In this document: piece by piece, positions 1 to 62,272 of the stretch
Numbering within the stretch: position 1 is the stretch's first letter
Layout of the letters: every line of letters begins with the position of its first letter
Virus record (IMG/VR): IMGVR_UViG_3300049489_000902
Coordinates: 1-62,272 of that record
Strand: one strand, 5' to 3'
Origin: a virus
DNA length: 62,272 nt
Made by a program: the position numbers and the translations under genes
Notes under the pieces: generated by a model
Seen by the model: only the letters and a program-made list of their open reading frames with translations
Told to the model about the DNA's origin: nothing
The model's database searches: none

Positions 1-442
1 ATGATATTATCATTACTATTAGCGCAAATATAGGAAATAGATTTAAGAAAGCAGGAAGACAAACTCTAAATAATTTACGAATTCTTTTTCTTAAAGCAAA
101 TGGATTATTTAATGCGCAAATAACTTCAATTACACAAATAATTAAGTTAAGTAAAGGAATAAGAAATTTATAAAGCATTAAAAATGGCATTAATATATTT
201 AATAATTTACTTATTGCATCAGAAATTGTTTTATCATAATTGAATGATAAAGAGGGTTTTACTATTCCTGATGGAAGTAGCATTTGTAATTTATCTAAGA
301 TATCTAATAAATTCTCAGGAAATCCTTCAGGAAGATCAAATGGTAATTTGCCTAAGCTAAGACTAAATGGAGATCCTAGACCATCAATTATAGAATTGCT
401 TGGAATATCTGGAATATTAACTTCTACTGGTTTACAAGGCAT
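1..442 (-). CDS. Hydrophobic tail/baseplate-region protein, C-terminus outside window
   Basis: Partial gene: it starts at the ATG at 442 and runs off the left edge with 147 codons visible. An AGGA ribosome-binding site sits about 6 bases before the ATG. The N-terminal 60 residues are rich in Pro, Leu and Ile with a short motif LPEGFPENLLDILDKL. They are followed by strongly hydrophobic stretches (about residues 82-105 and 120-147) separated by a basic patch ALRKRIRKLFR. It follows the spike gene by a few bases in the same direction, so it is probably the next gene of the baseplate operon. I do not recognise a named family. The hydrophobic helices could be membrane-interacting or a buried baseplate core. 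The virion role is inferred from context only. Confidence 0.7.
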   Translation of the reverse strand, partial: MPCKPVEVNIPDIPSNSIIDGLGSPFSLSLGKLPFDLPEGFPENLLDILDKLQMLLPSGIVKPSLSFNYDKTISDAISKLLNILMPFLMLYKFLIPLLNLIICVIEVICALNNPFALRKRIRKLFRVCLPAFLNLFPIFALIVMIIS

Positions 443-450
443 GTTTATTC

Positions 451-2316
451 CTATATTGATGGACCTGATTTAGAGACTTGTCTATTATTCAAATATAATC
501 TTTCAGCATCAATTGTTAAATTTGCATCTGATCTTATAGATATATCTTGAGATGACTGTATTTGTATTCTAGATGGCGTCATTATTGTTATTCCATTATT
601 ATCTATTCTTATTATGTTTTGATATTTACCATCTGTAAAAACTCTAATGTCTAATGAACCTGCTTTAAATCCATTGCCATCAGGGAATCTAGAATCTGTA
701 GAAATACCTTCTCCTCCTATTTGAAGCCAAAGGTTTCCGTCCATTTGAACAATAGCACTATTATCCTCTTTATCGCGTCCTAGAGCGGCGACAATGCCAC
801 CAGAAGTATTGAGCCATAGTGACTGCCTATCTGCTGTGTTAGCGCCTATATTTAGCTCTAATGACCCATCTAGATTCATTTGCCCAGATCTTCCACCTGC
901 ATTTGCTGATGGACCATCTATAAAAATAGTATCAGTAGCTACTTTGGATAAAGTTATTATTGAATCTTTATTTATTGTAGAAATATATTGTTTAGGCAAA
1001 GCATCATTAGTTTGACTGTATTTACATACATCCAATATATTATGATAAGCCATTCCTGCTTTTATTAAGCTTCCAGATATTCTATCTTTAGGAGCCGATT
1101 CTCCATCATTGTTTTTTAATGAAATAGAACCTTTATGAAATGAATCTAAAAATATATCTTGATCTGTATATATTAGATTATTTGGATTTGTATCTGAATC
1201 ATCTAGCCATGAAGAATTCTCGTATCTTGATAATAGCGGTACATTTCCAGTTTCAGAAGATGCTGGAACATTTATTTTAAATAATCCTTCTTTATCTATA
1301 TCTACAAAGAATCTTGACCTTGTTTTAGCATAATCTTTAGTTGAATTAACATCTGGTAAATTATTTGTAAAATCTTTCTTAGCATTTAATTCAAAATGAT
1401 AAGCTATGCCTTTTCTATGTTGTTTTTTAACTTCTATAAAATTATCTTTATCATTATCTTTTTTATTAAACTTTATAATAGATCTATTAATATCTAATAT
1501 ATTTCCAAATATATCTACAACAGTACCTTCAACTTTTTCTATTAGATAATTGGGCTCAAACTGACTTAAGCTTAAAGTATCAGCAATAGTTTTTTTTCTA
1601 TTAGAATATCTTTTTTCATAAGAAGTTTGACCTTCTCCTGAAATTAGTTTTAACTCTTCATAGTCACTTTTTACATTAAAATCATAATCAAACTCATATG
1701 TTAAAGATCTTTTTTCTATAAACGTAGGGTTTTTTAATTTTCCTTGTTCATAAGAAATAGGCTTATTGACATCTAAAGCTATTTTCTTTAATGTATTAAA
1801 GTATTCTTCAGACTTTTTATTATAATCAGAAAAATTTGAATTATCTCTATATTCTCTTGATATTGTTGAGTTAACAGTCATTCCATATAAATTAATGCTT
1901 ATCTTACTTTCAAGAGAATTATAATAATTATTAGTTAAACTAATAAACTTTTGATTATTACCTATTTTTATTTTATCAGATAAAGATATAAACTTATTGT
2001 TATTTGATTGTATTTTTAATTCATTTGTTTGTAATAATGGGATATTTGAATTTGATAAGGAGTAATTAGATACAAAATACCATTCATTACCTGAGCCTTG
2101 ACCAATAATAATTATTGAATCTTTTTGAGGCAAAGACCCAATGAACATGCCATTTGGATATTGCAAAGCATATGGCATTTTAATTATTATTTTATGATTT
2201 TGGTTATTTAATAATACATTATATAATAATCTTACTGTAAGTTGATTATTAATTTGATCAACTTCAATGACTTTTGCTTTTTTTAATAAACCAACTGGCT
2301 CTGTAAATGAAGTCAT
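451..2316 (-). CDS. Baseplate central spike protein (gp5/gpV-like OB fold plus beta-helix)
   Basis: 621 residues. Residues about 13-100 look like the OB-fold of phage spike proteins: an alternating beta pattern from AKVIEVDQ to IIIIGQGSGNEWYFVSN. The C-terminal 150 residues are repetitive, beta-rich and glycine/aspartate-rich (LELNIGANTADRQSLWLN, GGIVAALGRDKEDNSAIVQ), ending in IRIQIQSSQD-type strands. That is typical of the triple-stranded beta-helix that pierces the outer membrane. The middle section is long and charged and I see no lysozyme domain, unlike T4 gp5. The start overlaps the stop of the upstream hub gene (ATGA), so hub and spike are translationally coupled, as expected for partners in one baseplate. 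Family assignment rests on fold-like patterns and context. Confidence 0.75.
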   Translation of the reverse strand: MTSFTEPVGLLKKAKVIEVDQINNQLTVRLLYNVLLNNQNHKIIIKMPYALQYPNGMFIGSLPQKDSIIIIGQGSGNEWYFVSNYSLSNSNIPLLQTNELKIQSNNNKFISLSDKIKIGNNQKFISLTNNYYNSLESKISINLYGMTVNSTISREYRDNSNFSDYNKKSEEYFNTLKKIALDVNKPISYEQGKLKNPTFIEKRSLTYEFDYDFNVKSDYEELKLISGEGQTSYEKRYSNRKKTIADTLSLSQFEPNYLIEKVEGTVVDIFGNILDINRSIIKFNKKDNDKDNFIEVKKQHRKGIAYHFELNAKKDFTNNLPDVNSTKDYAKTRSRFFVDIDKEGLFKINVPASSETGNVPLLSRYENSSWLDDSDTNPNNLIYTDQDIFLDSFHKGSISLKNNDGESAPKDRISGSLIKAGMAYHNILDVCKYSQTNDALPKQYISTINKDSIITLSKVATDTIFIDGPSANAGGRSGQMNLDGSLELNIGANTADRQSLWLNTSGGIVAALGRDKEDNSAIVQMDGNLWLQIGGEGISTDSRFPDGNGFKAGSLDIRVFTDGKYQNIIRIDNNGITIMTPSRIQIQSSQDISIRSDANLTIDAERLYLNNRQVSKSGPSI

Positions 2317-5300
2317 GATGCCTCAACTAAATAGCAATCTATTACTCTAGACTGTATAACTCTAAGTAATTGACTAGTATTAGTTTCTCTTATTGATGTG
2401 TTAGCGGTAGAAATATCTCCTATTGATCTAACAAAATCAAATGCTGCTTGTGATGGCTTTCTATTCTCATTAACATCTGAAAAATCTACTTCTACATTTT
2501 CAATAAAGTCAGGCAATATTATATCATCATCAGATGTATTTTGCCCTATATTTATTTTAGGAGCAGGTTTTTTACCCACAAATACATCATTGAGATTTTC
2601 TTTTACTTTATTTATAAAATCTGTATTATAACTAACATCATACTTATATGATCTTAATTCTAATTTATATTTTTTAAGATTATGTTGTATCTTATATAAA
2701 GCAGAGAATATAACTGTTTGATATGTTTTTTGGTTTTGAGTACCTAATGTTGATTTGTTAAATAATTGTTCACTAGAATCACTATTTAATACATCATTAA
2801 ATTTCTTTTCATCTGTAAAGAATGTTCCTAAATAAATTCCTTTAACATCTGATTCCCTATCTACTGCCCATGTATTTTTATCTCTATTATTATAAAGCAA
2901 TTTGCCTGTAATATCTAACATATTAGGTATAATTTCACCTGGAGTATGTCCATATTTAAGCTCTAATGTTGTTTTTGCTGGTGAGCCATAAGTAATATCA
3001 TGCCTTACACTTGTTACATAAAACAGCATGTTTCTTGATTCTAAATAAACTACATCTCCTAATTGATAGTATTCATTTATTGGTACATCTATACTTCCAG
3101 AAAAGATATCTTTTCTTGCTTTAGCTAATAAAGCATATGCATATGGAGCACATTGTGAGTCCTTATCATTAAACATAGCAATATTTACTGTATGAGACTG
3201 TAAAGCTCCATACATTCTATACATATCATAATCTATTGCTGATGCTGAAGTTAAGCCATTTGGAGCCTGACCATTTAATGCTGCTGGTCCTGGTAAATTA
3301 TCTGGACCATTTGCAAGTGTTAAGTCTATTTGTCCATTTACTTGAGTACATGTAAATGGTGGTTGTCTTTCAGATATGTCATACCTAATTATATTAGAGT
3401 TTTTAATTATATATCTATTACCTGAATCAGGTCCATAATCATCGAAATTTTCATCTTCTATAAATGACGCAAATACATCTGGTATTGAATTATCACTAAA
3501 TGATGGAAATAATAATTCTTCAGAATTATTATTTGCATATTTAGCTTCAGATGCATTTACTAATGATTTTTCGTATCGTTTTAATAGATCTTGTCTTTTT
3601 GTAATATTTTCCGAAATCTTATCTAAGATAAGTAAATAATTTGGTACTTTTTGTTTTCCAAATAATTCATTTGTATCTACTTTTTGACCAGACTTAGCAA
3701 ATATTCTAGCAGCTATATTTTTTGATAAATCTTGAAAAGATGTAAACTGACTCTCTGGAGTAGTTGTTGCATTAGGAATTAAACTTAAAAATGCTTGTGT
3801 TTTTTCAAGAGATGAAAACACTCTATTTAATGAGCTTTGTCTTTTAACTCTTAAAAATGACTTATCTTCTTCTATGTTTTCGCTAATTTGACTAAAAGTA
3901 CCTGATTCTGAATTTGATATGAACTTAAAAATAACCTTTGTATTACCTTTAATAAAGTTTTCAATATCAGCATCAGTTAATTTGTTTAAAGAATAACTAT
4001 ATAGTCTTATATAGTCTTCAGCTACTTCTATGGACCTTTTTAAATCATTTGCTTGATTTTTATAAAGATCTGATATGAATTTGGGAAAAAAATCTACATT
4101 GTCTTTATTTTGTTCTAGCAATCTTAAAAAGACAGATGATGGCATTTTATTATATTGAGGAGATCTTACTCTTAAATGACCTTGTGTGTCACAGAAGAAT
4201 TCTATTCCTCCAAACATATTTGATACTGTATTAAGCTTTTCATTTATTGATAAATATGAATTATCTAATGATGATAAGCCTCCTTTTATAGCTGTACCAA
4301 AAGCAATTAAATCTTGATCTGAATCATATGAATCATCAACAATAAATAAATTTCTATCTTCATTAGATTTTACTGCCCAAGACATTCTTCTTGTTAAATA
4401 ATTTACTTTCTTCCTTGATTCAAAAGAAGCTAAATTATCACTTATCTTTGAACTAGCATCAAATTGAATATCACTTCCAATTATTTGAAGATTAGCTGCT
4501 TTTTCATCATAACTTTTAGCTATAGTATCAACTATTTCTTTATTTTTAGTTTGTGCCCCTGTTAATAACTCATTAGTTTGTTGGCTTCCATAAGTGATAG
4601 CATCACTTTCCAATGCTTTATTATAAAGACTATTTGTCTCTTGTATTACTTGATTTAATTTAATATCAAGATCTGATATTGAAACTTGATTGCTAAGAAT
4701 TCTTTGATAATCTCTTGGAGACTGGGTAAAATTCTTAAATGGAATAAAATTACCCCATAATTGGTTTCTTTTATTTAATTCTCCTTTTAAGGATTCTAAA
4801 TATGTTTTAGGCTTTGTATTCTTTTTACCTGTATCATGCGTTGCTCTGAAATACGTATTATAATTATATGGTTGACCTGTAATTAATAAAGAAAATATAT
4901 TAATTACATCTTGTCCTGCAAAAGCATCTTCATATATATTGGGATTTCCAACATAATCTATATTGTCTTTTGAAAACGCAGAGCCATCATATACAAATAC
5001 CCCAATTCCTTGTTTCCATTTATATACAAATCCATCAGGCGCATATATTTTATGAGTTATTTTATTTGCTTGTTCATCTACAGAGCAATCATGTATAGCT
5101 TCTACTGTTTTAATATTTTTATTAATTCTAGAACCTGCTTTGGGAGCTAGATCTTTTAATATTTCTTGATTTTCATCTAATAATTCAGGAACGGCTTGGT
5201 CTGAATTATATGTTACAGTATCAAAATTTGTTTTAAATGGAGTTAATGGGTCATACATAGCTCCATTATAAGTATCTACTGATGGATTAAAATTAACTAC

Positions 5301-6914
5301 GCCTTTAGATAAATAATCTTTATTTGAATTACAATCTACAGAAACAGTAAATGTTCCACCACTCCATTGTGTTCTAGCACTATTAATAATTCCACCAAAA
5401 ACACAAGTTCCTTCAACTTCATTTGTAAATAATGATTTTAATGATCCCCATAAACTATCTGGAAATTCTGGACCAACAAATACAGCCTTTTCTACCTGTA
5501 ATGATACATCTTTTTTTGGCTTAAATATAGAGTTCCATGATGTTTTAAAATCTCCTAATGAATGCTGTAAGTTTTCTTTAAAAGTAACTCTTTCACTAAA
5601 AGAAGATTTAATTCCAGCTAATATATTTTTATCTTCAACTGTCTTTGAATTTATGTAAATAAATACAGGATCCGTTGATTGTATTATTGTCTTGCCAAGA
5701 AAATACATTGATAATTTTCTTCTAGCATAATTCTGAGATTCATTATTAGTTGTAGCAGCTCCGTCTAAGTTTATTGATATTGCTACTTTTTTATAAACTG
5801 ATTCTATTAGATCTTTAAATAACGATAATTCATTTCTATCCAATGCTTCTTTACCATAAGCATTTTTATCTGAATCAAGTATATATTCTTCTGGAACAAC
5901 TGTGCCAGCATTACCTGAACCAAATAAACTTCCTATTCCACTAACTGCATTATATTGAAAACAAATCTCTGTTCCAGAACCAAGTAAAGCAGTAACTCTT
6001 TTACCATATAGTGTTTCTGGATTGATTTTTATAATTATTTCACCAACACCTCTATTAGCCCTTAATGCATTTAATCTACCTATCTTATTAGCAATAATAT
6101 CATCTAACGTTTCTATTCCCATAGAGACATATTTATTAGATTTAACCAAATTAGAAGCATCAAATAATGCTTTATTTATATCTCTTTCATTTATTATCAT
6201 GAGTTCATATGGATCTTGAACTGTAAATGAAGCGCGACCTTCTCCTTCTAAACTTACATTAGTACTAATATTAGTTAAACTAGATAATTCTATTACACCA
6301 GTACCTTCACCAAATATAGAATTAAATATATTAGTTGAGTCAGTTAACCATTCTGTTTGATTTTCTGTTTTATTTAAAGAGTAAATTTTCTTTACTCTAT
6401 CCATTACTGCTTTTAAATCACCTTCTGCATTAGAAGTGGTTAAAGAGTTAATTAAGCTATGAATAATAGGTACTACTTGACTTTGAACAGTATTGCTTTT
6501 ACTTACAAAGTTTTGTATTATACAAAGCTTTTCATAAGCAGCAATTTGTTTACATTTGTTTGCAAATAAAATTTTAGTTGCTCTTATAAATAATCTTTCA
6601 TCTTTATCAGCATAATTAGTTGTAAAGTTTTCTGACAAAGAAGAAAACATTTTCTTTTTAACCAAAACTGTATATGTTGGTTGTTGAAAATATATTTCTG
6701 TATTATTTGGTTTTATTTGATCTGAACCAATTCTAACATATCCTTGTTCATTATAATCTAATTTTGCATTATGATCAAATTCTTTTGCAAAATCACCTAA
6801 TGCGCCATATTGTTGAACATGTCCATCTTTTAAAATATCTAAAGACCTGTCAGAGTTTTCACTAACAGCTATATTTTGATCTAATGCTTGACCTAATGCT
6901 TTAAAAAAACTCAT
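2313..6914 (-). CDS. Large baseplate hub protein
   Basis: 1533 residues. Around residues 1200-1310 there is a segment resembling the gp27/gpD hub fold: GSIDVPINEYYQLGDVVYL, then FYVTSVRHDITYG and TTLELKYGHTPGE. In hub proteins this type of segment forms the barrel that holds the spike. The rest is mixed alpha/beta with predicted coiled regions (about residues 760-1100), much longer than classical hubs of about 400 residues. The gene lies directly between a tail protein and the spike and overlaps the spike start by 4 bases. The large size suggests extra baseplate domains fused to the hub. Confident as a baseplate structural protein, less so for the exact hub role. Confidence 0.65.
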   Translation of the reverse strand: MSFFKALGQALDQNIAVSENSDRSLDILKDGHVQQYGALGDFAKEFDHNAKLDYNEQGYVRIGSDQIKPNNTEIYFQQPTYTVLVKKKMFSSLSENFTTNYADKDERLFIRATKILFANKCKQIAAYEKLCIIQNFVSKSNTVQSQVVPIIHSLINSLTTSNAEGDLKAVMDRVKKIYSLNKTENQTEWLTDSTNIFNSIFGEGTGVIELSSLTNISTNVSLEGEGRASFTVQDPYELMIINERDINKALFDASNLVKSNKYVSMGIETLDDIIANKIGRLNALRANRGVGEIIIKINPETLYGKRVTALLGSGTEICFQYNAVSGIGSLFGSGNAGTVVPEEYILDSDKNAYGKEALDRNELSLFKDLIESVYKKVAISINLDGAATTNNESQNYARRKLSMYFLGKTIIQSTDPVFIYINSKTVEDKNILAGIKSSFSERVTFKENLQHSLGDFKTSWNSIFKPKKDVSLQVEKAVFVGPEFPDSLWGSLKSLFTNEVEGTCVFGGIINSARTQWSGGTFTVSVDCNSNKDYLSKGVVNFNPSVDTYNGAMYDPLTPFKTNFDTVTYNSDQAVPELLDENQEILKDLAPKAGSRINKNIKTVEAIHDCSVDEQANKITHKIYAPDGFVYKWKQGIGVFVYDGSAFSKDNIDYVGNPNIYEDAFAGQDVINIFSLLITGQPYNYNTYFRATHDTGKKNTKPKTYLESLKGELNKRNQLWGNFIPFKNFTQSPRDYQRILSNQVSISDLDIKLNQVIQETNSLYNKALESDAITYGSQQTNELLTGAQTKNKEIVDTIAKSYDEKAANLQIIGSDIQFDASSKISDNLASFESRKKVNYLTRRMSWAVKSNEDRNLFIVDDSYDSDQDLIAFGTAIKGGLSSLDNSYLSINEKLNTVSNMFGGIEFFCDTQGHLRVRSPQYNKMPSSVFLRLLEQNKDNVDFFPKFISDLYKNQANDLKRSIEVAEDYIRLYSYSLNKLTDADIENFIKGNTKVIFKFISNSESGTFSQISENIEEDKSFLRVKRQSSLNRVFSSLEKTQAFLSLIPNATTTPESQFTSFQDLSKNIAARIFAKSGQKVDTNELFGKQKVPNYLLILDKISENITKRQDLLKRYEKSLVNASEAKYANNNSEELLFPSFSDNSIPDVFASFIEDENFDDYGPDSGNRYIIKNSNIIRYDISERQPPFTCTQVNGQIDLTLANGPDNLPGPAALNGQAPNGLTSASAIDYDMYRMYGALQSHTVNIAMFNDKDSQCAPYAYALLAKARKDIFSGSIDVPINEYYQLGDVVYLESRNMLFYVTSVRHDITYGSPAKTTLELKYGHTPGEIIPNMLDITGKLLYNNRDKNTWAVDRESDVKGIYLGTFFTDEKKFNDVLNSDSSEQLFNKSTLGTQNQKTYQTVIFSALYKIQHNLKKYKLELRSYKYDVSYNTDFINKVKENLNDVFVGKKPAPKINIGQNTSDDDIILPDFIENVEVDFSDVNENRKPSQAAFDFVRSIGDISTANTSIRETNTSQLLRVIQSRVIDCYLVEAS

Positions 6915-6917
6915 AAC

Positions 6918-7754
6918 TTATTCTTTATTTGTAATTAACTTAGAATTTGGGTAAAATGAATGGGTAAAGTCTTCACTACTAAGTGGTCTATGACCTTTAT
7001 TAGCTGAATTATGAAAACCAAAGTAATTTGTTCTATATCCTCTTGTTTGAGTTACAGTAAATTCTAAATTATAGTTCCAAATAAAAGAAGTATCTTCTGT
7101 ACAACTAAAACTAGTAAAATATCCTCTATGTATTTTACCATCAAAATACATTTCTACTGCAAATGCAACTGAAGCTAATGTTGGGAGATTTCTGTTAGCT
7201 AAATTATCTGCTTGTAAAGAATCAGTTCCCAATAAGCCGTTTGCTAATATATTTCCAACTGTAGATCCGATACCAGTAACTGAACCGATTAAACTTCCAG
7301 CTGAATCAACTGCTTTTTTAGCTATATTATACGATGCGTTATTTGATGCTATATTTAAATTAACAGCATTTAAAGCATGTTGTTCTGCTCTATATACTTC
7401 TTCTAATAAATTTATACCTTCAATACCTGAAGACCCTGTAGTTCCCGATATACTTAGTTTAGGTAAATTCTCTCCCCAATATTGCAATGAATATCCAGCT
7501 TTAGTTCTTATTTCTGATATGCTTTTTGAATGTGCATATATTATTTTTTCTGGATTTACAAACATTTTAACTATACCGAATTCAGGTACAAACCAATGCA
7601 CTTCTTTTCTTGTATTTTTACCTGTTCTATTATTTTGTACTTTTGAAAAAGGTAATCCTGTACCATCTCCTGTTGGAGGGACTTTTAATCTATCAACCGT
7701 ATCCATTACAGATTGTGCTGATTTTTCTGTGAAATCTTTTATATTAAAAGCCAT
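6918..7754 (-). CDS. Baseplate/distal tail protein
   Basis: 278 residues. Beta-rich N-terminal part (HWFVPEFGIVKMFVNPEKI, SLQYWGENLPKLSISG), a central helical and Ala/Gly-rich stretch at about 115-180, and a beta-rich C-terminal part that includes NYNLEFTVTQTRGYRTNYFG. This pattern, and the position immediately downstream of the tape measure, fit a tail-tip or baseplate ring protein that docks on the tube. A ribosome-binding site TAAAGG-like sequence precedes the ATG. It could equally be a tail-tube initiator; I cannot tell these apart from the sequence. Confidence 0.6.
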   Translation of the reverse strand: MAFNIKDFTEKSAQSVMDTVDRLKVPPTGDGTGLPFSKVQNNRTGKNTRKEVHWFVPEFGIVKMFVNPEKIIYAHSKSISEIRTKAGYSLQYWGENLPKLSISGTTGSSGIEGINLLEEVYRAEQHALNAVNLNIASNNASYNIAKKAVDSAGSLIGSVTGIGSTVGNILANGLLGTDSLQADNLANRNLPTLASVAFAVEMYFDGKIHRGYFTSFSCTEDTSFIWNYNLEFTVTQTRGYRTNYFGFHNSANKGHRPLSSEDFTHSFYPNSKLITNKE

Positions 7755-7762
7755 ATTTACCT

Positions 7763-9682
7763 TTATTTAGTCGGAACTACTGTTAACTGTTGATTTGTAA
7801 CAGTTACAGAACCATTTGAATCTAATTCTATCTTTAAAGGTTCAAATTTATGTATTACTGTTTGTGGCTGTGTAGATTTTACTGGCTCTATTAGTTTTTG
7901 ATTGGCATTTGTCGTAGGCGTTGATGATTCTCTTATGGTTTTACGAAATGCTTCTGCTACTGTTTTCATTTCTTCTGGTAACTTTGTAAATATATTAGCC
8001 ATACTAGCTACACTTGATGCAAGTTGCATTTGTAATTCTTTTTGCCCAGTTTCCATTACACTAGACGATTTTGAACCCTGTGTAATTTTTTCTTGAACAT
8101 CTTTTCTTTCTTCTTCCCCGACTCTAACTAATCGCTTTGATGTAGAATATGCTTGCGCTCCAGATAGTAATTTTGTAGCACTCATATCTGCTTGGTATTG
8201 AGAAATTCCAGTTTGACCTGACCTTCTTAATTCAGTACCTCTATCTATCATTTGAGTTCTATAATCTTGAGCTGTTCCTTGTATAGCACTTTGAACGTCT
8301 TTTCCTGTACCACCTTTTGCCATAGCATCAATTGCTGCTTTGGCTTGGTTTTGATCAACCATTGAGCCTAATGCGCCTTGAGTTAAGATAGCTACTTGTT
8401 TTTGATATTGAGCAGCCGCTTTAGGGCTTATTGCTGCTTGGTCTAAAGTAACAATTTGTCCACCAAACTGTTTTCTCATTGATTGTTGTACACGTTCAAA
8501 TACTTTATCTATTTTACCTTCTCGTAAATCTTTTTCTATTTGAAAAGCACCCATTAAACCACCAGGACCACCTGTTTGTTGTGATAAAAATGCTTTTTGA
8601 GCAGTACTTAATGCAACAACTCCTTCAGTATATTTCTTTATAATTTCGACTGACTGTTGTTGAGAAACATTATCTCCAAATCCTTTAGATAAAGCTGCAA
8701 ATATTTTTGATGCACCTTCTGAACTTTCTCCAAAATCTTTAAATGCACTTGAAACAGAGTCTAAATACCCTTTTATAAAGGACATTTTCTTGCCCGTTTC
8801 TTCTTGTAATTGAGAATATCTTGCAGATATTATTAACGACTCATCTTGTGTTTTACCATATCTATCAAAAGAATCAGTTAATTCTTTAACTACTTCAGAA
8901 GCCGTACGCCCTGACATAGATATTTGAGCAAATATTTCTCCAAGAGAAATTGATTTTTCTTCAATAGAACGTGGAATTGCAGTTTGTAATGCCCTTTGTA
9001 ATCCGGCTAAAACATCTGGTAGCATATGAGTTTCTCTAACTGCTCCAGCTAACTGGATAGTTAAATTCTTCGTATGTTCTTCCATTGTTTGCAAGCCATC
9101 GGTATTCATTAATACTTTATTTAAAGTACCACCAGCAAGTGCTGCTTCATAAAATGATAACTTTAAATTTTGTTGAGTATCTAATTGAGTAGCTAATGAT
9201 TGTATTACAGTATCTGTAAGTGAGCCAAGACCTTTAACAATAGCAGCTCTTGCTTGTTCTAAGTTTTTTGGCATTGCTAATTTAGCAAAATCTAATCCTG
9301 CTTCTTTAGCTTTATTCCATACCGATTCTAAAGCCCCCATGTCCTTAGCATCAGTCGCAGATGAAAATAATTGCGATTTCAAATCTGCAAATTGTTGTTT
9401 ATAAGATTGGAAATTACTTTTAAAATCAATATTAATATTTCCAATATTTTTAAAATGTTCTGTCTGTTGAAGTAAAGCAGAAACGGCAGTTGTTACTGTA
9501 TTAATTGAAGTAGGATCTGCTGAGTTTATAGAACTGACAAATTTATCTACAGATCCAGCAGCCTTTATTACTAATGACTCTAAACTAGAAAATTCTTTTT
9601 TCATTTCTTCTGGAATAGTTGAAAATAATTTAGCTTTTTCAAGTAATCCATCAATTGAATTTATGTCTACAGTATCTGCCAT
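7763..9682 (-). CDS. Tail tape measure protein
   Basis: 639 residues, overwhelmingly helical and rich in Ala, Gln, Lys and Ser, with no recognisable catalytic motif. It comes after sheath, tube and the frameshifted chaperone pair and before the baseplate genes, which is the canonical place for the tape measure. The ATG overlaps the stop of the chaperone extension by one base (TAATG). A Gly-rich break at about residues 370-385 (TGGPGGLMGAF) separates two helical halves. At the usual 1.5 angstrom per residue, 639 residues would span a tail of roughly 95 nm; this is an estimate from a general rule. Confidence 0.8.
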   Translation of the reverse strand: MADTVDINSIDGLLEKAKLFSTIPEEMKKEFSSLESLVIKAAGSVDKFVSSINSADPTSINTVTTAVSALLQQTEHFKNIGNINIDFKSNFQSYKQQFADLKSQLFSSATDAKDMGALESVWNKAKEAGLDFAKLAMPKNLEQARAAIVKGLGSLTDTVIQSLATQLDTQQNLKLSFYEAALAGGTLNKVLMNTDGLQTMEEHTKNLTIQLAGAVRETHMLPDVLAGLQRALQTAIPRSIEEKSISLGEIFAQISMSGRTASEVVKELTDSFDRYGKTQDESLIISARYSQLQEETGKKMSFIKGYLDSVSSAFKDFGESSEGASKIFAALSKGFGDNVSQQQSVEIIKKYTEGVVALSTAQKAFLSQQTGGPGGLMGAFQIEKDLREGKIDKVFERVQQSMRKQFGGQIVTLDQAAISPKAAAQYQKQVAILTQGALGSMVDQNQAKAAIDAMAKGGTGKDVQSAIQGTAQDYRTQMIDRGTELRRSGQTGISQYQADMSATKLLSGAQAYSTSKRLVRVGEEERKDVQEKITQGSKSSSVMETGQKELQMQLASSVASMANIFTKLPEEMKTVAEAFRKTIRESSTPTTNANQKLIEPVKSTQPQTVIHKFEPLKIELDSNGSVTVTNQQLTVVPTK

Positions 9683-9999
9683 TATGTTCTTTTCTTTTTA
9701 TTTCTCTGGGAAAAGTTACTAACCATCTCTAATGATTTTTCAAAGTCTTTAGTTTCACTTTCAATCTTAGTATCATCACCTTCTGATAGTTTCTTAGCTG
9801 CTTCTGGATTAATAAATGATCCTATTAAATATGCGTGATTTTTAGCTAGATCAAACTTTTCCGTTTGATCATGCATCCAATTAATAAATAAAAATTGTTT
9901 TTCTATCGGGTCTATATTTTCTATTACAGAATCACTAGGAAGCACCCCTAAATTCTTAGATAAATCATAGATAAATCTAAATTCGGGGTCATATATTAT
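9682..9999 (-). CDS. Tail assembly chaperone, -1 frameshift extension (T part)
   Basis: This reading frame has no ATG of its own near its beginning, but is open without a stop from the slippery run at 9999-10005 to the stop at 9682. It would add 105 residues (starting IIYDPEFRF) to the upstream chaperone after a -1 slip. The only in-frame alternative start I see is a GTG at about 9945, which would lose the first 18 codons. The content is helical and acidic, ending in the basic run SQRNKKKRT. Position between tail tube and tape measure matches the lambda G/GT arrangement, where the extended form binds the tape measure. Confidence 0.75.
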   Translation of the reverse strand: MIYDPEFRFIYDLSKNLGVLPSDSVIENIDPIEKQFLFINWMHDQTEKFDLAKNHAYLIGSFINPEAAKKLSEGDDTKIESETKDFEKSLEMVSNFSQRNKKKRT

Positions 10000-10541
10000 T
10001 TTTTTATATCTTCAACCACCTCCTTTGCATCTTTTTCATTTTTAATTGTATATTTACTGTTTATTTCATTTTTCATTAAAATATATTCATTATATAATCT
10101 TGTAGTTACATATTCTTCTAACTCATCTATAAATAATAAATGATCTTCAATATCATTTGATCCTATTATTTCTGATAAAGTTAAACCATCTATTGTTTTT
10201 ATAAATCTAATTAATATTTGTTTCTTTAATTCAAATGGCTCTTCCATACCATTTAAACCTAACAATGCCACTACTGCTTCCTTATATTCTTTTGTCTTTA
10301 ATGAAGCTACAACAAATTCATATTCGCCTATTTTTATAGTCTTTTCCAACCTTGTTAAATTTGCTAAAATACCAATCCTTTTTTTAGCAAAATCAGATAA
10401 TCTAGGCTCTTCCTTTTCTTTCATTTGTTGATTCTCTAACTCCACAATCTCTTCATCTGATAAATGATCTACAGAATCAACAGTAAATTGCTTTAATTGT
10501 CTATTTACTTTTCTTTTACCTATTGTACTTTCAAATTCCAT
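9996..10541 (-). CDS. Tail assembly chaperone (G part)
   Basis: 181 residues from the ATG at 10541 (MEFESTIGKRK). This start is preferred because GGAGAG lies about 6 bases upstream. A longer frame starting at 10568 would begin inside a terminator hairpin. The protein is mostly helical and acidic, with a segment EYEFVVASLKTKEYKEAV like the core of small tail chaperones. It lies between the tail tube and tape measure genes and ends in the A AAA AAA slippery run, so it is read both alone and as a fusion with the following frame. Expected role: keep the tape measure soluble and recruit tube subunits. Confidence 0.75.
   Translation of the reverse strand: MEFESTIGKRKVNRQLKQFTVDSVDHLSDEEIVELENQQMKEKEEPRLSDFAKKRIGILANLTRLEKTIKIGEYEFVVASLKTKEYKEAVVALLGLNGMEEPFELKKQILIRFIKTIDGLTLSEIIGSNDIEDHLLFIDELEEYVTTRLYNEYILMKNEINSKYTIKNEKDAKEVVEDIKK
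9999..10005 (-). promoter_or_regulatory. Programmed -1 ribosomal frameshift slippery site
   Basis: On the minus strand the chaperone ends ATA AAA AAA TAA, giving the heptamer A AAA AAA immediately before the stop codon. A -1 slip here leads into a 105-codon open frame. Seven As is a classical efficient slippery heptamer and the site is in the expected gene pair. I did not find a clear downstream pseudoknot. Confidence 0.75.
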
Positions 10542-10556
10542 ATACTCTCCAAAAAA

Positions 10557-10590
10557 TAAAACTACCATGACCTATATATCACGGTAGTTT
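10557..10590 (-). terminator. Rho-independent terminator after tail tube gene
   Basis: Hairpin with arms AAACTACC and GGTAGTTT, plus an inner TGA/TCA pairing, around an AT loop. On the minus strand it is followed by a T run. It lies between the tail tube and the chaperone genes, so it would reduce chaperone expression relative to tube, which fits their stoichiometry. Confidence 0.7.
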
Positions 10591-10610
10591 TAATATGTTT
10601 TGACTTTAAT

Positions 10611-11291
10611 TTAAGAAGCGTCTGACCAATTTAACAAATTAATTAAACCAGGGGCATCTAATGCACCACGACGATCTCCTCTATCAGCTTGACGTTCAAA
10701 CTCATTATTGTAGTAGCTAATACCAGTTGCACCACCTTGAGCAACATTTTGTTCATTATCCATATAACTATATATGGTTTCTGCTTCCCAACTCATTGAA
10801 TCAGCTATTACCCATTCAGTTGCAGAGTATGAATATCGAATATTTTTAATCCATACATTCTTAATTACAGTAGTAATAACACCTGTTAATGCAGTTGGTG
10901 CTCCAGAATCAAATGCAGAAGGAGGATCTACATTTTGAATATCATATATATAAAGGTCAAATGGATATTGTTGAGCAGCAACATGAATAAATCCTCTTCC
11001 AAATGCTTCTGCCATTCTTAATCTATTAAACCTAATTCTTTCACATGATCCAGTAACATTGACAGAACCAGTTGGGCAAGAATCTATATGACCATCAGTA
11101 CCAACTTCATCAACTTGCTTAATACTTGGTCGCGCCTCATCAATATCTATTTTCTGTATAGCTCCAACAGGAGTTGTTCCAGCATAGATTAAAATATTAG
11201 TTGATAGTGAAACGCCTGTTCTGTTTTTACCATCTTTTCCAACAAGTGGTGATCTTGTGTTTGGGGCTGTTTTTATACTGTTATTAGCCAT
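10611..11291 (-). CDS. Tail tube protein
   Basis: 226 residues following the sheath gene, with AAGGAG about 8 bases before its ATG. The beta-rich core (NILIYAGTTPVGAIQKIDID, then KNVWIKNIRYSYSATEWVIADSMSWEAETI) resembles the two-sheet tube fold of myovirus tube proteins. The sheath-then-tube order and the terminator directly after it are typical. The C-terminal 40 residues are polar and could be surface exposed. It would polymerise as hexameric rings inside the sheath. Confidence 0.8.
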   Translation of the reverse strand: MANNSIKTAPNTRSPLVGKDGKNRTGVSLSTNILIYAGTTPVGAIQKIDIDEARPSIKQVDEVGTDGHIDSCPTGSVNVTGSCERIRFNRLRMAEAFGRGFIHVAAQQYPFDLYIYDIQNVDPPSAFDSGAPTALTGVITTVIKNVWIKNIRYSYSATEWVIADSMSWEAETIYSYMDNEQNVAQGGATGISYYNNEFERQADRGDRRGALDAPGLINLLNWSDAS

Positions 11292-11303
11292 TTAAATTGC
11301 TCC

Positions 11304-14060
11304 TTAAATAAGTCCAACATTAATTTTAATATAGATAAAGTTAATTCCATATGTTGGTTGAACTTTAACCCCAACATTCCATTGTCTTGGATCTACTGAG
11401 TCTCTTTCTACTTTTAGATTTGCATACTTAGTAATCGCCTTATCACTTACTAATCCACTTAGTAAGCTAATAGCTCTATTTGTCATTAGAATAGGTGTTA
11501 ATGGACTTTCTGCCGTTCCAACCATTCCTTCAAATCCTGCACGCAGTTTCTTAGAAACATAATCTCTAATAAATACAATGCTTATTTCTTGTTCCTCAAC
11601 AAATCCTGATTGACTTGTTGTACAACCTGAAACGATTCTTCCACCACCTGATACTGGTTGTAATACACAGATACCAGCTGCAACTAATGACTCTAATACT
11701 GAAGGTCTGTATTGTTTATTCCTAAGAATCGTATAACCGCTTAATGTCTTTCTGGTTAATGGTTCTTCAATCTTAGATGTAGCGGCAATGTAACCGGCAG
11801 CTGCGGCAGCTTGATAGAAACCATCTACTAACGTATTAGTTCCATTTGCATTTACTACAATTTGGTCTGGATAGAAGTAAGCACAACGATATGTATTTCC
11901 GAATGCATTTGGTACTGAGTAATTAGCTAAGTCCTCAACATTTCCTGATAATATCTCTGTTACTGAATCTCCTTGAATTCCTTCTAGAATTCCAAGATTT
12001 TCAACAGCAGCAGGTTTAGTTCCAATTACATTTTCTGGTGTTAATCCTGCAATAGCTCCACAGAATAAGACTCTTTCTTTTCTATTCTTTGTAGAACTCA
12101 TTGCTAAACAATGATTTAATGTATTTTGGAAAATTACAGAAATCGTTTGTTTAGGTAGTGGTACAACTACATCTACTTCAGATACTTCTAATGCCTCTAA
12201 AGCATTAACCCAACCTGGATCATAGAATGAAGCGTCTTTTTCATCTATCAATGATACTCTTAAGGAATATCCATTAGGAACTACGTTTTTATTTACAACA
12301 ACATAATTGCTTGTATCAGTATTATCTAATACCTCATAACGCAATCCTGTTTCTGCTGTAAATCCTTTGCGTATAGTTAATGTATCTGTTCCTGAATTAA
12401 ATGAAGTAATATCATATAATCCGTTATTCGCAGCATTTCCATTAATCTTGAGTTTATAATTAGTTGGCGTTCCTAAACCTGTAAAGGCTATTGCAGCGCT
12501 TGTAAATGCTGCTGTAAACACTCCTACGTTTGGCACTAACGCGCCATCTGTAGAAGCATACCCATCAACAGCTAATCCTGTATTAGGATCAATTATCTCA
12601 AACGCAATTGAAGTTCCTGAAGTAAAATCAGGGAAAGTTAAAGATTCAAACTTTAATTTACCAGATGATACTGCTGATACTGTAAATGTTCCATTATTTG
12701 AAACATTTAATGCATCTATAATCTTAACTGATTTACCAACATATGATAAGTCAAATAATATTGAGGAACCCAAATAACCATCAGAGAATAAGTTTCCTCT
12801 TGTTATCGCTCCATCAAATCCACTAGCAATTGTAGCCGCTGCATTAATTACTGAGTAAGAGTATGAATTACCACCTGGATAAGCAACGTTATCTAATGCA
12901 AAGGCATTTACGGTTGGTTTTCCAGAAGTTCCTAATGTGTAAAATTCATATTTATTTGGAAGAACTTGTGCTTCAACATTTGTTGAATTGTTAGTTACAA
13001 AGAAATGAATATTTGCATCAACATCAGGAGCGATTCCAGAAGGAAGTGGGAATACAAAATCATCAGTAGATGTTGAAGTTGCTTTAAAATCATCTACTAA
13101 ATCAAATGATTGTCTTCGTGGCATTGCTGGTGCAGCTTGAACTGCAACTAAAGCAGGAGCGGCATTTGAGAAAGCTAAGAAAGCACCTAATGATAATGTA
13201 TTATCAGTTGTTGGAGCACCATGTCTTGCAACAAATGAATCAAAATCAGATATCAAAACAGGGTCATTTATATTTAATTCAGCAATATAAGTTGCAGTTA
13301 ATGAATTTGATTTAGTAAGAACTCCTGATTTTACTGATAATGTAAAAGCATCTCCCTCTCTAAATGGAGAGACTGAAGTTCCTAAATTCTTTGTTTCACC
13401 TATGGCAAAACTTAAGACTCCGTTACTAACTACGGTATTATTTGCAGTCCAAATTACAGGGTTTCCATTAGCATCTAATTTTTGACCTGATAAAGAACCT
13501 ATTGCAATAAATTTAGCAGTATCTTGTATTGGGTTTCCACCATTACGTTGAACTGATACACAACGAACTGTCCAAGTTTCTTGAGGAGCATTAACATCTA
13601 ATAATTGAAGGCTTGATAATGATCCTAAACCAACATTGGTTGAAACTGGAGTATAATAAGATCCACCTTGGTCTACTAAGTGGGCTTTTTGTAATTCTAT
13701 TTGTCCTGTAGCTGGGTCAATTCTATAATCATATTTATTACTAAATGATCCTGAATCTATTACAGATTCAGTTCCTACTAACTTGACTCCATTTCTATAT
13801 AAACTTGTTCTATTGGAAATTACAGGGTAGGCAGATAGCAAGAAATGCCTTCCATCTGAACCAGATGAAGAGGTATAAGTTGGATCTAAACCATCTTTTC
13901 CACTACCATTTGCTGAAGAAACTAACGTTTCCTGTGAATTTCCTTCACCTATAATTGCAGCAATTCTGGAGCCAACAGATACATTTGCTGCTCTTGTGTC
14001 AGTTACTGTATCTGAATACGCACCAGGTAAAGCGTCATTTGCACCAGCAATATTAGCCAT
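11304..14060 (-). CDS. Tail sheath protein with inserted beta modules
   Basis: 918 residues. The last 250 carry the conserved sheath C-terminal pattern: VLESLVAAGICVLQPVSGGG, then EEQEISIVFIRDYVSKKLRAG, TPILMTNRAISLLSGLV and a final beta strand GINFIYIKINVGLI for subunit linking. The protein is longer than typical sheaths (about 500-700 residues). The extra length lies around residues 410-600, where two copies of a beta module occur (NNGTFTVSAVSSGKLKFESL and NNGLYDITSFNSGTDTLTI). Similar modules recur in the 804-residue protein at 30133-32547. AAGGAAC precedes the ATG. The sheath contracts to drive the tube through the envelope. Confidence 0.88.
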   Translation of the reverse strand: MANIAGANDALPGAYSDTVTDTRAANVSVGSRIAAIIGEGNSQETLVSSANGSGKDGLDPTYTSSSGSDGRHFLLSAYPVISNRTSLYRNGVKLVGTESVIDSGSFSNKYDYRIDPATGQIELQKAHLVDQGGSYYTPVSTNVGLGSLSSLQLLDVNAPQETWTVRCVSVQRNGGNPIQDTAKFIAIGSLSGQKLDANGNPVIWTANNTVVSNGVLSFAIGETKNLGTSVSPFREGDAFTLSVKSGVLTKSNSLTATYIAELNINDPVLISDFDSFVARHGAPTTDNTLSLGAFLAFSNAAPALVAVQAAPAMPRRQSFDLVDDFKATSTSTDDFVFPLPSGIAPDVDANIHFFVTNNSTNVEAQVLPNKYEFYTLGTSGKPTVNAFALDNVAYPGGNSYSYSVINAAATIASGFDGAITRGNLFSDGYLGSSILFDLSYVGKSVKIIDALNVSNNGTFTVSAVSSGKLKFESLTFPDFTSGTSIAFEIIDPNTGLAVDGYASTDGALVPNVGVFTAAFTSAAIAFTGLGTPTNYKLKINGNAANNGLYDITSFNSGTDTLTIRKGFTAETGLRYEVLDNTDTSNYVVVNKNVVPNGYSLRVSLIDEKDASFYDPGWVNALEALEVSEVDVVVPLPKQTISVIFQNTLNHCLAMSSTKNRKERVLFCGAIAGLTPENVIGTKPAAVENLGILEGIQGDSVTEILSGNVEDLANYSVPNAFGNTYRCAYFYPDQIVVNANGTNTLVDGFYQAAAAAGYIAATSKIEEPLTRKTLSGYTILRNKQYRPSVLESLVAAGICVLQPVSGGGRIVSGCTTSQSGFVEEQEISIVFIRDYVSKKLRAGFEGMVGTAESPLTPILMTNRAISLLSGLVSDKAITKYANLKVERDSVDPRQWNVGVKVQPTYGINFIYIKINVGLI

Positions 14061-14141
14061 ATTCGTTCCTTAAAAAAATCAATTAGTAGAGCCTAATTTT
14101 ATATGTTATTATTCGCATTAATTAACATTTACTTTGTTTAT

Positions 14142-14942
14142 TTACAATTTTATTAATACATCTTGCCAGTTTACCTCTGTATTTATTCCTAAATTAGCAG
14201 CAGGCACACTTGTTTCTGATGAAAGATTTTGGAAATCCAATGCAAATTTTACTGATTCTATTATATTGCCTATTGGAATTTCCCTTCTCCATTCAGTTCT
14301 AATATCAAAAGTTATTGATTGTTTAAATATTTTATCATTTCTATCTTCTGTATCTGTAGGAGAACTTACTGACAATGGTTTTACCAATACACCAGCATTT
14401 TTTAATGTATCAAATCCTATGTCAGTAAGAAACATACTTACTAATTCTATTAAATCATCTCTTACTCTAGGAGATCTAGTTGATACTTCTATTGAAATAG
14501 AGCCTTCCCAAATTCCTGCAAATAAAAATGCTCTAGGATTATTAAATGTTATTTGCCTTCCATACCCATCATCATATAATCTTGGTTCATATAATATATG
14601 AGTCATTTCCCTATTCATTGATAAAGGAACTGATTTTGAACTATTATTTTTTATTAAAATTGATGGAAGAAAAACTGCATCAAATCTATTATTTTCTCCA
14701 ATATAAACCCTTGTCGTAGAATCTATTGTAGAATTTGTAGTCCCAGCTCCTAGAGGAAGATCTTTATGAGAAGGTGTGTTTGGAAAACCCCATTGATCTT
14801 GGGAGTAATGGTAATATGAATCTCTAGAAAAATAATCTCTTAAATTTGCTATTAATACTTCTTTTGGAAAAATGATCATTGAAGATTGTATTATATTATA
14901 CAATCCATAAAGATCTGATCTGAAGATATTGTTAGTTGACAT
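14142..14942 (-). CDS. Putative tail terminator/neck protein
   Basis: 266 residues, directly upstream of the sheath gene. Beta strand and helix order EGSISIEVSTRSPRVRDDLI, ELVSMFLTD and then ITFDIRTEWRREIPIG resembles tail completion or terminator proteins that cap the tube and sheath. The N-terminal half (IFPKEVLIANLRDYFSRDSYYHYS) is helical and aromatic. It begins 3 bases after the giant spike gene ends. The function is inferred from position and the beta-strand pattern; it could also be a sheath stabiliser. Confidence 0.5.
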   Translation of the reverse strand: MSTNNIFRSDLYGLYNIIQSSMIIFPKEVLIANLRDYFSRDSYYHYSQDQWGFPNTPSHKDLPLGAGTTNSTIDSTTRVYIGENNRFDAVFLPSILIKNNSSKSVPLSMNREMTHILYEPRLYDDGYGRQITFNNPRAFLFAGIWEGSISIEVSTRSPRVRDDLIELVSMFLTDIGFDTLKNAGVLVKPLSVSSPTDTEDRNDKIFKQSITFDIRTEWRREIPIGNIIESVKFALDFQNLSSETSVPAANLGINTEVNWQDVLIKL

Positions 14943-14944
14943 AT

Positions 14945-17900
14945 TTACCAGACATATTCTACAACTATTGGTGATAACAGGTAAAAGACAGTTTGATTTG
15001 CTGAAGGTATTTTAATATCTGCATTAACTGTTAATACATAATCATTTCCGTCATGAGTATACAAATCAACATCCTGTGGTGATACGTACATTCCACCTGA
15101 ATTAAATTGAACTTGTACTGATTTGCCTAAATTACCTTGGCTATTAGGTTGGGATGCAGGTACAGATAATCCTGAAATAGTATCAGATACTATATAATTA
15201 AGATTTCCCTTTGGATTTGTTGGAGCAATTGTGGCTAAATCTGTAGCATTATTGCTATATGCGCTTCCAAACCCATCTCCAGTTACTAAATCAAAACTAT
15301 CTAAATTTTCAGTATCAGTATTTATATTTACTCTCTTATATAATGAGTATGTAAATGTACTACTAACAGTTGGTAAAGTTCCAAAATCTTCATTTACAGC
15401 TCTTACATAAGCATAAATTTTCTTTATATTTGTGTAATCATTAATGTAATTATTAAATGGTATTTGCCATGAACATTTAAACTTATTTGTACTACTGGCT
15501 GATTTCCTCACTCTTATCATTGTAGTATTAGAAGCAGATCTGACTCTATCATAGACATCTCCTGAATTATGTAATGCATCGAAATCAAACATAGATGTTA
15601 TGTTAATTCCTAATTCAGATTTAACATCAACAGGTGCATAATCTAATTTGCCTACATTCCATACACTATCTGTATTTGTCCAATGATAAGCCCCAAATCC
15701 ATCTCCACCATATTGGAAAAATTCTTGTGTTAATGGAATTGCAATTCTTCCCCATTGATTCTTATTATTATTTATAGTAAAACTACCATTAAATCCTTGA
15801 ATAGCCTCATTGTAAACTTCTATAGGATTAGTATCTATAGTTGATTTATCATTAAAACTATTAAACTTAATTGTTCCACTTGAGCCATTAAATCCACTCC
15901 AAACATCATCTGATCCCAGAATATAAGCTTTAATATCTGTGTTTGCAGTTTTTTCAATATAATTATTATTAATATTATATGTTTTTCCTTTTACTACAAT
16001 TCCAGCTGAAATTGTAGCCGAATCTACTACTTCTTTAATTGTATTATTTTCAATTAAAGCAGATGACTCACACATAATTCCATAATTATATTTATATGTA
16101 TCAGCTCCAATAATATTAGGACAAATTGTATTATTACTTATAATACAAGCCATGTCATTAGATAATGTTATTCCATTACTGGTAGTTCCAGTAGTTGGAG
16201 AACTTGTTACATAAATAGCTGCCAATGAAGATTTGTAAATAATTTCATCAGGATTATCTAACCCGTCATCATAAGTCGTAAATAAATTAAATCCAACTCC
16301 TGATGTTAATGTATTATTATTTATCTTTAATGAAGATGTATTTTTACCAGTAACCATTGCGTGAATATGATTACAATTGTTTCCTTCTATTATTGCATTT
16401 GCAGAAGAATACTTGTATTTCAAAGTATCATGAGCTGACCATGCTCTAGCAAATTTTCCTTCAGCATTTACGGATCCAATAAATGAGGCTGTATTATTTC
16501 TAATAACTATATTAGATCCTCTTCTTGAATTAGCTATAGAGTTAGTTAATAAATATCCTATTACTTCGGCTGTATTTCCCTCAATAATAACATTGGTTGC
16601 ACCAAACATCTTTACAACTGTTCCAGAACTTCCATCAACTGATTCAGGGCAAGCTAATATTATTTGTTGTTGGTTTCTGCAAATATTTCCAGAAATCAAT
16701 ATATTCTCTAACTCAACTCTCTTAGTAAGATCAGTAGAAGTTCCTTGTTGCCTTGTTGCAAAAATAATTGCAGTATAAGGATCAAATGTTCCATCAATTG
16801 ATGTTTGTGATTTAAAGGTATTTTTTGAAATTTCAATATTTCTTACAAAATTATTTGCAGCTTGAAGCGCATTTGTCCCTGACTCTAATGGATATGACAA
16901 CAATTTTATAAACGGGAAATGATAATTATACTGTCCAGTATAATTAAACACACATTCTTTAATATTAATATTTTCAAAATCTAAAGAAGTACCAGCTCCC
17001 GTTAAATATCCTTGACGTAAAACTATAGTAGAATCACCAACCGCATAAGCTGTAGTTGAACTTCCTTGATCTCCTATAGCCGCATTACTTATTCCACCAT
17101 CTTTAGGTCCATAAGATTGATTAAAAATACACTTTGTAATATTAATATTATTTATATTAGCAATAGCATGTGTATTTGAACCTGTAATAAATATTCCTGT
17201 TAAATAATTACCTTCAAAAGTACAATTATTTATGGTAATATTACTGCTTCCTCTTCCAATCCTAATTCCTGAAACTGGAACATATCCATCATCTGATATT
17301 GCAGGATTTGATCCTTCATAAATTGTATTCAATACAAATTTACATGAATCTAATACCCAACCAGATCCGCCATTAATGTCTATTAATTTCCTTCCATCAT
17401 TTCCATATCCACCAAGATTTGAAGTAATGTTACAATTTATAAACTTAATATTATTTAATTCAGATTGGAAACATGCTCTAGCACTAGTTATGTCTGTATA
17501 ACTAGCTAAACTAGTAGAATTAATTGTTAAATCACAATTTTCAAATGTTAAATCTGAAACTGTATTAACGCCATTAATAGAATCAAATAAAGCCCTATCT
17601 TCAGTATTTATTATAAACTTAGTATTCTTTACTAATAAATTCTTTCCAAATTTAATAGATCCATTTACAGTTATCTCAGAATCATTTCCGCCATCAATAA
17701 CTGTATACTTATCAAATACTAACCTAATATCTGTTACAGATTCATTTATTCCATTTAAATAAATCTTATTTGAATTTCCATTATTCTTATTTAATTTAGC
17801 ATAATTAATTGCTGCTGTTAAACTTCTGAAATTAGATTGCTCTTTAGAACCAGAATATACAACTGGAACTACATTATTTACGTTATTTACATATTTTCTT

Positions 17901-20900
17901 ATATCAAAAATATGTAAATCATATGTAGTTCCAACGCCTGATCCACCCAACAAACTATTTACAACGTAAAGTACCGTTACTTTATTGTCTTTAATTAAAT
18001 CACTAAATCTAGAAGCATTTAATATGTAACTATTTGAAGTAATATTATTAAAGGCTGTAAATTGTCTATCTGTATCTGGTGTTTGATATGTATTTAAACT
18101 AGTTAAAGATACATCTGAATTAAATAAATTGTTATTATAATCTAATAATGGAACTAAATTATAATCTCCATTAGAATTTAAACATACTGCAAAGTTAACA
18201 GAATAATAATTTCCATTATAAAGTTCTTTAACTGGTGGAATATGTAATGTCTCAGAGTTTCTTAAAACTACTTTACCATTTACAATAGACTTTCCACCTT
18301 GTAGATAAATCTTATTGGTATTTGGATTGGTTAAGCCAACTTGGTCTACTAAATCAAATCCTGAAATTATACCACTTCCATGTAATAATGCATCAGTTTC
18401 TGAAATATAATCTAAAGCAGAAGTAGTTAAATCTTTTTCTGATATCGTTCCAAATTGTCTACGATCTACAATGTTAACAATTCCAGTTTCATTTTGCTGA
18501 CATGAACCCAATAACATTATCTCATTATCTAATGATAATGTTGGGAACAATTGAACATCAAAATACTCATTAGTAACATTTACTTGTGCATTAAATACAA
18601 AATCAATAAATTCTATATTTGTATTATCATAAGCCCTAAATACTTGACCTATCTTTCCAATTGTAACAGGTCCTATATTGCTTATGTTTGTTCCATCATA
18701 TTTACATAATACACAATTAATTTCGCCAGTAGATACTGAAACTGAATTTACTTTTAATGTTATTTTATTTAAATCTCCAAATAAATCACCTCTTAATTTA
18801 TTTGAGACATTTAAGATATCAAAATAAGCTGAGTTAACAGTTCCTCTTAATGTTTGCCCATTAATAGTTTTATTACCACTAACACTAAACCTTGCTCTTT
18901 CTTGAGCAAAAGTTTCACCAGATTCATTTATCATTATTTCATGATAACGTTTAAATCCAGTTTGAGCTGATTGGTCACTTAAATTCTGGTCATTAAATAC
19001 TGCTGTATCTCCACAGAAATATAATCTAACATATCCATCAATAGGAACTAAATTAGTATCAACTACAGATATTCCTGGGGCATTATGAACTCCATCAACT
19101 ACTACTATATTAGTTACTGGATTTAATCCTACACAAGCTGTATAATCTACAGACTCAATTATAAATCTGCCATAATTTAGATATTGTGTTTGATTTAATA
19201 CTGGTGTTGATTCATCAGGTTGAACTACAACGGTTTTTCCTTCAATTAATTTAGACAATCTTAAATCTAAACTTATAGCATATTTTGTTTGTATTTTACC
19301 AGCAGCAGCTGTTCTTTCTACTATCTTAGCTTTCCAATATCCATCACCATAATCATCAATAGCTTGGTCTATATCTTTTTCAAAATCAGATCTTTCAGTT
19401 CCATTTACATAAAAATTATTACGAGTTAATGGTAATATTATTTTAGTTGGATGTAAGGCTAATTCTACAGAAGTATAAGCTTGGTATGGTGGGCTTGCGA
19501 CATTTGAGCCATCTGGTCCTAATCCTAATGCATCTTGATTATTTTGTACATCAATTACATTCTTAGGAAGATTTAATGCTGTTTGAACAGTATCAATTAA
19601 TCCTGCATTATCTAAATATACACTTATAATAGAGAAACCACAGTTATTATATGAATCCGCTAGCATTATTCCAAATTCACCTTTATGTGAAAATGCAATA
19701 AACCTATAATTAAATCCATTTGTTCTAAATGCGTTGTTTACATTTTCTACTACTGATTCTAATGTATACTTTCCAGGAGTAGCTCCAGCATTACCTGTAA
19801 CATCTATTGCTAATAATTTATATTCTGAAGCTAATGTTCCATCATTATAAATTGTTAAGTATAAATTATAATGATCTTGATCTAATTGAGATGCATCAAA
19901 ACCTATACCTAATGCTTGAGCACCTTTAGGAGAGCCAACTAAAACACTAGTGTTATTATTTTGATTTAATGCTGATAGTGCTAATACACCAAGCTTATTG
20001 CTATTAACTAATGATCTATCTATAGAAGCATATCCATCTTCAGTATCTAATAGATTTTTACCTTCTATTCTTACATAAAAGCTTCTATTTGGACCTGAAA
20101 CTGCATATTTCTTTTCTTTTATAAGAAATGATGTTTTAACTGAACCATAATCTATAGTAAGAATATCTCCAATTCTTACATTTGTAAAATAAGCATCAAA
20201 TTCATTTGCTGGTAGTGATGGAGTAAATTTAATTACATCATCTCCAGTTGTAATACTATCTACAGGAGAAGTAGCATTAGAATTCAATAGATAAGCATGT
20301 ACTTGAGTAGTTGGAACAATACTAACTCCAACTCCATCAATATTCTTATCTAATCTAGATGATCTAGATTCTTTAGAAATTCCATTAGAATATAAGTTTT
20401 TAATTAAATTACTATATGAATTTGTTGTATCTAAGTAATCAAATATAGCTTGAACATCTTGTTCTGTTCTTGGAATATTTGCAAAACCAGCAGAATCAAC
20501 ATAAATACCTGAAGCAATATGAGCATGTGTTGCTGGATAAGATCTACTTCCGTCATTAGTTGTAACTGAACCTACAGCTCCACCAGTACCATCTGCTTTT
20601 TGATGATAAACAGATTCGTCATTTAAATCTTTTAATCCAACATAAGCGTCATCAGATCTATAATTACCTAATTTATCTTTAAATAATTCGGCTTCAACTG
20701 TAGAAACTACTATATGGTCTAAATTATGTTTAAATGAAAGCCCAAGAATATGTGGGTCTAATTTAACACCAATTAAACTTAGCCAATTAGTTAAAGTAGT
20801 TACACTTATACCTAAATTAGAAATTAAATTAAATAAATCATTTGTTGGATAATTTAAATCTAATTTAGATTCTTTAATAGCTGCTACTGCTGATATTTGA

Positions 20901-21157
20901 GAATCAGTTATTGGTAATGTAATTAAACCAGCAGCAGCTAAAGCAGATGATTTAAGACTTCCATCAGGATTTAGAGAATTATTTAATCTTTGAGTAATAG
21001 TAGCTTGCGTTCCTGCTGCTCCTACTCCAATATTTGATTCAATATTAATTACAGCATCTTTTAATGCGTTTAATATATCTTCTCCTATTTCAGTTATATT
21101 ACCACTAACTGACGGAATCGTAAGATCATTATCTAAATCTGTAGGGAAGTTACTCAT
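14945..21157 (-). CDS. Giant tail spike/fibre with right-handed beta-helix
   Basis: 2070 residues. The N-terminal 150 residues hold a repetitive motif seen in many phage tail proteins (ITQRLNNSLNPDGSLKSSAL, then LPITDSQISAVAAIKESKLD), probably a virion anchor. About residues 1100-1790 form repeated Asn-rich rungs (NITINNCTFEGN, NINITKCIFNQS, NVIIEGNTAE, NIVIRNNTAS), the signature of a parallel beta-helix as in pectate lyase-type spikes. The C-terminal 250 residues are beta-rich and probably form a trimer tip. Likely role: receptor binding or polysaccharide binding or cleavage. I cannot identify catalytic residues. Confidence 0.75.
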   Translation of the reverse strand: MSNFPTDLDNDLTIPSVSGNITEIGEDILNALKDAVINIESNIGVGAAGTQATITQRLNNSLNPDGSLKSSALAAAGLITLPITDSQISAVAAIKESKLDLNYPTNDLFNLISNLGISVTTLTNWLSLIGVKLDPHILGLSFKHNLDHIVVSTVEAELFKDKLGNYRSDDAYVGLKDLNDESVYHQKADGTGGAVGSVTTNDGSRSYPATHAHIASGIYVDSAGFANIPRTEQDVQAIFDYLDTTNSYSNLIKNLYSNGISKESRSSRLDKNIDGVGVSIVPTTQVHAYLLNSNATSPVDSITTGDDVIKFTPSLPANEFDAYFTNVRIGDILTIDYGSVKTSFLIKEKKYAVSGPNRSFYVRIEGKNLLDTEDGYASIDRSLVNSNKLGVLALSALNQNNNTSVLVGSPKGAQALGIGFDASQLDQDHYNLYLTIYNDGTLASEYKLLAIDVTGNAGATPGKYTLESVVENVNNAFRTNGFNYRFIAFSHKGEFGIMLADSYNNCGFSIISVYLDNAGLIDTVQTALNLPKNVIDVQNNQDALGLGPDGSNVASPPYQAYTSVELALHPTKIILPLTRNNFYVNGTERSDFEKDIDQAIDDYGDGYWKAKIVERTAAAGKIQTKYAISLDLRLSKLIEGKTVVVQPDESTPVLNQTQYLNYGRFIIESVDYTACVGLNPVTNIVVVDGVHNAPGISVVDTNLVPIDGYVRLYFCGDTAVFNDQNLSDQSAQTGFKRYHEIMINESGETFAQERARFSVSGNKTINGQTLRGTVNSAYFDILNVSNKLRGDLFGDLNKITLKVNSVSVSTGEINCVLCKYDGTNISNIGPVTIGKIGQVFRAYDNTNIEFIDFVFNAQVNVTNEYFDVQLFPTLSLDNEIMLLGSCQQNETGIVNIVDRRQFGTISEKDLTTSALDYISETDALLHGSGIISGFDLVDQVGLTNPNTNKIYLQGGKSIVNGKVVLRNSETLHIPPVKELYNGNYYSVNFAVCLNSNGDYNLVPLLDYNNNLFNSDVSLTSLNTYQTPDTDRQFTAFNNITSNSYILNASRFSDLIKDNKVTVLYVVNSLLGGSGVGTTYDLHIFDIRKYVNNVNNVVPVVYSGSKEQSNFRSLTAAINYAKLNKNNGNSNKIYLNGINESVTDIRLVFDKYTVIDGGNDSEITVNGSIKFGKNLLVKNTKFIINTEDRALFDSINGVNTVSDLTFENCDLTINSTSLASYTDITSARACFQSELNNIKFINCNITSNLGGYGNDGRKLIDINGGSGWVLDSCKFVLNTIYEGSNPAISDDGYVPVSGIRIGRGSSNITINNCTFEGNYLTGIFITGSNTHAIANINNINITKCIFNQSYGPKDGGISNAAIGDQGSSTTAYAVGDSTIVLRQGYLTGAGTSLDFENINIKECVFNYTGQYNYHFPFIKLLSYPLESGTNALQAANNFVRNIEISKNTFKSQTSIDGTFDPYTAIIFATRQQGTSTDLTKRVELENILISGNICRNQQQIILACPESVDGSSGTVVKMFGATNVIIEGNTAEVIGYLLTNSIANSRRGSNIVIRNNTASFIGSVNAEGKFARAWSAHDTLKYKYSSANAIIEGNNCNHIHAMVTGKNTSSLKINNNTLTSGVGFNLFTTYDDGLDNPDEIIYKSSLAAIYVTSSPTTGTTSNGITLSNDMACIISNNTICPNIIGADTYKYNYGIMCESSALIENNTIKEVVDSATISAGIVVKGKTYNINNNYIEKTANTDIKAYILGSDDVWSGFNGSSGTIKFNSFNDKSTIDTNPIEVYNEAIQGFNGSFTINNNKNQWGRIAIPLTQEFFQYGGDGFGAYHWTNTDSVWNVGKLDYAPVDVKSELGINITSMFDFDALHNSGDVYDRVRSASNTTMIRVRKSASSTNKFKCSWQIPFNNYINDYTNIKKIYAYVRAVNEDFGTLPTVSSTFTYSLYKRVNINTDTENLDSFDLVTGDGFGSAYSNNATDLATIAPTNPKGNLNYIVSDTISGLSVPASQPNSQGNLGKSVQVQFNSGGMYVSPQDVDLYTHDGNDYVLTVNADIKIPSANQTVFYLLSPIVVEYVW

Positions 21158-21167
21158 TTTTTCTCAA

Positions 21168-21581
21168 TTATTCTTTAGAACCAGTTTCTTGAGCTTCGAC
21201 AGGCTTTTCTTCAGCTGGCTTTACATCAGCCGTAGCTTCTTCTTTTAGGTTTAATTTTGAATATATTAAACCTTTTATTACTTTATAAACTAAACCTGAA
21301 AGTAAACCTGCAACTAAACCAAATAAAAATCTTTGGCTCGATGAAGTTGCTGTTGCTGTGAAAACAAAGCTTTTATCCCAATATCCATATAAACCTCCAA
21401 ATAGCACAGGAAATATTGGTAAGAATAATTCTGTCCAAAATTTGGATGTTTTTGATGCGGATACTTTTGGATTATCTAAAATAAATTCAATTATTTTCCT
21501 ACAAACAAAAGTAGCAGCTGATATTCCAAGGCAAAGTAAAACAAAATATACACTTAAAATCTGAGATAATACTGATTCCAT
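21168..21581 (-). CDS. Small membrane protein, holin-like
   Basis: 137 residues with three hydrophobic segments at about 8-27, 52-68 and 84-105 and a charged, acidic C-terminal tail (EEATADVKPAEEKPVEAQE). Size, three membrane segments and a polar tail fit class I holins, but it sits among tail genes rather than next to the endolysin at 27.7 kb. The start has AGAGAG about 5 bases upstream. Alternatives are a superinfection-exclusion or membrane-anchoring protein. Confidence 0.5.
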   Translation of the reverse strand: MESVLSQILSVYFVLLCLGISAATFVCRKIIEFILDNPKVSASKTSKFWTELFLPIFPVLFGGLYGYWDKSFVFTATATSSSQRFLFGLVAGLLSGLVYKVIKGLIYSKLNLKEEATADVKPAEEKPVEAQETGSKE

Positions 21582-21621
21582 TATACTCTCTCTTTCTAAA
21601 TATTACTATTTTATTAGCCGA

Positions 21622-23046
21622 TTAAGCTATATTTAAATATGTCGCTCTACAAACTGCTGTCCAATTTGTTTGGTTTCCAGAATTGTCTTTACCTGTATAA
21701 ACCTTAACATACATTCTATATGCGTACATTTGTATCTGTATCGTCGGGACTTCCCATGATGCATTTAATGGATTCGTTAATATTACTGTTGAATTTGCTA
21801 TTCCACCAGGCTCCAAAAATGTATTTACTGTATTTGATTTTAATTCTATTACAGTGCCACTATAATTCTTAAAAGCCCTAACAGTTTTCCAAACCATACA
21901 TTCATGATCAGGCGTTCCATATAAATTAGATCCAGTAACAGTTAAATCTAATGTAAGTACCATATTGCTAGGAATATTAAATGACATTAATGGTTGAATG
22001 CCAGCCATAACACCAGCATACGAATTAGAATATTCCACAATATGATTTAAATTAGTTATAGGTTCATATTCAATATTTGTTTGGTTTATAGCCCATGAAG
22101 ATGGGTTATTTAGTGTTCCAACTTCAAATACTTTGTTCTGCTCATTCCTAATCATTGGCTTTCCACCATTAGAATATAATGAAAAACCTCCAACTGGTTG
22201 ACCTGTTGGTTCAGCCAAACAATCTTTAACAAAAATAGTATAATTACCTAAATGACCACCATAAACATTTGATGTTGTGACTTGATCTTTTCCGCATAAA
22301 GATAATACTTGATTGCTATTGGTTCCTATTGGTCCAGCTTGAACTAAATTATATCCAGATGATTTAAGACAAATATTACCGTCAAGAGTTGCACCTGTAC
22401 CTGAATATAAATCAAGATTTCCACCAGTACTATTTGCAAAATCAGAGCTTTGAGCTGCTATTGATAAATTATTTGCTACTAATAATGAGTTTGATTTATC
22501 TTGTTCTATTATTGGTCTTGTGACATTTTGATTAAATAGAACTGTCTGCGCAGTTACATTTGAAACATAACCTGTATACGTAGCTCCATTAAAATAATAA
22601 TTACCAAATGAACCACTTATATTAAGAACTTTTTGTGTTAATGCTGTTCCTGATAAATCTCCAGCAAAAGTTACCGCAATATTTTGTGGTTCCCAATATG
22701 ATCCTGACCAAGTTAATGCTTGTCCTACACTTGGAGCTAAATTATTTATTGGTCTTCCTTGTAATCTTAATACAGAAACATTTGTTGCAGTGCCACCAAT
22801 ATCTCCGTTTAATTGAATTAACCCTAAAGAACTTGTAGTAGCATTAGGAGTTACTGTTTCTACTTTTTGTTTTAATTTAGTAATAGCAGAATAAACATTA
22901 GTAGCTACATATCCATCAATTGTAATAGACGGATTTAGTTCAATTGATTGACCTGAATGCCTTAAACTAGGGTCCGCTCCTGTTAAATGATTTTGAAAAT
23001 CATATCTATCAAAAGCTAATCTGCCAATGCCATTAATAAAATCCAT
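21622..23046 (-). CDS. Tail fibre-like virion protein
   Basis: 474 residues, rich in Asn, Thr, Ser and Gly with short beta repeats. The segment VGQALTWSGSYWEPQNI is typical of phage fibre proteins that alternate a tryptophan/tyrosine-containing beta turn with spacer. The C-terminal 150 residues (HIVEYSNSYAGVMAGIQPLM to WTAVCRATYLNIA) look like a compact beta domain, possibly the receptor-binding tip. It is preceded by the FN3-containing protein gene with 6 bases between them and followed by the holin-like gene. No enzyme motif seen. Confidence 0.55.
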   Translation of the reverse strand: MDFINGIGRLAFDRYDFQNHLTGADPSLRHSGQSIELNPSITIDGYVATNVYSAITKLKQKVETVTPNATTSSLGLIQLNGDIGGTATNVSVLRLQGRPINNLAPSVGQALTWSGSYWEPQNIAVTFAGDLSGTALTQKVLNISGSFGNYYFNGATYTGYVSNVTAQTVLFNQNVTRPIIEQDKSNSLLVANNLSIAAQSSDFANSTGGNLDLYSGTGATLDGNICLKSSGYNLVQAGPIGTNSNQVLSLCGKDQVTTSNVYGGHLGNYTIFVKDCLAEPTGQPVGGFSLYSNGGKPMIRNEQNKVFEVGTLNNPSSWAINQTNIEYEPITNLNHIVEYSNSYAGVMAGIQPLMSFNIPSNMVLTLDLTVTGSNLYGTPDHECMVWKTVRAFKNYSGTVIELKSNTVNTFLEPGGIANSTVILTNPLNASWEVPTIQIQMYAYRMYVKVYTGKDNSGNQTNWTAVCRATYLNIA

Positions 23047-23052
23047 ATTTTC

Positions 23053-24627
23053 CTACAAAAGGCTGTGAACGTGCCCTAGCACATTTTCTACGATTAAATT
23101 ACCATTAACTAATTTAATGCTATGATTATGACCTTGAGCAACTTCTGTTAATTGAACAAATCCACCATTCTCATTTACTATGATCTTATGAGTATGTGGT
23201 AATATATGTGGTCCTGAAGCAATTCCTAAATTAATTTTTTCAGGGAACTTAGATGTATTAGTTCTTACTGGTATTTGATATGCTATATCAGTTTTTCTTA
23301 TCCTCTGTACTCTAAACTTCTGTGCTCCCATTAACCTATTTAATAATTTATTTCTTGTTACAGATATTACTTCATACCTAAATTCTTCATTATCATCTTG
23401 ATCATATCTAACTATAATATCCCTATCTTTTATAGTAGGAACAGTCAATGTCCAAAATTCAGTAGAAAATTCAGACTCTAATCCTGAATCTGTATTTTTT
23501 ACATCATCTTCAGCAGGAGATGCTCTCATCAAAATTCTTCCATCTGATCTATAATACATTCCTGGATTATGATATTGTTCATATCCTAATACATATCCTG
23601 TTCCATAACATTTTGGACATCTTTCTTCAGGATACTCTCTGTTAGGAAGAAAACAAGCACATCGTATTCCTGTCCAATTTCTTTTTAATAATACTATAGG
23701 CTCACCAGTTAATACTAACTGTTGCTCTAATCTTTGATTAGATTGCTCTTGAACTGATAATCCTCTTAATACTCTTCCTACTCCAGAATATCCATCAGCA
23801 CAAAATTGCTGTCCACCAATATAGCTTCCTACACAACCTCCATTTAATAACAATACAGGATCTGTCCTATGCCATCCAACTCCATCATATGAATTAAAAT
23901 CTTGATTATATTCATCACTTGATGTTAAATCTGTAGTTAAATTATCTTGTATTGTTTGCTTATACCCATCTGTTGCTGTATAAGCATATTCAGCAAATTC
24001 AAATCTACTTTGACAAACTACTACTTTATCATAATTTCTATCTTCTTTAAAATATAAAGAAATATTTGTATTTAAATATTCATAGCCATCAAAGCCATCT
24101 GTATTATGAATTGTAGCTGTTGTATTATTATAACCTCTTTGAGCAGTTGAACTTAATACTAAATTGTTATTTAAAGAATCCTTAGATAAATAATTAACTA
24201 ATTCTTTACCTATTTTTATTATTCCTGATGTAGGAAATTCAGATACATCAACCATTGGGATTATTGTTGATATTTCAGAAATATTTGATCTTAAAACTGA
24301 TGTTGGTGGAATTTTTAAATTGTCATAAGCTGTAATTAAATCGTCATAACTTGTAATAAAATTGTCATACTCAAATGGACGAACTAGGAAATGATAAACT
24401 GTTCCTGGGCTTAAATCTTTTATCGTTGCTTCATATCCATCAGTAATGAATTTTGTTCCTTCAGATACTACATCAGCTCCAAAAATAGAATAATAAATAT
24501 TATAAGCTAATTTATTGGAAGATAAATCTGGATACATCTTTGTCCAATTTAAATATATTTCGGTTCCATTTCCAAGAGAAGATGCTTCTTGTAAACCGAA
24601 TATTACAGGTGACAAAGGATGAGTCAT
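23053..24627 (-). CDS. Virion protein with FN3-like domain, Cys knuckle and HxH motifs
   Basis: 524 residues. Residues about 1-95 look like a fibronectin type III domain (GTEIYLNWTKMYPDLS, LAYNIYYS, ATIKDLSPGTVYHFLVRPFE). At about 315-345 a cysteine cluster CAC...CPKCYGTGY resembles a zinc knuckle of the CxxCxGxG type. The C-terminal 45 residues contain three HxH motifs (HTH, HNH as residues, HVH), a pattern that coordinates metal along the axis of trimeric phage fibres. It ends in a TAG stop. The gene is first after the 750-base non-coding region and so probably has its own promoter. It may be a baseplate or fibre attachment protein. Confidence 0.55.
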   Translation of the reverse strand: MTHPLSPVIFGLQEASSLGNGTEIYLNWTKMYPDLSSNKLAYNIYYSIFGADVVSEGTKFITDGYEATIKDLSPGTVYHFLVRPFEYDNFITSYDDLITAYDNLKIPPTSVLRSNISEISTIIPMVDVSEFPTSGIIKIGKELVNYLSKDSLNNNLVLSSTAQRGYNNTTATIHNTDGFDGYEYLNTNISLYFKEDRNYDKVVVCQSRFEFAEYAYTATDGYKQTIQDNLTTDLTSSDEYNQDFNSYDGVGWHRTDPVLLLNGGCVGSYIGGQQFCADGYSGVGRVLRGLSVQEQSNQRLEQQLVLTGEPIVLLKRNWTGIRCACFLPNREYPEERCPKCYGTGYVLGYEQYHNPGMYYRSDGRILMRASPAEDDVKNTDSGLESEFSTEFWTLTVPTIKDRDIIVRYDQDDNEEFRYEVISVTRNKLLNRLMGAQKFRVQRIRKTDIAYQIPVRTNTSKFPEKINLGIASGPHILPHTHKIIVNENGGFVQLTEVAQGHNHSIKLVNGNLIVENVLGHVHSLL

Positions 24628-24756
24628 GTAATTATATTACTTTATCCTTAGATATTAGTGATCAAGATATTTAGTATTAACTTGTTAATGATCTTATCTT
24701 ATATTACTTATTATGATCCTATGATCTTATCATTGTACCTGTACTACTGCTTTTGT

Positions 24757-25166
24757 AACAACTAGTAGATAGTAGTAGTTAGATCTCCCCCGCTCTCTAT
24801 AAGATCTGCCCCCATAGCTTTGTCAAGATCTTGTTCGTTTACTATTTAGGCTTTTTATTATTATTTATCTTATTGACATTAATTATCTGCTTATTTTGCC
24901 TACTAATCTGAGTTTGTTACCAACCTGCAATCTAAGTCAGGACTGAAACATATTTTTAAAGACACCTGGCTGCCATTCTAAAAATGTTTTGGGCAGTACC
25001 CTAGGCAAGGACCCATTCTTCTATCAAAACGATTTGTGACGGTTTGTTTGAGCGCAATTCAACAATCTGATGCTCCTAAAATCGAAATGAACTAGATCTT
25101 GACAAATCGCTGGGGAGATCTCGTAGAGGGGTAGTACATTAAGATCTGACTTATCTACTAGTTGTT
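24757..25166. repeat. Long imperfect inverted repeat
   Basis: AACAACTAGTAGATA at 24757-24771 is perfectly complementary to 25152-25166. TTTGTCAAGATCT at 24819-24831 is perfectly complementary to 25094-25106. Between these cores both arms carry C/G-rich boxes next to AGATCT, so the arms pair imperfectly over roughly 70 bases. The loop contains the first copy of the 83-base element. It could form a cruciform or, if transcribed, a long hairpin. Confidence 0.75.
24937..25034. ncRNA. Candidate structured RNA element, copy 1
   Basis: Shares four blocks with copy 2 at an exact 315-base offset: ATTTTTAAA, ATTCTAAAAAT, TAGGCAAGG and AAAACGATT. The core 83 bases align without gaps at about 61% identity (51 of 83). 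ATTTTTA (24952) can pair with TAAAAAT (24979). The two variable segments on either side of TAGGCAAGG can partly pair with each other. Which strand is transcribed is not known. It matches no RNA family I recognise. Confidence 0.4.
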
Positions 25167-25251
25167 CAAATTAACTTATATTATCCTATGATCTTAATAC
25201 CTAATATAATCATACAGTTTAAGATACTGACTCTAAGATCCTGATCATCAC

Positions 25252-25349
25252 TCAGAACCAAAACACATTTTTAAACCCATCTAGATTCAATTCTAAAAAT
25301 AGATAACCATCAACCATAGGCAAGGTGACCTGGGCTATCTAAAACGATT
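25252..25349. ncRNA. Candidate structured RNA element, copy 2
   Basis: Second copy of the element. ATTTTTA (25267) and TAAAAAT (25294) can pair, and TAGATA (25300-25305) can pair with TATCTA (25336-25341), enclosing the conserved TAGGCAAGG. Some pairs in this second stem differ between the copies in a compensatory way (three positions), but others are mismatched in copy 1, so the structure is only suggested. It lies just downstream of the metallopeptidase stop codon. Confidence 0.4.
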
Positions 25350-25377
25350 CCAGCATGGCAAATCAAAGGATTTCAGT

Positions 25378-25845
25378 TTAAATCTTAGATAACAAAATAT
25401 CTTTTTTATCATCTTTATTTACAGGATCATGATATTCAAGTAAATCATCAATATATTCTTCAGCATCTTCAGGAGATTGTTCATCTGATAAAAATTTAAC
25501 TTGATTTTGAAATCCTTCTTGTTCATTAGGATCATTTAAATAATCTTCATCAGAAACTTTATTTGTTGGTTTATCTTGAAAACATTGTTGTAATACATGT
25601 GTAATCTCATGTACCAAATAAGAAATATCCTTAATAATATCTTTATTCCTAAGTAATTTATAATTAAGAGTAATTATTCCATGATTAGTTTTAGCTGTAA
25701 CATCTAGCTTGCCAAATCTAATAGGAATATAATCTAAAATATCTAAATCCACATCATATTCTTTAAACAAATCAATAATGACTTTATTAGTTTTGAGATA
25801 TTTTTTAATTTTATTAATGAGTTGAAGTTCAAGAGAATGGTTCAC
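25378..25845 (-). CDS. Putative zinc metallopeptidase
   Basis: 155 residues with HEITH at residues 79-83, the HExxH zinc-binding motif of zincins, on a helix following a beta strand. A downstream NDPNEQEGF could supply a third ligand glutamate. The acidic C-terminal third is otherwise featureless. Small metallopeptidases of this kind occur in phage structural regions and may process virion proteins or act on the host, but no substrate can be inferred. The ATG overlaps the stop of the upstream virion gene (ATGA), so the two are translationally coupled. Confidence 0.6.
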   Translation of the reverse strand: MNHSLELQLINKIKKYLKTNKVIIDLFKEYDVDLDILDYIPIRFGKLDVTAKTNHGIITLNYKLLRNKDIIKDISYLVHEITHVLQQCFQDKPTNKVSDEDYLNDPNEQEGFQNQVKFLSDEQSPEDAEEYIDDLLEYHDPVNKDDKKDILLSKI

Positions 25846-26735
25846 ATGATCCTTCTTTCTCTTAACAATCTCATATTTCTAACTGTAGGATTATTATTGG
25901 AGAATGTAAAAGTACCTAATCCTAAAGCAGAAGGTCTTAAAGAATTCTTAATGTTTTTCAATGTTTCAGTATATACAGTTAACATTGAAGTATATTGAGT
26001 ATTTAACATTTCAGAAACTGTAGGGGGTTGGAAAGAAAGTGAATTATCAGTAATTTGAAATTCTCTTCCTCTTTCAATTAATGCCATTGAAGATAAGGCA
26101 TATAATACAGCGCCTTGAACAATTATTTCTCCAAATTGAGCAACGAATCCATCATCATCAAATTGAAATGAAGTAAAAAATGGAATTGAATTAAAATGAG
26201 ATAATGCCATAGCTAAAAATGTAGTTAACATTTCTATAGAATAAATATCACAATCAATATAAATAACATTTCCGTAAGAATCTGTAGCTTTTGTTTTACC
26301 TGATGAATTTAATCTTTGTTTCATCATTTTTATCATGAAATTAATATTTCTAATAGCTTCTTGAGAATATGAAAAACCAGGATCATCACCTAATTTCATA
26401 TAGCCATCAGAATTAATTCCAGGCATTTGAGTACCAGAAACTATAAATTGAAAACCTTGTTCATAAACATTTCCACCAATGGTGGCTTTCCAATAATCAG
26501 CCCAAACACCATAAGGTCCATTATATGGAATTGTAAGAATATAAGAATAATTACCTACACCAATTTGAGTAACACCAACGCTAGTATAAGCTAAACCAAC
26601 AGTTCCAGAAGGATTAATTAAAGAAATCTGAGGAAAAAAGTCTACATTTATTGGAGTACCAGTAGAATCTTTAAGCTGAACAGTTAAATTAATTTGTTCA
26701 GTAACATTAACGAATTCTCCTCTAGCTTTAATCAT
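25842..26735 (-). CDS. Virion-associated protein, Ig-like N-terminus
   Basis: 297 residues from the ATG at 26735 (MIKARGEFVN). This start is chosen because GGAG lies a few bases upstream; the frame is also open further upstream to 26804. Residues 1-110 are beta-rich (QINLTVQLKDSTGTPINV, GNYSYILTIPYNGPYGVWAD), like an Ig/macroglobulin-type domain. The remainder is helical with FMIKMMKQRL and TVSEMLNTQYTSMLTVYTETL. The gene is divergent from the plus-strand lysis cassette that begins at 26775. It could be a neck or fibre-attachment component. No family is recognised with certainty. Confidence 0.55.
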   Translation of the reverse strand: MIKARGEFVNVTEQINLTVQLKDSTGTPINVDFFPQISLINPSGTVGLAYTSVGVTQIGVGNYSYILTIPYNGPYGVWADYWKATIGGNVYEQGFQFIVSGTQMPGINSDGYMKLGDDPGFSYSQEAIRNINFMIKMMKQRLNSSGKTKATDSYGNVIYIDCDIYSIEMLTTFLAMALSHFNSIPFFTSFQFDDDGFVAQFGEIIVQGAVLYALSSMALIERGREFQITDNSLSFQPPTVSEMLNTQYTSMLTVYTETLKNIKNSLRPSALGLGTFTFSNNNPTVRNMRLLRERRIM

Positions 26736-26774
26736 ATTGTTCTCCATATATATGCTAATAGTTGCATTCTTTGT

Positions 26775-27119
26775 ATGGCAAAAGAATTTTGGATAATTAA
26801 TCATTCATCTAGTGATATTAGTTTAGATGATTTAAATTATACAATAAAATCAAGAAAGATTGTTAATCTACTTGATAAGAGACACTTTGATATAACTGAA
26901 GACCAAATATTACAATCTATTACAAGTGGCTGCATTTATAGACGAAGAGATAAGATTAAAATACGAGTTAGTGGACCTGAAGTAAAAAAAGATGAGCCGA
27001 ATATCTCAAATAATCCACTAATAGATAGATCAAGGTCAGTGTATGAACAAAAGACACAATATTTTGATGAACTTAAAGTTGATGATTTAGAGTTCATTGA
27101 AGCAAACATTGAGAGTTAA
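26775..27119 (+). CDS. Hypothetical protein, first gene of plus-strand lysis cassette
   Basis: 114 residues from the ATG at 26775 (MAKEFWIINHSS). The frame is open further 5', but that part overlaps the divergent gene. It is charged and helical, with no membrane segment or known motif. It heads four plus-strand genes that are almost contiguous (gaps of 1-6 bases) and lead to the endolysin. It may be a small regulator or a lysis accessory protein; function unknown. Confidence 0.55.
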   Translation: MAKEFWIINHSSSDISLDDLNYTIKSRKIVNLLDKRHFDITEDQILQSITSGCIYRRRDKIKIRVSGPEVKKDEPNISNNPLIDRSRSVYEQKTQYFDELKVDDLEFIEANIES

Positions 27120-27121
27120 CT

Positions 27122-27277
27122 ATGGATTCACCTGAATATACTCCTAGACATTCTAATTTAGATGATCTTCTAGCCGAATATAGAAAACTAAATGAAAAAT
27201 GCGATGATATTCTTATTACTATAACTAATAAGAAAAATGCTAAAAGAAAAAGGAGAAATTCTATAATGGAGGAATGA
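27122..27277 (+). CDS. Small basic hypothetical protein (51 aa)
   Basis: MDSPEYTPRHSNLDDLLAEY followed by a helical stretch and a basic C-terminus NKKNAKRKRRNSIMEE. It begins 2 bases after the preceding stop. Its last codons contain the GGAGG that serves as the ribosome-binding site of the next gene. The reading frame is open and fits exactly between its neighbours, which supports expression. No family recognised. Confidence 0.55.
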   Translation: MDSPEYTPRHSNLDDLLAEYRKLNEKCDDILITITNKKNAKRKRRNSIMEE

Positions 27278-27278
27278 A

Positions 27279-27734
27279 ATGAGCGTATCATATACTAGAA
27301 ACGAACTTAATAAAATAAAAGATATTAAAGAAGAACAAGTGTTTGATAAACAAAGTTCTAGTAATATTGCTATGCCTAAACAAGCTTTATCTAAACAAGA
27401 TTTAGAATTAGTTTTAGAAGTTAATAAAAAATCCATAGAAATAAACAATGCTGTATTAGTTGCTAATGATGAAATTCAAACTACTTTAGAAACTTATAAA
27501 GAAGAATTTAAAGCAACTAAAAAATTAATAGTTGAAAGTCATAATAAATTAAGTGATAAAATAGCTGAATTAGATAAAAAAACAATAGAAACAAATATCT
27601 TAAAAGAAAAAATAATAAAAACACATGAGCTGACAGAAAAGTTTGACAGAGATATGTTCAAGCTAATGGTTTTAATTAGCACAGGTGCTATTGGTTTAAT
27701 ATTACAAGTAATTCAAATGTTAATGAAAAAGTAG
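27279..27734 (+). CDS. Coiled-coil protein with C-terminal membrane anchor (lysis accessory)
   Basis: 151 residues. Residues about 35-125 are a long charged helix with heptad character (KSIEINNAVLVANDEIQTTL onward). Residues about 129-148 are hydrophobic (MLVLISTGAIGLILQ-like), followed by a short MLMKK tail. A C-terminal single membrane helix with a coiled-coil body, directly before the endolysin, suggests a holin-like, pinholin-like or spanin-like role. A strong GGAGG lies 6 bases before the ATG. Confidence 0.55.
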   Translation: MSVSYTRNELNKIKDIKEEQVFDKQSSSNIAMPKQALSKQDLELVLEVNKKSIEINNAVLVANDEIQTTLETYKEEFKATKKLIVESHNKLSDKIAELDKKTIETNILKEKIIKTHELTEKFDRDMFKLMVLISTGAIGLILQVIQMLMKK

Positions 27735-27740
27735 GTTTAT

Positions 27741-28424
27741 ATGCCAAGTATAAAAGATCAATTATATTTAGAACCAGTTAAAAATGTAGTTTCAGAAAAA
27801 GACATGGCTACAGCATTAAGAAATGCTTATAAATTAGTTTTCAATAAATATTGTTCAAATGAAACATTATCTATACTAATGGCTCATGTCGCTTTAGAAA
27901 CAGGAAGATTTACTAAACAATTAATTTGTTTCAATATAGGTAATATTAAAAGATCTTCTAAACAATTTTGGACTATGTATAGATGCTCAGAGATCTTAGA
28001 TGATAAAGAAATATTCTTTGATCCTCCTCATCCACAAACGCATTTTAGAGCTTATAAATCATTAGAAGAAGCTGCTAAATCTTACATTTTGTTTTTGTTA
28101 AAAGATAGATACGAAATGTCATTAGATTCTTTAATGGCAGGAAAACCTAAAGAATATGCGCATAACCTAAAAATCAATGGTTATTACACTGGAAATGAAG
28201 CTAAATATACAGCAGGAGTTGTTTCTTTAAGTAAAGAATATTTAAAGAAAATTCCTACTTATGGATTAAAAGAAGAACAAGAAATTCCAGTATATATAGA
28301 AATGAAACAAGAAGAAGTAAAATTTACTACTGAAGAAGATCTTCAGCCAATAAAAGTCACTTCTTTCCTTGAATTTATAATTACTTTTATTAGTAATTTA
28401 CTTAAACTGCTTTCACGGAAATAG
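27741..28424 (+). CDS. Endolysin, glucosaminidase/lysozyme-like, with C-terminal hydrophobic helix
   Basis: 227 residues. The pattern HVALETGRF (catalytic Glu probably residue 53), then CFNIGNIK, FRAYKSLEEAAKSYILFL and a final YYTG...KYTAGVVSLSKEY matches muralytic glucosaminidase-type domains. Residues about 209-224 (FLEFIITFISNLLKLL) form a hydrophobic or amphipathic C-terminal helix. That is unusual for an endolysin and may tether it to, or help it through, the membrane. The C-terminal 23 bases overlap the convergent cold-shock gene. Expected role: peptidoglycan cleavage at lysis. Confidence 0.75.
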   Translation: MPSIKDQLYLEPVKNVVSEKDMATALRNAYKLVFNKYCSNETLSILMAHVALETGRFTKQLICFNIGNIKRSSKQFWTMYRCSEILDDKEIFFDPPHPQTHFRAYKSLEEAAKSYILFLLKDRYEMSLDSLMAGKPKEYAHNLKINGYYTGNEAKYTAGVVSLSKEYLKKIPTYGLKEEQEIPVYIEMKQEEVKFTTEEDLQPIKVTSFLEFIITFISNLLKLLSRK

Positions 28425-28623
28425 CTTTAGGTAGTCCGTTATTGTTGGTTCCAAGTTCAAAAGAAACTTGCTGACCAGCTTTAAGGTTTTTGTAGCCTGG
28501 CATATCAATATCAGAGAAATGAACAAATAAATCTTTTTGCTTTTCCCCATCAATTGACCAATCAATAAATCCAAAACATGGTGAATTTTGCTTGAAAAAA
28601 ATTACGGTCCCTGTATAAGTCAT
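28402..28623 (-). CDS. Cold-shock domain protein
   Basis: 73 residues, the size of a CspA-type protein. It has an RNP1-like FGFIDW at residues 17-22 and an RNP2-like DLFVHF at 31-36, preceded by TGTVIFFKQN. It should bind single-stranded RNA or DNA as a small OB-fold protein, possibly affecting phage mRNA structure or translation. Its ATG overlaps the stop of the upstream gene (ATGA). Its 3' end overlaps that of the endolysin gene by 23 bases with no terminator between, so transcripts of the two would be antisense there. Confidence 0.8.
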   Translation of the reverse strand: MTYTGTVIFFKQNSPCFGFIDWSIDGEKQKDLFVHFSDIDMPGYKNLKAGQQVSFELGTNNNGLPKAISVKAV

Positions 28624-28886
28624 ACTAAAATTTCCTTTCCATCTTGCCTTATAATTACTTGACCATCAACAGATACACTTCCCTGAGGATCAAATAACTT
28701 AACTACTTCTAAAGCCCCTAATTTCGCCATGTCATCTCTTTCTTTTTTATTTGGACATAACGCCATTAGTCTATCATATTTATTAAATATCATTTGCAAT
28801 TCTTTTTGAAAACCATATTTAATAGCATCACGCATTAATCGTCTTCTTGTTTCTTTTTCTGATAATGGATTGTCTCTTCCTAACAT
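28620..28886 (-). CDS. Small hypothetical protein (88 aa)
   Basis: Starts at the ATG at 28886 (MLGRDNPLSEKETRRRL), 1 base after the HNH gene stop. GGAGAA in the last HNH codons forms its ribosome-binding site. The frame is open further upstream, but that would overlap the HNH gene. It is helical and charged, ending in a beta segment VSVDGQVIIRQDGKEILV. No family recognised. It is coupled to the cold-shock gene downstream. Confidence 0.6.
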   Translation of the reverse strand: MLGRDNPLSEKETRRRLMRDAIKYGFQKELQMIFNKYDRLMALCPNKKERDDMAKLGALEVVKLFDPQGSVSVDGQVIIRQDGKEILV

Positions 28887-28887
28887 A

Positions 28888-29199
28888 TTATTCTCCAAAG
28901 ATCTTTTGATCTTTAACTTTATCTTCAAAATATGCTTCTTTAATACCCGGAACATTACTTATATTATTTATTTCATAAACTAATGTTCTACCATTAGGTA
29001 ATTTAGTAGATGGAAACATACCTATTATTTTAATAATTTTATTATGAATTTTTCCATGGCAAGTAGCACAAACAATAGCTAAGTTTGCATTATCATTTGT
29101 ACATCTAGGATCTGTTCTTTCTATTATATGATGTAAATGTAAAGAATATACTTCTCCACATATTTCGCATTTATCTTTAATTAACTTAACTTTTCTCAA
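28888..29199 (-). CDS. HNH endonuclease
   Basis: 103 residues with CEIC (11-14), LHLHHII (His 23/24), NLAIVCATCHGKIH (Cys 44 and 47, His 48 and 52). This is a complete HNH nuclease with the zinc-binding cysteines. The ATG overlaps the stop of the preceding structural gene. It may be a free-standing homing endonuclease or an HNH protein assisting packaging; the latter type usually lies near the terminase, which is not here. Confidence 0.8.
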   Translation of the reverse strand: MRKVKLIKDKCEICGEVYSLHLHHIIERTDPRCTNDNANLAIVCATCHGKIHNKIIKIIGMFPSTKLPNGRTLVYEINNISNVPGIKEAYFEDKVKDQKIFGE

Positions 29200-29663
29200 C
29201 TCATTCCTAATGAAAGTATCTTAGTCAGATTTGTATTATTTAATATTTGAATTAATTGAGCTGCTTGGTCAGGAGTTAATGCAGATCCTGTTGAAACAGT
29301 AATTAAATCAATTAAATTAGATGTTTGTCTTGTAACCAAGACATTATAAGAGCCAATAGTAGGTTGAAGAGGATTGTACCCTCCTTCTCCATAGAAATTT
29401 CCATTAATGGATAATTCATGATTACCTTCATATGGTCTTAATTTCCAATTATTCATAAAGAAGAATGTAGATCCTAAGGCATTTAAACCTACAGTAGGGT
29501 CACCACCTACAACTCTAATTGCCTGTAAATATTTAAAATTATCAGATAATTGAATCCAACGCTTCCAAGCAGAATAAATATCAGCATCAAAATCCAAAGA
29601 AGTTATGCCATTTTCAACAATGACTAACTTATTTGGACCGTCAAATGATACTTTATCAGCCAT
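29196..29663 (-). CDS. Minor virion structural protein (155 aa)
   Basis: Contains IYSAWKRWIQLSDNFKYLQA, a pattern I associate with a widespread family of small phage tail-region proteins. It is followed by VVGGDPTVGLNALG, FFFMNNWKLRPYEGNHELSI and NGNFYGEGGYNPLQPTIGSY, which are beta-rich. The C-terminus has helices (ALTPDQAAQLIQILNNTNLT). The start overlaps the previous stop by one base (TAATG). Role inferred as a virion component near the fibres. Confidence 0.6.
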   Translation of the reverse strand: MADKVSFDGPNKLVIVENGITSLDFDADIYSAWKRWIQLSDNFKYLQAIRVVGGDPTVGLNALGSTFFFMNNWKLRPYEGNHELSINGNFYGEGGYNPLQPTIGSYNVLVTRQTSNLIDLITVSTGSALTPDQAAQLIQILNNTNLTKILSLGMS

Positions 29664-30070
29664 TAAATACCTTGGTTAGTAAAAGCAGGAGGATCGCAAA
29701 ATCTTTTACCAGTTTGTTTATCAAGAATAACTTGACCATCCCATTCAATTGCATCAATTATTTTTAAAGGATCTTTTGATGAAACATCCCATGTAAAACT
29801 AAAATTATCCCAAGTCATACCAACGGCAAATTGCAATTCAAACCATTTCTTTAAACCTAAATCATATTCAGATTTGCCTTCTCTTATTCTAAATATTCTA
29901 TATCTTATTTGTTTTCTAACTACTCTAGTATATTTTTTCATTGGCTCAGATAATGTTTTATATTGTTCGCCAACTTGAACTTTCCATTTTTCTAAACTTT
30001 CATTATCTTTAAATTGAGCATCAGTTACTTGAATAATCAATTGCTGCATTTCAGTTGATGTATGTTCCAT
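29663..30070 (-). CDS. Hypothetical virion-region protein (135 aa)
   Basis: Helical N-terminal half (MQQLIIQVTDAQFKDNESLE, then KYTRVVRKQIRYRIFRIREG) and a beta C-terminal half with Trp and Phe (FAVGMTWDNFSFTWDVSSKD). It is the first gene after a terminator, so it probably has its own promoter. It is coupled to the next gene by TAATG. No family recognised. Confidence 0.55.
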   Translation of the reverse strand: MEHTSTEMQQLIIQVTDAQFKDNESLEKWKVQVGEQYKTLSEPMKKYTRVVRKQIRYRIFRIREGKSEYDLGLKKWFELQFAVGMTWDNFSFTWDVSSKDPLKIIDAIEWDGQVILDKQTGKRFCDPPAFTNQGI

Positions 30071-30090
30071 TATTTTACCTTACTATAAAT

Positions 30091-30126
30091 ATAACAATCC
30101 CTGCTAAAAATAACAGGGATTGTTAT
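30091..30126. terminator. Rho-independent terminator
   Basis: Arms ATAACAATCCCTG and CAGGGATTGTTAT form a perfect 13-base-pair hairpin with a 10-base loop, just after the stop of the 804-residue gene. It terminates the long fibre operon on the minus strand. Confidence 0.8.
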
Positions 30127-30132
30127 TAAAAA

Positions 30133-32547
30133 TTATGCGTTAGAATAATTACGTTCCAAAGAAGATACCAAGGCAAAGTTGTTTGCCTTACTTCTTGAAA
30201 TTGTTCCATCTAACCTAACAAACTGAGCAGTACTTAATCCTATTGCTACTAATGTTACAGGAGCATCAGTTCCTTTAGAAGCTATTCCTCTTTGTGAATT
30301 TCCATCATAATCATAAGTAAATGATATTGATGCTTGCGCTGAAACATTTCCTGAAATTGCAACTGATGAAGCATCATTTACAACTATTGCCGTTGGAGTT
30401 CCATAATCTCTTCCTGTATTATCTCCAGCATCATCATTTGTGAAAAACATTTTATATGTAGCAGAACCATCATTCTGTAAATTCGCATTGAATGATATTG
30501 AGCCTGAAGCTACATAAGGCTCTGATCTTGTTTTGCCAGAAGCATCTGTCCAGGTAACATTATTGATGTCTGATGTTAATAGATTATCAATATAAAGATC
30601 TGATGTTGTTCCTGTAGGAGAAGCAAAAGACATTAGAGAATTTGTAATATCTCCTCTAGAAACATTTGGTCCAAAGTCAATATCAGTACTTTGCCTTAAT
30701 TGATGTTGTATAAACTGATAAGTGTTTTGTAATGAAGCATTATTTCCAAATAATTTCCACCTAAACCCATAAATAATGCTATTAATTGTTCTTTTAAATG
30801 GAGAGTAAACATTACAATTAGCACCCAATCCACCAACAACCGTTTCATTTACTAATGAATCTGTGGCTATTAAGGTTAAAGTTAATGCTGCTACAGAAGC
30901 AATTGTATAAGACCCATTGTTTGAAACTGAATTGGCAATAACTATAACATCACCAGCAGTAACTCCATCTGATACCCATGAACCAGAAGTTCTTGTAATT
31001 GTATCGGGATTAGCATTATTAAATACTAAATTACCAGTTGCAGGGGCAGCAATTACTGTATCTGATTTATATTGTAAATACATTCCAGGTTTTACAACAT
31101 AAAAGTCAATTGCTGATTGGCTTGTAAAAGCTTTGTCAGTAGTATTTACAGTTAACTGAGTTGCAGAATCTACTGTTATTACTTTGTAAATACCACGATG
31201 ATTTGATCCTGCTTCTGTAATTACAACAAAATCACCAACAGTAACTACACCACCATTTAACCCTGCTGTTGCAGAAGTTAATGTTCCAGTTGTACCAGAA
31301 ACATTTGCAATAACGCCGTCTGTTCTAGGATCTACTACATAACAAGTTAATACGGTATAATTTAAACCAGATTCTGTTCCAGCCCAAGAAGTAAAGTCAG
31401 CATCATTTAATACTGTTATTTGTGTCTCTGAATCAACAGAAGCAATTGTATAATAGCCCTGTTCAGAACCAGATGTAATTCTTAAAGTATCACCAACTTG
31501 AGTTTTAAGAGTTATAAATGTTGCGCCTGTAGAAGTAAATGTCTTTTGAGAAATAGTTTTAGAACCATTTGAACCAGTTACTCTTGCAGCTGTTCTTGTA
31601 TTACGATAAGGAGTAGTTCCTAAAATTTCAGCATCTTTTGCAGAAATAGCAGGATCAACAGAATGAGCTAGAGGGAAACGATTTACGATTGTTTCTAATT
31701 GAGTAACACCGATATCTGAAATCTGTGACTGAGCATATGTTCTTGCCTTTTTTCTTACGAATAGTTTTAGATAATTTCTATTATCAGGTCCGCCATCAGT
31801 ATATACTTTAATAGCCTCATTAATAACTCCCTTGAAGGCAAAATTTGTAGGAGTTGTCGTTGCATTGGTTAATTGATAATAAACTTGAGAGTCTGCATCT
31901 ACAGAGCCTAAAGTTACAATTCCTGACCATTGTTCTAAAGTAGTATTAGTAGCATTTTTCTTTGCCCAACCACCAGTTCTAACTTTCTTTCTAGTAGTTT
32001 CATTAAACCACATCCAATTCTTATGACTATCACCACCACCAATTTCCATCTGCTCACGAGTAATTGCTTCAAAAGGAAATGGATGTTTAATTAAATCATC
32101 TGTTAAAGCACCTGATCTTGTATCAGTTCTCCACTCTTCTTTAGCAAAAGAATAAACAGCTTGTTCAGTAATTCCATCAACAACAGACCCGCCAGTAGCA
32201 ACCCTAACATCAAAAACAATTCCAGTAGCTCCAGTAAACGTAGTAAAATCAGTTCCATCAGTAGCTAATGTTAATTGAGTTTCTGAATTTACTGTTTGTA
32301 CAACATAATGCCCAGCATCTACTTTATTAAATAAACATAAAATATGACCAGGTTGCACTCCTCTTGTAACAAACGTAGCAGTTGCAGAAGTAAACGTAGC
32401 TAAACCTGCATTTGTTACACCATCTGTAAGATCATTTAAAGATAAATGTACTAATGCACCTACGTCTTTAATTGATATTTTTTGATTTTGTGTACCAAAA
32501 ATTACCTGTTGTCTATCAAGATTGTCTGGGTCTACTATAATAGCCAT
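30133..32547 (-). CDS. Adhesin/fibre protein with repeated beta modules
   Basis: 804 residues. At least four copies of a roughly 60-residue beta module follow a pattern like TxxxTFxxxVxxGDxLxI...GxYxIxxVDSxTQLTL; examples are GYYTIASVDSETQITVL, HYVVQTVNSETQLTLA and IYKVITVDSATQLTVN. The same module type occurs in the tail sheath. Other segments contain ARTYAQSQISDIGVTQLETI and a helical part at about 590-640. The C-terminal region (GSISFNANLQNDGSATYKMF) is a compact beta domain. Likely a virion surface protein. Confidence 0.6.
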   Translation of the reverse strand: MAIIVDPDNLDRQQVIFGTQNQKISIKDVGALVHLSLNDLTDGVTNAGLATFTSATATFVTRGVQPGHILCLFNKVDAGHYVVQTVNSETQLTLATDGTDFTTFTGATGIVFDVRVATGGSVVDGITEQAVYSFAKEEWRTDTRSGALTDDLIKHPFPFEAITREQMEIGGGDSHKNWMWFNETTRKKVRTGGWAKKNATNTTLEQWSGIVTLGSVDADSQVYYQLTNATTTPTNFAFKGVINEAIKVYTDGGPDNRNYLKLFVRKKARTYAQSQISDIGVTQLETIVNRFPLAHSVDPAISAKDAEILGTTPYRNTRTAARVTGSNGSKTISQKTFTSTGATFITLKTQVGDTLRITSGSEQGYYTIASVDSETQITVLNDADFTSWAGTESGLNYTVLTCYVVDPRTDGVIANVSGTTGTLTSATAGLNGGVVTVGDFVVITEAGSNHRGIYKVITVDSATQLTVNTTDKAFTSQSAIDFYVVKPGMYLQYKSDTVIAAPATGNLVFNNANPDTITRTSGSWVSDGVTAGDVIVIANSVSNNGSYTIASVAALTLTLIATDSLVNETVVGGLGANCNVYSPFKRTINSIIYGFRWKLFGNNASLQNTYQFIQHQLRQSTDIDFGPNVSRGDITNSLMSFASPTGTTSDLYIDNLLTSDINNVTWTDASGKTRSEPYVASGSISFNANLQNDGSATYKMFFTNDDAGDNTGRDYGTPTAIVVNDASSVAISGNVSAQASISFTYDYDGNSQRGIASKGTDAPVTLVAIGLSTAQFVRLDGTISRSKANNFALVSSLERNYSNA

Positions 32548-32587
32548 ATTGTCCTTTTATTTTAGCAATACTATTAATAATACTAGT

Positions 32588-32953
32588 TTATGAATACGTC
32601 AAACCAGCTCTATTATTCCATATAACATTTTTACTAGATATCTTTTTTTCTGTAGGATTTCCATTTATATCTAATAAAAACCTAGAAATTGTCCATTTTG
32701 GATCTGAATCTAATGTATTTTTATCTGCCGTTCCTATATAAATAATAGTACTAGTTACATCATATTTAGATATTTTTTCTTGATTTATATTTTTTACTTT
32801 TAAACCACCATCTACTTTTAATATCTCGGCATATCCATCATCATTTTTACCTGATATTGCTAAAGTAGGTAAGGCTAATGGAATTACTTGTCCATCAATA
32901 ACTGCATGAGGATTTCCATTTTCATCATATAAAATTTGAGCTGGATTATTCAT
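32588..32953 (-). CDS. Small virion-region protein (121 aa)
   Basis: Beta-rich, with AQILYDENGNPHAVIDGQVI at the N-terminus, a motif common in phage fibre-associated proteins. It is followed by LKVKNINQEKISKYDVTSTI. It lies 6 bases downstream of the 488-residue gene in the same operon. Possibly a fibre or decoration component. No enzyme motif. Confidence 0.55.
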   Translation of the reverse strand: MNNPAQILYDENGNPHAVIDGQVIPLALPTLAISGKNDDGYAEILKVDGGLKVKNINQEKISKYDVTSTIIYIGTADKNTLDSDPKWTISRFLLDINGNPTEKKISSKNVIWNNRAGLTYS

Positions 32954-32959
32954 AAATTA

Positions 32960-34426
32960 TTATGGATTTAAATAAACCCTATCTGTTACTTGTTGAATTG
33001 GAATTGATACGCCAGTTGTTGTTAAAGCTATATTTGTTAATCGAATATATTGCCAATCCATATGTAAAACAACTATATCTACAGCTAAACCAGGACTATA
33101 TTCATAAATGTATTGAAAAGATGTTCCTGATGATTCTATTCCAGCAAATTCTGTTGAGGTTCCTGTTAATAAGACCTTTACTTCTGAATTAGCTTTTAAA
33201 TTCGTTAATTCAAGTACAGGACTCGTTGCTGGCTCAACAGTAATTGTCATTCCAAATTCATATGATCCCCAGCCTGAAACACCTACAGCGGTTGTTCCTG
33301 TTGCAGTTTCAGCAGATGATACTAATGCAAATCCTTCATTCTCTCTAATTACTAAAGGAGCCTGATCTCCTTTAATACGAGAATGAATCATTGACATTTG
33401 ACAACCACTTGTACTTGGTTTTAAATCTGTGCCAGCTGTTTTATATGCTGATTGCTCAGGAAAAAATACAGCATAATTAGGACCATTAAAGTCCTTTGTA
33501 TTCAAATAATTAAATCCAATAGGAGAACCAACAGATGATTCTGAAATATATGATACTGGAACACCTGCTGGTAATACACATGCATTTGTAGTCACTATTG
33601 CTGTATTACTAGATAAATTAGCATCAGCTGTATCTAATTTTACAACAGTTATATTTTTATCAATATCTGCAATTGTATTCGCATCTAGCAAAGAAATAGG
33701 AACTGCTCTAAAATAAGGAGTATCATATGTACCAGTTTCAGATACTGAAATTGATTTTACAAAAACTCTATATCCACTTGAAGCTGGATTTTTTATTGCA
33801 AATACTGCTGATAATTCAGATATACAATTTATAAAATATAAATATTGATATGTATTTTTAGCTGTAGTACTAATATTTTCAATTACAATTGTAGCTGTTA
33901 CATATAATGGAATAGATGCATTAATAGTTGAATTTGAACAGACCAGATTTTGATTTTCATTAATTACTATATCTGTTGTGTCTGTATGGAACGAGTTTGT
34001 CCAAAGCGTACCAGGATTCATCTTAGAAACTCCCTTGGAGTTTCTTGCGAGTGTCCATGCAGCTTGAAAGTTTTTAACAACTCCAGATCTTAAAAATGGC
34101 GCAGTTAATGCATCAAATGGGCTTGACTTTGTAACTAAAATCCCTAATGAAGTAGGCGTAGCTGCATTTAAATCTAATGCAGCAGGAGATAATGTTTCTC
34201 CACCAGAATAAACATTAGCACTAAATCCAATGTCAAAATAACTAGGCATAGCTGATTGAGTGTCAGCTGTAACCATTGTTCCTAATCTTGTGTTATTATA
34301 AATCTCAATTGAATTTACAGATATTTTCTTACCAGAACCAAACTTATTAAAAAATGCAAATAAGGCATTGCCAGATTGGGCAATCCATTTAGACTCTCCA
34401 TAAATACGATATCTCTCAATACTCAT
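32960..34426 (-). CDS. Virion protein, enlarged paralogue of the 173-176 aa trio
   Basis: 488 residues. The start (ALFAFFNKFGSGKKISVNSI) and the section with PLVIRENEGFALVSSAETAT and GSYEFGMTITVE match the first and last parts of the three shorter paralogues upstream. About 240 residues are inserted, and an extra C-terminal domain follows. The ATG overlaps the previous stop (ATGA). It probably forms the same beta-sandwich fold, expanded, in the fibre or head-fibre complex. Confidence 0.55.
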   Translation of the reverse strand: MSIERYRIYGESKWIAQSGNALFAFFNKFGSGKKISVNSIEIYNNTRLGTMVTADTQSAMPSYFDIGFSANVYSGGETLSPAALDLNAATPTSLGILVTKSSPFDALTAPFLRSGVVKNFQAAWTLARNSKGVSKMNPGTLWTNSFHTDTTDIVINENQNLVCSNSTINASIPLYVTATIVIENISTTAKNTYQYLYFINCISELSAVFAIKNPASSGYRVFVKSISVSETGTYDTPYFRAVPISLLDANTIADIDKNITVVKLDTADANLSSNTAIVTTNACVLPAGVPVSYISESSVGSPIGFNYLNTKDFNGPNYAVFFPEQSAYKTAGTDLKPSTSGCQMSMIHSRIKGDQAPLVIRENEGFALVSSAETATGTTAVGVSGWGSYEFGMTITVEPATSPVLELTNLKANSEVKVLLTGTSTEFAGIESSGTSFQYIYEYSPGLAVDIVVLHMDWQYIRLTNIALTTTGVSIPIQQVTDRVYLNP

Positions 34427-34944
34427 ATTACCGTAAATTCTATTCTAAAGTCAGCAGATCCAGTAGCAGAAGCAATGCCAGCAGTTACAATAGCCACTCC
34501 TTGCCCTTCATTACATGTTATTGGTTCCAATATAGAAGAACCATAGCCGCAATCCCAATGTAAAGATAATGGAACTAATACTTGATATTCATCTGAAGTA
34601 ACAGCAGTACCAACAGAAGGTTCATCTGTTGAAAATTGAAATCGCCTAAAAACAGTAGATGAAGTTACAGTAGTTGCAGATCCTGCTACAATAGTACTTA
34701 ATGCTGCATCATTTGTATCATATGCAATAGGAGTAATTGCAGTTGCCTGTGTAAAAGCTGTAATTCTATTTATTTGAACTGGAGCAATAACACCTGTTAC
34801 GGCTGCTGTTTGAGCACTAGAAATCCATATTCTATATACTTTAATAATTTTACCAGAACCCGCAGGATTCCATAAACTAAGCATTGTTTTAGCTGAAGTA
34901 GACCAAGTAACAGCAGTTGCTAAAGCACTAAATGTAGCAGCCAT
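34423..34944 (-). CDS. Virion protein, trio member 3 (173 aa)
   Basis: Beta-rich protein opening with MAATFSALATAVTWSTSAKT, then LWNPAGSGKIIKVYRIWISS and a C-terminal EGQGVAIVTAGIASATGSAD. It aligns end-to-end with the two genes immediately upstream, so the three are a tandem triplication. The conserved GSGKIIKVYRI block and the EPIT...EGQG block mark the family. Probably a small trimeric or hexameric surface protein. No named family recognised. Confidence 0.6.
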   Translation of the reverse strand: MAATFSALATAVTWSTSAKTMLSLWNPAGSGKIIKVYRIWISSAQTAAVTGVIAPVQINRITAFTQATAITPIAYDTNDAALSTIVAGSATTVTSSTVFRRFQFSTDEPSVGTAVTSDEYQVLVPLSLHWDCGYGSSILEPITCNEGQGVAIVTAGIASATGSADFRIEFTVI

Positions 34945-34952
34945 AATAATCC

Positions 34953-35483
34953 TTAAGTAATAGTCATTTCTATATTAATGTCAGTTGTTCCTACATAAGT
35001 ACCAGCTGCACCAGATTGTAAAGTTAAGCCTTCACCCTCTCTTAAAGTAATTGGTTCTATAGTTGTATTATCATGTCCACATTCCCAAATATAATTCCAA
35101 GCAGGAATTAAATTAAGTTCATCTAATGTAGCACCAGAAACAGCGACTTCATCTGTAGATCTTACAACAGATCTAAATGTATTTGCAGCTGTCAAAGTAA
35201 TACCTGTAGGAGCATGAGCAGCAACAATTTGTGCAGGAACAGCAGCATTAGTTGTATTGTGCAAATTAATTGTAACGCCAGTTCCACCAGTATAAGCACC
35301 CGTAAATCTTCCAATATTTAACACACCAATACCACCAGCAACTGCACCAGTTTGATTATTAATTAATTGTATACGATAAATTCTTACAATTTTAGCTGAA
35401 CCAGCGCCATTATAAATAGCCATCATATTTTTGCTTGCTGCCCAAGCAATAGCATTTTGATGAATAGAATATGTAGCTGCCAT
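34953..35483 (-). CDS. Virion protein, trio member 2 (176 aa)
   Basis: Second copy of the tandem trio: MAATYSIHQNAIAWAASKNM, then IYNGAGSAKIVRIYRIQLIN and TTIEPITLREGEGLTLQSGA. Its ATG overlaps the stop of member 1 by one base (TAATG). Sequence differences are spread over the surface-like loops, while the G-S-(G/A)-(K/R)-I-V-R-(I/V)-Y-R block is preserved. Confidence 0.6.
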   Translation of the reverse strand: MAATYSIHQNAIAWAASKNMMAIYNGAGSAKIVRIYRIQLINNQTGAVAGGIGVLNIGRFTGAYTGGTGVTINLHNTTNAAVPAQIVAAHAPTGITLTAANTFRSVVRSTDEVAVSGATLDELNLIPAWNYIWECGHDNTTIEPITLREGEGLTLQSGAAGTYVGTTDINIEMTIT

Positions 35484-36007
35484 TATGTACTCGCTAACGT
35501 TACTTCAAAGAAAATATCAGCTGAACCTACAGATGTGTTTCCTATATTAACTAAAGCTAATCCTTGACCTTCTCTTAATACAATTGGAGTTACATTCGCA
35601 TCATTATATCCAACATCCCAAATACAATTTAAAGGAACTAATGTTTCTAATTCGTCTAATGAAGCAGTAGCATTAGCTGTAGCTTCATCATTTGACCAAA
35701 CAATTCTTCTAAATAAATCAGTTGTAGTTACAGTTTGATTTGTAGCAACGTTAATTTGTGCAGGAAAAGACTCAGAAGTAGAGTCATGTTTTAATGGTGT
35801 AATTGCAGTTCCACCTGATCCTGCTGAAGTCCTACGTAATTCAATATTTGTTAGAACGCCTGTAACAGCAGTTGTACCATTGTTAAGAATCCAAGCCCTA
35901 TAAACGCGCACAATACGACCAGATCCTGATCCATTAAACACTCCTAACAAGCATTTATTTAAGGCAAATGAAACACCTGTTGCACCAATTGTATATGTTT
36001 GAGCCAT
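35483..36007 (-). CDS. Virion protein, trio member 1 (174 aa)
   Basis: First copy of the tandem trio: MAQTYTIGATGVSFALNKCL, then VFNGSGSGRIVRVYRAWILN and VTPIVLREGQGLALVNIGNT. AGAGGA precedes the ATG. The three genes, plus the expanded 488-residue member, form a local gene family and suggest repeated duplication to diversify a virion surface protein. Confidence 0.6.
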   Translation of the reverse strand: MAQTYTIGATGVSFALNKCLLGVFNGSGSGRIVRVYRAWILNNGTTAVTGVLTNIELRRTSAGSGGTAITPLKHDSTSESFPAQINVATNQTVTTTDLFRRIVWSNDEATANATASLDELETLVPLNCIWDVGYNDANVTPIVLREGQGLALVNIGNTSVGSADIFFEVTLAST

Positions 36008-36035
36008 AAAATCCTCTATCTATATATATCTTTAG

Positions 36036-37037
36036 TTATAGGCTTAAGCCTTGTTTATAAAGTATTTTTAAATAATCCAAGCTTCTTGCTGTATTTTCTA
36101 TTTTAACTGAATTTATCTTCATTGTTAAATTTGAACTAAATGTATTGTTTCCACCAATTACATATCTCCCATGCGTTCCCCAATTAATTGGTCCTGAAAT
36201 AACTAATTCTGACACCAACGTTCCATCTACTATTTGATAGGCTTTTCCATCTGTTTGATTGTAAACTAAACTATATAAATGCCAATTTCCAGTATCATTT
36301 AAACTTAAATTAGAATTATAAATTGTTTTAATAACACTATTATCATTTATATTAAACTTATATTTATCACCAGACTCATCTGTAAAAACAGACCAAGAAA
36401 CAAATGGTGTTGCCCAAGTATCATCATTCCTATATGATTTACATATAAAAACACCATCAGTCTTTTTTAATAAATTAGCCCAAAAAGAAACTGTAAAAGA
36501 ACCTGAAGTTTCTCCTATAGATGTATATGGCGACCATAAAACAAATGACCCATTATGTACCCTACATTCGCCTGTAATAGATACTCCAGTTAAATCAGAC
36601 CCTGTAGCTATACTTAAATCTAAAGAGCCTCCAGAGCCTTGATTTTTAAGTCCATCAGAAGTAGAATCTAATGTCCAATAAATTTGAGTATATCCATCTA
36701 TCTCTCCAGAACTATTACTAAAGAATGTTTGTTCTCCTAATAAATCAGCGTTTTCATTTGCATAAAATAATTTGTTAATTTTATCTAAAATTAAAAATGC
36801 ATTAGAAATTGATTGTACAGTTGTATCTTCTAAAATTTGTAAATTATTATTTTGAATATTTTGATTTACTATAGAAATATTATTAAATATATTTGGTAAA
36901 GTTAATTTAATTTTGCCATTTATACTTTTAGAAGACCAAATTCTAACTGATTCTGAAGCCGCTAAAGATAAGTTGCCAATAGAAATAGTTGACGCAGAAT
37001 TGTTTTTAAGGTAAATATTTGATTTAAAAGTAATCAT
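36036..37037 (-). CDS. LamG/concanavalin-like lectin-domain virion protein
   Basis: 333 residues. The last 210 show a LamG-type jelly-roll pattern: SFTVSFWANLLKKTDGVFIC, then NWHLYSLVYNQTDGKAYQIV and RYVIGGNNTF...MKINSVKIEN. The N-terminal 110 residues are beta-rich and may be the attachment part. LamG domains bind glycans, so this may be a receptor-binding fibre tip. It overlaps the upstream fibre gene by 4 bases. Confidence 0.65.
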   Translation of the reverse strand: MITFKSNIYLKNNSASTISIGNLSLAASESVRIWSSKSINGKIKLTLPNIFNNISIVNQNIQNNNLQILEDTTVQSISNAFLILDKINKLFYANENADLLGEQTFFSNSSGEIDGYTQIYWTLDSTSDGLKNQGSGGSLDLSIATGSDLTGVSITGECRVHNGSFVLWSPYTSIGETSGSFTVSFWANLLKKTDGVFICKSYRNDDTWATPFVSWSVFTDESGDKYKFNINDNSVIKTIYNSNLSLNDTGNWHLYSLVYNQTDGKAYQIVDGTLVSELVISGPINWGTHGRYVIGGNNTFSSNLTMKINSVKIENTARSLDYLKILYKQGLSL

Positions 37038-39535
37038 GCTTCCTCAATTATTAAAGTTACGAATGCATTTCTTGATTGACCAACTAAATTAGCAGCAGTT
37101 CCATTAACAAATTTTAATCCTAACATTTGACCTTCTGTTACAGATATATTTAAAACAACACTTCCTGTATAATTAGTATTACCTGGAGAAAAAGTAGCAA
37201 CTGTAAAAGCATTGGATATTGGAAAGTCTATATCAGCAGTTTTAGATGTAGATGTCCAGCTTATATTATCTAAATCTGTTTGATAATTTACTGGATATGT
37301 TACTGTTCCATTTTGAACTCCAGCTCCTTTTAAGCTTAAAGTAGCTCTTACTATCTTACCATTAAATGGAACTTGATATGGGGAACAAGAATTAGGGTTT
37401 TGTAATCCTGCATTATTTCCAGATCTTTCAGTATCTAAAGCAGAAGCATTTGTCCTTCCTACATAAAAATACTTCTCTGTATTATTGGCATCTTCAGTTA
37501 AACAAAATTGCACAGATACTCTATTTTTAGAGGTAGAGGTTGACCCAGATCCAGATGTTTGGTTTTGCCTATAATCAACATATGAGAATCCATCAGAAGT
37601 AGAAACTATTCTAGCTTTTGGTGTGTTTGCATAGGCAGTAGATGATTGATAAATAACTGTACCTAAAGGAGCAGCTTCTTTAGATATTAATTTTATTGTA
37701 TTTGATAAATTTTTTATCTCAGTATCAGCCCCAACTCTTGCAGAAGCCAAAGTTGTATAAGTTGCTTGTCCTATAATCCCAATTATAGGTTCAGATATAT
37801 TATTTGTGGCATAGTAATGGGTTAATACAAAGTTACCATTAGTAACTTCAGTAAATCCATATGATCCTGAAAAGCTATTATATGGTAACCTAGTCCCAAC
37901 ATACCCTGCTGTTCCATTATAAATTACAGGAAAATTATCAGCTGTCTTTTTTCTCCAATTTCCAGTTCCAGTTAAATAATAAATAGGAATTTGAGCTATT
38001 GTACTTAATGTTTGAGGAGAACTATTTGTAATTATAAATTTAATATCTTCATCTGCTATTGTTGTATCCTCTACTTGAAACTGACAATGAGCAGCTAAAT
38101 CTCCAGATTGATCTACTAAAATGTTTTGTAATGCTCCACCAGAATACCATTTTGTACCAAAAGAATTATGTAAATGTAAATGGGTTGATTTATCCATTTC
38201 AATTCCATGACGCTCTTCTGCAAAATATAAAACGGAAGCATTGGTTAAATCCCAATAAACATAAGCAATAATTACAAAATCACCACTTATCATTTGCTGA
38301 TCAATTGTGCTTAAATCATTAGTACATAATAAAGTATTGTTATTAAAATAAAATACCCATAAACCTTCTGTATTAGCCCATTGAACGCTTTTACTTATAG
38401 AATTAGTATACTTTATTCCTTTTTGATAAAAGCTATAACTACCTGAAACTGGAGTTATACTAAATGTCCTAGTTCCAGCTACATAAGATATAGTTGAACT
38501 TGTTCTATTTATAAATCCAGTAGGGTCTGAAGAAGAAGTATGTATTTCTCTTAAAGCAGCTACTTCTGGAGAATTTTTTACATCATTATTAAAATCGCTT
38601 GAATTCCAATAAGAACCATCTCCTCTTAAATAATAGCCATCCATTGGACCATCAATATTTACATCATGTAAATCAGATAAATGATAAGTATGAGCTAATG
38701 AGAAAAATACAGCGCCATCTGATGGATGAGCATCTACAATTATACCTATTTCAACAACAGAAGCTGTTCCTGTTGGTTTTGTTTTTGTAAAATTACCAGC
38801 AACAGAATCTAAATAAAGAGGATCTCCTTCTAAATAAGAATTTGTATTTAATCCTCTTACAGTACCAAATACAGTAATAAATCCTTCTGAATTATCTGGA
38901 ATATTATGCGTTGTCATTCCAGTTACATGGGCAGAAATATCCGAAGAATTATTGGCTAATGAAATCTTAGTCCTATGACCTTGGGCTCCAGATACATATA
39001 CTAATTTTCCATTGGGAATTGCAGAACCAGTTTTGTTTATTACTCTTAGCCACATTTCTTGACCAACTTGTAATAAAGCATCTGCAATATCTGTTTTTAC
39101 TGATAATGCATGATCAACTGAGTCATAAAAAATATCACCCTCTGTAGCTGTAACTAAAGCAGGATTTAATAAATTTAATTTTAAAGATCTTATATTTTGA
39201 ACATCAGCAGTATTAGTAATAGTAACTAAGCTATCATTTATAGCTGAGCCATCTGAAGAATTCCATCTAACTATAGAATTTTGTAATGTAGTTCCTGGTG
39301 TACCTATACCAGATGTATTTAAAGAATCCCAAGCTGTATTAGAATTATTTCTCCTATAAATAGAATTTAAATCTGTTCTCCAAATTACTTCTCCAGCAGT
39401 AGGATTTAAAGGAAATGAAGTAGAAGCTGGTAAAGCTAATTTTCCACCTAAAGAACGATCATAAACTATAACTCCAGTAATTGTTTTATCTGAAGAGTCA
39501 TTTATTAATATTTGAGCTATAGTTACGCCACTCAT
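37034..39535 (-). CDS. Tail/head fibre protein (833 aa)
   Basis: Beta-rich, with SFPLNPTAGEVIWRTDLNSI near residue 40 and LVYVSGAQGHRTKISLANNS around residue 180. Both are typical of phage fibre shafts and of the linker found in structural proteins. The C-terminal third holds FYVGRTNASALDTERSG and then a beta domain with a GQSRNAFVTLIIEE end that may be a trimeric knob. It is coupled to both neighbours (ATGA at each side). Fibre role inferred. Confidence 0.6.
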   Translation of the reverse strand: MSGVTIAQILINDSSDKTITGVIVYDRSLGGKLALPASTSFPLNPTAGEVIWRTDLNSIYRRNNSNTAWDSLNTSGIGTPGTTLQNSIVRWNSSDGSAINDSLVTITNTADVQNIRSLKLNLLNPALVTATEGDIFYDSVDHALSVKTDIADALLQVGQEMWLRVINKTGSAIPNGKLVYVSGAQGHRTKISLANNSSDISAHVTGMTTHNIPDNSEGFITVFGTVRGLNTNSYLEGDPLYLDSVAGNFTKTKPTGTASVVEIGIIVDAHPSDGAVFFSLAHTYHLSDLHDVNIDGPMDGYYLRGDGSYWNSSDFNNDVKNSPEVAALREIHTSSSDPTGFINRTSSTISYVAGTRTFSITPVSGSYSFYQKGIKYTNSISKSVQWANTEGLWVFYFNNNTLLCTNDLSTIDQQMISGDFVIIAYVYWDLTNASVLYFAEERHGIEMDKSTHLHLHNSFGTKWYSGGALQNILVDQSGDLAAHCQFQVEDTTIADEDIKFIITNSSPQTLSTIAQIPIYYLTGTGNWRKKTADNFPVIYNGTAGYVGTRLPYNSFSGSYGFTEVTNGNFVLTHYYATNNISEPIIGIIGQATYTTLASARVGADTEIKNLSNTIKLISKEAAPLGTVIYQSSTAYANTPKARIVSTSDGFSYVDYRQNQTSGSGSTSTSKNRVSVQFCLTEDANNTEKYFYVGRTNASALDTERSGNNAGLQNPNSCSPYQVPFNGKIVRATLSLKGAGVQNGTVTYPVNYQTDLDNISWTSTSKTADIDFPISNAFTVATFSPGNTNYTGSVVLNISVTEGQMLGLKFVNGTAANLVGQSRNAFVTLIIEEA

Positions 39536-41037
39536 GTTATTGCCCTTGTTCTATTTTGTTCAAAAATACCATTATAATTAATAGTATCTGTTACTGAATT
39601 CTTTAAACTTCCATCAGAATTATACATTAACCATTGTATATTTGTTGGCTGTTTTTTACTATTTCTAATTATATTTACTTCTACTATCTTTTTTAATTTA
39701 GAACTAGATTCCCACCAAATTTCTTGGCTTGGAAATGGAATGCCTATAGTTTCTTTATATGCACCAGAAACAAATCCATTAGCAGGTCCTTCATCAACAA
39801 AATGAATTAATTGCCTTAATTTTTCATGATCTGTTTCATTAAGACCTGAACTTGTTCCAGAACCAGCCCCACCAGAAGGATCTCCAGTCTTATTCGATAT
39901 TATATTTACTATCTTATTTTGATTATATAATACATCTTCTTCTAATCTAGATACTTCAACACCGACTTCATTATATTGTATTGATGTAACTTTACTTATA
40001 TTTAATCCAGTATACTCTAATACATATTCTCTTACTTTTATTGTCTTAGCTGGAGATGTCCAAAAGATATAACTTGATATTTGATTACCTAAATAAGTTA
40101 CTTCTGTATATCCATCTTCAGCAATATCATGAACTAATGTGTCTAATGTTTCATGATTAGCTGTTCCAGAAGAACCACTAGATAAGCAATTAATAAAGCG
40201 TTTTCTTAAAAAATCCTCATCTAATAAATCTAATCTTTCTCTATATGGATAATAAATATTAGCATTTACTGCTTGCTCTATTGTATGAGGATAAGATATA
40301 TTATGATTTATTCCATCAAATTTTCTTATTTCAACATCAACATTATTAGGAGTTAAACTTGTTTTTGTTCGTCCAAATACAAAATATCCATCTGATGATT
40401 TTAATGAAGACCAAGATGAATCATATAATTCTACAAATGTAGCAATAATATTTCCTGCATCATATCCATCAAATACTGGAACACCTGTAATATCTGTTGA
40501 ATTTGCTATTTTTGTTACAGGTATACTGAAACTACTAACAGTTCCTAAATACAAAGAATACTTAATAGTATCTAATATAGTTTTAGCATCTGTAGTTTTA
40601 CCAGCAATATTAGATAAATTAGTATTAATATTGCTTGTAGTATCAGTTGGTCTTTTATAAGTAGGAATAGCAGAAGAATAACTATTACCTTTAATATTTG
40701 CTCTGTCAGTACGATTATAATTTAAATCATCTTCTAAAGTATATGGAGCATATTCTTGATAAGCAACATTGGATAAAGATAATGACGCATCAATTTGAAC
40801 TGTCGTAGGATTAATATAAGCAATAATTTTATAGATATTAGAATTTATGCTAATAAAATTATTTAAGCTAGCATCTGTAAATGAAGCAGTAACTAAAGTT
40901 CCTGAAACAGAACAAATGCCAGAATTAATTAATGAACCTAATTTTAAAGATTCATTAGAAGATATCATTGAATCATTATGATTTAATGATCCCGAAATAT
41001 CTAAATTTTGATTTAGGTCATGAATCCTAGTAGTCAC
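39532..41037 (-). CDS. Fibre-associated virion protein (501 aa)
   Basis: Beta-rich in the N-terminal 110 residues (GICSVSGTLVTASFTDASLN, FISINSNIYKIIAYINPTTV), helical around 285-330 (LDLLDEDFLRKRFINCLSSG), then beta again. Two segments, HETLDTLVHDIAEDGYTEVTY and DHEKLRQLIHFVDEGPANGFV, appear to be internal repeats of one domain (HExLxxLxHxxxEDG...). The second is probably a duplicated attachment domain. It is coupled to the 833-residue fibre gene downstream. Confidence 0.55.
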   Translation of the reverse strand: MTTRIHDLNQNLDISGSLNHNDSMISSNESLKLGSLINSGICSVSGTLVTASFTDASLNNFISINSNIYKIIAYINPTTVQIDASLSLSNVAYQEYAPYTLEDDLNYNRTDRANIKGNSYSSAIPTYKRPTDTTSNINTNLSNIAGKTTDAKTILDTIKYSLYLGTVSSFSIPVTKIANSTDITGVPVFDGYDAGNIIATFVELYDSSWSSLKSSDGYFVFGRTKTSLTPNNVDVEIRKFDGINHNISYPHTIEQAVNANIYYPYRERLDLLDEDFLRKRFINCLSSGSSGTANHETLDTLVHDIAEDGYTEVTYLGNQISSYIFWTSPAKTIKVREYVLEYTGLNISKVTSIQYNEVGVEVSRLEEDVLYNQNKIVNIISNKTGDPSGGAGSGTSSGLNETDHEKLRQLIHFVDEGPANGFVSGAYKETIGIPFPSQEIWWESSSKLKKIVEVNIIRNSKKQPTNIQWLMYNSDGSLKNSVTDTINYNGIFEQNRTRAIT

Positions 41038-41048
41038 ATTAGATATGC

Positions 41049-41642
41049 CTAATTATTTACTGCATAATTAGCTAGAATTTGACTTGAAGCGGCAGGAATA
41101 AAAGAAACAAATGTAACCATATCAAATCCAAAACCTGAACTAGCTACAACATAATCAATAGATTCGATTAGTCTTCTACCATTATGAAACACTTCAATTT
41201 TAAATTCATTACCATCTAATGTTTGATTTAAGAATTTATCAGGAGTATGAAATGTTCTATTTACTCCATCTTTAGGTCCAGTTAATACAATTCCTTGTTT
41301 TAAAGAATAATTAAGATTGCCTGAGCCACCTGCACTTAACCCAGTTACAATTCCAGCCGATTGTAAGAAAGCTTTTTGATCAGCATTAAATTGAATTAAA
41401 TCAATATCGCTACACATAACTACTATTTCATTACATAATATTTTATGTTTTAAAGTCCCTTTTAATAAGGAAGCTTTAATATCAGATTCCGCTACACCTG
41501 GAATTGCTAATAAATCTCTAGAGCAATGCCAACCAATAGGATAATTAAATATAGAAATAATTTTTTTCTCTATAGCCTTATTATAAACTATAAAGCAGCC
41601 AAATAATTTTTGACCATAAGCAAAGTCATTAAATCCAGACAT
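41049..41642 (-). CDS. Virion structural protein (197 aa)
   Basis: N-terminal mixed alpha/beta part (LFGCFIVYNKAIEKKIISIF, PIGWHCSRDLLAIPGVAESD) and a C-terminal beta domain with NRTFHTPDKFLNQTLDGNEF and KIEVFHNGRRLIESIDYVVA. The FHNGRRL...DY pattern is common in small phage fibre or tail proteins. It has an open position after the 229-residue gene. Role inferred. Confidence 0.55.
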   Translation of the reverse strand: MSGFNDFAYGQKLFGCFIVYNKAIEKKIISIFNYPIGWHCSRDLLAIPGVAESDIKASLLKGTLKHKILCNEIVVMCSDIDLIQFNADQKAFLQSAGIVTGLSAGGSGNLNYSLKQGIVLTGPKDGVNRTFHTPDKFLNQTLDGNEFKIEVFHNGRRLIESIDYVVASSGFGFDMVTFVSFIPAASSQILANYAVNN

Positions 41643-41680
41643 ATAGAATATATAACTTAATCACCTAGACAAGCATTTAT

Positions 41681-42370
41681 TTAATCATTTTTCTTAAAAC
41701 TATCACGAATTGTAATTGTTACAGATCTCTCAACTTCAGGATTTTCCGCTGTAGCTTTTACATCGCCAAATAATGTATGAATTAATTGATCATAGCTTTT
41801 TTCAGTTATATCTTTTTTAGATATAACTTTAGGTTTTAATCCAGGATTTTTCAAATCTTCATCTTTATCTAATAATATTTTTTCTATTTCTTTTATAGAT
41901 AAATCTTCTAATTTTTCTACAGTAAGACGATATCTTACAAATAATAATTCTTCTATATAATTTAAAGAACCAACTCCAGCTTGAGTTTCTGAAAAATCTC
42001 CATCATCAATACCAGATCTTAATCCTTTTTCCAATGAATTAACTAAGATTCTTAAATAAGAATTTTGAAACTCTTCTGAAGTATCATATTGTTCTTTTAA
42101 ATTAGAAGCTGCTTCTAATAGTTTTTTAAAAGCTTTTATCTTACCATTCATGCCTTCGGAAACAAATGGTTCCGATCTTGAATATGATTGTAAATTTCTT
42201 CTTGGATTAAAAAATGTTTCTTGATCTATTCTTCTGGTATCGAATGCTTGCTTAACTATAGGTTTATTTATATAATTAGCTCTTACTTTAATAGATGAAT
42301 TTCTGTCATCCAAAGTATTTTTAGATGAAGAAATTAACTCAAAGATATCAAGAGCGTCATTTATATTCAA
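41681..42370 (-). CDS. Hypothetical virion-region protein (229 aa)
   Basis: Helical and charged, with no beta-rich section. The middle part (KAFKKLLEAASNLKEQYDTS to YLRILVNSLEKGLRSG) looks like a helical bundle and the C-terminus is polar. Its ATG overlaps the preceding stop (ATGA), so it is coupled to the 101-residue gene. It could be a head completion or connector-type component; no firm match. Confidence 0.5.
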   Translation of the reverse strand: MNINDALDIFELISSSKNTLDDRNSSIKVRANYINKPIVKQAFDTRRIDQETFFNPRRNLQSYSRSEPFVSEGMNGKIKAFKKLLEAASNLKEQYDTSEEFQNSYLRILVNSLEKGLRSGIDDGDFSETQAGVGSLNYIEELLFVRYRLTVEKLEDLSIKEIEKILLDKDEDLKNPGLKPKVISKKDITEKSYDQLIHTLFGDVKATAENPEVERSVTITIRDSFKKND

Positions 42371-42672
42371 TCAATACTCCACATTTCGACTCTAACAGCT
42401 TGTCCAGAAGCGTCCGCAGTCCTGAACCATATTGCCCCAACAACGCGATTAGAAAAGGAAACCATGGCATAAGGAGTATTATATTTTAATGTACCATGGA
42501 CTGTAGTTCCATCGAATGAATATTCAAATGTTCCAGCTGTACCTGCATGAGCTAATGAAAAACTCATATTTGTAGTTCTAAAAGGAACAGAGACATCAGG
42601 AGTAGCTGCAAATGCAGCAACAGAGACTGTAGCTAATTTATAGTAATTATAATTTGAAGCTGTATTTGCCAT
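42367..42672 (-). CDS. Small beta-rich virion protein (101 aa)
   Basis: Compact protein with NMSFSLAHAGTAGTFEYSFD and SNRVVGAIWFRTADASGQAV, looking like a single beta-sandwich of a decoration or fibre type. Its codon use is GC-richer than the micro-ORF array just upstream. The array ends 9 bases before its start, so it may receive array transcripts. Confidence 0.55.
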   Translation of the reverse strand: MANTASNYNYYKLATVSVAAFAATPDVSVPFRTTNMSFSLAHAGTAGTFEYSFDGTTVHGTLKYNTPYAMVSFSNRVVGAIWFRTADASGQAVRVEMWSID

Positions 42673-42681
42673 GTCATTATG

Positions 42682-42855
42682 CTAAATAATTACTCTTTTA
42701 ACCATTATTTCTTGATCCCAAAATTCATGAAATGACCAACTATATATTGGATGCTCATATTTTCTACGACCAATTCTTTGATAAGGAAGAGATCTTCTAA
42801 CTGGCACTATAGGATCTCTTTTTACACAGATATCTATTGTTTTATCATAAGTCAT
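42682..42855 (-). CDS. Micro-ORF 18 (last unit, long tail)
   Basis: 57 aa. N-terminus MTYDKTIDIC may match the MCP around residues 99-107 (SYERDIDV), a short and tentative match. The tag is YSWSFHE but is not followed by a stop: the protein continues as FWDQEIMVKRVII. It overlaps the previous unit by 4 bases (ATGA) and has no array ORF after it. Confidence 0.6.
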   Translation of the reverse strand: MTYDKTIDICVKRDPIVPVRRSLPYQRIGRRKYEHPIYSWSFHEFWDQEIMVKRVII

Positions 42856-42974
42856 TCAAACTTCCAGTTGTATATCTCATATCTAGAATATTTCCTCCAT
42901 TGTTTGACAGCACTTAAGCGAATAGTAGGATTTGAAAATAATTCAAACATAGGAAAAACATCAGGTTTATTCAT
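42852..42974 (-). CDS. Micro-ORF 17, MCP segment about 127-150
   Basis: 40 aa. FPMFELFSNPTIRLSAVK aligns with MCP residues IPTFEIYANPKVRIAEVK. The tag is IYNWKFE with the H/Y position missing. 8-base overlap with unit 16. Confidence 0.65.
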   Translation of the reverse strand: MNKPDVFPMFELFSNPTIRLSAVKQWRKYSRYEIYNWKFE

Positions 42975-43107
42975 AAAATGTCCAGTCATATATTTTATGA
43001 TATCCATCAATTATAGAAAATCTTCTAGTTCTTACATCAGAAATCCTAATACTAGGACATGAAGAAATTTCAAATATAGGAACTGTTACTCTGGTGCCTT
43101 TGATCAT
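42967..43107 (-). CDS. Micro-ORF 16, MCP segment about 126-156
   Basis: 46 aa. RVTVPIFEIS aligns with RVTIPTFEIY of the MCP, and VRTRRFSIID aligns with VKKRRFNVID; 16 of 29 positions are identical over the whole match. The tag is IYDWTFYE. A 1-base gap separates it from unit 15. Confidence 0.7.
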   Translation of the reverse strand: MIKGTRVTVPIFEISSCPSIRISDVRTRRFSIIDGYHKIYDWTFYE

Positions 43108-43108
43108 T

Positions 43109-43252
43109 TTAAATTATACTTATGGTTAAATTGTCCCAAAATTCATGAAATTCAAAATCATATATTTGATACTTTCTATATGAAACGAATCCTTTCATAG
43201 CGTATCTTGTGAATAATTGCATAGTCTGAGGGCTAAATGTTATATCATCCAT
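43109..43252 (-). CDS. Micro-ORF 15 (long tail)
   Basis: 47 aa. SPQTMQLFTRYAMKGFV may correspond to MCP residues 243-259 (DPVTMREVLQTGLYAHI), tentative. The tag is IYDFEFHE and, as in unit 18, the protein reads on (FWDNLTISII), giving a longer C-terminus. Confidence 0.6.
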   Translation of the reverse strand: MDDITFSPQTMQLFTRYAMKGFVSYRKYQIYDFEFHEFWDNLTISII

Positions 43253-43346
43253 AAAACTTCCAGTCATATATTTTATAAAATATGTAGCTGTAAATAACAT
43301 TAGGGCTCCAATCATAATATATTATACCGCTTTCTCCTCTAATCAT
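43245..43346 (-). CDS. Micro-ORF 14
   Basis: 33 aa, no clear MCP match. The tag is IYDWKFYG, with a second partial YYDWS inside the body at residues 10-13. 8-base overlaps with units 13 and 15. Confidence 0.55.
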   Translation of the reverse strand: MIRGESGIIYYDWSPNVIYSYIFYKIYDWKFYG

Positions 43347-43521
43347 GAAATTTCCAATCATATATTTCATATATAGGATTTGTATTAAATACACTCCTAG
43401 CAATTCCTCTATAATCTAAATTACGTCTAATAGGAGCTGCCATTGCCATAGCAAGCTTAGCTTTACCTTCTTTAGTATGTAAATTACTTAATAACTTGCT
43501 AATAATATCATCTTTATTCAT
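43339..43521 (-). CDS. Micro-ORF 13, MCP segment about 51-90
   Basis: 60 aa, the longest single unit. KEGKAKLAMAMAAPIRRNLD aligns with QDGKLALAQAMANPIRKNLD, continuing into DYRGIAR; about 20 of 31 positions are identical. The tag is IYDWKFHD and the stop is TAG. Confidence 0.75.
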   Translation of the reverse strand: MNKDDIISKLLSNLHTKEGKAKLAMAMAAPIRRNLDYRGIARSVFNTNPIYEIYDWKFHD

Positions 43522-43624
43522 AAAATCTCCAATCAAATATTTTATAATTACAATCAATTATAGTCATTACAGGAAATATTACAAATTCTCTTATATCAGC
43601 ATTAATAATATAGTCTTTATTCAT
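43514..43624 (-). CDS. Micro-ORF 12
   Basis: 36 aa. The tail PVMTIIDCNYKIFDW resembles unit 16 just before its tag (RFSIIDGYHKIYDW), so it may be a decayed copy of the same MCP segment. The tag is IFDWRFYE. 8-base overlap on both sides. Confidence 0.55.
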   Translation of the reverse strand: MNKDYIINADIREFVIFPVMTIIDCNYKIFDWRFYE

Positions 43625-43751
43625 AAAATCGCCAATCGAATAAATAATGATAATAATCAAGAGTGGTTCGTAAAGGGCTTGTCATTAATTTAGCAAGCCT
43701 CTTTCTGCCTTTTTTAGTTTTTAATAATTTGTTTACTTTACCTTTATTCAT
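43617..43751 (-). CDS. Micro-ORF 11, MCP segment about 52-80
   Basis: 44 aa. KKGRKRLAKLMTSPLRTTLD aligns with the MCP QDGKLALAQAMANPIRKNLD, the same segment as unit 13 but more diverged and more basic. The tag is LFDWRFYE. Confidence 0.65.
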   Translation of the reverse strand: MNKGKVNKLLKTKKGRKRLAKLMTSPLRTTLDYYHYLFDWRFYE

Positions 43752-43854
43752 AGAAACACCAGTCATATAAAATATAGCCTATACTTATCGTATATTTAAT
43801 ATAATTTATAGGATAAGTAATTTCATTTATTGTTATTAATGCATTTGTTACCAT
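43744..43854 (-). CDS. Micro-ORF 10
   Basis: 36 aa. Very hydrophobic body (ALITINEITYPINYIKYTIS) with no firm MCP match. The tag is LYDWCFYE. It starts 1 base after the stop of unit 9 instead of overlapping. Confidence 0.55.
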   Translation of the reverse strand: MVTNALITINEITYPINYIKYTISIGYILYDWCFYE

Positions 43855-43855
43855 A

Positions 43856-44035
43856 TTATTCGCTAAATTCCCAATCATAGATAGAATATCCAAACATATT
43901 ATTCATTATATTAATAATATACGCATCTTCAGCGTCCATTATTTCTTGCTTAGCTTTATTTAGTACTTCACTGTATATAGTGTAATCATGACTGTAATCT
44001 AATTCTGAAAAATTAGGATAAATTATCTTATTCAT
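43856..44035 (-). CDS. Micro-ORF 9, MCP segment about 155-176
   Basis: 59 aa. NKAKQEIMDAEDAYIINIMN aligns with QKARQEIMAQEDANVFAAID of the MCP. The same MCP segment is also in unit 6. The tag is IYDWEFSE. Confidence 0.65.
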   Translation of the reverse strand: MNKIIYPNFSELDYSHDYTIYSEVLNKAKQEIMDAEDAYIINIMNNMFGYSIYDWEFSE

Positions 44036-44129
44036 AAAACCTAAAATCGTACAAACTCATACAAGAATAACAAAAATCTATGAAGCTTTCAATATCAGAT
44101 TCTAATATCGTAAATATTGGTTCATTCAT
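44028..44129 (-). CDS. Micro-ORF 8
   Basis: 33 aa. EPIFTI may be a remnant of the MCP PTFEI segment, not certain. The tag is LYDFRFYE, with Phe in place of Trp. 8-base overlaps both sides. Confidence 0.55.
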   Translation of the reverse strand: MNEPIFTILESDIESFIDFCYSCMSLYDFRFYE

Positions 44130-44271
44130 AAAACTTCCAGTCATATATTTGATTAGAACCTGCCCAAGATATTATATCCGTATAATCATTCACATTCATG
44201 AATATTCTAGGACATTGTAACGTATGGCTTTCTATTTCTTTTTGTATAGATCTAAGTTGTTTTTTATTCAT
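44122..44271 (-). CDS. Micro-ORF 7, MCP segment about 211-231
   Basis: 49 aa. CPRIFMNVNDYTDIISWAGS aligns with TDKFFMNIVEFTDMLKWGSG of the MCP. This segment is found only once in the array. The tag is IYDWKFYE. Confidence 0.65.
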   Translation of the reverse strand: MNKKQLRSIQKEIESHTLQCPRIFMNVNDYTDIISWAGSNQIYDWKFYE

Positions 44272-44425
44272 GAAATTTCCAATCATATATTCCAGCAATT
44301 AGATAATTAAGCATAGCAAATACTGCATTATCTTCTTGTGCCATTATTTCTTGACGCTCTTTCCATTCTTTAATATCTAATATAGGATATGGTTTACGTT
44401 GAAAATTTTTCATATAATCATTCAT
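44264..44425 (-). CDS. Micro-ORF 6, MCP segment about 153-178
   Basis: 53 aa. RQEIMAQEDNAVFAM is nearly identical to MCP RQEIMAQEDANVFAA, preceded by an unrelated basic N-terminus. The tag is IYDWKFHE. Confidence 0.7.
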   Translation of the reverse strand: MNDYMKNFQRKPYPILDIKEWKERQEIMAQEDNAVFAMLNYLIAGIYDWKFHE

Positions 44426-44540
44426 AGAAACTCCAGTCGTATATTTCATTAATGCCAAGCTCATCATTATAAAACATATGTACTAATTTATTAATTATTG
44501 GATCTTTGTTATGTATTAAATACAAATCTTCTTCATCCAT
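44418..44540 (-). CDS. Micro-ORF 5
   Basis: 40 aa. N-terminus MDEEDLYLIHN resembles that of unit 4 (MTDEEIYLMYQN). No firm MCP match. The tag is IYDWSFYE. Unit 4 reads into it in the same frame. Confidence 0.55.
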   Translation of the reverse strand: MDEEDLYLIHNKDPIINKLVHMFYNDELGINEIYDWSFYE

Positions 44541-44648
44541 AGAATTTCCAATCGTATACAGTAATATAGTTATAAAAAGCAAATTTAAAAATGATTGAGT
44601 AGAAATTAAATTATTTTGATACATTAAATAAATTTCTTCATCAGTCAT
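44418..44648 (-). CDS. Micro-ORF 4, out of frame with its tag
   Basis: The ORF from the ATG at 44648 passes its own tag sequence in another frame and reads on through unit 5 to 44418 (76 aa). In the -1 frame the site reads YDWKFYG followed by TGA at 44533, so the motif is present in DNA but not in this frame. It is either a frameshift mutation or a fused unit. Confidence 0.5.
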   Translation of the reverse strand: MTDEEIYLMYQNNLISTQSFLNLLFITILLYTIGNSMDEEDLYLIHNKDPIINKLVHMFYNDELGINEIYDWSFYE

Positions 44649-44772
44649 AAAATTTCCAATCATTAATATAATTAACTATGTCCACATAATAAAAATGTGT
44701 AAATAAAGTTTTAATCTTAGTATCAGCTGCGTATCTGTAATCATACATAGAATGTATATCAATATTATTCAT
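44641..44772 (-). CDS. Micro-ORF 3
   Basis: 43 aa, MNNIDIHSMYDYRYAADTKI start. A weak ADT match to MCP residues 190-192 only. The tag is INDWKFYD. 8-base overlaps both sides. Confidence 0.55.
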   Translation of the reverse strand: MNNIDIHSMYDYRYAADTKIKTLFTHFYYVDIVNYINDWKFYD

Positions 44773-44848
44773 AAAATCTCCAAATATAAATATTATTTGG
44801 TAATTCAAGATATTCTGGAAGATAAGTAGGTTGACAAAATTCAATCAT
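44765..44848 (-). CDS. Micro-ORF 2
   Basis: 27 aa, the shortest unit: MIEFCQPTYLPEYLELPNN, then tag IYIWRFYE. No MCP match. It shows that the tag is kept even when the body is minimal. Confidence 0.55.
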   Translation of the reverse strand: MIEFCQPTYLPEYLELPNNIYIWRFYE

Positions 44849-45041
44849 TAAATTTCCAATCATATATTTCATGTATACTAAATTTACCAATACCTCTAGC
44901 ATTTACTATTCCTATGCCAATCGTCTCATAACATGTCCAACCAATTAGCTTATTCTTTGGTTCATCTGCATCAAGAACAGTTATTTCTTGTTTTACTGGA
45001 ATTTTACCAACAAATTCAATATCACCACTTTTATAAATCAT
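44841..45041 (-). CDS. Micro-ORF 1, MCP segment about 281-324
   Basis: 66 aa, the best MCP match: VLDADEPKNKLIGW aligns with VLPADEPKLLSIGW and IGIGIVNARG with IGIGIVNPRG; 27 of 43 positions are identical. The tag is IYDWKFND. It continues the MCP segment of the untagged remnant upstream. Confidence 0.75.
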   Translation of the reverse strand: MIYKSGDIEFVGKIPVKQEITVLDADEPKNKLIGWTCYETIGIGIVNARGIGKFSIHEIYDWKFND

Positions 45042-45061
45042 AGATCCTATATATCAATCAC

Positions 45062-45160
45062 CTATAAATATCTCATTTTACCCTCAGCTTTGCCGTTGAC
45101 TATTCCATCCATGCTAAGTATCCTTACTGCATCAGCGCTCAAAATGTGCCCATTCTTATT
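45062..45160 (-). pseudogene. Untagged MCP-like fragment, segment about 254-285
   Basis: The minus-strand frame reads NKNGHILSADAVRILSMDGI and then VNGKAEGKMRYL before a TAG. HIL..AD and GIVNGKAEG correspond to HIWGAD and GTVYGSAAG of the MCP. There is no tag; the following bases only loosely resemble it. An internal ATG preceded by AAGGA could start a 16-residue peptide. Its upstream end runs into the start of the plus-strand HNH gene, which probably truncated it. Confidence 0.5.
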
Positions 45161-45175
45161 AAGGAAAAATATATT

Positions 45176-45889
45176 ATGGCTTCTCTTGATCTTACAAACA
45201 AAATTTTTGGTAAACTTACTGCACTACACACTGTCCCGAATAAACCTGGCGACCGCCATATTAAATGGAAGTGCAAATGTGAATGCGGTAATTTTCACCA
45301 TGTTACAACTAATCAACTTACTTCAGGAAGATCAACTCACTGCGGTTGCGTTAAACCTGAATCAAAAAGAAAAATTGACATAACTAATAGAAAATTTGGC
45401 AAATTAACCGCCATTGAACCAACTTACCATAATGAAAAACTAAAGTGGAAATGTATTTGTGAATGTGGCAAAGAATGCATTGTTATTACAGATAAATTAA
45501 TGTCTGGTCACACTAAATCTTGTGGTTGTAATAAGATAACTGTACATTACGATAATCATTATAGAAGAAATGCTTCTAATGGAAGTGGAGTTCTAACTGA
45601 ACTTAAATCTTATTTTCAACAAAGATATTCTGATGGAAATCTAACCTTTGAACAATTTGAAGAATTATCAAAAAATAATTGCCATTATTGTGGTGCTGGT
45701 CCATCAAATACAATTAAATTAAAGTATAAAGATTATACGGCATTTATTAAATATAATGGTTTAGATAGAAAAGACAATAATAAAAAGCACGATTCAGACA
45801 ATGTAGTGACTTGTTGTAAGAACTGTAATTATTCAAAAAGAAATAGTTCATATGCAGAATTTTCGGAAAGGATTGGTAAAGGATTATGA
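45176..45889 (+). CDS. HNH endonuclease with two Cys-rich DNA-binding repeats
   Basis: 237 residues from the ATG at 45176, chosen because AAGGAA is 10 bases upstream. Two N-terminal repeats of the type FGKLTxL...WKCxCECG...LxSGxTxxCGC (residues 8-58 and 72-118) are followed by an HNH nuclease: CHYCG (169-173), NGLDRKDN (194-201) and TCCKNCNYSKRN. Such genes are mobile homing endonucleases. It is antisense to all neighbours and overlaps the second HNH gene by 4 bases, so the two form a unit between the MCP gene and the array. Confidence 0.8.
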   Translation: MASLDLTNKIFGKLTALHTVPNKPGDRHIKWKCKCECGNFHHVTTNQLTSGRSTHCGCVKPESKRKIDITNRKFGKLTAIEPTYHNEKLKWKCICECGKECIVITDKLMSGHTKSCGCNKITVHYDNHYRRNASNGSGVLTELKSYFQQRYSDGNLTFEQFEELSKNNCHYCGAGPSNTIKLKYKDYTAFIKYNGLDRKDNNKKHDSDNVVTCCKNCNYSKRNSSYAEFSERIGKGL

Positions 45890-46497
45890 GTTTAGTAAAT
45901 AAAAAATTTGGAAGATTAACTGTTTTAAGAGAGGTTAGAAAAGGAAAAACTCTTAGAAAAATATACTGGGATTGCTTATGTGATTGCGGTAAAGAAACTA
46001 ATGTCTATGGCGTTTATTTAGTTAATGGAGATACTAAATCTTGTGGGTGTTTAAAAACTGAAAAGAAACCAGGTTTAAAGAAACCAAAGTCAAGAGAACA
46101 TTATCAAAGAGGTTCTGCTAAAAAAGCATATTCAACCTCATATACAAATGAAGGAGATACCATTTCATTTGAAGATTTTTATAGGTTAGCACAAATGGAT
46201 TGTTATTATTGTGGACAAAAACCAATTAACGCAATTAATGCGTATAATGATAAGAGATACCTTCCAGAAGCAAAAGAAAATGGAAAATTTATCTATAATG
46301 GACTAGATAGAGTTGATAATAGTCTGCCTCACACATTAGAAAATTGTGTTACTTGTTGTAAACATTGTAATTATGCAAAAAGAGATATGTCTCAGCAAAA
46401 ATTTTTAGAATATCGCCAACAAAGATTTAATCATTTCCAAAAAAGTAAAGAATTTTTTGAAGGAGAAATTAAATTAAAAGAAATTTTAAACCGTTAA
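45886..46497 (+). CDS. HNH endonuclease, second of a pair
   Basis: 203 residues with one N-terminal repeat (FGRLTVLREV, WDCLCDCG, SCGC) and an HNH core: DCYYCGQK, YNGLDRVDN and CVTCCKHCNYAKRDM. It is clearly paralogous to the gene before it, with an ATGA overlap. Both catalytic motifs look intact. It ends before a strong bidirectional terminator shared with the convergent MCP gene. Confidence 0.8.
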   Translation: MSLVNKKFGRLTVLREVRKGKTLRKIYWDCLCDCGKETNVYGVYLVNGDTKSCGCLKTEKKPGLKKPKSREHYQRGSAKKAYSTSYTNEGDTISFEDFYRLAQMDCYYCGQKPINAINAYNDKRYLPEAKENGKFIYNGLDRVDNSLPHTLENCVTCCKHCNYAKRDMSQQKFLEYRQQRFNHFQKSKEFFEGEIKLKEILNR

Positions 46498-46519
46498 AGA
46501 TTATAAATATAATAAAAAC

Positions 46520-46553
46520 AAAAACGCTCAGGATTTTAGCCCTGAGCGTTTTT
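46520..46553. terminator. Bidirectional terminator between HNH pair and MCP
   Basis: Arms AAAAACGCTCAGG and CCTGAGCGTTTTT, with a loop of 8 bases. Oligo-T lies on both sides, so it stops transcription of the MCP gene (minus) and the HNH genes (plus). Transcription of the micro-ORF array past this point would need read-through or a separate promoter. Confidence 0.85.
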
Positions 46554-46573
46554 TATGTCTTTAATTCAGCGAA

Positions 46574-47578
46574 TTATCCGACTGAAACTGATTTACGACC
46601 AGCAGCGCAACCACGAGGATTGACGATACCAATTCCGATAATCTCAGAAACAACCCAACCAATTGAAAGCAATTTGGGTTCGTCAGCAGGAAGAACTTCA
46701 ATGTCTTGGACCACAGGCATAACACCTAGGAACTCGCCAGCCGCTGAACCGTATACGGTACCTTGTGGAACAATCTTACTTACAAGAACATCAGCACCCC
46801 AGATATGGGCATAAAGACCAGTTTGGAGAACTTCGCGCATGGTAACGGGATCGAGATCTCCACCACCTACGCCTTGTCCACCACCTGAACCCCACTTTAA
46901 CATATCGGTAAATTCAACAATGTTCATGAAGAATTTATCAGTTACGAGGTCCCAACGATCAACTTGGGCTTTAAGATCAACTAAGTTCCTCTTTAATAGA
47001 CCGGTGTCAGCTAAGTCGATAAGAGTATTTTCAACTGAAGCAGCGGAATCAATGGCAGCGAAAACGTTTGCGTCTTCTTGAGCCATGATTTCTTGACGTG
47101 CTTTTTGAACGGCACGGTCAATAACGTTAAATCTGCGTTTTTTGACTTCGGCAATACGAACCTTGGGATTCGCGTAAATTTCAAAGGTAGGAATCGTAAC
47201 GCGGTCGCCGAATACACGGCTTTCTGGACCTGAACCATTTGAAGAAATTACAACGGCAGCAACATCAATATCTCTTTCGTATGAGATCTGTTGACCCTGT
47301 TGAACATTCTCAACAACTAAGGCACGACGAGCAATTCCATGGTAATCTAAATTCTTACGAATTGGATTCGCCATAGCTTGAGCAAGAGCTAATTTACCGT
47401 CTTGTGTTAAGAGGGCACGGTTAACCATGTCATCTTTTTCGGCATCACTGGCTTCACGAGTAAGACCAGCGTTTGAAGGCATATTATCATCAAGAATTGA
47501 AGCATATTTCGCGATAGTGGCGAAAGCTTCTTTGACAGAAGAGGCGTTAAGTTCGCCTTGAGCATTAAACATAGACAT
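46574..47578 (-). CDS. Major capsid protein
   Basis: 334 residues. Position after protease/scaffold and a candidate decoration gene, strong ribosome-binding site (AGGAG about 9 bases upstream) and GC-richer codons than the rest of the window fit a very abundant protein. The segments VTIPTFEIYANPKVRIAEV, QKARQEIMAQEDANVFAAID and DEPKLLSIGWVVSEIIGIG follow the pattern of HK97-fold capsid proteins. The N-terminal 50 or so residues are helical (VKEAFATIAKYASILD) and could be a cleaved propeptide. It is flanked by terminators on both sides, so it is probably transcribed alone. Confidence 0.85.
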   Translation of the reverse strand: MSMFNAQGELNASSVKEAFATIAKYASILDDNMPSNAGLTREASDAEKDDMVNRALLTQDGKLALAQAMANPIRKNLDYHGIARRALVVENVQQGQQISYERDIDVAAVVISSNGSGPESRVFGDRVTIPTFEIYANPKVRIAEVKKRRFNVIDRAVQKARQEIMAQEDANVFAAIDSAASVENTLIDLADTGLLKRNLVDLKAQVDRWDLVTDKFFMNIVEFTDMLKWGSGGGQGVGGGDLDPVTMREVLQTGLYAHIWGADVLVSKIVPQGTVYGSAAGEFLGVMPVVQDIEVLPADEPKLLSIGWVVSEIIGIGIVNPRGCAAGRKSVSVG

Positions 47579-47695
47579 CTTTATTTCTCCTAAGAATTGA
47601 ATTTATTTGCCGATTTCTCAGCGAAAATCACTCGTTATAAAACAAGCTTAAAATTATAGTAATTTATGCATTAAAAAATGCATCAAAAATAAAAA
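47579..47695 (-). promoter_or_regulatory. Putative promoter and leader of the MCP gene
   Basis: About 115 bases between the terminator and the MCP start. They contain a TATAAT-like box (minus strand, ACTATAATTTT), an inverted repeat TGCATTTTTTAATGCA and AGGAG before the ATG. A promoter is required here because a terminator lies immediately upstream. The -35 element is not evident, so the promoter class is unknown. Confidence 0.4.
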
Positions 47696-47727
47696 AAAAT
47701 GGATGAGAAATTAATCTCATCCATTTT
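47696..47727 (-). terminator. Rho-independent terminator upstream of MCP
   Basis: Arms AAAATGGATGAGA and TCTCATCCATTTT with a 6-base loop. On the minus strand it is followed by a long T run. It ends transcription of the candidate decoration gene. Confidence 0.85.
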
Positions 47728-47753
47728 AAGTTAACTAAGTATCTTATTACGAA

Positions 47754-48383
47754 TTAGTAACCAGCAGTGAAGTGAACAACAACATAGTCGTAAGTACGAG
47801 TAGATAAGCTGTTAACTAAATTAGCAGGAGTTGTAACGAGTGAGCCTTTTGTTTCAAAATCAATGAAACGAGCAACTGGTCCACCGAGAATACCGGCAGC
47901 AGTGGTTAATACACCAGCAGTAGTTACGCCTAGAGCAGCACCAGCAACGATTGAAGCGGTAGGAGCAATAGTTGCATCAACTGTATCAAGTGAGATTGCG
48001 TAAAGACCTGGTTTATCCCAAGCAGTTACTTTTCCTGAACCTAAAGCACTTGTTGGACCGAGAACGGTTCCAGAAATACTTTGTCCAGCAGTTCCACCAA
48101 CAACAGTTCCGAAGATAGTTCCGTAACCGGCAATACCTTCATCAGCTAACATTACAGGTTTCTTGGTAGAATCGTCACCAGTCGTTACTTTACGAACAAC
48201 GGGGCGTTTTAATGAATTGAGGTAACCATCAAATGCACCGTCACGAGCAGATTTATCAGAACCAGCAAGAGTAACTGAATCAAATACTAAAACTTCTCCA
48301 CCTTTAATGGTGGTTAGGTCAGCATCGAGGCAGTCATATTGACCGATTGGAAAGATACCAGGTTGTAAAACTTTAAGAGCCAT
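47754..48383 (-). CDS. Candidate capsid decoration protein
   Basis: 209 residues, beta-rich with Gly/Thr/Val repeats (FGTVVGGTAGQSISGTVLGP, VAGAALGVTTAGVLTTAAGI), no membrane or enzyme motif, GC-rich codons similar to the MCP. It lies immediately before the MCP gene, the usual place for a decoration or head-stabilising protein. AGGAAA precedes the ATG. Its fold is likely a small beta-barrel. Confidence 0.6.
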   Translation of the reverse strand: MALKVLQPGIFPIGQYDCLDADLTTIKGGEVLVFDSVTLAGSDKSARDGAFDGYLNSLKRPVVRKVTTGDDSTKKPVMLADEGIAGYGTIFGTVVGGTAGQSISGTVLGPTSALGSGKVTAWDKPGLYAISLDTVDATIAPTASIVAGAALGVTTAGVLTTAAGILGGPVARFIDFETKGSLVTTPANLVNSLSTRTYDYVVVHFTAGY

Positions 48384-48462
48384 ATTAATTTCCTATTTAT
48401 TTTAACTTACATCTTGCCAAATAATAATTGGCTACAAAATCTATATTTAAATATTGCTATAA

Positions 48463-49803
48463 TTATTGCTTTTTAAATTCTTTTTCCCAAGAACTTAGTT
48501 GTTCATCAGAAATATCTTTTTCTTTTACTTCTTTTGTAGCAGATTTAGCAGATTCTATTTTCTCTTTACATTGTTCTTCTATACTTTTAATATTCAAAAT
48601 ACCTTCACAATTAGCAATTAATACACCTAAATAATCTTCTAGTTCTTTATAATTGCTTTCAACCAATCCCATTCTTCCAGAGAAGAAAGATTTTGCTCTT
48701 CCTAGTAATTTATCAATACCAGAAGGATTTTTAATTGCATTTGTTATATAGTCATCATTTTGAATATCTCTATATAAAGCCTTTATTTGTGGTAAGTAAG
48801 AGATAATAGTATTTACTAATTCATTCTTAGCACTTATAATAGAATTTATCTCAGCTTTATTTGAATTAGCAATATTTAATGTTCTTAATTTTTCAAGAAC
48901 AGGGTAATTTTTATTATATGAATCTAAAATCTCATGAGAGATAGTTTTCAGATTATTTAATCTTTGGATGAAAGTTTCTGATAATTCATCTTCAAACCAA
49001 GACCAATCAAACTTAAGCATATCAGAAAGTAAATCATCAATATTTTCAACGGTAACATTTATATTAGTAACAGGTTCATCAAGTCTATTTAGTAGCCAGT
49101 TTCCCGCTAATAAAACAGCTCCAACAGAAGCTCCTACAAGAGCAACAGTTCCCCAAATTGGAGCAGTTGCAGTTACGCCAGTAATAGCGGCAGTTTCAGC
49201 GGCAATTGTTGCAGCAGTTCCGGTTGCGGCAGCACCAGCGGCAGCAGAGGCGCCACCTCTAAGAGCTAAAGGGAGGGCAGCCACGCCAATACTGGCAACA
49301 TCAGGAGAACCGCTTTTATCTTTTTTTCCAGCAGCATTAGCTAAAGGAGCAGCTTTAAAAGCCTTTGATAAAACATTAGTAAACCAATTAGCTTCTTTTT
49401 TTAATTGAAGCAAACAAGTGTCTGCTAAAATTCTAATTTGCTCATCTGATTCATCATTAAAATTAGCAATAGAAATTAAAGAAGTAGCTAATTCATGTTG
49501 ACATGTTTTAACTCTACCTAATTGACCATTAGTTTTTTTATTAACAATATTAATGTCAATATTTTGTTGTTGATATAAATCAGGAACAACGCCATTTAGT
49601 TTATTATGAGAAGGAGAGACGATAGCCATTTCTTTATGCGCGTCATCGCTATGATCTTTAAGAGACTTTTCTTTTTTAAGATTATAAAGCTCTTTAGTTT
49701 TAGCAATATTACCTGGGTCTAATCTAGAAGTAGAATCATCGGCTTCAGAAATTAAACCTCTGGCAATGGCTAATTTAGCAAATTCATTAAAATAATCATT
49801 CAT
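48463..49803 (-). CDS. Internal head/ejection protein with membrane-like segment
   Basis: 446 residues. A helical N-terminus (YFNEFAKLAIARGLI) is followed by a low-complexity hydrophobic region at about residues 165-235, rich in Ala, Gly and Thr (GGASAAAGAAATGTAATIAA, then WGTVALVGASVGAVLLAGNW). The C-terminal half is helical. Large virion proteins with one hydrophobic stretch can be ejected with the DNA and insert in the envelope. The N-terminal FAKLA pattern resembles those of neighbouring head proteins. Confidence 0.5.
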   Translation of the reverse strand: MNDYFNEFAKLAIARGLISEADDSTSRLDPGNIAKTKELYNLKKEKSLKDHSDDAHKEMAIVSPSHNKLNGVVPDLYQQQNIDINIVNKKTNGQLGRVKTCQHELATSLISIANFNDESDEQIRILADTCLLQLKKEANWFTNVLSKAFKAAPLANAAGKKDKSGSPDVASIGVAALPLALRGGASAAAGAAATGTAATIAAETAAITGVTATAPIWGTVALVGASVGAVLLAGNWLLNRLDEPVTNINVTVENIDDLLSDMLKFDWSWFEDELSETFIQRLNNLKTISHEILDSYNKNYPVLEKLRTLNIANSNKAEINSIISAKNELVNTIISYLPQIKALYRDIQNDDYITNAIKNPSGIDKLLGRAKSFFSGRMGLVESNYKELEDYLGVLIANCEGILNIKSIEEQCKEKIESAKSATKEVKEKDISDEQLSSWEKEFKKQ

Positions 49804-49820
49804 AATGTCTCTCTAATATA

Positions 49821-50747
49821 TTAGGTTTTATTAGCCTTTTTCATAAGATCAACTACTTCTGGCATAAAAATATTAACTAGTGATTTTTGATCAGGATAAG
49901 TAGAAGGGATAATTACAGATACATTATCATCTCCATAAGAAGAATTAGCATTATAAATATCCTTAGCAACTCTATTAAATAAATAAGAAGATCTTAATAT
50001 TTGTTCTGGTACATTTTTATAAGTATCATTAGTCAATTCAACTAACATAAGTTTAATATTATCTAAAGTATTATTAATATCTAATATTTTGCCACCAATG
50101 CGTTCATTATTACCTGTTGGTTGGAAAGTTGTTTCAACTTTCTTTTCTACAGATTCTGCTGATGGACCAAAGACAGCTTCTTTTCCTTTTTCAACAGCTT
50201 TGCCAGCTCCAACAACAATACAGCCTTTAAATAATATTTTAAATATAAATTTTAATATATGAGCAATAACAGACATAATCTTCATTGGAACGCCTGCTGT
50301 TTTATATAATTTAATATCTCTTAAATTAGAATTAAAAGCAGATTTAGTATTTAGCACAGCATCTGTTGCTTTTTCTATATGTTCTTCAGTCAAGGTATTA
50401 GTTGAAACATTACCTTTGATCATGTCCCAAATTTTTAAGAAATAACCATATAAATCAATATTAAAGACAGATGCAAGTATTGTAGCAATCCATGATAATG
50501 GTCCACCAAGAACAGCAGCTACAGCCATTTGAACGGCACCACCAGTAATAATTTCACCAATTAGATGAGATGTAGATTCTGGATCTCTAGAAGATTCTAC
50601 TATAGCAGTAATTTGTTCTCCAGGACCAGAAAATAAAGATTTTATTTTAGAAATAATTTCAGAAGGAGAAGGCAAAGAATCTGTAATGCCTGCTGTTTTA
50701 TGTTTAGGCGTAAGAAGCTCAATTAATAGTAATTCTTCTTTAAACAT
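49821..50747 (-). CDS. Membrane-spanning internal virion protein (308 aa)
   Basis: Two hydrophobic stretches, about residues 69-97 (GGAVQMAVAAVLGGPLSWIA) and 155-182 (KIMSVIAHILKFIFKILFKG), in an otherwise charged protein. Two KTAG tetrapeptides (residues 17-20 and 149-152) lie near the start and before the second segment and could be processing sites. Coupled to the upstream gene by TAATG. Likely stored in the head and ejected; inferred. Confidence 0.5.
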   Translation of the reverse strand: MFKEELLLIELLTPKHKTAGITDSLPSPSEIISKIKSLFSGPGEQITAIVESSRDPESTSHLIGEIITGGAVQMAVAAVLGGPLSWIATILASVFNIDLYGYFLKIWDMIKGNVSTNTLTEEHIEKATDAVLNTKSAFNSNLRDIKLYKTAGVPMKIMSVIAHILKFIFKILFKGCIVVGAGKAVEKGKEAVFGPSAESVEKKVETTFQPTGNNERIGGKILDINNTLDNIKLMLVELTNDTYKNVPEQILRSSYLFNRVAKDIYNANSSYGDDNVSVIIPSTYPDQKSLVNIFMPEVVDLMKKANKT

Positions 50748-52186
50748 TATAATTTCCTAGCCTGAGCAACATTAAATGAAGAAGAAATTGATCTTACTAA
50801 TTGTTCGCCTAATACAGAGTTACTGTTTAGATTTTTAATATATTCTGATTCCTTTAATATTGCAATTGTCTGAATATAGTCGCAAGTACTAACTACATCT
50901 TGAACCATTAATTGAAATATATTTAAAGCAGCAGCAACTCTGGCATTAGGATTTAGATTGTTTAATCCAAGGAAGTTTTCAGGATTAGTTACTTTTAAGG
51001 TATTGCCTGAGAATCTAGCATTCCTAAGAGAAGTTAATCTATTATTAAAACTATTATAATTATCTGTTACTACATTAAGTTCGGTAGTTCTTTTTGAGGC
51101 TGTTAAGTAATTAATAGCTTCTTTGAAAAAAGTTTCAGCTTGTTTAATATCAAGAAAAGAATTGCTAGTAAATGGAAGTGTACGTAATTCACTTAATGCT
51201 TTAGACTTAACTTGATCTTCAGAAGTAAAAGCAGAAGCTTCAGATGGAGAAGTAGATTTCTCAGTATAATTACCAGTACCAATTTGACCTAATAATTGAT
51301 TTGTTAAAGCAATTAGATCTGTATACTTTTTTTTCTCAGCCGAAGTAACTGATTGGTCTAATATTGCTTTAAGATATTTTTGAATCCATTGTAAAGAATA
51401 TTGTATGTAGTATTTTATTACTACACCAGCACCTACTTTACCAATATTATCTGCTGCATATTTTTGTGCATCGGTAAATGTGCGAATATTTAAACCTTGA
51501 AGTATTAGTTCTGTCTTTTTTTCTGTTAAGAATTTGACAAAATTATCTAAAGAACTTAAATCTGAACTATGTAATTTTACTTTTGAAGGATCAGTAAGAT
51601 TTTGTAAATGCAAAGGAATATCAATAGCTTCTTGTATAGATTTTTCTAAATCTAATTCAGCTTGAGATTTATCAAAACTTATATTGCTTCCAGTTGCATC
51701 ATTAATGTTTCTAAGAATAGTTTCAACTTTTACTTTAAAAACAGAGGCAATGGTGCTGTTATCTATTTTAGATATAGTGTATCTTAAATATTCTGAAATG
51801 TATTTTGGTAAAATATAATAATTTATAGAATTAATATTTATTTTTTTATATGGGCTATTTGGTTGAGTATAGTTTGCTTTAACTTCTTCAGAAGTATCAT
51901 CTTCTTTTGAAACTAATCTAAGCCCATTAAATGAAATTCTATTTTCATCTAAATATCTTAATAGTGTTGGCGCATCTTTTAAAATAGCAGATTCTTTTAA
52001 TTCTGTATTAATACCTGATACAGGCTCAATTACACCAGTTTCAACTTCTGTAATTCTTTTATCTAATAAAGAATTAACTTGTTCTAATAATTCTTTAGTT
52101 TCAGGAGACTCTGGAATGACTTCTTGAGCCTTTTTAGTTAAAGAATATAATTTATTTTTTAATTCATTTGTAAAAATAGAATTCAT
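50747..52186 (-). CDS. Hypothetical head-region protein (479 aa)
   Basis: Predominantly helical with Asn, Lys and Ser. No recognisable motif. It begins with NELKNKLYSLTKKAQEVIPE, a basic amphipathic helix like the starts of other genes in this block. It may be an internal head protein. It ends with TAATG coupling to the next gene. Confidence 0.5.
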   Translation of the reverse strand: MNSIFTNELKNKLYSLTKKAQEVIPESPETKELLEQVNSLLDKRITEVETGVIEPVSGINTELKESAILKDAPTLLRYLDENRISFNGLRLVSKEDDTSEEVKANYTQPNSPYKKININSINYYILPKYISEYLRYTISKIDNSTIASVFKVKVETILRNINDATGSNISFDKSQAELDLEKSIQEAIDIPLHLQNLTDPSKVKLHSSDLSSLDNFVKFLTEKKTELILQGLNIRTFTDAQKYAADNIGKVGAGVVIKYYIQYSLQWIQKYLKAILDQSVTSAEKKKYTDLIALTNQLLGQIGTGNYTEKSTSPSEASAFTSEDQVKSKALSELRTLPFTSNSFLDIKQAETFFKEAINYLTASKRTTELNVVTDNYNSFNNRLTSLRNARFSGNTLKVTNPENFLGLNNLNPNARVAAALNIFQLMVQDVVSTCDYIQTIAILKESEYIKNLNSNSVLGEQLVRSISSSFNVAQARKL

Positions 52187-52192
52187 AAAACC

Positions 52193-53293
52193 TTATTTAG
52201 AAGTTGCTCCGCCAGAATATTCTGGAGTATTATATTCTTTCTCTTGTTTTCTTTGCAGTAAAGCTTTATTGATATCTTCTTTTATATTTTTTATTAAAGT
52301 AATTTTTTCATCTTTGCTAAGTTTATTTAGAAAAGGATAGTTTTTCTGAAGAAAATCACTAAAATCAGAATTAGAAGCTAATTGTTGTATAGTAATAGTA
52401 TGTTGTCCAAACTTATCAGAATATTCTATTGGTAATACTCTTTGAACATTAGTTACATCTGCATTTAATTTTGTTTTGTCTTCTGAGTAAACTTTATCAC
52501 CACCTAATATAGCAGCATAATCGCCTTTTTGGAAAAAGTTCTGAATACCAATATAAGTATTTAATATCTTATTTATTAGGTCTGTAACTTTATCAGCAAT
52601 AGGTCCTAAGTCTTTTTTTGAAAGATAAGGTGATTCTTCTTTAGGAAGCTCTTTAGTAACAGAATCTATTATTGGTTTAGAAATTAATTCTGGATTTAAT
52701 TTAAGATTAAGCTTATCTTTAAGTTCAATTAAACCATATCCAACTGCTAAGATTTGTCTAACATTATTTTGCGTTCTTCTTCCCCAAACACCTTCTGGCT
52801 CATCACCTTTTTGAGGAGTACCAATTCTATTTAATTCAGTAGTAACTTCATCAAGAGATTTTTGAGATTGTTTTTTCTCTTCATATACTTTTGCTGGCGC
52901 ATTAATATCAGAAACGGAAACAGCACCGGCAGGATATTTTTCTATAGGATTTAATAGTGTTGGATTTTGTGAGCCAACAAAATGCTCTATAAAGAAATCT
53001 GAAAAAGCTTTAAAATTCTTTTTTTGTTCTTCAGTTGGTTGAATTTTAGAATCAACTTGTACAGTTGCTTGTGTTAGTATTTTAGCAGCCTTTTTTAAGG
53101 CAGCTTGCATTACTTTAACTTGTTTTGTACCTTGAACTGGAACATAATTAGAAGTATTACTTCTTGGAGCTTGAACAGAAAAACTTGATGTAGTATTAGG
53201 TACGTTAGAATCTCCAATTAGATTTCTTTGAGCAGTAGCAATAATGCTATTACTAATAGAATTTAATATATATTTTCTTTGAGATATAGACAT
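52193..53293 (-). CDS. Hypothetical head-region protein (366 aa)
   Basis: From the ATG at 53293 (MSISQRKYILN), one base after the preceding stop, with GGAA about 7 bases upstream. A TTG-initiated start 12 bases earlier is possible. A basic N-terminal helix (ISNSIIATAQRNLIG) precedes a low-complexity Ser/Thr/Pro stretch. The remainder is helical and charged. An internal-head role is inferred from neighbours. Confidence 0.5.
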   Translation of the reverse strand: MSISQRKYILNSISNSIIATAQRNLIGDSNVPNTTSSFSVQAPRSNTSNYVPVQGTKQVKVMQAALKKAAKILTQATVQVDSKIQPTEEQKKNFKAFSDFFIEHFVGSQNPTLLNPIEKYPAGAVSVSDINAPAKVYEEKKQSQKSLDEVTTELNRIGTPQKGDEPEGVWGRRTQNNVRQILAVGYGLIELKDKLNLKLNPELISKPIIDSVTKELPKEESPYLSKKDLGPIADKVTDLINKILNTYIGIQNFFQKGDYAAILGGDKVYSEDKTKLNADVTNVQRVLPIEYSDKFGQHTITIQQLASNSDFSDFLQKNYPFLNKLSKDEKITLIKNIKEDINKALLQRKQEKEYNTPEYSGGATSK

Positions 53294-53294
53294 G

Positions 53295-54662
53295 TTAAAT
53301 TCCAAGTATTTGATTGAATCTAGCTTTATTGCCAGCTACCCAATTAAAAGCATTTGTATCAGAGACTTCTTGTTTAAAAAATCCCTTTGCATTTCTCATA
53401 ATAGCAACAAGCTCATTGTATTGAGTATCACTAATTGCGTTGACTTTTTTCTGATGTAACTTTGCCATTTGTTCTGTGTAGTTAATAAAATCTTTTAAAA
53501 CAGTATTGTTCTTATAAGCTATATCTGCACTATTTTCTACATTATTTACAACAGCACGATCTGCATCTGGCTTTATTCTAGAAAGTTTAGCTTCTAATAC
53601 TGGTAAAGTTTGCTTTAAATGACTTCCAAGATTATTTACCAATGATTTAATTGTACTTAATCTCCAATTAATTGCATTTTTAATATTTGCAATATAAAGA
53701 GCCTCTTCGTCGTTTCTTTCGCCTACTAATGGCTCATCGGCAATTACTTTTGAATCCAAACTAAAATCTGCTGGATATTCAATATTGTTAATTGTATTAA
53801 TTATATTATTAATATCTTTAATTAATTTTGCTGAAGATATTGTAGAAGATATTAGATCTTGACTTAATTTGGTGCTATTTACTACTATTCTTGAAATATC
53901 ATCTAAAAAATCTGTATCCATATTTCTTGATCGTAAATCAGGTAGCTCATCATATTTAGTATTAAAAGATTTAAAAGCAGATTGTAGTTTATCACTATCA
54001 GCTTTTAATATTTCAGAATTTTTTTTTAATTCAGACTGAATATCAGGTGCTTGTGCTTTTTTAATAAGCTTTAAAAAACGCTCTTGAATCTCATCTAAAG
54101 TTTCAACTTTTCCTAATTCACCTTCAAATACTTGAACTCCCTTAGGATGAACTGTATTTAATATATTTTTAGCAGCTCTCTTATTCAAAATTTTTAAGAT
54201 CTTATCATGCTCATCATCTAAAGTCTCAACAACTCCTAATTCATTTCCACCAAATAAATCAACACTTCCATCAGGATGTGCCTCATCTAATATAGAAGCC
54301 TTCTTATTTATTAAAGCTAAAAACTTATCTTGGATCTCATCCAATGTTTCAACTTTACCTAAATCACTATTGAAAACATCTACGCCTTTAGGATGAACTT
54401 TTTGAAATATATTTGTTTTTTGTAAGCTAACAGAAGCTTCTAAATATGCTTTAATTTTAGATTCAACTAATTCTGCCTGGCTAATTAAACCTTTATTTCT
54501 TAAACCTAATGCTAATTTTAATAAATTTGTACCTAAATCATCCGTAGGTTTCAAATCAATTTCTTTTTTAGCAGAAGCTTTAACTAATCTTTTTTCTAAA
54601 GCTATTTTAGCAAAAGATCTCATTACTTCAGATTCATTAAAAGTTTTAGATTTAAAGTTCAT
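53295..54662 (-). CDS. Head-region protein with three HPxG repeats
   Basis: 455 residues. About residues 85-200 contain three tandem repeats of about 40 residues: VHPKGVDVFNSDLGKVETLD, AHPDGSVDLFGGNELGVVET and VHPKGVQVFEGELGKVETLD. The same motif occurs once in the 1189-residue scaffold/protease. The N-terminus EVMRSFAKIALEKRLV is a basic amphipathic helix. The C-terminal half is helical. The shared repeat suggests a common capsid-targeting or processing role, inferred. Confidence 0.55.
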   Translation of the reverse strand: MNFKSKTFNESEVMRSFAKIALEKRLVKASAKKEIDLKPTDDLGTNLLKLALGLRNKGLISQAELVESKIKAYLEASVSLQKTNIFQKVHPKGVDVFNSDLGKVETLDEIQDKFLALINKKASILDEAHPDGSVDLFGGNELGVVETLDDEHDKILKILNKRAAKNILNTVHPKGVQVFEGELGKVETLDEIQERFLKLIKKAQAPDIQSELKKNSEILKADSDKLQSAFKSFNTKYDELPDLRSRNMDTDFLDDISRIVVNSTKLSQDLISSTISSAKLIKDINNIINTINNIEYPADFSLDSKVIADEPLVGERNDEEALYIANIKNAINWRLSTIKSLVNNLGSHLKQTLPVLEAKLSRIKPDADRAVVNNVENSADIAYKNNTVLKDFINYTEQMAKLHQKKVNAISDTQYNELVAIMRNAKGFFKQEVSDTNAFNWVAGNKARFNQILGI

Positions 54663-54698
54663 TTTACCCTACATTAATATTAATTTATAGCCAGTTAA

Positions 54699-55391
54699 TC
54701 ACAGCCACATGCACTCTAACAAAGGATTAAAAGGAGAAGGAGGTCCAGTAACTACAGCAATAGAAGGATGATGTTCACTTGGTCGCCTAGAAGTTAATAA
54801 ACCTTTTTCACTTACAAACAAATTAGCTCTTAAAGCATATGCTTGATTTGTCTCATATTTGTCTGTTTGGAAAAACATTCGATCATACCAAACAGTCATT
54901 CTTCCAGTTCCAGCCGTAGAGTCATCACCAGGAATATTTGGAACATAATAAGTATAACTTACAATTGCTTTAATTTCCGTTGGTGTTCCTGTGCCTAAAA
55001 CATCAAAGTTACAAACAGTTCCTGCTAAAAACGTAACAATTCCATTAGTTGCATTTAAAACACAATTAACTGTAGATGTAAAAGAATTTTTAATTAAATT
55101 AGCTTTTCTTAAAGGAATAGATACATCTTTAGTTAAAACCATTGTTCCACCAGGACCAGGTGTAATTTCAGCATTTTCCGTAAAAACTGTTTCCTGCCAT
55201 TGAACAGCAGAAAATGATTTAGTCCTTATATCATCAATAATTCCTATTGGACAAATACCAGAGCTAACTGTAGCCATAACTTGATTATTAATTACAGTTA
55301 ATTCTGCAATCATTCCTGGCTCAAATTCTGCGCTAGGATCACAGATAAATGAAGCTGGAATTGAGCTTCCAATATGAACAGTTCTTAACAT
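54699..55391 (-). CDS. Virion protein, beta-rich (230 aa)
   Basis: Beta-strand and loop pattern (MIAELTVINNQVMATVSSGI, VSIPLRKANLIKNSFTSTVN, RMTVWYDRMFFQTDKYETNQ) with no helical bundle or enzymatic motif. Probably a head decoration or a minor virion protein. It lies just after a strong terminator, so it probably has its own promoter. Confidence 0.55.
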   Translation of the reverse strand: MLRTVHIGSSIPASFICDPSAEFEPGMIAELTVINNQVMATVSSGICPIGIIDDIRTKSFSAVQWQETVFTENAEITPGPGGTMVLTKDVSIPLRKANLIKNSFTSTVNCVLNATNGIVTFLAGTVCNFDVLGTGTPTEIKAIVSYTYYVPNIPGDDSTAGTGRMTVWYDRMFFQTDKYETNQAYALRANLFVSEKGLLTSRRPSEHHPSIAVVTGPPSPFNPLLECMWL

Positions 55392-55436
55392 AATACTCCA
55401 GTATATATCTTACAAAGATGCTGTTTTAATACTACA

Positions 55437-55470
55437 AAAACGCAGGTACTAATAATAATACCTGCGTTTT
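55437..55470. terminator. Bidirectional hairpin terminator
   Basis: Perfect arms AAAACGCAGGTA and TACCTGCGTTTT with a 10-base loop and T runs on both strands. It terminates the 130-residue gene transcript. Confidence 0.85.
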
Positions 55471-55489
55471 ATATATTTAACAACAAAAA

Positions 55490-55882
55490 CTATGAAGAAG
55501 CAATTGCTGATTTAATCTCGTCTAAAGAAACAGATAACATATTACAGATATCTTTTCCTCCAAAACCATTATCAAATAAAACATTAATAGCTTTATTTTT
55601 AAGAACAGGATCGACAGGGGAGCCAGACCCCATATCTTTTAATGTTTGGAAGTTAATACCTTTTTCAGCCCAATCTTCTAATGATGGTTTATCACCAGCT
55701 AAAGATTGTAATACAGCTGTTAAGATTTCTGCCTCTTTAGTAAAACCAGCTTTATCAATTACTGCGGCAGCAGCACAAATAAGATCAGCAGCTTGAGCTA
55801 CAGGTAACTCTTCCTCTGATTTTAATAATTGTTTTTCCATTCCTTCAATTAACTCTTGCTCACAACTACTGATCTTAAACAT
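55490..55882 (-). CDS. Small helical hypothetical protein (130 aa)
   Basis: Helical, with an Ala-rich region AQAADLICAAAAVIDKAGFT and a C-terminal VSLDEIKSAIASS, resembling small scaffold or head accessory proteins. It shares the operon with the 161-residue Lys/Glu-rich gene and precedes a terminator. No family recognised. Confidence 0.5.
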   Translation of the reverse strand: MFKISSCEQELIEGMEKQLLKSEEELPVAQAADLICAAAAVIDKAGFTKEAEILTAVLQSLAGDKPSLEDWAEKGINFQTLKDMGSGSPVDPVLKNKAINVLFDNGFGGKDICNMLSVSLDEIKSAIASS

Positions 55883-55892
55883 GTTTTACTCC

Positions 55893-56378
55893 TTATTTAT
55901 CAGCTTTTTTATCTAATTTAGCAGATAAAGACTCTACTTTTTTGGTTAATTTAGCTACTTCTTTTTCAGCAACTGAAAGTTCTTTTTTAGAAGCTTTTAA
56001 TTCATCCATTAATTCTTTTTCACTAGAATCAGTCTTTTTAGCTAAAGAAACTAGTTCTGCAATTTGCAAAGCAACAGCTGAAGATTTCTCAAATCCAATT
56101 ACTTCTAAAGCAGATGAAGCAAAAATTAAACCCTTAAGAGCATCATCACATGCTTCTTTCTTGGTTTTCTTTTCTTTCTTGGGAAATGGATTAACTCCCT
56201 TTACTCCTTTAGCGGGTTTCTCTTCTTTATCTTCTTTTTTGCCTTTTGCAGGTTTTTCCTCTTCCTCTTTTTCTACTTTTTTCTTAGCAGCATATTTTGA
56301 GAAAGTTGAAAGAAAAGACTCGTCATTTAATTTAGCATACATGTCACTAGCAATTTGGTTCGCAGCATTTTTTATCAT
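55893..56378 (-). CDS. Lys/Glu-rich coiled-coil head-region protein (161 aa)
   Basis: N-terminus (SFLSTFSKYAAKKKVEKEEE) followed by a low-complexity Lys/Glu/Pro linker (two EEKPAKG repeats), an Ala-rich helix and a C-terminal 45-residue coiled coil (ELKASKKELSVAEKEVAKLT). This resembles internal or scaffold proteins of large phages. AAGGAA precedes the ATG. Confidence 0.5.
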   Translation of the reverse strand: MIKNAANQIASDMYAKLNDESFLSTFSKYAAKKKVEKEEEEKPAKGKKEDKEEKPAKGVKGVNPFPKKEKKTKKEACDDALKGLIFASSALEVIGFEKSSAVALQIAELVSLAKKTDSSEKELMDELKASKKELSVAEKEVAKLTKKVESLSAKLDKKADK

Positions 56379-56413
56379 TTGTTCATTCCTTAAAAAGTTA
56401 AATGTTTAAAAAC

Positions 56414-56439
56414 TGCCCCAGGATATTTCACCTGGGGCA
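56414..56439 (-). terminator. Terminator after protease/scaffold gene
   Basis: Perfect arms TGCCCCAGG and CCTGGGGCA with an 8-base loop, followed on the minus strand by GTTTTTAAA. It sets the level of downstream head genes. Confidence 0.85.
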
Positions 56440-56447
56440 ATTAGTTA

Positions 56448-59400
56448 TTAGAATAATCTTTGTTTCTTTCCAAGGCTATTAGAAAGAACTCTAACTATAT
56501 CATTATCTTCAACTGGTGCATGAGTTGATTCGCCTTCTCCTCTGGTTCCAACCTGTGGAATGAATCCAGCAGTTTTAACAGTGAGTGTAGGAGCTTGAGC
56601 AACAATATTCTTAAAGGACTCTAATCCTTCAGCATTGAATTTCAAGATCTTATCAACTTGAGCAGCTTTGGCTTCACGAACATTTAAGCATAATCCACGA
56701 TCTGCCATTGCTTCAACTAATTCCCATGCCTCAGCTAATTTAACTTTATGGGCATCCATTTCGGCTTCCTGAGAGGCTTTCGCGTGCTCTTTAACTAGTT
56801 CAGCTGCAAACTCTGAACCACCCTCTGCATTGGCATAATATTTCTTGTAATATGCAACCGCAGCAGCATCAACGCCTTCAGCAACTAATGAATCTAATTC
56901 TGAAGCAGTAATTGATCCAGTAGCAATTAAGTTACGAATTGCAAGAGCTTCTTTGCGAACGTTTGGATTTGAGGTAGCAACATCAACTACTTTAGTATGA
57001 ATTGCTTCTAAATCTTCTACTTCGTCAAGATCATCACTAACAGTAATATCAAGATCTAATTTAGCAGATCCTTGTGGATGAGCCTCATTAAGGATAGGAT
57101 TAAACTCACTGGCTAATTTAGCTCTTAAAGTAGCTCTATCAGAAGCTTGCGCTAAATCAAGAGTTAATTTATTTGTAGTAGGATTAAAATCTCCCTTGAT
57201 ATCTTGTTCATCACAAGCTTCGCAATCATCAGCAGCAGCTCTGTCAAGGTCAGCTAATTCAGATTCAATTGCATCTTGTTCTGCTTCAATTTCACTTAAA
57301 GCAACTTCATCATCTTTAATTTCGTCAGTAACAACCTCGTCATTAAGCAATTCAGCAATTAAAGCCTCAGCTTCTTCATCACTAACATCTTCTGACTCAG
57401 TAGTTTCAGCTAATTCACTTTCCATTTGAGCACGCTTCATAATCATGTCTGAACTACGAGCGTATTTAACGAAAGCATTTAGTAATTGGAAACCATCAGC
57501 AATTGCAGTTTTTGCATCAGCAATTGAATCTTCAGTTACAGAAGAAATTACAGAAGCATTCTCGGTAGTTACAGCATTATTTTCATAAACTGAAACGATT
57601 TGAGCAAGTTCTTCTGAATGATCATTCAATGAAGCAAGTGATTCTTTCATGGCATCAACTAAACCTGAATTTAATTGTTTGCGCATAACTTGTAATGAAG
57701 CAGTTGCAGTTACTGGAGCAGTAGGCTCAGCAGCAATTTCTCCCATTTCAGATTGTTCACCAGTTAAAGCCCTTACAGCTTCAACTAAATCGCTTGAAAG
57801 ATTTTGAATTTGACTTGAGATATCTTCGATTTTTGCCGTAGGGTCTTCTACATCAGCAGGAGCAACAACAGGGGAGACAGGTGCGGCGGGCTCAGCAGTT
57901 GTCATTTCAGGAGCAGCTTGACCTAATTTTGGTAAGCCAAGAATCATATTTACGGCATCTTCTGGTTTGCTTTTAACAACAGAACCATCAGGTAAAACAG
58001 TTCCTTCTTTAGCAGTAGCTGCTTCAGCAGGAGTTAATCTACGCATTTTACCAGTTTGTGAAATCGCAACTAAAACATTAGGAACAATAACGTCAGCTGG
58101 TAATATGGTATCAGCTTTATTAGTATCTAAACCTTTTAATACTTTATCAGTTTCCTCGTCAAGTTTTTTACCTAAATTAGGATCTACTGGCTTTGCAGTT
58201 GAAGGAGTAACTACCATTTCAGGAAGTTCAGTTACTTGGGCACGAACTTCTTGTAATAGAATTTTACCAAATTCAGCAGTGGCAATTTTATCAACAGAAA
58301 GACTTGAGTCAACATCAAGTAAATCAGCAACAGAAGCTTCACGGACTAAAGTCTCGCCAACAAATACTTTCCAGGCACTATCAGTTACTTTAGCTGATTT
58401 AACGAATTTGCCAGTTAGTTTCTCTCCACGAGAAAGCTTTTGTTTAATTTCTTTGTCGCCAGGATAAAGGTCTTCAACTTTTCCAACCTCAGGGAAAGGT
58501 TTCTTTCCTTGCATGTGTTTATCACCTTTACGAGCTTCTTCATTACCTGGATCAACTTTATATTGTTGTTTACCTTTGCCAACAGGGGCTTCGGTTCCAG
58601 CATGATAAGCTCTTGATTCTAAAGCAGCTTTAGCAGCTGATAAAGCATTAAGGCGTTGTGATGCACGAGCAAGCAATTTCTTTTTCTCTAAATCGCCTGG
58701 AGCTAAACCAGTTGAACCACCAAGATCATCGACTTTCATTTGACGATCTTCGTCTCGTAATTTAGCATTCATTGGGTCGGCTGGATATTGAGTCCCACCT
58801 TTGACGGGATCAACAGTTCCTTGAAAATACGCTGTCTTTTTACTCATTGTTTCCTCTTCAGTAATTTTTGATATTTTTGTTGTTAAATCTGCAAGAGTGG
58901 CTTGCATCATATTAATTTTCTCAGACAATTCAGCAGTTATTTCTTTTGCACTTGAAATTTCAGTTTCCTGAGCATATCTTTGACCAGGAGTGGTCAATTG
59001 CTCAGTATCCCCTGTAAATGCATCAGAACTATCTACGTCAGAAGAATCCATCTCTTCTTGAAGTTTTTCAATTCTTTCAATTGCTTTCTCTAAATCAGCT
59101 TTTAATTCATCAAGAGAATTTGTGTTTAATGAAATATTTTCACTTAAACCCTCTTTATTGTTAAAAGATAAATTAGCAGAATATTCATTAGCAATTTTAT
59201 TTAATTTATTTTGCTTTTGTGCTACATAAGAATTTAATGCATTTACAGAAGCAACTATATTTTTAATCTTAGCTTTACGATCAGCACCATTAACTACAAT
59301 AGATAACTCAATAGGACTTAAGTCTAAATTGATTTCACCATAACAAGTTTTATGACGCATGTGTTCGCAGAAATCTTTTTCTGCTCTAGCTACTCTTCCA

Positions 59401-60017
59401 CAATCTGTACAAACTGCTTTTCCAACTGCTGTACCCATTGATACATCATTAGAATAACCAGTTGAAACTTTTCTTGCCAAGTCAGGATAATTAATTTTAT
59501 CTAATGCACAAAGAGCAATTACTCTTTTTAATTTACGATCATAGTAAGTATCAACAATAAATCCTCTTACAAAGTCAACTGAACTTGATTTATGATCAAT
59601 ACAAAGTGGCTTTCCAACCCACTTCTTATGTGCAATTAATAGCTCTTTTTCAGGGAAAATGTCAGCGTTGGCATTTTTGTATGGCTTAATTGAAGGGTCA
59701 TTAGATTTCCACTTCATTGATTCGCCAGTAACTTCCCAACCTACTTGAACTTCTTCTCCCTTAGCAGTTAATTTAACTGTACCATCATCATTTAATGATG
59801 AAGCTTCAGCAGCGTGCATCATAATAGCTGAGAAATAAAGAAAATCATCAGCTTTAGGAGCTACTTTTCTTTTTTCGGCATCAGCCTTTGATTCTTTTTT
59901 AAATTCAGTAATGGTTTCGGCGAATTTTGCTAATATAGCAGGGTCTACTTGAGATATTGATGTTTCAGTTGATTCAATGCGTTCAATCTGATAAGCTTCG
60001 CCTATTTTAATAAACAT
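56448..60017 (-). CDS. Prohead protease fused to scaffold-like region
   Basis: 1189 residues. Residues about 55-260 have a head-maturation protease-like pattern: KKWVGKPLCIDHKSSSVDFV (His 142), TGYSNDVSMG (Ser 193 a candidate), a Cys/His cluster (CTDCG at 203-207, CEH at 217-219) and LSPIELSIVVNGADRKAKI. The remaining 900 residues are acidic and helical, as in scaffolds, with two related blocks (about 385-430 and 465-525) built around KGGTQYPADP and KGKQQYKVDP. One HPxG block occurs near residue 980. A start-overlapping TAATG joins it to a 38-residue ORF. Catalytic residues are inferred, not proven. Confidence 0.65.
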   Translation of the reverse strand: MFIKIGEAYQIERIESTETSISQVDPAILAKFAETITEFKKESKADAEKRKVAPKADDFLYFSAIMMHAAEASSLNDDGTVKLTAKGEEVQVGWEVTGESMKWKSNDPSIKPYKNANADIFPEKELLIAHKKWVGKPLCIDHKSSSVDFVRGFIVDTYYDRKLKRVIALCALDKINYPDLARKVSTGYSNDVSMGTAVGKAVCTDCGRVARAEKDFCEHMRHKTCYGEINLDLSPIELSIVVNGADRKAKIKNIVASVNALNSYVAQKQNKLNKIANEYSANLSFNNKEGLSENISLNTNSLDELKADLEKAIERIEKLQEEMDSSDVDSSDAFTGDTEQLTTPGQRYAQETEISSAKEITAELSEKINMMQATLADLTTKISKITEEETMSKKTAYFQGTVDPVKGGTQYPADPMNAKLRDEDRQMKVDDLGGSTGLAPGDLEKKKLLARASQRLNALSAAKAALESRAYHAGTEAPVGKGKQQYKVDPGNEEARKGDKHMQGKKPFPEVGKVEDLYPGDKEIKQKLSRGEKLTGKFVKSAKVTDSAWKVFVGETLVREASVADLLDVDSSLSVDKIATAEFGKILLQEVRAQVTELPEMVVTPSTAKPVDPNLGKKLDEETDKVLKGLDTNKADTILPADVIVPNVLVAISQTGKMRRLTPAEAATAKEGTVLPDGSVVKSKPEDAVNMILGLPKLGQAAPEMTTAEPAAPVSPVVAPADVEDPTAKIEDISSQIQNLSSDLVEAVRALTGEQSEMGEIAAEPTAPVTATASLQVMRKQLNSGLVDAMKESLASLNDHSEELAQIVSVYENNAVTTENASVISSVTEDSIADAKTAIADGFQLLNAFVKYARSSDMIMKRAQMESELAETTESEDVSDEEAEALIAELLNDEVVTDEIKDDEVALSEIEAEQDAIESELADLDRAAADDCEACDEQDIKGDFNPTTNKLTLDLAQASDRATLRAKLASEFNPILNEAHPQGSAKLDLDITVSDDLDEVEDLEAIHTKVVDVATSNPNVRKEALAIRNLIATGSITASELDSLVAEGVDAAAVAYYKKYYANAEGGSEFAAELVKEHAKASQEAEMDAHKVKLAEAWELVEAMADRGLCLNVREAKAAQVDKILKFNAEGLESFKNIVAQAPTLTVKTAGFIPQVGTRGEGESTHAPVEDNDIVRVLSNSLGKKQRLF

Positions 60018-60133
60018 TAATTATCCTTTTTAAGTTTATCTTTTTTCTCAGATATTTTTTTCTTTTGTTCTTCCGTCAACTCAGACGTTTTAACAATAGA
60101 ATCTATTTTACCATCACCATGCTTTATAAACAT
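60017..60133 (-). CDS. Small ORF (38 aa) before protease/scaffold
   Basis: MFIKHGDGKIDSIVKTSELT followed by a Lys/Glu/Asp helix. It starts exactly like the downstream gene (MFIK) and overlaps it by one base (TAATG). It is helical and highly charged. It may be translated as a leader that couples to the protease, or act as a small regulatory peptide. Confidence 0.5.
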   Translation of the reverse strand: MFIKHGDGKIDSIVKTSELTEEQKKKISEKKDKLKKDN

Positions 60134-60209
60134 AAAATACTCACAATTTCAAGAATAACTGATATACGCTAAAAAACATACTAAAATATTAGTGAATTTC
60201 TTTCGTATA

Positions 60210-60830
60210 TTATACTTTTTTCAGTTCTTCTTCTCTTTGTTTATATAACTGAAGTAATACTGGAACTTCTTTTTCTATTTTTTTATTTAAATTCTTGCCC
60301 ACATCATCTAACCAAGTCTCAGACAAGATGTTATCTTTAATAATCGGAAACACTCTATCATCAATTAAATTGCTTATAGACTTAGCTTTATTTTGTATAT
60401 CTTCAATATATTTAGATATATTTTTAGTAAATTCTACAGACTCTAATACTTCAAATTCATCAACGAACAAATTAACTATCTTCTGCAACTCTTCAATAGA
60501 AGAAATAAATGCTGAACTTGACTTTTTAACTTGAACATCAAACATGAATGGTTTTAAAGAATTAATTGCTTCAAAAGCAGCAATCTTAAATTTATTAAAA
60601 TTATCAACCGTTTTATCTCTAAATGCTCTTAAAACTGATCTTTGCTTTAAAATATCTTCAGCAGGTATATCTCCCTTTTCTTTAAAAGGAACATACATAT
60701 CATTTAATTCATTTACACTATAATCTAATTGTTTTTTAGCATTTCTAAAATATCTTAAACAAATATTGGCTTTTTGTTTCTCATCGTCAGAAACAGGATA
60801 AGATAGTTGTATTGATGATTTTTTTCTCAT
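60210..60830 (-). CDS. Helical hypothetical protein (206 aa)
   Basis: Long helices throughout (KANICLRYFRNAKKQLDYSV, IEELQKIVNLFVDEFEVLES, NKKIEKEVPVLLQLYKQREE), no beta segments or enzyme motif. Coupled to the phosphatase gene upstream (ATGA). It could be a head-core or assembly chaperone, but no family was recognised. Confidence 0.55.
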   Translation of the reverse strand: MRKKSSIQLSYPVSDDEKQKANICLRYFRNAKKQLDYSVNELNDMYVPFKEKGDIPAEDILKQRSVLRAFRDKTVDNFNKFKIAAFEAINSLKPFMFDVQVKKSSSAFISSIEELQKIVNLFVDEFEVLESVEFTKNISKYIEDIQNKAKSISNLIDDRVFPIIKDNILSETWLDDVGKNLNKKIEKEVPVLLQLYKQREEELKKV

Positions 60831-61543
60831 TGATTTAAGAAGCCCCCAACATTAGTTGATGGTCCTACTCCATTTATCCCAGCGCCATTATCATAAGTTC
60901 CGACTTGGAAATTTATATCTTTATATGGTTTTATTGATTTATCCCTGTCTTCTAACGTCTCTGTTATTGGATCATATACAAAATCATATGGATAAGCTCT
61001 TGTATTATCTAATAATGGAGCAAATGTTATGTCATAACAAGAATTAGTTCCATCAGATACTGTTTCATCCCTAGCATTATCTACTATATCTAAACTATTC
61101 TCATCTTTGCCAATAGATCTTAATAACTTTAGCATTAATCGTACTAATTTAGGATTTAACCCTATTCCAAATCCTAATCTAAACATATTTGCTAATACTT
61201 TTTTAATATCCCTCTTAAGAAATACTAATTCATATATTGCTGATAAAAAACCTGTCCTGTCTTTTCCAACATGACAATGGATGAAAACAGGTTTTGTTTT
61301 AAATAAATCTTTTAAATTATATTTAAACAACTCTTTTAATGTACTTATATCTTTAACATCAATAGGAATAATAACATGTTTTATTCCTAATTCTTTGCAA
61401 ACAGAATCTATGTCTTCACCATGCTCTTTATCTAAAGAAATAATACTTTTTATATTATAATTTTGTTTTAAAGCAATGACATCTTCTTTAGTGGGAAATC
61501 CTCCCCTATAAACACCCTTATCTATTTGTTGAAATCTAATCAT
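60827..61543 (-). CDS. Dual-specificity/tyrosine phosphatase-like protein
   Basis: 238 residues. The signature HCHVGKDRTGF (His89-Cys90-x5-Arg96) is the complete catalytic P-loop of cysteine phosphatases. The upstream VYRGGFP and SIISLDKEHGED fit a DSP fold, with Asp62 or Asp65 as the general-acid candidate. A C-terminal extension of about 80 residues (TNSCYDITFAPLLDNTRAYP) has no match I recognise. It is coupled to both neighbours by ATGA overlaps. A phosphatase inside a head gene cluster is unusual; targets may be host or virion phosphoproteins. Confidence 0.8.
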   Translation of the reverse strand: MIRFQQIDKGVYRGGFPTKEDVIALKQNYNIKSIISLDKEHGEDIDSVCKELGIKHVIIPIDVKDISTLKELFKYNLKDLFKTKPVFIHCHVGKDRTGFLSAIYELVFLKRDIKKVLANMFRLGFGIGLNPKLVRLMLKLLRSIGKDENSLDIVDNARDETVSDGTNSCYDITFAPLLDNTRAYPYDFVYDPITETLEDRDKSIKPYKDINFQVGTYDNGAGINGVGPSTNVGGFLNQ

Positions 61544-62199
61544 AGATTCCTTACAATATTATTAATTACTTTTCTTATATAAGAAGGATCATGATTAAAT
61601 AATACATTTTTAACGAATGTAATTGATTGTCCAATAGCAGCTGAATTAGGTAAGCCTTTATTAGCCAAGTCATTGGCATCTAAATTATATATTTTTCTTT
61701 TAAGATTCATCAATACTTTAGGCTGACTTATAGGGCTTATTCTACCTATTATAAATTTTATAATATCTGATAAGTATTTTCCTACTATTTCAGCCGATTC
61801 TAATCTTGAAATAGAAGCATTCTTAACCATTTCTTTATCTAATTTTAATTGATAAGATTTTTTAAATTCAACTAAAGTTTCTAATAAAGATAGTCTTTCA
61901 GCATTTTCATATTTATTAATTAAATTAAAATTAAATCTTTCATTATAAATTTTTAAGAATTGTTTTAAAGCATTTTTATTTTGCTTATTAATTTCTCTTA
62001 ATATAGCAGATAAAGAAAAGTCATAGATATCAGTAAGATCAATTATCTCACTAGCCTTTATATGTTTGAAAAATTCAATTTGTTTTAATCTTTTAGAAGC
62101 TTGCTCTTTAGAATCATAAGTACCAAGATTCTTTCCCTTTCTAGAAAGAACTCGATATTTACCATTAGGTAATTTTCTAATAAAAGCTAGTTTAATCAT
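61540..62199 (-). CDS. Hypothetical protein with KGKNLGTYDS-type N-terminal domain
   Basis: 219 residues. The first 45 (PNGKYRVLSRKGKNLGTYDS, then EQASKRLKQIEFFKHI) form a small beta-beta-alpha motif widespread at the ends of phage head-region proteins. The rest is helical and basic. The start overlaps the stop of the previous ORF (ATGA). The exact function is not known; a head or packaging accessory role is inferred from place. Confidence 0.55.
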   Translation of the reverse strand: MIKLAFIRKLPNGKYRVLSRKGKNLGTYDSKEQASKRLKQIEFFKHIKASEIIDLTDIYDFSLSAILREINKQNKNALKQFLKIYNERFNFNLINKYENAERLSLLETLVEFKKSYQLKLDKEMVKNASISRLESAEIVGKYLSDIIKFIIGRISPISQPKVLMNLKRKIYNLDANDLANKGLPNSAAIGQSITFVKNVLFNHDPSYIRKVINNIVRNL

Positions 62200-62272
62200 T
62201 TCTTTAAGAATTTTTTAATTTTATGTAAATCGCTACTTTTAAATAATACGTCATTTAATACAGAGTTATTTG
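62196..62272 (-). CDS. C-terminal end of an upstream gene, truncated by window edge
   Basis: Open frame ending NNSVLNDVLFKSSDLHKIKKFLKK before TGA, coupled to the next gene by ATGA. Only about 24 residues are visible, so no function can be given. The basic helical tail is unremarkable. Confidence 0.55.
   Translation of the reverse strand, partial: NNSVLNDVLFKSSDLHKIKKFLKK

Follow-up and report, generated by a model that had tools for sequence, protein, structure and literature searches.

A tandem array of tailed small ORFs, many carrying pieces of the major capsid protein, in a giant phage genome

We have analyzed a 62,272-nt stretch of giant phage DNA (IMG/VR record IMGVR_UViG_3300049489_000902; the window) that carries, on the minus strand from 45041 to 42682, 17 consecutive small ORFs built on 18 copies of one element. 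Many of these ORFs contain pieces of the major capsid protein (MCP), and most end in a variant of one aromatic octapeptide whose codons also hold a potential start signal for the next unit. Our tentative interpretation, drawn from sequence comparison, is that the array may form an operon with translational coupling, which would yield about 17 tagged, capsid-derived microproteins acting as capsid-interfering peptides.

The presence of the array at this place, as given in a preliminary description of this DNA, was confirmed by scanning with the element TAYGAYTGGNNNTTYYATGAAT (an alternative search form is TAYGAYTGGNNNTTYYATGAATRA). With up to 3 mismatches it has 18 minus-strand matches between 42723 and 44864 and none in the rest of the window; the chance expectation is a mean of 0.65 and a maximum of 3 in 100 dinucleotide shuffles. 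Among the matches is one off-frame neighbour (43877-43898), and the copy of U17 (IYNWKFE, ~42880) was overlooked because it is one codon short, so that the true copy number is also 18. Tandem Repeats Finder did not detect the array, since the units have diverged too far. The number of ORFs, previously given as 18, is 17: the tail copy of U4 (VYDWKFYG at 44556) lies one frame off, the interval length is not a multiple of 3, and U4 stays in frame through U5 to form a single ORF that still has the U5 ending. The octapeptide had been ascribed to the ends of 17 units, which is true of most; the U17 form is 7 residues long, and both U15 and U18 run on beyond the tail with a common HEFWD(N/Q) extension. 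A sigma-70 promoter inside the array was considered and rejected, as promoter-like sites are no commoner there than in shuffles. A search of positions 42000-48500 against Rfam 15 for group I introns or their remnants gave no intron family match at E<=1. The units and neighbouring genes are listed in Table 1.

Table 1. Units of the array and adjacent genes. HMM, E-value of the match to the MCP HMM; shuffles, result of the shuffle test.
Feature	Coordinates	Strand	Length (aa)	Body or identity	C-terminal end	Remarks
U1	44841..45041	-	66	MCP 275-327 (P-domain strands)	IYDWKFND	HMM 4e-15; 0/200 shuffles; own RBS AGGA
U2	44765..44848	-	27	not assignable, no MCP match	IYIWRFYE	starts at ATG embedded in preceding tail
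U3	44641..44772	-	43	not assignable	INDWKFYD	
U4+U5 (fused)	44418..44648	-	76		IYDWSFYE	
U6	44264..44425	-	53	MCP 146-179 (spine helix)	IYDWKFHE	HMM 3e-4; 0/200 shuffles; 32-bp DNA match to MCP, 88%
U7	44122..44271	-	49	MCP 196-234	IYDWKFYE	HMM 3e-5; 0/200 shuffles
U8	44028..44129	-	33	not assignable	LYDFRFYE	
U9	43856..44035	-	59	MCP 153-179	IYDWEFSE	0/200 shuffles, but weak alone (HMM 0.26)
U10	43744..43854	-	36		LYDWCFYE	embedded ATG now GCG; in-frame ATG 9 nt further on
U11	43617..43751	-	44	MCP 54-82 (N-arm helices)	LFDWRFYE	0/200 shuffles
U12	43514..43624	-	36	not assignable	IFDWRFYE	
U13	43339..43521	-	60	MCP 49-94 (N-arm and first E-loop strand)	IYDWKFHD	HMM 2e-10; 0/200 shuffles
U14	43245..43346	-	33	not assignable	IYDWKFYG	
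U15	43109..43252	-	47		IYDFEFHE then FWDNLTISII	
U16	42967..43107	-	46	MCP 124-156 (E-loop return strand to spine)	IYDWTFYE	HMM 3e-7
U17	42852..42974	-	40	MCP 130-151	IYNWKFE	HMM 0.008; 0/200 shuffles
U18	42682..42855	-	57	probably MCP ~70-88	IYSWSFHE then FWDQEIMVKRVII	0/200 shuffles at low score
Two HNH/endonuclease VII-like genes	45146-45889, 45886-46497	+		PHROG 374, 1035		
MCP	46574..47578	-	334	HK97 fold; source family of bodies		

The tail (consensus [IL][YF]DWxF[YH][ED]) serves in two frames, as the same codons carry a GG-type putative ribosome-binding site and the ATG with which the next unit begins. The GG of the tail TGG lies ~9-10 nt ahead of this ATG in nearly all units, with SD matches of modest length. 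Of 16 tails examined, 14 have an ATG no more than 8 nt from the stop that shares the frame of the next unit, or else a start close by in that frame; tail-to-tail intervals are likewise in frame from the embedded ATG in 14 of 16 cases (P ~1e-5). Stops and starts overlap in the manner of translationally coupled operons. The U8 tail has lost TGG and has AGG, while the U15 tail has neither of these nor any other GG; the ATG embedded behind it is not used by U16, which has its own ATG 3' of the U15 stop.

The units had been said to have drifted from an apparent source, here taken as the MCP. An MCP origin holds for nine bodies, with U18 a probable tenth; 8 bodies have no detectable MCP similarity. 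The matching units each cover 20-53 MCP residues at 28-62% protein identity; they derive from several MCP regions and not from one segment, and they stand in scrambled order with the MCP reading frame kept. A foreign origin of the window units was rejected, as none matches the MCP of another lineage better than its own; fragments in the related genomes G033 and G031 are closer to the LR745208-lineage MCP than to their own. The MCP itself matches PHROG 2522 (E 5e-69), phage G gp27 (47%) and 6wkk, and its AF2 model built on the deeper alignment (pLDDT 73; the shallow alignment gave 39) matches HK97 in Foldseek. As described earlier, the array adjoins the capsid gene, although the two HNH-type endonuclease genes, on the opposite strand to both, and a bidirectional terminator-like hairpin (46520-46553) intervene.

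Selection could be read from paralogues within the array only, since the array occurs in no relative. The units do stay open in spite of drift, as had been remarked: their frame has no stop in 462 codons, against 52 of 449 and 75 of 449 in the other two, and when neutral drift from the MCP to the observed divergence was simulated, all nine MCP-derived units remained open in 0 of 2000 runs. The overall codon-usage score is +0.04 in the unit frame and -0.53 and -0.38 in the others. The Y, D and F codons of the tail have undergone 14 synonymous and 8 non-synonymous changes (dN/dS ~0.07), whereas the bodies of duplicated units are in near-free drift (dN/dS ~0.77), so the variation is mostly conservative, as the preliminary description put it, in the tail and not in the bodies. 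Given the open frames, the in-frame intervals and the conserved tail, translation of the units appears to be under selection. The earlier proposal that the array is translated and its tagged peptides selected thus survives as to the look of translation, with frame-specific codon usage and linkage of frames adding to the absence of stops, and as to selection on the tail. It does not extend to conservation of whole peptides: body divergence and the 8 of 18 bodies not recognisable as capsid indicate that constraint on the capsid part is weak at best, contrary to what would be expected of a specific capsid-binding peptide. Taken as simply neutral, the suggested decaying selfish repeat can be discarded because the frames remain open; the stops, frameshifts and evenly changed codon positions of neutral tandem-repeat decay do not characterize the array, and the bodies alone approach neutrality.

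A search for the octapeptide beyond this genome, as proposed earlier, revealed no second array. Exact and degenerate scans of IMG/VR for the octapeptide gave no match, and an element scan of the whole records of 33 relatives gave 14 matches in the window and 0 elsewhere. U1 alone as query matched nothing, and U13 matched MCP genes only. Of 37 related phage records with a length of at least 200 kb, 14 have ORFs containing MCP pieces at other loci, cultured phage Tunturi_5 included; among such ORFs are L099, L100, L101, L102, L103, L104, L268, L269, L271, L272, L398, L399 and Tunturi_5 gp172. Among the core genes compared (71 each in G020 and G031, 11 in G035) it is chiefly the MCP that has several partial copies, and almost all pieces are in the sense frame inside intact ORFs. 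No MCP-piece ORF lies close to the MCP in 80 + 158 related loci. Like the units of the array, the ORFs at other loci are small in-frame MCP pieces away from the MCP gene, some with a repeated short motif; unlike them they have at most about three neighbours, no octapeptide tail and no stop/start overlap, and most carry other accessory parts. These parts vary from phage to phage and include a KHP..GKL motif, zinc fingers and possible Tat-like N-termini, so that one function for all of these ORFs cannot be taken for granted. The run of small genes behind the phage G MCP was considered as a similar array and set aside, as these genes are not MCP pieces.

In the open-access papers searched, neither arrays of micro-ORFs nor fragments of capsid genes in phages had a precedent; related strategies are known. 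Ccm of SaPIbov5, a homologue with 24% identity to the phage capsid protein, redirects assembly of the helper phage (PMC8569155). As here, a relative of the capsid protein is kept as a separate gene, and Ccm alters the capsid assembly of another element, a precedent that we count in favour of interference. Ccm is, however, a full capsid homologue in a satellite, whereas we describe 17 tagged ORFs in a giant phage, known from sequence and of fragment size, far from full-length HK97-fold homologues. Tab, a prophage-encoded blocker of virion assembly (PMC10884400), is a precedent for one phage blocking the virion assembly of another, but it targets tail assembly via the tape measure protein and is not an array of capsid pieces.

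We envisage that the capsid gene was the source, at least of most bodies, which were captured with its frame kept but its order scrambled and then multiplied by tandem duplication. Each unit would be closed by the aromatic tag, whose TGG and ATG would also give the next unit its ribosome-binding site and start codon. The units would be translated during infection, and their capsid-like stretches and tag may engage capsid protein or the machinery that assembles it, whether those of a rival phage, of a satellite or of the phage itself. The peptides would probably act on capsid assembly; that they poison or tune it is the most plausible of the four functional options in the preliminary description, and is strengthened by the recurrence of capsid-piece ORFs in other giant phages. 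Another of the four is that the tag may load the peptides into the head.

The recurrence of capsid-piece ORFs, in tagless form, is what a role for the tag alone does not explain. The array might supply many aromatic short linear motifs to a host or phage target with the bodies as mere carriers, an unlikely reading to which the conserved tail, the drifting and partly unrecognisable bodies and the sole frameshifted unit, which still ends in a tail, nevertheless lend weight. Near-neutral bodies and scrambled order could also be debris, retained after repeated capture of capsid pieces, for example following homing-endonuclease cuts at the capsid locus, with a functionless product and with frames kept open because closing them is otherwise harmful, for example through polarity. 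The adjacent HNH genes fit such an origin, as do the introns with endonuclease-like ORFs that split the MCP gene in some relatives. Amino-acid conservation of the tail, open frames far above neutral expectation and the intact sense-frame ORFs elsewhere speak against it, and we judge it less likely still.

A recombination reservoir that diversifies the capsid gene in the way of silent pilin cassettes would suit several partial copies beside an expressed gene. It is highly improbable, because array-to-MCP identity at the DNA level is far too low: such cassettes have high DNA identity to the expressed gene, and the best and only DNA-level match here is the 32-bp one of U6, with an MCP that is itself highly conserved in the family. 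Alternatively, capsid fragments could serve as immunity decoys, occupying host sensors of new capsid protein but leaving them inactive. Triggering by capsid protein is known from CapRel and from Lit with the T4 gp23 Gol peptide (PMC9712102); short capsid stretches are active ligands in infected cells, although there the host senses them within the whole capsid protein and they are not separate phage genes. Rapid evolution of capsid-derived peptides would fit an arms race, but the fragments represent several MCP regions and not one recognised segment, and we consider decoys improbable.

Beyond this genome, we raise with some doubt the possibility that giant phages keep an unrecognised class of genes made from MCP pieces, as interfering peptides against the capsid assembly of competitors or satellites, of which the window would be an extreme form: a tandem operon in which the tag is the next start signal. 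It seems to have escaped notice that many giant phages retain, as small ORFs, pieces of the capsid gene more than those of other core genes. Even without a capsid function, an octapeptide and the next start signal on the same bases are an unusual case of dual coding. Should the peptides be produced and act on capsids, giant phages would possess a peptide-level weapon or regulator derived from their own shell gene, which would parallel capsid-derived restriction factors elsewhere and be open to tests with short synthetic peptides.

Repeated copies of a short DNA element, TAYGAYTGGnnnTTYYATGAAT(R)A, connect the units of the array. There are 18 copies against 0.65 matches expected by chance, all on the minus strand behind the gene for the major capsid protein (MCP) and past the HNH-type genes. 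One frame of each copy encodes the C-terminal octapeptide tail, or tag, [IL][YF]DWxF[YH][ED] with a stop codon directly after it, and the +1 frame carries the ATG of the next ORF. Measured from this embedded ATG, 14 of 16 copy-to-copy distances divide evenly by three (P about 1e-5); 13 of the intervals between consecutive copies are stop-free as well. A frameshift affects the copy between units U4 and U5, where the ORF continues into U5 with the tail still at its end. The copy closing U15 has lost TGG and any GG, its embedded ATG is unused and U16 has its own start; that closing U9 has lost its ATG, with an in-frame ATG nine bases downstream. The array comes from one metagenomic contig (the window), and none of the other phage records searched has the element, although these searches may have missed records nearly identical to the window.

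The head and tail genes are clustered on the minus strand of this 62,272-bp IMG/VR virus record. The MCP is 47% identical to gp27 of Bacillus phage G, matches the solved gp27 capsid structure (6wkk), and is predicted to adopt the HK97 fold (pLDDT 73; top Foldseek matches HK97). The closest relatives are large phage contigs with MCPs 71–77% identical to that of the window. A strong bidirectional terminator-like hairpin separates the end of the MCP gene from that of the second HNH gene; a separate promoter, located upstream of 45041, therefore probably serves the array. In phage G, small genes behind the capsid gene (gp32, gp34 and gp35; locus L182) share a C-terminal (K/R)xx(Y/W)xKENDRYLxxxLxK; considered as capsid pieces, they proved not to be.

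Features of the window and MCP pieces in related phage records (G numbers) and their loci (L numbers)
Feature	Position or size	Strand	Context or basis
MCP gene	46574-47578	-	PHROG 2522
Hairpin	46520-46553		MCP end to second HNH gene end
Two HNH-type genes	between MCP and array	opposite to MCP and array	
U1 body	MCP residues 275-327		profile match
U13 body	MCP residues 49-94		profile match
U16 body	MCP residues 124-156		profile match
U7 body	MCP residues 196-234		profile match
U6 body	MCP residues 146-179		profile match
U17 body	MCP residues 130-151		profile match
G033	L099, 163 and 67 aa		tRNA cluster upstream of conserved 311-aa gene
G020	L100, 64, 60 and 214 aa		same tRNA cluster site
G031	L101		same tRNA cluster site
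G024, G026	degenerate MCP pieces		same tRNA cluster site
G002, G014, G031	MCP pieces		between two glycosyltransferase genes; in G014 fused to second
G014	L103:4678-5469		glycosyltransferase-like protein
G035, G036, G038	MCP-piece ORFs		another MCP lineage
G035	L272:2392-2688, L271:2703-3143		zinc-type motifs
G048	L398:2312-2956		zinc-type motif
G048	214-aa ORF		resembles MCP with internal deletions
G038	L269:2376-2648		N-terminal signal or anchor
Tunturi_5 gp172	L187:5431-5724		N-terminal signal or anchor
G051, G052	MCP pieces		

A profile built from 62 distinct MCPs matched six unit bodies, with E values from 4e-15 (U1) to 0.008 (U17). U9 and U11 scored above all 200 shuffled controls against the MCP, as did U18, but at a low score. 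MCP similarity was undetectable in eight bodies (U2, U3, U4, U5, U8, U10, U12 and U14, with U4 and U5 counted inside one ORF), and U15 is less certain. Every match is in the MCP reading frame. The pieces are scrambled relative to their order in the MCP, and some segments are present twice (U11/U13, U16/U17, U6/U9). On the MCP model each piece corresponds to one or two structural elements: N-arm helices, E-loop strands, the spine helix or P-domain strands. When the 41 genes of the window that encode at least 150 aa were compared, the MCP alone gave such fragment matches outside genes.

The intact intervals contain no stops in 462 codons, versus 52/449 and 75/449 in the other two frames. Under simulated neutral drift from the MCP, a mean of about 2 of the 9 MCP-derived units were open at the observed divergence, and all nine in none of 2000 runs. 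Codon-usage scores per codon are +0.04 in the unit frame (other frames -0.53 and -0.38) against +0.37 in ordinary window genes (-0.75 and -0.67); the coding signature is thus frame-specific but weaker than that of normal genes. Across 18 copies, the Y, D and F codons of the tail have changed 14 times synonymously and 8 times non-synonymously (dN/dS about 0.07; as the copies share ancestry, the binomial P of 6e-9 is too optimistic), and the variable x codon changes freely. Duplicated bodies give a pooled dN/dS of 0.77 over only 69 codons, likewise between paralogues of shared ancestry. Selection thus acts on the amino acids of the tail, whose Y/H and E codons are also held in place as a start codon, and for the most part preserves the bodies only as open frames. 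Gene-conversion homogenisation was rejected as the cause of tail conservation, because divergence at silent sites is as great in the tail as in the bodies.

No MCP-piece ORFs were found near the MCP gene in 80 related loci and 158 more. At other loci of related phages, MCP pieces occur as, or inside, small ORFs. At least one is present in 14 of 37 records of at least 200 kb, these being contigs of unestablished completeness; the 14 include near-duplicates (G024/G026, G036/G038, G051/G052) and thus represent about eleven independent lineages. Among named phages, gp172 of the cultured phage Tunturi_5 (97 aa) has a piece identical at 23/29 positions to its own MCP. As a control, we searched the core genes that two phages have in common (71 in G020, 71 in G031, 11 in G035); several partial secondary copies were seen for the MCP alone, or for the MCP and one other gene.

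Pieces at the tRNA cluster have a common motif, M(K/R)HP(h)(h)I..xGKL, both N-terminal and internal. In L099, L100 and L101 it recurs as (M/F/Y)KH(P/D/R)hhI(D/N/S)xxGKL, in some cases where the start codon lies within a DNA stem-loop region. L103 places a 24-residue C-terminal MCP piece in frame at the N-terminus of its product. L272 and L271 join MCP pieces to a DnaJ-type zinc motif; counting L398, MCP pieces are linked to cysteine motifs of the DnaJ or another zinc-ribbon-like type in three cases, which appear to be independent. L269 and Tunturi_5 gp172 have a Tat signal- or membrane-anchor-like N-terminus before the piece (RRTFIGSLFAALGA; RRQFFRFPLVALAFALA). Orthologous pieces of G033 and G031 are 41% identical, against 95% for the MCPs of the same phages, and these pieces (L099a, L101b) are closer to the MCP of LR745208, which belongs to a different giant-phage lineage, than to that of their own genome. 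The pieces therefore either evolve far faster than the MCP or came from elsewhere, yet they remain open.

As far as sequence can establish it, the array consists of coupled ORFs with selected frames, a selected tail and a capsid origin for half the bodies. In infected cells the units would be translated by a chain of termination and re-initiation. We favour capsid assembly as the target, the most speculative step, given the capsid origin of the bodies and its recurrence in other giant phages with unrelated accessory parts; Ccm (PMC8569155) is the closest precedent for such an action. What speaks most against it is that the bodies evolve almost neutrally, which favours the tag, rather than the bodies, as the active portion. 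A more conjectural reading, in which the pieces are decoys for capsid-sensing immunity (PMC9712102), would fit the fast evolution.

HNH genes flank the array, and in G055, G059 and G061 inserts of ~1 kb with endonuclease-like ORFs split the MCP genes. In L401, L402 and L403 (G059, G061 and G055, respectively) the inserts occur once or twice, at about residues 97 and 167, with ORFs carrying a GLLLGDGH-type motif. From these flanking genes and inserts, the capsid gene appears to be a frequent homing target in the family of the window and its relatives, and we suggest only that breaks there could supply MCP pieces.
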